This document shows, in pieces, positions 1 through 15,051 of a stretch of DNA of 15,051 nt. The notes beneath the pieces were generated by a model. It saw nothing but the letters and a program-made list of their open reading frames with translations. It made no database searches and was not told the origin of the DNA. The position numbers and the translations under genes were made by a program. The stretch lies in the NCBI GenBank assembly GCA_030590605.1, contig JAUUYB010000013.1:1-15051 (forward strand). Reading direction: 5' to 3'. Source of the DNA: Candidatus Woesearchaeota archaeon. GTDB taxonomy: Archaea > Nanobdellota > Nanobdellia > Woesearchaeales > JAUUYB01. Position 1 is the first letter of the stretch, and every line of letters begins with the position of its first letter.

Positions 1-1
1 A

Positions 2-595
2 CTCGCGGGCCAGGAAATCAGTGTCGCATCAACCAAGGCATTCACGAACCAGGTGATTACACTCATGAGGATCGCCATGCAGCTCGGATACAAAGGCTGC
101 CTTGATAACATACCAAACAGGATCAAAGAGACCATCGACAATACCACCGAAAAAATAAAGGAACTGGCCGAAGAACTGGCACCACACAAAGATATCTTCG
201 TGCTCGGAAGAGGAGCATCCTATCCCTTATCCCGTGAGATCGCCCTCAAACTAAAAGAGATCTGCTACATTCATGCAGAAGGGATGATGGCAGGCGAACT
301 GAAGCACGGAACCATAGCTCTTATCGAAGAAGGGACACCAGTCATCTCTTTGATACATAACTCTGACCTGGACATGATCTCGTCAACCAAAGAAGTCGAG
401 GCTCGAGGTGCCAGGACAATCATGATATCCAACAATCCGAAATACGGAGAAATAGTGGTACCGGAATCCTGCCAAGCAGAGTTTGCAGTCTATGCGGGGA
501 TAGTCGGACATCTTCTTTCTTATTACCTTGCAGACCTTCTCGGGAGAGAGATCGACAAACCGAGAAATCTTGCGAAGAGCGTAACAGTGAGATAA
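2..595 (+). CDS. glmS: Glutamine-fructose-6-phosphate aminotransferase (isomerizing), C-terminal part
   Basis: GlmS makes glucosamine-6-phosphate from fructose-6-phosphate and glutamine, the first step of UDP-GlcNAc synthesis in the cytosol. The reading frame is open from base 2, so the gene is cut by the window edge and its N-terminal glutaminase half is missing; the GTG at 53 is internal. What remains is the end of the first and all of the second SIS (sugar isomerase) domain. The frame opens with the family motif GQEISVASTKAFTNQ. It then shows ALKLKEICYIHAE and AGELKHG, which carry the Glu and His residues used in isomerisation in E. coli GlmS. It ends in DKPRNLAKSVTVR, the near-invariant GlmS C-terminus that supplies the Lys contacting fructose-6-phosphate. 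All these residues are present, so the enzyme looks functional. The next gene starts 72 nt downstream behind its own TATA-like box. Confidence 0.96.
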   Translation, partial: LAGQEISVASTKAFTNQVITLMRIAMQLGYKGCLDNIPNRIKETIDNTTEKIKELAEELAPHKDIFVLGRGASYPLSREIALKLKEICYIHAEGMMAGELKHGTIALIEEGTPVISLIHNSDLDMISSTKEVEARGARTIMISNNPKYGEIVVPESCQAEFAVYAGIVGHLLSYYLADLLGREIDKPRNLAKSVTVR

Positions 596-633
596 TAATA
601 TTTGAGCGCACTTTAAAATTTTAGATATTCCAC

Positions 634-647
634 TAATTATATATACC
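634..647 (+). promoter_or_regulatory. TATA-like box for the 668 membrane-protein gene
   Basis: An AT-only stretch (TAATTATATATA) begins about 31 nt before the ATG at 668. With the usual archaeal distance from TATA box to transcription start, the transcript would begin at or next to the ATG, giving a leaderless mRNA. No Shine-Dalgarno site precedes the ATG, which agrees. Confidence 0.6.
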
Positions 648-667
648 CATTATTACGAACATCCTTG

Positions 668-1210
668 ATGCAGACAAGGAACCTGAATATTGTCGAATAT
701 CTGAAGATAGAGAATGTCGCAAAGATTGGAATCATCCTCGCTCTCTTTGTCCCATTCCTATTTATACCATTATTTAGGGCGTTCTCAGCGCTAGTGCTTC
801 TCTTTTTCATAAACATCATATTCTCATATCTCACACTGACATTCCGAAGACTGAGTTTCGGTATCGAACTCACCACATTCTTCACTGTCGCGGCCGCATT
901 CTCATTCGGTCCGCTCTGGGGAGCAGTGTTCGGGCTTTTCATGATCCTCGCAGAATACATAGGCACCATGAGAGTCTCTTTCTTAGCCATAGTAACTATC
1001 CCTGCTGTGATAATTATGGGATTCGTCGCTCCAGCATTCTTAGGGTTAGGTATCGTGACAGCAGGACTCATCTTATCCATAGGTTATAACATAATCACGT
1101 TCTCTGCTTGTTTTGCGATCCGGCAACGGGCGATCGGATTGATCATCTTCGCTGTGACCAACATCATATGGAACAAATTCGTGTTCGGTCTTGGTGCTTT
1201 TGTGTACTAA
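668..1210 (+). CDS. Polytopic membrane protein, paralogue of the 10733-11299 gene
   Basis: The product has 180 residues from the ATG at 668; the TTG at 665 is a less likely start because the TATA-like box spacing points to 668. About five hydrophobic segments follow a short polar N-terminus (roughly residues 18-38, 40-56, 62-95, 100-125 and 128-180), so it should sit in the cytoplasmic membrane. The central motif GIELTTFFTVAAAFSFGP, then G-AVFG, matches GVEIGYFFTILMGFMYGP, then G-LVFG, in the later gene, showing that the two are paralogues. The GP--G--FG pattern at a helix turn resembles ECF-transporter S components and MreD-like proteins, but I cannot assign it to either. Substrate and partners are unknown. 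The gene appears to be transcribed alone. Confidence 0.8.
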   Translation: MQTRNLNIVEYLKIENVAKIGIILALFVPFLFIPLFRAFSALVLLFFINIIFSYLTLTFRRLSFGIELTTFFTVAAAFSFGPLWGAVFGLFMILAEYIGTMRVSFLAIVTIPAVIIMGFVAPAFLGLGIVTAGLILSIGYNIITFSACFAIRQRAIGLIIFAVTNIIWNKFVFGLGAFVY

Positions 1211-1244
1211 AATAAAAAAAAGGTTATGCATCCCCATTCCTAAC

Positions 1245-1373
1245 GAAAAATAGACTTGGCCTCGGCTCCGGCCGAAACTTTTCTTGTCCTATCGTCCTTG
1301 ATCAGTTTCGGTTCCAAGCCCCTCTCACGAGACTGCTTAGCCTTCGCCTCTTGTTGGCCTAGTCGTCTATTTT
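1245..1373 (-). ncRNA. Possible structured RNA gene
   Basis: This stretch holds several complementary segments. The ends pair over 9 bp (AAAATAGAC at 1247-1255 with GTCTATTTT at 1365-1373). TTGG (1256-1259) can pair with CCAA (1314-1317), and CCGAAAC (1272-1278) with GTTTCGG (1305-1311). A local hairpin TCGGC-TCCG-GCCGA (1262-1275) excludes the last pairing. The minus strand is preferred because a run of eight T follows it at 1221-1214 and a T-rich, TATA-like stretch lies about 30 nt upstream at 1400-1392; both are weak evidence. The minus strand also has an open frame of 48 codons from a GTG at 1386 to TAG at 1240-1242, without a Shine-Dalgarno site; a stretch that long without a stop is expected by chance fairly often. 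No match to SRP RNA, RNase P RNA or tRNA was seen. Confidence 0.35.
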
Positions 1374-1400
1374 CCTGGAAACACACTTCCCAATAAAAAA

Positions 1401-1544
1401 TCAGACTTCTGCATCAAGGACTGCCTGATAATACCCTACCGGACGTATGTGTGTTATCGTGGTCCGGTTGATAATGAATCTTCCGTCCCTGCTTTTCTCG
1501 ATACGCGTCTCGATGTACGGCATCTTCTTGACTTTATCAGTCAT
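1401..1544 (-). CDS. Small hypothetical protein, 47 residues
   Basis: The ATG at 1544 is preceded, after 3 nt, by GAGGTGAT (1555-1548), a perfect complement of the archaeal 16S rRNA 3' end, which fixes the start. The frame encodes 47 residues from MTDKVKKMPYIETRIEKS to QAVLDAEV and ends in TGA. The composition is that of a small soluble protein: a basic N-terminus, an alternating stretch IETRIEKSRDGRFIINRTTI that could form two beta strands, and a short C-terminal helix. It has no cysteines, signal peptide or membrane segment. I do not recognise the family. The gene is divergent from the NFACT gene at 1660; a TATA-like TTTTAA lies near 1583-1578. A T-run directly follows the stop (1400-1395). 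Confidence 0.65.
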   Translation of the reverse strand: MTDKVKKMPYIETRIEKSRDGRFIINRTTITHIRPVGYYQAVLDAEV

Positions 1545-1628
1545 ATTATCACCTCAAATCCTGTCACGAATCGATTCTTAAAATGGATGACGCAGAGAAT
1601 TGTGGAAATCTTCCGCCTTAGCTGATAG

Positions 1629-1638
1629 ATTTATATAG
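1629..1638 (+). promoter_or_regulatory. TATA-like box for the NFACT gene
   Basis: ATTTATATAG begins about 30 nt before the ATG at 1660, which would place the transcription start at the start codon. No Shine-Dalgarno site is present, so a leaderless mRNA is likely. Confidence 0.65.
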
Positions 1639-1659
1639 AATACTTTCATCCGAAGCGAC

Positions 1660-2775
1660 ATGATCAATCAGATCTCAGCACTCGAACTCAGGTATCTCGT
1701 AAAAGAGATGCAGGAGGTCATCAGCGCGAAAGTAGACAAGGTATTCATGCCAGCCAAGAGAGAGATAGATCTGAGGCTGCATGTACCAAGCACAGGAAAG
1801 CGCATCCTCAGGATATCACTTCCAGGCCTCATCTATCTGTCTGAGCAAAGACAAGACTATCCCACTGATCCTCACGGATTCGCCATGTTCCTTAGGAAGC
1901 GAATCGGGGGAGCAAGGATCAGAGAGATCTCACAGCATGGAAGCGAGAGGATCATGAAGATCCTCTTTGAGACAAAAGACCAGAAGTATCTATTGATAAT
2001 CGAGCTTTTCTCAAAAGGCAACGTGATCCTGTGCGATGAAGAATTGACCATCATCAATCCTCTCGAGCGTCAGATCTGGAAAGACAGAGCAGTCAAGACC
2101 AAGGAAACCTATGTCTTTCCTGAACGGGAATTCAACATCTTTGAGCTGGATAAGGCAGGATTCACTGCTATCCTTGAAAAATCTTCCAAGACACTGGTGA
2201 AAAAGCTGGCTATGGACCTCACGCTAGGAGGGGTATTTGCTGAAGAGGTCTGTCTCCTAGCAGGGATAGATAAAGAAAACAAGACGCCTTCTTCCGCTGA
2301 TCAGAAAAAAGTCTATGAGGCATTCAAGACAATCATCGATCAGGATATGCACCCCACACTCATCATGGATGGGGAAAAGATCATAGACATCCTTCCTATC
2401 GATCTCTTATCTGCAAAAGATAAGAAAGAAGCAGACGGGTTCAACAAATCGCTTGATACCTATCATTCGCAACAGATAGTCCTTACGAAATCCAAGGAAG
2501 AAGAGCAACACACAAGAAGATACCAGAGCAAATACGAAAAGATACTCGATATGCAAGGCAAACAGCTGAAATCACTCCAAAAAAAGATTGAAGAGAACCA
2601 TCGTAAAGGAGAGCTCATCTATGAACATTTCACAGAGATCAACTCACTTCTTAAAGGACTTGAAGAAGCAAAGACCAAACTCACATGGAAAGAGATCCGC
2701 GAGAAAGCAATCGCACATCCAAAGGTCTTAGATATGGACATCAAGAACAAGAATATCACTATCGAACTCGATTGA
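1660..2775 (+). CDS. NFACT-family (Rqc2/RqcH-like) protein lacking the NFACT-R domain
   Basis: NFACT proteins bind peptidyl-tRNA-obstructed large ribosomal subunits and, in RqcH/Rqc2, recruit tRNA to add C-terminal tails to stalled chains. The 371 residues show the NFACT-N domain (about 1-180, with LRISLPGLIYLSEQ and PHGFAMFLRKRIGGARI). A helix-hairpin-helix-type region follows (about 185-235, with AMDLTLGGVFAEEVCLLAGI), then a lysine/glutamate-rich coiled coil (about 275-345, ending in TWKEIREKA). The protein stops after HPKVLDMDIKNKNITIELD, just where the NFACT-R domain normally begins; full-length homologues are usually well over 500 residues. No NFACT-R sequence follows in any frame up to 2960. 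The conserved Asp-Arg pair reads Glu96-Arg97 here (QHGSERIMK). It could be half of a split system or a factor without tailing activity. Confidence 0.88.
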   Translation: MINQISALELRYLVKEMQEVISAKVDKVFMPAKREIDLRLHVPSTGKRILRISLPGLIYLSEQRQDYPTDPHGFAMFLRKRIGGARIREISQHGSERIMKILFETKDQKYLLIIELFSKGNVILCDEELTIINPLERQIWKDRAVKTKETYVFPEREFNIFELDKAGFTAILEKSSKTLVKKLAMDLTLGGVFAEEVCLLAGIDKENKTPSSADQKKVYEAFKTIIDQDMHPTLIMDGEKIIDILPIDLLSAKDKKEADGFNKSLDTYHSQQIVLTKSKEEEQHTRRYQSKYEKILDMQGKQLKSLQKKIEENHRKGELIYEHFTEINSLLKGLEEAKTKLTWKEIREKAIAHPKVLDMDIKNKNITIELD

Positions 2776-2875
2776 ACCTATCGCCAGGTTTTTATTCTCA
2801 ACCCACTTTCTACCAATCCTCGTCGGGAAGTTACTGGATGCACTCCCCCTGATATATATACTGTAGAGTAGAAAT

Positions 2876-2887
2876 GTTTAAATAGGG
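2876..2887 (+). promoter_or_regulatory. TATA-like box for the surface-protein gene
   Basis: GTTTAAATAG lies about 85 nt before the ATG at 2963, which would give a leader of some 55-60 nt. A second AT-only stretch at 2850-2859 (GATATATATA) is an alternative. Unlike most first genes here, this one has a leader with a purine-rich GGGGG site just before the ATG. Confidence 0.45.
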
Positions 2888-2912
2888 TGTGTGACCACTG
2901 TACAATTACAAT

Positions 2913-2950
2913 AACCACTTTTATGTGGTTCAAATTCAAATCAGAATTTG
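2913..2950 (+). promoter_or_regulatory. Twin hairpins in the 5' leader of the surface-protein gene
   Basis: Two inverted repeats lie back to back: AACCAC-TTTTAT-GTGGTT (2913-2930) and CAAATTC-AAATCA-GAATTTG (2931-2950). Both arms are perfect. The second hairpin ends exactly where the GGGGGTC stretch (2950-2956) begins, some 7 nt before the ATG at 2963. Its position could affect ribosome access or mRNA stability; this is inference. Confidence 0.5.
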
Positions 2951-2962
2951 GGGGTCAATACA

Positions 2963-5005
2963 ATGAAAAAATTGCTCGGACTTATCTGTCTCTTTACGCT
3001 CCTTGCTGTAAGCCTCGCTATCGCTTCTCTCAGTTTCGAAGAAGCTAAGCTTGGACCGGCAGATGCAAAAACAGGAGACGTCCTCACAGGCAATATCACC
3101 TGTGAAAGTAATGTTACGATCACTGCATACTGGAACGTGTATCGGGGAACCGATAACGTAACTGCACTTGCAGGAAATCAGAACATCTTCAACGATACTG
3201 AAACCGGCGTCATAACCGTCCCGACTTCTTACACAGCAAAAGGAGAAGTATGGAGATTCATCGGCTGGTGCCAGAACAGCGAAGGAGAGATCACGACTCA
3301 GACTACAAGCAACACAGTCACGATCGCTAACACCGCTCCTGTCGCAACATTTGCAAGCATCTCGCCCTCAACAGCGACTTCAGAGACCCTCTTCACATGC
3401 TCTGGAATCTCAGATGACGCAGATGACGCAGATACTCTGACTCAGAGCTACCAATTCATGAACGGAGCAACTGTAGTACGAGCATGGTCCACCTCAAGCA
3501 CATTCCAGTGCACGAGTTCGTTATGCCCAGTCGCTGCAAGCATCAAATGCCAGTACAAGGTCAATGATGGGTCAATCGATTCAAATGTCGTAAACTCGAC
3601 ATCTGTCGTCATCGACTCACCTGCATCCTCAATCGACATCAATGGTATATCATTCGGAGGCTCAACCTCGGAAAAGAGCAATCCAGATGATGAAGACGCG
3701 CCTGTTCTCGTGACTGAAACTCTTACTGTCAGAAACACCGGAACTAACCCTCTGACTAGCCTAACGTTTTCGAATGTGAATATCGCATCAAAATACAACA
3801 TAAGCTTCACTCCATCTGCAATCGCAAGCCTTGCGCCTGGAGCCTCTACGACTATCACTGTAAAAGCAAACCTTCATGAGGAGCATGACGCATTCGATCC
3901 GGATGCCAATACTCCGCAGGACGACAGGGACATGCTTATCGGAAGCATCATGGCTACCGCATCTGACGGAACCCAAGATGTAACTGACACAGCTGATGTC
4001 AGAATGGAGACCGAGAACAAGCTTGAGATCTACAGGCTCTATATAGAAGTCGACAACGACAGTGATAAAGTGAATGACGGAGACACTGTCGAAGACATCC
4101 CACCTGGAGCAAAGATCGAAGTGAGACTAATCGCTGAAACCGGCTACTCTTCAGGCAGTGACGTCGACCTCGAAAACATCGAACTCACCATCCTTATCGA
4201 TGACGGAGATATCGATGAAGAGGAGAATGATGACATCCCAGACATCGACGCAGGAGATGATAATGAGGAAACAACTATCTCGTTCACCATCGATGACGAT
4301 GTAGACGAAGACACCTATGTCATGATCGTCACCCTCGAAGGAGAGGACAGCTACGGAGCAATCCACGGAGAACAATGGGAGATCGAGCTTGAGGTCAAGA
4401 GAGAAGACGAAGAGATAACTATCAAATCTGCATCGCTCTCACCTGACACGATATCGTGCCAGAGGACTTCGACCCTCTCAATCAGGATCGAGAACTCCGG
4501 AAACGATGACTCTGATGAGATTACCCTCGAAGTGAAGAACGATGCACTCGGCATCTTCTCCAGAACAAGGGACATCGACCTAGACAATGATGATGACTAT
4601 TCGAAGACAATCCCTATATCTGTGGGCGACACTGTTCCAGCAGGGACCTATTCGATCAACATCTTCACCTACTTCGATGACGATGCATATGAAGACGACG
4701 ATGTCTCTAAGTTCAGGAGTGTTGACCTGATCGTCCAGTCATGCGGATCCACAGTAGTGGACGATGACGATGACGATGTAGACGATACTGACGACGGAGA
4801 TGATTCTACCACTGTCATCGTAGACACGAGTCTTGATGACACCGTAGATGACAGCACCACTACCGGAGGAAGCGCAGTCGCACGACCTCCTGCAACTATC
4901 ACCGGACCTGGTGAGGACACGCTAACACTAGCCCTCATCATCCTAGGATATGTGGTTGTAATCATCGTCGCGGTCGTACTCATCGCGAAACTCTTCAAGA
5001 AGTAA
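2963..5005 (+). CDS. Large acidic secreted surface protein with C-terminal membrane anchor
   Basis: The product has 680 residues from ATG 2963, preferred over the in-frame TTG at 2948 because it gives a clean signal peptide (MKKLLGLICLFTLLAVSLA, likely cleaved near residue 22). The mature part is built of beta-rich Ig-like modules: about 25-125, 128-220 (with several cysteines that could pair), 225-345 (RNTGTNPL then SLAPGAS-TITVKA, typical of CARDB/NEW3-like repeats), 350-485 (very acidic) and 490-595 (again RIENSGN then a TYSINIF ending). A linker of Asp and Thr residues (about 595-645) leads to a transmembrane helix (about 655-675) and the basic tail AKLFKK. This is the layout of an archaeal cell-surface or S-layer-associated protein anchored in the membrane. 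It is transcribed alone, with a leader at one end and a hairpin terminator at the other. No catalytic motif is seen. Confidence 0.85.
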   Translation: MKKLLGLICLFTLLAVSLAIASLSFEEAKLGPADAKTGDVLTGNITCESNVTITAYWNVYRGTDNVTALAGNQNIFNDTETGVITVPTSYTAKGEVWRFIGWCQNSEGEITTQTTSNTVTIANTAPVATFASISPSTATSETLFTCSGISDDADDADTLTQSYQFMNGATVVRAWSTSSTFQCTSSLCPVAASIKCQYKVNDGSIDSNVVNSTSVVIDSPASSIDINGISFGGSTSEKSNPDDEDAPVLVTETLTVRNTGTNPLTSLTFSNVNIASKYNISFTPSAIASLAPGASTTITVKANLHEEHDAFDPDANTPQDDRDMLIGSIMATASDGTQDVTDTADVRMETENKLEIYRLYIEVDNDSDKVNDGDTVEDIPPGAKIEVRLIAETGYSSGSDVDLENIELTILIDDGDIDEEENDDIPDIDAGDDNEETTISFTIDDDVDEDTYVMIVTLEGEDSYGAIHGEQWEIELEVKREDEEITIKSASLSPDTISCQRTSTLSIRIENSGNDDSDEITLEVKNDALGIFSRTRDIDLDNDDDYSKTIPISVGDTVPAGTYSINIFTYFDDDAYEDDDVSKFRSVDLIVQSCGSTVVDDDDDDVDDTDDGDDSTTVIVDTSLDDTVDDSTTTGGSAVARPPATITGPGEDTLTLALIILGYVVVIIVAVVLIAKLFKK

Positions 5006-5040
5006 TTTTCATACTTCTTGAATATTTTTTCTTTTTTCTT
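4994..5040 (+). terminator. Hairpin plus U-tract terminator after the surface-protein gene
   Basis: TTCAAGAAGTA (4994-5004) and TACTTCTTGAA (5012-5022) form a perfect 11-bp stem with a 7-nt loop. The stop codon TAA (5003-5005) spans the stem and the first loop base. The T-rich stretch 5025-5040 follows at once. This resembles a bacterial intrinsic terminator; archaeal RNA polymerase needs mainly the U-tract. Confidence 0.8.
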
Positions 5041-5078
5041 TCCATATTTTCTTTAAGGGACTGCCTTTTTTGATACTT

Positions 5079-5093
5079 GAGGTGGTTATTTTG
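5079..5093 (+). promoter_or_regulatory. Shine-Dalgarno site that fixes a TTG start
   Basis: GAGGTGG (5079-5085) lies 5 nt before TTG 5091-5093. It supports TTG as the true start of the lamin-tail-domain gene over the longer frame from TTG 5070, because translation from 5091 gives a normal signal peptide. Confidence 0.75.
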
Positions 5094-6377
5094 AAACAAA
5101 CAATATCGATTATACTTGTCCTTATCAATACATTGGCACTGGTCTCATTATCTGTGCACGCTGATCTATTCATCACACAGGTGTTCTATGATCCTGCAGG
5201 CACTGATACAGGGAAAGAATGGGTGGAGATCTACAATCCGACTGATGAAGCAGTAGCACTTGACAGTTATTCTCTTGAGACCGGGAATGGTGCAGCAGAA
5301 GATTCATGGACACTTGAGTGGAACGGGACAGGAGAGACAATCTCTTCCAAAGGATTCTTCCTTATAGGAGAGAACGAGAGCCTTGTCGATCACATGACCG
5401 CTCTTGACCTCCAGAACGGACCGGATGCAGTAAGGCTCAATATCTTTGGAGAACCTATCAGTACTGTCGGTTGGGGAGATCTCTTATTCACTGAATACTA
5501 TGAAGGCTCGCCTGCTGCGCTCACCGGTTCAGGGATGTCACTCCAACGAAGCTATGCCTGGGAAGGCTCATCAAGGATATTCTCTCAGACCTCTGATAAT
5601 AGTGTTGACTTTTCTATCGGGACACCATCACCACGATCGTCAGGCTACGGTGGACTCGAGGTAGAACTCATCATCCTTGAGGAATCCCTCCATATCTCAA
5701 ATCTGACTATAGAAAATTCGATAGAAGGCAATATGATCTTACCTGCTCCGGGACAAGATAAGGAAGTCATAGTAAGAGTCATCGTCGAATCGAGCAACGG
5801 ATTTGATACTGTCTCGATTGTAGGCTCAGCACTCGGAACTCAATTTGACCTAGCACCCGATGGACAATTAGGCCCTACTGAGGGTGCATTCACGGGTGCA
5901 TTCCCTCTTCCATTCTCGACACCTGCAGGGACCTACAGCCTGACTGTTGCCGTAGATTCAGGAACACAGCATGAAGAAGTATCAATGAGTTTTGAGGTGA
6001 TGCCAGTCGCAGCAGTCGAGATAGATACAGGTGTGCTCAGATTCCCTGAAGCGACAAAAGGATCCATATTCGAGCTTCCCGGAGATACAGATATGGGGAC
6101 TGCTGACCTCCCGACCCTCAGGAACATTGGGAATGAGGACATCGATATCACGATTTCAGGGACAGACCTCCTGTCAGGCTCTGGAAGCGTGAGCATATCG
6201 CTATTATCCTATGCTATCGAAGGAATCTTCGGATCAGTGACCAAGACACAGGAGACCATCCCGATTGGGCTTGTTTCAGGAGAGACTGTCCCACTTACAT
6301 TCTCTGTCTCTGTTCCATCAGATATTTCTGGCGGCACATATACAGGAAATGTCCTCTTATCCGCTGTTGCAAGATGA
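5091..6377 (+). CDS. Secreted lamin-tail-domain protein
   Basis: The product has 428 residues from TTG 5091. An N-terminal signal peptide (MKQTISIILVLINTLALVSL, cleavage after about residue 24, SVHA) is followed by a lamin-tail domain (LTD) at about 25-140. Its marks are FITQVFYDPAG, KEWVEIYN and KGFFLIGENES, the pattern found in many secreted bacterial and archaeal LTD proteins. Residues about 195-295 form an Ig-like beta domain (PAGTYSLTVAVDSGTQHEEV), and about 305-428 a second beta region ending in SGGTYTGNVLLSAVAR. There is no C-terminal membrane helix, so it may be released or held by a partner. The stop codon overlaps the start of the next gene (ATGA), which suggests translational coupling and a joint role of the two products at the cell surface. 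Function beyond domain assignment is unknown. Confidence 0.85.
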   Translation: MKQTISIILVLINTLALVSLSVHADLFITQVFYDPAGTDTGKEWVEIYNPTDEAVALDSYSLETGNGAAEDSWTLEWNGTGETISSKGFFLIGENESLVDHMTALDLQNGPDAVRLNIFGEPISTVGWGDLLFTEYYEGSPAALTGSGMSLQRSYAWEGSSRIFSQTSDNSVDFSIGTPSPRSSGYGGLEVELIILEESLHISNLTIENSIEGNMILPAPGQDKEVIVRVIVESSNGFDTVSIVGSALGTQFDLAPDGQLGPTEGAFTGAFPLPFSTPAGTYSLTVAVDSGTQHEEVSMSFEVMPVAAVEIDTGVLRFPEATKGSIFELPGDTDMGTADLPTLRNIGNEDIDITISGTDLLSGSGSVSISLLSYAIEGIFGSVTKTQETIPIGLVSGETVPLTFSVSVPSDISGGTYTGNVLLSAVAR

Positions 6378-6883
6378 GATGGACAATCACTTATATTTTT
6401 ATTTTATTTTTTTTGCTCCTTCCTGGAGCCTATGGTATAGGTATCGGCGTTTCTCCCCCAAAGGTTGACCTCAATATGAATGGAGCTGATCTTTTTTTGA
6501 TCAACCCGAACCCGGATAATCTTACATTCATAGTAACTGCTCCAAAGGGTATCCTTCTTGGGGTCACTGAAGGGACTATCGAAGGAGAAGCTATCCTTAG
6601 GATACCAGTGCGAAGTGATGGTACATCTCAAGGCGGCCTCATCACATTCGCCATCAAAGAAGATAGCTCACTTGTGCCAGGGGTAAGTGTCCGTGCATTG
6701 GCTACACCCCATGAAGAAGAGCTCTTCAGGGCCAGAAAAATAATAGATTATGGATCACTGGTGGGATATACGAGCTATGCTTTTGACGCTATCCGAAACA
6801 TGGAAACTGAGAAGAAAGGGCTGATAATAATGTCCATCGAAATCCTGGTCGGAATCGGGTTGTATAGAATTTGGAAAAAATGA
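6374..6883 (+). CDS. Small membrane-anchored extracellular beta-domain protein
   Basis: The 169-residue product begins with a hydrophobic export signal (about 3-20, TYIFILFFLLLPGAYG) followed by GIGIGVSPPKVDLNMNG, a common opening of archaeal secreted beta-sandwich proteins. The core (about 25-115) alternates polar and hydrophobic residues, with FLINPNPDNLTFIV and GGLITFAIKE. After an amphipathic stretch, a C-terminal transmembrane helix (about 148-164, GLIIMSIEILVGIGLY) and the basic end RIWKK anchor it with a short cytoplasmic tail. Its ATG lies inside the end of the LTD gene (4-nt overlap), so the two are very probably co-translated; this protein could tether the LTD protein. No known family is assigned. 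Downstream it converges on the eL41 gene, 14 nt away. Confidence 0.82.
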   Translation: MRWTITYIFILFFLLLPGAYGIGIGVSPPKVDLNMNGADLFLINPNPDNLTFIVTAPKGILLGVTEGTIEGEAILRIPVRSDGTSQGGLITFAIKEDSSLVPGVSVRALATPHEEELFRARKIIDYGSLVGYTSYAFDAIRNMETEKKGLIIMSIEILVGIGLYRIWKK

Positions 6884-6897
6884 ATACAGAGGTGAAA

Positions 6898-6999
6898 CTA
6901 CTTCTTCCCTCGCTTACGCTTCTCCTTCTTCATCTTCTTACGCTGCCACTTCCAGCGCATCTGTCCTTTTTTCTTCCACCTACGGGAACTTCTTTTCAT
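6898..6999 (-). CDS. rpl41e: 50S ribosomal protein eL41 (L41e)
   Basis: The 33-residue, extremely basic product (MKRSSRRWKKKGQMRWKWQR, then KKMKKEKRKRGKK) matches the archaeal eL41 pattern MKRxxRKWKKKGRMRWKW followed by a Lys/Arg-rich helix. eL41 is the smallest ribosomal protein, a single helix at the subunit interface. The second Met (codon 6960-6958) corresponds to the start of the shorter eukaryotic form; the upstream ATG at 6999 is chosen because archaeal homologues carry the extra N-terminus. A TATA-like CTTTTTAAAG (7030-7021) lies about 30 nt upstream, so the mRNA should be leaderless. It is easily missed by gene finders because of its size. Confidence 0.9.
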   Translation of the reverse strand: MKRSSRRWKKKGQMRWKWQRKKMKKEKRKRGKK

Positions 7000-7020
7000 A
7001 CTGATGTGGAATTTATACCC

Positions 7021-7030
7021 CTTTAAAAAG
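7021..7030 (-). promoter_or_regulatory. TATA-like box for eL41
   Basis: On the minus strand CTTTTTAAAG begins about 31 nt before the ATG at 6999, placing transcription initiation at the start codon. Confidence 0.55.
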
Positions 7031-7074
7031 CTTTGGGTTGGGTCTGAAGAGGGGAAAATGAGCTTCCTGAGGTA

Positions 7075-7088
7075 GTTTTATATATCTT
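7075..7088 (+). promoter_or_regulatory. TATA-like box for the DtxR-family gene
   Basis: GTTTTATATATC begins about 31 nt before ATG 7108 and predicts a leaderless transcript. No palindromic operator of DtxR type is obvious around it. Confidence 0.65.
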
Positions 7089-7107
7089 CATCCCCACATA
7101 ATCTTAG

Positions 7108-7521
7108 ATGAATATCTCACTTGAAGACTACATGAGGACAATCTATTCCCTATATGAAAGGCTAGATGATAAAGACCAAGGCATCAAATCAATCGATATC
7201 GCGAACGCCATGAAAATCTCAAAACCGTCTGTGTCTTCCATGATCAGAAAGCTTGTATCCCACGGATACATCAAAGCAAAACCTTATTCCAAGATCCACC
7301 TCACTTCTTTCGGATTTACTGAAGCACGGAAAATCATGCACAAACACAGAGTGATAGAAGTATTCCTCTGCGATGTCCTGGGTTATGGGGATCAAGAGGT
7401 CCATGACGAAGCCCATCGGTTAGAGCATGCCTTCTCAGATGAGACCATAGCAAGATTGGACCGTCACCTCAAAAAACCAGGGTCATCTCCTCTCGGGAAA
7501 AAAATCCCAAGAAAAGACTAG
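7108..7521 (+). CDS. DtxR/MntR-family metal-dependent transcription regulator
   Basis: The 137-residue product has an N-terminal winged helix (about 1-70; SIDIANAMKISKPSVSSMIRKL is the recognition region) and the DtxR dimerisation and metal-binding domain (about 71-135). Residues His80, Glu84, His99, Glu106 and His107 align with the metal ligands known from DtxR. The position of DtxR Cys102 (Glu in MntR) is His103 here (EAHRLEH). The N-terminal ligand is Asp7, as in MntR. The C-terminal motif that reads CPHGxPIP in many relatives is SPLGKKIP. No SH3-like third domain follows. It probably senses iron or manganese and represses uptake genes, none of which lie in this window. The metal specificity cannot be told from sequence. 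Confidence 0.9.
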   Translation: MNISLEDYMRTIYSLYERLDDKDQGIKSIDIANAMKISKPSVSSMIRKLVSHGYIKAKPYSKIHLTSFGFTEARKIMHKHRVIEVFLCDVLGYGDQEVHDEAHRLEHAFSDETIARLDRHLKKPGSSPLGKKIPRKD

Positions 7522-7565
7522 CTGCACTTCTTCCCGAAGATTGAACCTGTTAAACATGGTCTTTA

Positions 7566-7688
7566 GCGTAGTCATCTGAAATGACGCAATGTTGTAGCCT
7601 AGGGGAAATATTGTGGGAATCGGTTGATTATGCATACACCCTTTCCGGCTAAACATTGTTTTCCGCCATACATTTCAGATGACTACGC
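7566..7688. repeat. Nested long inverted repeat (about 123 nt)
   Basis: Outer arms of 18 nt are perfect complements: GCGTAGTCATCTGAAATG (7566-7583) and CATTTCAGATGACTACGC (7671-7688). Inside, CAATGTT-G-TAGCC (7587-7599) pairs with GGCTA-AACATTG (7647-7658) over 12 bp with one bulged G, and GGAAA (7604-7608) pairs with TTTCC (7642-7646). The remaining loop is 33 nt. The element fills the gap between the metal regulator and the next gene and ends just before that gene's TATA-like box. It could be a MITE-like mobile remnant, a structured RNA or a terminator; no clear target-site duplication flanks it. Confidence 0.85.
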
Positions 7689-7699
7689 AACAATGGGAA

Positions 7700-7714
7700 A
7701 CTATAAATATATAG
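7700..7714 (+). promoter_or_regulatory. TATA-like box for the 7735 gene
   Basis: ACTATAAATATATAG is centred about 28 nt before the ATG at 7735. It supports this ATG as the start and argues against the longer in-frame reading that would run back into the inverted repeat. Confidence 0.65.
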
Positions 7715-7734
7715 AAATACAGAATACTCATACA

Positions 7735-8361
7735 ATGTTGCCTAACCTAGATTTCCAAGAAGATGCCCGAATGAAAAGGACTGATCTGTATAGCAAGAAA
7801 AAAGGGAAAGTGAAAAAAGCCCTCACTGATCATGGTACCTATCTATCTGATCCTGCAAGGAACCTAAAACATGCAGGTCATGTCGTCAAATACCTAAAAG
7901 GCCTAAAGAAAGGAACCAAGGAATACAAAGAAGGGAACAATATCATAGATCTGGAAAAAAAGGCGGCCATCTATCAAGCTAAGCATAAACTCATAGGAGG
8001 TGACCTTCGCCCAGACTATATCAATACCGTCATCAACGAATATGGAGACCTTCCAAAAGATGTCTATACCCCTATACTCAAGAATACTATAGTCGAAAGG
8101 GTACAGGAACTTATCAAGAGCGTCAAGAAAGGGAGCAAAGCGATGTTTTCCGATGATCTTCCTATGAGAGATTTCTATCATTCCAGCATTCTCGAAGCAT
8201 ATGGGACCTATCTCGATGTCCTTGAGATGAAAAAGCATGACCAGAAGTTCATAAAAAACGGCAGAAAGGCCCTTGAGACTCTCCGTGAAAAACACAACGC
8301 GATGTATGAGAAGAAAGAACAAGAAACATACAAGAAACAAGCTAAGAAATATACAGCTTGA
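7735..8361 (+). CDS. Hypothetical basic, lysine-rich protein
   Basis: The product has 208 residues from ATG 7735, chosen from the TATA-like box spacing; the frame is open back to 7624, but that part lies in the inverted repeat. It is soluble, helical in appearance and rich in Lys. A basic N-terminal region (about 15-70, with SKKKGKVKKALTDHG) precedes a middle part with GGDLRPDYINTVINEYGDLP (about 120-140). The C-terminus (about 180-208) is a charged helix, EKKEQETYKKQAKKY. There are no cysteines, signal peptide or membrane segments. I do not recognise the family; nucleic-acid binding is possible from the charge but not shown. It is convergent with the cold-shock gene downstream. Confidence 0.7.
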   Translation: MLPNLDFQEDARMKRTDLYSKKKGKVKKALTDHGTYLSDPARNLKHAGHVVKYLKGLKKGTKEYKEGNNIIDLEKKAAIYQAKHKLIGGDLRPDYINTVINEYGDLPKDVYTPILKNTIVERVQELIKSVKKGSKAMFSDDLPMRDFYHSSILEAYGTYLDVLEMKKHDQKFIKNGRKALETLREKHNAMYEKKEQETYKKQAKKYTA

Positions 8362-8392
8362 TCATCCTAAATTCCTAAAAAAGAGATTCTTA

Positions 8393-8418
8393 GAAAAAAA
8401 AGGGAAAAAAAAATAAAT
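8393..8418 (-). terminator. T-rich terminator of the zinc ribbon-csp operon
   Basis: Read on the minus strand, two T-runs (8413-8405 and 8401-8394) separated by CCC follow the csp stop codon by about 30 nt. Such oligo-T tracts are the usual archaeal termination signal. Confidence 0.6.
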
Positions 8419-8441
8419 ATAATCAAAGAACGTGCGTGTAA

Positions 8442-8792
8442 TTACTCTGCTTTCTTTTCTTCGTCCTCGGAATCCTCAGTGGTTTCCTCAGCGTCTTCTG
8501 CAGGTTCTTCAGCTGCTTCTTCAGTAGCTTCTTCAGCTGGCTCTTCAGCTGCTTCTTCAGTAGCTTCTTCAGCTGGCTCTGAAGCGGAATCATCTGCATC
8601 GTCTGCATAAGAGACATTGGCAGCTTTTGGGCCCCTATCTCCATCAACAACATCAAATGAGACATCGACACCTTCGTCAAGCCTTACACCTTCATTGAGT
8701 GCAGTCTCGTGCACGAAATAATCTTTGCCGTCATCAGCCTGAATAAAGCCGAATCCTTTTCCGCTGTTAAAAAATTTTACTTTTCCTTTCAT
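8442..8792 (-). CDS. Cold-shock-domain protein with acidic repeat tail
   Basis: The 116-residue product begins with a cold-shock domain (about 1-63): [18 protein letters not shown] includes the RNP1-type motif KGFGFI, and DYFVHETAL the RNP2-type motif. Such proteins bind single-stranded RNA or DNA and act as RNA chaperones. Residues about 64-116 are almost only Glu, Ala, Asp, Thr and Pro. They contain a 12-residue unit [12 protein letters not shown] twice in tandem, mirrored in DNA as a 36-bp direct repeat (8506-8577). Bacterial CspA proteins stop at the domain end, so the tail is an addition. The start is preceded by GTGAGG and overlaps the stop of the zinc-ribbon gene (ATGA). The domain is of bacterial type, and transfer from bacteria is plausible. 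Confidence 0.93.
8506..8577 (-). repeat. 36-bp tandem repeat, two copies, in the csp tail
   Basis: Copies at 8506-8541 and 8542-8577 appear identical in the bases read and keep the frame (12 codons each). They encode the [12 protein letters not shown] units. High DNA identity suggests a recent duplication, and copy number may vary between strains. Confidence 0.85.
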
Positions 8793-8920
8793 TTTGTTTC
8801 CTCACTAGATCTAAACTTTTTTTGGCAATCTTCACAATAATTGACTCTCTGCATCCCTTTCTTTATGACCATACGTTTTTTGCACAGTCTGCAGTAAATC
8901 ACTATATTATAATCAACCAT
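8789..8920 (-). CDS. Small zinc-ribbon protein coupled to csp
   Basis: The 43-residue product ([20 protein letters not shown], later [10 protein letters not shown]) has two CxxC pairs, Cys10/Cys13 and Cys29/Cys32, separated by 15 residues: a minimal zinc ribbon. The tail is charged (FRSSEETK). A Shine-Dalgarno GAGGT (8932-8928) lies 7 nt before the ATG at 8920. Its TGA (8791-8789) overlaps the csp ATG (8792-8790), so csp is probably translated by coupling to this gene. The transcript likely starts near 8964, given the TATA-like box at 8995-8985. The size and pattern suggest a small RNA- or protein-binding zinc protein; the partner could be the cold-shock protein or the ribosome. I cannot name a family. 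Confidence 0.82.
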
Positions 8921-8984
8921 TCCAATTACCTCAGCAGAATACACTTTCAATCAACAGGATGTTATCCAGAAGACTCGTGTTCTG

Positions 8985-8995
8985 CTTATATATCC
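8985..8995 (-). promoter_or_regulatory. TATA-like box of the zinc ribbon-csp operon
   Basis: On the minus strand GATATATAAG lies about 70 nt before the ATG at 8920, giving a leader of some 40-45 nt that contains the Shine-Dalgarno site. A second candidate, TTTATAAAGA, lies at 9019-9010. Confidence 0.5.
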
Positions 8996-9041
8996 CATGA
9001 ATATGCCCCTCTTTATAAAACATTGGTTTTTAGGGGGAAAA

Positions 9042-9059
9042 TGAAGAAAAAAGAAAAAA
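9042..9059 (-). terminator. T-rich terminator of the YciC-like gene
   Basis: Directly after the stop codon the minus strand reads TTTTTTCTTTTTTCTTC, a typical archaeal oligo-T terminator. Confidence 0.6.
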
Positions 9060-9629
9060 TCACTTTTTGGCTTTTTTCTTAGCCGGTGCCTTGCCAGATA
9101 TCTTCTGCGTAGCGATCACAGTGCAGATCAAAGTGAAGGGCAATGTGATAAGGATACCTATCTTAGTCAAGCTTCCGAGGCTGTTCAAAACCGCCATAAG
9201 GATGAAGAATACGATGGAGAAAGTAAAATTGTCCTTCCCTATCTGGTAACTCCGCTTGAGCGATGCAATGACGCCTTTCTTCTCCAGGAGTTCAACTGCG
9301 ATCACATACTGAAGCAGAATCATCAATAAGATACCCGGAATCACGAGAAGGGCAAGACCTACTGCTACTGCCAGGATCGCTAAGATAAAAATACCCCAGG
9401 AGACGAAAAAATAGTTGAATCCCTGGAAGACAGTGTTCCATTCCACTTTATTGCCCTTGACAAGCTCGACACACATGATGTAGAGTCCGAATATAAGAGG
9501 AGGTATGGTGATTACGAAAATCATACCGATAATAGCGATGAGTGTCCCTATGATCAACGCGACAAAATGGTTAGCGAAGATATCATAAGCCTTCTTGAAG
9601 ATGTCCTTGATCATATCTTCGATTTTCAT
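9060..9629 (-). CDS. DUF975/YciC-like polytopic membrane protein
   Basis: The 189-residue product starts with an amphipathic helix (MKIEDMIKDIFKKAYDIFAN) followed by about five membrane segments (roughly 22-45, 47-57, 72-110, 135-152 and 155-170) and ends in a lysine-rich cytosolic tail (KAPAKKKAKK). The sequence LLVIPGILLMILLQYVIAVELLEKKG, then LKRSYQIGKDN, is the hallmark of the DUF975/YciC/glycerophosphodiester-phosphodiesterase-membrane-domain superfamily. These are integral membrane proteins of mostly unknown role. The start ATG at 9629 fits a TATA-like TATAAAAACC (9660-9651) about 30 nt upstream, so the mRNA is probably leaderless and the gene stands alone. Confidence 0.82.
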   Translation of the reverse strand: MKIEDMIKDIFKKAYDIFANHFVALIIGTLIAIIGMIFVITIPPLIFGLYIMCVELVKGNKVEWNTVFQGFNYFFVSWGIFILAILAVAVGLALLVIPGILLMILLQYVIAVELLEKKGVIASLKRSYQIGKDNFTFSIVFFILMAVLNSLGSLTKIGILITLPFTLICTVIATQKISGKAPAKKKAKK

Positions 9630-9650
9630 AACCGGTTTCTTGGGTTTATG

Positions 9651-9660
9651 GGTTTTTATA
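9651..9660 (-). promoter_or_regulatory. TATA-like box for the YciC-like gene
   Basis: TATAAAAACC on the minus strand begins 31 nt before ATG 9629, the spacing seen at the other leaderless genes of the window. Confidence 0.6.
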
Positions 9661-9679
9661 GGTTTCGGATTCTTGTGAT

Positions 9680-10450
9680 CTATTCATCATCACTACTCTC
9701 TGAAGATTCTCCATTAGAATCCTCTTTGCCTTTAGCAGTACCCTTTTCTTCGTCAGATGATCCTTCTGATGCGTCATCCTCATCAGATTCCTCATCTCCT
9801 TTATCCCTTTCTTCCAATTCTTCCTGAACTTTAGAACGAATATACTCCCTTGCTTTTTCTCCTGTATATCCTTTATCAGCTGCTTTTGCTTCATATCTTG
9901 ATACAATATCCTTTATTGTCCTAATTTCACTTTCTGAATCACTGCCTTTCGCATACTTTCCTACCATCTCGTTTACCAGATACCCTATAGTTCCTCTTGG
10001 CAAATCTGAGGATCCTGCCCTTATCCTGATTTCTACATAATCCGCAATATATTTTGCTCTTTTTTCACCATACAAATTCTGTTTGGTAGCTTCTTTCTGA
10101 GATTCTGCTATCAGCTTATCGACTTCTTCTTTACTGTTAGGATATCTTTTATATAACGAATCCAGCGAGCCTTGAATATCATATCCCATACCTTTTCCAG
10201 GTCCAGCACCCCGTCCATGCGGGCCAGTACCATCAGGGATGTGCCCTCCCGGGCCAGTCACTCTCTCATCAAGTGTTGTATCATCAGCAGGGGGTCTGAT
10301 CGGTCTATTTCCCAGTCCACCTCCCCGCCCATCATAAGGCCTTCCCTCATCCTTTTGATTCCCTGGTTGATCATAGCCTCCACCGTATCCAAGTCCCTTC
10401 CCTGTCAATGGGCCTTCTCCTCCTGGTCCTGTCCTGTCTCCGCTAGGCAT
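9680..10450 (-). CDS. DUF5320-like Gly/Pro-rich protein with acidic tail
   Basis: The product has 256 residues from ATG 10450, preferred over TTG 10459 because it gives the family start MPSGDRTGPGGEGPLTGKG, close to the MPxGDxTGPxGxGPMTGRG opening of DUF5320 proteins. The motif recurs around residues 73-90 (DGTGPHGRGAGPGKGMGYD). Residues 1-90 are a disordered Gly/Pro/Arg region. Residues 95-210 are helical and charged, with regular Tyr-Glu-Lys patterns. The tail (about 211-256) is Asp/Glu/Ser. Typical DUF5320 proteins are short and Cys-containing and occur near iron-molybdenum cofactor genes; no Cys and no such neighbour are seen here. Codons end in A or T more often than in adjacent genes. 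It is cytosolic, and its function is unknown. Confidence 0.72.
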   Translation of the reverse strand: MPSGDRTGPGGEGPLTGKGLGYGGGYDQPGNQKDEGRPYDGRGGGLGNRPIRPPADDTTLDERVTGPGGHIPDGTGPHGRGAGPGKGMGYDIQGSLDSLYKRYPNSKEEVDKLIAESQKEATKQNLYGEKRAKYIADYVEIRIRAGSSDLPRGTIGYLVNEMVGKYAKGSDSESEIRTIKDIVSRYEAKAADKGYTGEKAREYIRSKVQEELEERDKGDEESDEDDASEGSSDEEKGTAKGKEDSNGESSESSDDE

Positions 10451-10732
10451 TTCATTCAATAATAACCAACATTAATATTTAAATATGATGGAAATTTGTT
10501 CATCTATGAGCATGAACAAAAATCTTGCGAATTTTTCTAGAAACTGATCAATCTCATCGTTGATACACTGGCCAATAATAAAGTTAAAAACATCTTGATG
10601 ACCCAAAATAATCTGTAGAACAACATAGATACACCAAAAAGTATGATAATATATGATATGTTCCTATAATTACCGATAAATATATAAACCCCTAATCCTA
10701 TAAACACTCAAAAACAGGTACCGGTTATATAC
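10451..10732. other. AT-rich spacer between divergent genes
   Basis: This stretch holds two outward promoters: ATTTAAAT (10484-10477) for the minus-strand gene, and TATAAACA (10699-10706), possibly with AAATATATAAAC (about 10677-10688), for the plus-strand membrane protein. A hairpin TTTGTTCAT-CTATGAGC-ATGAACAAA (10495-10520) has 9-bp perfect arms. A 29-residue hydrophobic frame on the minus strand (10537-10626) has no clear start signal. Nothing else is recognised. Confidence 0.5.
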
Positions 10733-11299
10733 ATGAATCAGGTGTTCAATCAGATAAAATTCAAGTACCGTTTTCATAGACGATACATTCTGCTATTATT
10801 AGTCCCTGTATTCTGCTTCATATTATTCACTTTGAACCAGGTCTATTTTATAGGTGCAGTCTTCCTCATATTAACAGCAATCCAGATGATCATCAAGGTC
10901 CAGATTTCCTGGCTCAGGATGTTCGGTGTCGAGATCGGTTACTTCTTCACAATCCTTATGGGATTCATGTATGGTCCAAAAGCAGGTCTTGTCTTCGGAG
11001 GATGCTATGTCTGTCTGCACTGGGTCTTCAAGATGCTGATGGAACCCAACATCGCAGACCTCCTTGTAGTTGCTGTAATTGTCCCACTTATGGGGTTATT
11101 AGCAGGAGTATTCTCATCGGCCCCTCTTCTCGTATTAGCGATGGGCCTAACCATATTCCATATTATCGGCGTCCTTTCAATGGAAATCCTTGTCTTCGGT
11201 GAACTCAACGCGATGTGCATGGTCTGGCCTATAGGAGAGCTGATCTTCATGTATCTTATGATCAATCTCTTCGGGCCTATCATCTCCATCGGTTTCTAA
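10733..11299 (+). CDS. Polytopic membrane protein, paralogue of the 668-1210 gene
   Basis: The 188-residue product has a basic N-terminus (QIKFKYRFHRRY), then about five to six membrane segments (roughly 18-35, 38-55, 62-85, 90-105, 110-140 and 160-185). GVEIGYFFTILMGFMYGP, then AGLVFG, lines up with GIELTTFFTVAAAFSFGP, then GAVFG, in the earlier paralogue, and the downstream hydrophobic pattern is also similar. As with that gene, the GP--G--FG turn recalls ECF S components or MreD-like proteins without allowing an assignment. A TATA-like box about 30 nt upstream and the lack of a Shine-Dalgarno site suggest leaderless transcription. The glycosyltransferase gene follows after 41 nt with its own TATA-like box. 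Confidence 0.8.
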   Translation: MNQVFNQIKFKYRFHRRYILLLLVPVFCFILFTLNQVYFIGAVFLILTAIQMIIKVQISWLRMFGVEIGYFFTILMGFMYGPKAGLVFGGCYVCLHWVFKMLMEPNIADLLVVAVIVPLMGLLAGVFSSAPLLVLAMGLTIFHIIGVLSMEILVFGELNAMCMVWPIGELIFMYLMINLFGPIISIGF

Positions 11300-11309
11300 A
11301 TAGCAACTC

Positions 11310-11319
11310 ATAAATATAG
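11310..11319 (+). promoter_or_regulatory. TATA-like box for the glycosyltransferase gene
   Basis: ATAAATATAG begins about 30 nt before ATG 11341 but only 24-25 nt before ATG 11335. This spacing favours the second ATG as the leaderless start. Confidence 0.5.
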
Positions 11320-11340
11320 CATAGAGTCGGAGCCATGGAT

Positions 11341-12693
11341 ATGAGAATAGGGATGATCCACAGCCAATTCGGGGATATAGACGGAGTCTCGATAGTCATG
11401 AGGCAGATAGAGCAGGTCCTGAAAGGAAGCATGGACATCAAAGATGTATCCTATCTGGCAGGCAAGAGTGAAAACATCAATACGACAATAGTCGATGTGA
11501 TATCCCTTGATTATCCTCTTGGCAAGGAGATGGTCAACAGGTACGAGAGCGGTTTCTCTGATATCATAGATGAAATCGAAGAGAACGTTAAGATCGGAGC
11601 TGAAGCGATAACTAGATTCGTGGATGAAAACCACCTCGACGCCATCATCGCCCATAACTCCTGCCATCCAGTCAACTTCATCATGTCGCTTTCCATCGCG
11701 AAGTATTACAAGGACTGTGAAAATCCTCCGAAATATATCGTCTGGTGGCATGACTCACATCTCGAACGGGACCATTTCGCAAATCCTGCACCTGATGTCA
11801 AGAAGATCCTCCTAGAAGGTGTGCCCGGACCATATCCTGACTTCATCATCTTCATAAACTCCACCCAGTTTGAAAACGCCAAAAGTTATTTTCTTGAACT
11901 TGATAAGCTGTCTCCAGGATATTACTCACATATCGAGAAGAACCATGCAGTCGTCCACAACACATCAGATACTGAGATAAGTTCCAGCGATGACCTCAAG
12001 AAAAAAGATAAGGTCGATAGATTCATGCAAGATTTCGATGTCAGCAAATTATTGGAAGAGAACACTCTTATTTTAGAAGACGTCATCTTCTGTCTTCAGC
12101 ATACCCGCATACTTGAGCGGAAAAGAATCGATTTCGCGATGAGGTTCTGTTTCAGGCTCCTTGATAGGTCAGACAAGAAAGCGCTCTACTTCCTCGTCTC
12201 CGGCCATAGGGCAGACAGCACCAAAGAGGAACTGATCAAGCTCCATGAAGAACTTTCAGAGAACCATGAAAAAAAGGTCTTCCTCATCTTCGCCGAGGAT
12301 GTCCGGACAGGAATCTCATTCAGGGAATATCCCCTCATCTTCGCCCAGCTCGGAGGATTCACGACCCACTTCTCAGCGGTCGAAGGGTTCGGAAACAACC
12401 TGCTTGAGGTCATGGGATCCGGGCTCATCCCTGCGATCTACCGCTACCCTGTATATACAAGCGACATCGAGCAGTATGGATTCAATATCATCGTGTTCGA
12501 CAGCTTCGAGACGACTGACTCGCGGATAGACGAGATCCTCGATATCCTCTCAGATGAGCCCAAGAGGATGCGACTCGTAGATGAGAACCTTATATCTCTA
12601 AGGAAGCATCTTTCACATGAGACGATGGCGCCAAAACTGAAGAAGGCACTTGAATCCCTTAAGTATCACATGAAGAATCAAAATAAGAAATAA
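11341..12693 (+). CDS. GT-B glycosyltransferase, GT4-like
   Basis: The product has 450 residues from ATG 11341 (452 from ATG 11335); TATA spacing and the usual GT-B opening MRIGMIHSQFGDIDG, then V-S-IV, favour 11341. The N-terminal Rossmann-like acceptor domain spans about 1-215 (DAIIAHNSCHP, YIVWWHDSH). The C-terminal donor domain spans about 230-440: it contains LQHTRILERKRIDFAM, with the basic residues that usually contact the nucleotide-sugar phosphates, and EGFGNNLLE (Glu348-Glu356), the E-x7-E motif of retaining GT-B enzymes. No signal peptide or membrane segment is present. It likely transfers a sugar from a nucleotide donor to a lipid, protein or polysaccharide; the substrate is unknown, and neighbours give no hint. 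Confidence 0.87.
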   Translation: MRIGMIHSQFGDIDGVSIVMRQIEQVLKGSMDIKDVSYLAGKSENINTTIVDVISLDYPLGKEMVNRYESGFSDIIDEIEENVKIGAEAITRFVDENHLDAIIAHNSCHPVNFIMSLSIAKYYKDCENPPKYIVWWHDSHLERDHFANPAPDVKKILLEGVPGPYPDFIIFINSTQFENAKSYFLELDKLSPGYYSHIEKNHAVVHNTSDTEISSSDDLKKKDKVDRFMQDFDVSKLLEENTLILEDVIFCLQHTRILERKRIDFAMRFCFRLLDRSDKKALYFLVSGHRADSTKEELIKLHEELSENHEKKVFLIFAEDVRTGISFREYPLIFAQLGGFTTHFSAVEGFGNNLLEVMGSGLIPAIYRYPVYTSDIEQYGFNIIVFDSFETTDSRIDEILDILSDEPKRMRLVDENLISLRKHLSHETMAPKLKKALESLKYHMKNQNKK

Positions 12694-12713
12694 GTTCTTC
12701 ATTTTGCTCAAAT

Positions 12714-12729
12714 ATTTTTATTTTTTTTA
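12714..12729 (+). terminator. T-tract after the glycosyltransferase gene
   Basis: Two T-runs (ATTTTTATTTTTTTT) lie about 20 nt after the stop at 12693. They separate this unit from the nrd operon. Confidence 0.6.
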
Positions 12730-12788
12730 GCTATTTCTTATACAATTCTTGTATTCATTTCGTAACCTATATTTCTTGCAGCCCAAAC

Positions 12789-12797
12789 ATTTAAATA
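12789..12797 (+). promoter_or_regulatory. TATA-like box of the nrdR-nrdD operon
   Basis: ATTTAAATA predicts transcription start near 12816-12820, inside the first NrdR box, and a leader of about 54 nt before ATG 12872. The leader has no clear Shine-Dalgarno site. Confidence 0.55.
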
Positions 12798-12815
12798 TCA
12801 GTGAACCCAGAAAAA

Positions 12816-12831
12816 CCACAAGATGTTGTGT
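12816..12831 (+). promoter_or_regulatory. NrdR box 1
   Basis: CCACAAGATGTTGTGT fits the bacterial NrdR-box consensus acaCwAtATaTwGtgt at all strongly conserved positions and is nearly palindromic. It overlaps the predicted transcription start, so a bound repressor could block initiation. Confidence 0.78.
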
Positions 12832-12846
12832 AGTTGAAAAAAACAC

Positions 12847-12862
12847 ACACAATATATGGTAC
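12847..12862 (+). promoter_or_regulatory. NrdR box 2
   Basis: ACACAATATATGGTAC matches the NrdR-box consensus at 13 of 16 positions against the ideal palindrome; deviations are in the right half. It starts exactly 31 bp after box 1 (15-bp spacer), i.e. three helical turns, the arrangement typical of tandem NrdR boxes. Confidence 0.75.
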
Positions 12863-12871
12863 TACTCAACA

Positions 12872-13345
12872 ATGAAATGCCCATACTGCGGAAACACCAA
12901 CAACAAGGTCGTAGACAAGCGGGAGACCGAGAACAACATCGCTACCAGGCGCAGAAGGGAATGTTCAGGATGCAGCAAAAGATTCACAACCTACGAACGG
13001 ATCGAGGGCATCAACCTAATAGTAATCAAGAAGAATGGCACAAGGGTGGCATTCGATAAGACAAGAGTCGAGAAAGGGATCATGCGATCATGTGAGAAGA
13101 GACCCCTTTCAACTGAGACCAAGCTCAACATCGCGGATGAAGTCGAATCTGAGCTCATAAATGGAGAAACCACCGAGATCAAGAGCACGACCATCGGAAG
13201 ACTCGTGATGAAACGGCTCCGCAAACTCGACAAGGTCGCATACATCAGATTCGCATCAGTATATCGGGACTTCGAAGACGTGAACGAGTTCCATGATGAG
13301 ATATCAAAATTAATACGAAAAAAAAAAGGTGATAACAATGGCTAA
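12872..13345 (+). CDS. nrdR: Transcriptional repressor NrdR
   Basis: NrdR senses ATP/dATP with an ATP-cone domain and represses ribonucleotide reductase genes. The 157 residues begin with the zinc ribbon (Cys3, Cys6, Cys31 and Cys34; MKCPYCGNT and RRRRECSGCSKRFTTYER). The usual DSR after the first Cys pair reads Asp15-Lys16-Arg17. The ATP-cone spans about 49-139 (LIVIKKNGTRVAFDKTRVEKG to AYIRFASVYRDFEDVNEF). Length and motif order are those of bacterial NrdR. The ATG at 12872 is chosen because the zinc ribbon begins at residue 3; the frame extends upstream through the operator region without meaning. It overlaps nrdD by 8 nt. NrdR is nearly universal in bacteria and rare in archaea, so transfer together with its operators is likely. 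Confidence 0.95.
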   Translation: MKCPYCGNTNNKVVDKRETENNIATRRRRECSGCSKRFTTYERIEGINLIVIKKNGTRVAFDKTRVEKGIMRSCEKRPLSTETKLNIADEVESELINGETTEIKSTTIGRLVMKRLRKLDKVAYIRFASVYRDFEDVNEFHDEISKLIRKKKGDNNG

Positions 13346-15051
13346 CCCACAGATAACATCGATACGGAAACGAGACGGAAGAGTAGTCGAATTCGCACCA
13401 GAAAAGATAACTGAAGCTATTTTCAGAGCAGCCAAGTCAAGCGGAGGAAGCGACAGGAAACAAGCAGAAGATCTCACCAAAAAAATCGAGATCATCCTAG
13501 ACTATAAATTTGGGGCAGGAGAGATACCGACTGTCGAAGAAGTCCAAGATCTGGTCGAAAAAGTACTCATCAAATATGGCCATTCAACAACCGCAAAAAA
13601 TTATATCCTCTACAGGCATCAGCGGCAAAATGTAAGAGATACCAAATCCGTATTGGTCGATGTAGAAGAAACAATCTCAGAATACCTTGACCAGTCGGAC
13701 TGGAGAGTCAAAGAAAACTCAAATGAAGGATTTTCATTCTCCGGGCTGTTATTGCATACGTCAGGGAAAGTCATCGCCAACTATATGCTGACAAAGATAT
13801 ATCAACCAGCAGTAGCAGACGCACACAAGAAAGCATATATGCATATCCATGACCTATCCCATGGAGTGATCGGATACTGCTCAGGCTGGTCCCTAAAGAA
13901 CCTACTCATGAAAGGTTTCGGTGGAGTCCCGAACAAAGTCGATACAAAACCTGCCAAGCATATGGATGTGGTGGTCTCACAGATGGTGAACTTCATAGGC
14001 TGTCTCCAGATGGAATTTGCAGGAGCACAGGCTTTCTCCTCAGTAGACACTCTTCTTGCCCCATTCGTGCGGGCAGACAATATGACCTACAAAGAAGTGA
14101 AGCAAAGCATACAAAGACTCGTCTTCTCACTCAATATCCCATCAAGGTGGGGAAGCCAGTACCCATTCTCCAACCTTACCTTCGACTGGACACCCCCAAA
14201 AGACATGAAGGATGAACCAGCGATCGTAGGCGGAAAGATCCTTGAAACCACCTATGGAGACTATCAGGTAGAGATGGACATGGTCAACAAAGCATTCCTT
14301 GAGGTCATGCGGGAAGGAGATGCAAACGGAAGGATATTCACCTTCCCTATCCCAACATATAACCTGACAAAAGATTTCAATTGGGACTCAGATAATGCGA
14401 AGCTCCTATTCGATGTCACAGCGAAATTCGGGACCCCTTATTTCCAGAACTACATCGGTTCAGACCTCGATCCATCATCAGTCAGAGCGATGTGCTGCAG
14501 GCTTAACATAAATCTCCTCGAGCTACAAAACCGGCCAGGAGGGATGTGGGGACCAGGCGACTCGACAGGATCGATAGGGGTCGTCACAATGAATGTCAAC
14601 CGTCTGGCTTATGAAGCCAAGGACGAGGATGAATTCCATGAGAAACTCGGGCATTATATGGATTTTGCGCGGGACTCGCTTGAGATCAAGAGGAAAGTCA
14701 TCACCAAGAACCTTGAAAATGGTCTGATGCCATTCACCAAGGTCTACCTAGGACATTTCAAGAACCACTTCTCAACCATAGGACTCTGCGGAATGAACGA
14801 AGCCTGCATGAACCTGATCGATAAAGATATCACAACAGAAGAAGGCACGGAACTTACCATAAGAACGCTTACCTTCATGCGAGACAGGATCAAAGAATAC
14901 CAAAAAGAGACAGGCAACCTGTACAATCTTGAAGCGAGCCCGGCTGAATCGACAGCATACAGGTTCGCAAAGATGGACAAGAAATTCCATCCAGAAATCA
15001 AGACCGCAGGAACAGACAAACCATACCTTACAAACTCTACGCATCTGCCAG
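13338..15051 (+). CDS. nrdD: Anaerobic ribonucleoside-triphosphate reductase, N-terminal part
   Basis: Class III ribonucleotide reductase reduces NTPs to dNTPs with a glycyl radical. The frame is open from ATG 13338 to the window end (571 codons), so the C-terminus, with the expected glycyl-radical and zinc sites, is not visible. The start is set by GGTGAT (13328-13333) 4 nt upstream. Residues about 4-95 form the regulatory ATP-cone (ITSIRKRDGRVVEFAPEKI). The catalytic domain shows HIHDLSHGVIGYCSGWSL (His169 to Cys181), FSLNIPSRWGSQYPFSNLTF and RAMCCRLN (Cys386-Cys387). Cys181 and one of the latter pair are candidates for the active-site cysteines. The activase gene nrdG would be expected downstream. 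Co-transcription with nrdR implies dATP-dependent feedback both on activity and on expression. Confidence 0.96.
   Translation, partial: MANPQITSIRKRDGRVVEFAPEKITEAIFRAAKSSGGSDRKQAEDLTKKIEIILDYKFGAGEIPTVEEVQDLVEKVLIKYGHSTTAKNYILYRHQRQNVRDTKSVLVDVEETISEYLDQSDWRVKENSNEGFSFSGLLLHTSGKVIANYMLTKIYQPAVADAHKKAYMHIHDLSHGVIGYCSGWSLKNLLMKGFGGVPNKVDTKPAKHMDVVVSQMVNFIGCLQMEFAGAQAFSSVDTLLAPFVRADNMTYKEVKQSIQRLVFSLNIPSRWGSQYPFSNLTFDWTPPKDMKDEPAIVGGKILETTYGDYQVEMDMVNKAFLEVMREGDANGRIFTFPIPTYNLTKDFNWDSDNAKLLFDVTAKFGTPYFQNYIGSDLDPSSVRAMCCRLNINLLELQNRPGGMWGPGDSTGSIGVVTMNVNRLAYEAKDEDEFHEKLGHYMDFARDSLEIKRKVITKNLENGLMPFTKVYLGHFKNHFSTIGLCGMNEACMNLIDKDITTEEGTELTIRTLTFMRDRIKEYQKETGNLYNLEASPAESTAYRFAKMDKKFHPEIKTAGTDKPYLTNSTHLP

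Follow-up and report, generated by a model that had tools for sequence, protein, structure and literature searches.

Tandem NrdR boxes between the archaeal TATA box and the nrdR–nrdD operon of a woesearchaeote, and their recurrence in other archaea

Two NrdR boxes lie between the TATA box and the nrdR–nrdD operon in a 15 051-nucleotide stretch of DNA from a Candidatus Woesearchaeota archaeon (hereafter the window; contig 64 in a 1.13-Mb assembly that is 84 % complete). We read them as paired operator sites for NrdR on a promoter of the archaeal TATA/TBP/TFB type, at which dATP-loaded NrdR would cover the transcription start and repress nrdR and nrdD, and assign this reading a probability of about 0.87. 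Sequence comparison indicates that the arrangement is common in the phylum, is present in other archaea and is not special to the window's genome. The window appears typical of an archaeal regulon that is widespread and of which no description was found in the literature searched.

The tandem boxes and the genes they precede

The TATA box TTTAAATA (12790–12797, plus strand), presumably the TBP site of the nrdR–nrdD promoter, matches TTTAWATA at 8/8 positions and starts 26 bp before box 1. Box 1 (CCACAAGATGTTGTGT, 12816–12831, plus strand) and box 2 (ACACAATATATGGTAC, 12847–12862, plus strand) scored 20.2 and 16.7 bits respectively under a weight matrix from which the window was excluded. Box 2 falls in the predicted 5′ untranslated region, and the nrdR ATG follows at 12872, nine bases downstream. 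The original prediction had placed two palindromes here, with starts 31 bp apart, in a bacterial-type tandem spacing and between a TATA-like box and the nrdR start codon. The coordinates and the 31-bp distance between starts were verified, leaving a spacer of 15 bp, and the published core C.[AT].A[AT].[AT].G was present in both boxes, as in a bacterial-type operator with a 14–17 bp spacer. The accessible part of PMC12051234, a survey of bacterial genomes, reports NrdR binding with spacers of 14–17 and also 24–27 bp, and the distance between the box 1 and box 2 cores belongs to its 'short' class.

Both boxes differ from the consensus ACACAATATATTGTGT by three mismatches each. A scan of the rest of the genome for this pattern had been proposed with the original prediction. 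At up to three mismatches it returned five places in 1.13 Mb (three for a reversed control pattern), among which only the window's two boxes were paired; no partner box was found 29–33 bp away at the other three, in parts of contigs 6, 25 and 152. The site on contig 25 is intragenic and without a partner, and one poor-looking core pair occurs elsewhere on contig 152. Scored together at spacing 31 with the matrix built without the window, the pair reached 36.8 bits. Among 1214 control windows (each 250 bp, from the same loci and mostly coding DNA) the top score was 10.6 bits, and the maximum among 1210 shuffled upstream regions was 22.0 bits, with 1 % above 8.1.

The operon was predicted to encode NrdR and NrdD, and profile matches agree with this for both genes. 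The nrdR gene (12872–13345, plus strand; 157 aa) scored 179.2 bits against TIGR00244 over residues 1–147, above the curated cut-off of 124.65 across the full length of the family, and also matched PF22811 and PF03477. Its product has a Zn ribbon with C3, C6, C31 and C34 in two CxxC motifs together with K12, D15, R17, R26–29 (RRRR) and R37, followed by an ATP cone (PF03477, 77.3 bits, residues 50–136). The alignment to solved NrdR chains is gapless, and position 12 is likewise lysine in one of them. In the structure of Streptomyces coelicolor NrdR, the accessible text of PMC9110341 names D15, R17, R26–29 and R37 as DNA contacts, and all of these are kept in the window's protein. The nrdD gene for the anaerobic (class III) ribonucleotide reductase (RNR) spans 13338–15050 on the plus strand, overlaps nrdR by eight bases, encodes an N-terminal ATP cone and is cut by the contig end; it matched PF13597 at 462 bits, PF03477 at 83 bits and NF006126 at 860 bits.

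A second nrdD is found in the same genome on contig 160 (genome G000, L256:1003–3090), followed by an nrdG-like gene recognized by eye from about 3785 on. No NrdR boxes were found at this second nrdD, and we therefore rejected NrdR control of every RNR gene in the genome; of its two class III reductases, apparently only one is under NrdR, judging from the box scan. Elsewhere in the window, a cold-shock-domain protein with a long, acidic and repeated C-terminal tail is encoded at 8442–8792 on the minus strand.

Conservation of the box pair and promoter geometry in archaea

To compare nrdR loci, 371 genomes were sampled from the phylum, in which 285 gave TIGR00244 matches (E ≤0.001) and 263 exceeded the cut-off. 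From the matches listed for these 285 genomes, 110 nrdR places were taken by score, except for two near contig ends, so the set consists mostly of best-scoring matches, and the relatives are mostly incomplete assemblies. A total of 130 loci minus eight duplicates and one locus with 25 bases of upstream sequence (L121) left 121 distinct archaeal nrdR upstream regions, three of them from other phyla. Loci L336–L338, listed among those from other phyla, come from genomes already in the 121.

Using the published core in a both-strand form, two cores 30–33 bp apart were found in 41/121 upstream regions, where 1.7 were expected from shuffles. The distances peaked at 32 bp (24 loci) and 31 bp (13 loci), with seven loci at 29 and at most four at any other value between 11 and 60. 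As the strict core alone was paired in only 41/121, a weight matrix was built from 39 pairs (78 boxes), and a pair was called at a sum of at least 15 bits with spacings of 20–50 allowed. Positions outside the fixed core were also conserved among the 78 boxes, with A at position 3 in 90 % and T at position 14 in 88 %.

With this matrix, a box pair preceded 64/77 RNR-linked nrdR genes and 8/44 others (Fisher p 1.6e-12), while none of the 1214 control windows had a pair at 15 bits. The linked genes comprised 25 paired out of 26 nrdR–nrdD loci, at least two of which are fusions (L136, L194), and 39 out of 51 loci with nrdJ/A (other RNR). The unlinked genes were paired in 8/39 cases with no RNR gene in the stretch and in 0/5 cases with an RNR gene upstream. 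Some sums depend largely on a single strong box next to a poor one, as in 4/64 linked pairs with a box below 5 bits; when at least 5 bits were demanded of each box, the counts were 60/77 and 7/44 (p 2e-11). Thirteen of the 77 linked loci had no pair at 15 bits. Since the matrix was trained on part of the set, loci held out of it were also counted separately: the pair was found in 9/10 nrdD, 19/31 other RNR, 5/36 no-RNR and 0/5 RNR-upstream loci, and in a leave-one-out test 39/39 pairs were retained. As a yardstick, bacterial nrdR upstream regions, counted regardless of RNR neighbour, had the pair in 11/61.

The spacing was 31–33 bp in 61/64 linked pairs. Loss of the motifs or free drift of their spacing in relatives that keep nrdR–nrdD, which would have spoken against the original prediction, was thus not what was found (25/26 paired, 61/64 at 31–33 bp); boxes and spacing are kept where nrdR adjoins an RNR gene and are mostly absent elsewhere.

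The position of the pair relative to the promoter was also recurrent. A TATA-like word (7/8 match) started 16–35 bp before box 1 in 47/61 operons, compared with 14, 10, 14 and 15 operons in four successive 20-bp bands further upstream; 14/61 operons lacked a TATA-like box at the expected place. Archaeal transcription starts about 25 bp downstream of the TATA box, and therefore the predicted start lies at or next to box 1 and box 2 lies in the leader. For the window, the start is expected at about 12818–12823 from the position of its TATA box. The claim that box 1 sits at the start is consistent with the TATA distance in those 47/61 operons, the start itself being predicted from the same distance.

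RNR genes away from nrdR were compared between 60 regions from genomes with any NrdR match and 33 regions from NrdR-negative genomes. Twelve of the 60 contain part of an NrdR coding region and were left out, giving 48 regions, among them second RNR genes from one and the same genome. The pair was present in 11/48 of these and in 1/33 of the regions from NrdR-negative genomes (p 0.02), and in 10 of the 11 both boxes reached at least 5 bits. A single family (f34) accounts for six of the 11, and one of the 11 (G023) has nrdR after the RNR gene on its contig, so this contrast is supporting and not decisive. One genome, G119, is an exception: a strong 39-bit pair occurs near an RNR gene on its contig 66 (L233, L396), and no NrdR was detected in the genome.

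NrdR also exceeded the cut-off in 51/96 and 44/97 genomes of two further DPANN phyla, those of the Aenigmatarchaeota archaeon and Fermentimicrarchaeum loci respectively. In the first, a pair of at least 15 bits preceded 16/19 RNR-linked nrdR genes, 13 of them at a spacing of 31–33 bp and the others at 23, 46 and 47 bp; in the second, it preceded 7/13, all at 31–33 bp. Some of the pairs in these two phyla rest on one strong box. In haloarchaea, six plasmid loci (of seven listed) had the pair in 6/6, with boxes 29–30 bp apart and 31 bp before the nrdR start, as scored with the DPANN matrix and without a control matched in base composition; the six loci are mutually related and count as one or two cases. 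Their plasmid location reflects the collection searched, which consisted of plasmids.

NrdR is stated to be rare in archaea in the accessible portions of PMC9110341 and PMC12176259, against 263/371, 51/96 and 44/97 genomes above the cut-off in the three DPANN phyla. Published treatment of NrdR boxes concerns bacteria in what was available of PMC9110341, PMC12051234 and PMC12176259. No mention of NrdR boxes in archaea was found in the literature searched, most subscription papers being beyond its reach, and within that range the expectation that their use in archaea is little described agrees with a search that returned no description.

The circuit had also been proposed to be transplanted, operators included, onto the archaeal basal machinery. 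The boxes, their spacing and their placement relative to the TATA box on archaeal promoters support this proposal, and the transplantation itself was not dated by the NrdR tree. In a tree of 102 NrdR proteins, 52/99 inner branches were open, and neither a single DPANN clade (p-AU 0.68) nor a single clade of all archaea (p-AU 0.48) was rejected. Dating of the transfer by this tree was dropped, as its resolution was too poor.

NrdR–NrdD fusions

In three DPANN phyla, some NrdR matches sit in long open frames, and these fusions are the most surprising offshoot of the survey. Pfam matches indicated two designs: in one, NrdR precedes a full NrdD that brings a second ATP cone of its own; in the other, the NrdR Zn ribbon and a single ATP cone precede NrdD. 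When a database was queried with the Zn ribbon from a fusion protein, 144 proteins of similar length were returned. Among the 120 matches listed (P0001–P0120), 62 were classified by alignment as two-cone and 42 as one-cone, with 16 unclassified. Where organisms were shown among the matches listed, they were Woesearchaeota, Aenigmarchaeota/Aenigmatarchaeota, Nanoarchaeia or 'archaeon'. One source labels some of the fusions 'anaerobic ribonucleoside-triphosphate reductase/transcriptional regulator NrdR'. Three of the database proteins (P0034, P0062, P0064) instead join the NrdR Zn ribbon to the class I/II RNR large-subunit domains PF02867 and PF00317.

For 26 aligned one-cone proteins (of the 42), the RRRR motif and R17 were invariant and D15 occurred in at least 90 %; G706 of the C-terminal loop, which we take to be the radical site, was also invariant. 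A structure model of a fusion predicted an N-terminal Zn ribbon, an ATP cone and a catalytic domain, with a mean pLDDT of 81. In the shortest fusions one ATP cone is shared by the DNA-binding and catalytic domains, and therefore a single sensor would serve both.

Fourteen fusion genes were compared for upstream boxes (L136/L393, L194/L394, L200, L204, L219, L220/L384 and L385–L392), of which 11 were identified by Pfam or NCBIfam and three (G070, G180, G297) by an NRDD match in the same open frame; a further fusion gene, L266, with 23 bases of upstream sequence, was left out of the 14. A box pair of at least 15 bits was found upstream of ten (G034, G202, G148, G409, G564, G544, G452, G444, G070 and G180), with one box below 5 bits in G148 and G564, and none was found upstream of the other four (G120, G430, G388 and G297). 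No separate NrdR above the cut-off was found among the matches listed for the 14 fusion genomes, many of which are incomplete assemblies. NrdR–NrdD fusions were likewise without a description in the literature searched, including the available parts of PMC9531940, PMC11226230, PMC9110341 and PMC5794259. The chances seem evenly balanced that in some DPANN archaea the RNR is its own dATP-gated repressor, with one sensor that shuts the enzyme off and also targets it to its own operator.

Related architectures were observed outside this set. In an Elusimicrobiota bacterium (L094), NrdR heads a 1202-aa open frame with an NrdD-like motif and a box pair upstream, from which the fusion may also occur in bacteria. 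At L395, NrdR is followed in one frame of 517 aa by a RecJ-like nuclease region. Split PF13597 matches were seen in nrdD frames of about 1000 aa or more (G110, G301, G164, G345, G274), and the database proteins P0002, P0042 and P0116 have the extra domains PF14890 and PF14528, which we take to be intein or homing-endonuclease domains. These split or extended proteins are likely to carry inteins.

Proposed mechanism and comparison with known systems

In the proposed mechanism, one archaeal (TATA/TBP/TFB) promoter would drive nrdR and nrdD together. With plentiful dATP, NrdR carrying ATP and dATP would bind both boxes as a tetramer, with one Zn-ribbon pair per box and the boxes three helical turns apart. 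Bound NrdR would bend the DNA and cover both the transcription start, at box 1, and the adjoining leader as far as box 2, leaving RNA polymerase unable to assemble or leave. At low dATP the DNA would be free, and both repressor and enzyme would be made. Three of these elements, the dATP/ATP switch, tetramer formation and DNA bending, are taken over from bacterial NrdR and are expected by analogy. According to PMC9110341, NrdR carrying dATP and ATP forms a tetramer whose two DNA-binding sites suit boxes about three helix turns apart, with a sharp kink in the DNA at each box. The start site, repression by covering it and NrdR as the binder in archaea are what we infer. Comparison across loci shows the remaining elements, namely the two boxes and the distance between them, their usual position with respect to the TATA-like box, the association with RNR genes and the conservation of DNA-contact residues, and in these comparative claims the interpretation is supported.

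The boxes may be real and repression may nevertheless proceed with the start uncovered, by blocked TBP/TFB binding or by a downstream roadblock. The distance from the best TATA-like match to box 1 varies from −44 to −11 (43 loci), box 1 almost contacts the TATA box at the shortest of these distances, and box 2 is placed beyond box 1, within the predicted leader, all of which would suit such modes. The peak at −35 to −16 (47/61), however, agrees with transcription beginning at box 1 or close to it. TATA-like words are also scarce within the boxes and in the spacer, and NrdR would therefore not usually sit directly on the TBP site; we consider this alternative rather unlikely. It seems very improbable that the palindromes are bound by another archaeal regulator and that NrdR has a different role. 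A palindrome by itself does not name its binder, no archaeal binding experiment was found in the literature, and at RNR genes distant from nrdR the pair is modestly associated with the presence of NrdR (11/48 against 1/33), but the pair is concentrated at nrdR genes linked to an RNR gene (64/77 against 8/44), the bacterial NrdR core and spacing are matched, the DNA-contact residues are kept and fusion genes are also paired (10/14).

Chance palindromes in AT-rich DNA, or a misbinned bacterial contig, have a negligible probability in our judgement. Single boxes do occur occasionally (the five places at up to three mismatches in 1.13 Mb), and one of the 1210 shuffled upstream regions reached 22 bits, whereas 15 bits were reached by 0/1214 control windows and the arrangement is repeated in 25/26 nrdR–nrdD loci. 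Against misbinning, the best model for the window's RqcH is archaeal, with a score under that model's cut-off. Chance and contamination were rejected on the control windows, the recurrence at nrdR–nrdD loci and the archaeal-type RqcH.

The comparative signs suggest that a complete bacterial control circuit works with a different basal transcription machinery. The placement rule, with box 1 at the predicted start, is directly testable, and these largely uncultured archaea gain a nucleotide-sensing circuit that is predictable from sequence. The fusions raise the question of whether a metabolic enzyme represses its own gene via the sensor that controls its activity.

The closest known system is the bacterial NrdR regulon (S. 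coelicolor nrdRJ and nrdAB; Escherichia coli nrdHIEF, nrdDG and nrdAB), which has the same repressor family and RNR targets. According to the accessible parts of PMC9110341, PMC12051234 and PMC12176259, its tandem boxes mostly have a spacer of 15–16 bp, with self-regulation where the operon includes nrdR. The archaeal loci differ from it in that a TATA-type promoter replaces the sigma-factor hexamers, with the centre of box 1 usually 20–40 bp after that of the TATA box. The haloarchaeal nrdR–nrdBA and nrdR–nrdAB loci are a second point of comparison, as an archaeal nrdR is beside RNR genes there too. Haloarchaeal class I RNR genes with an adjoining nrdR are known and the RNR is regarded as a bacterial transfer, the boxes being unmentioned in the accessible part of PMC3019208. 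These loci differ from those described here in their class I enzyme, in a spacer of 13–14 bp and in boxes richer in GC.
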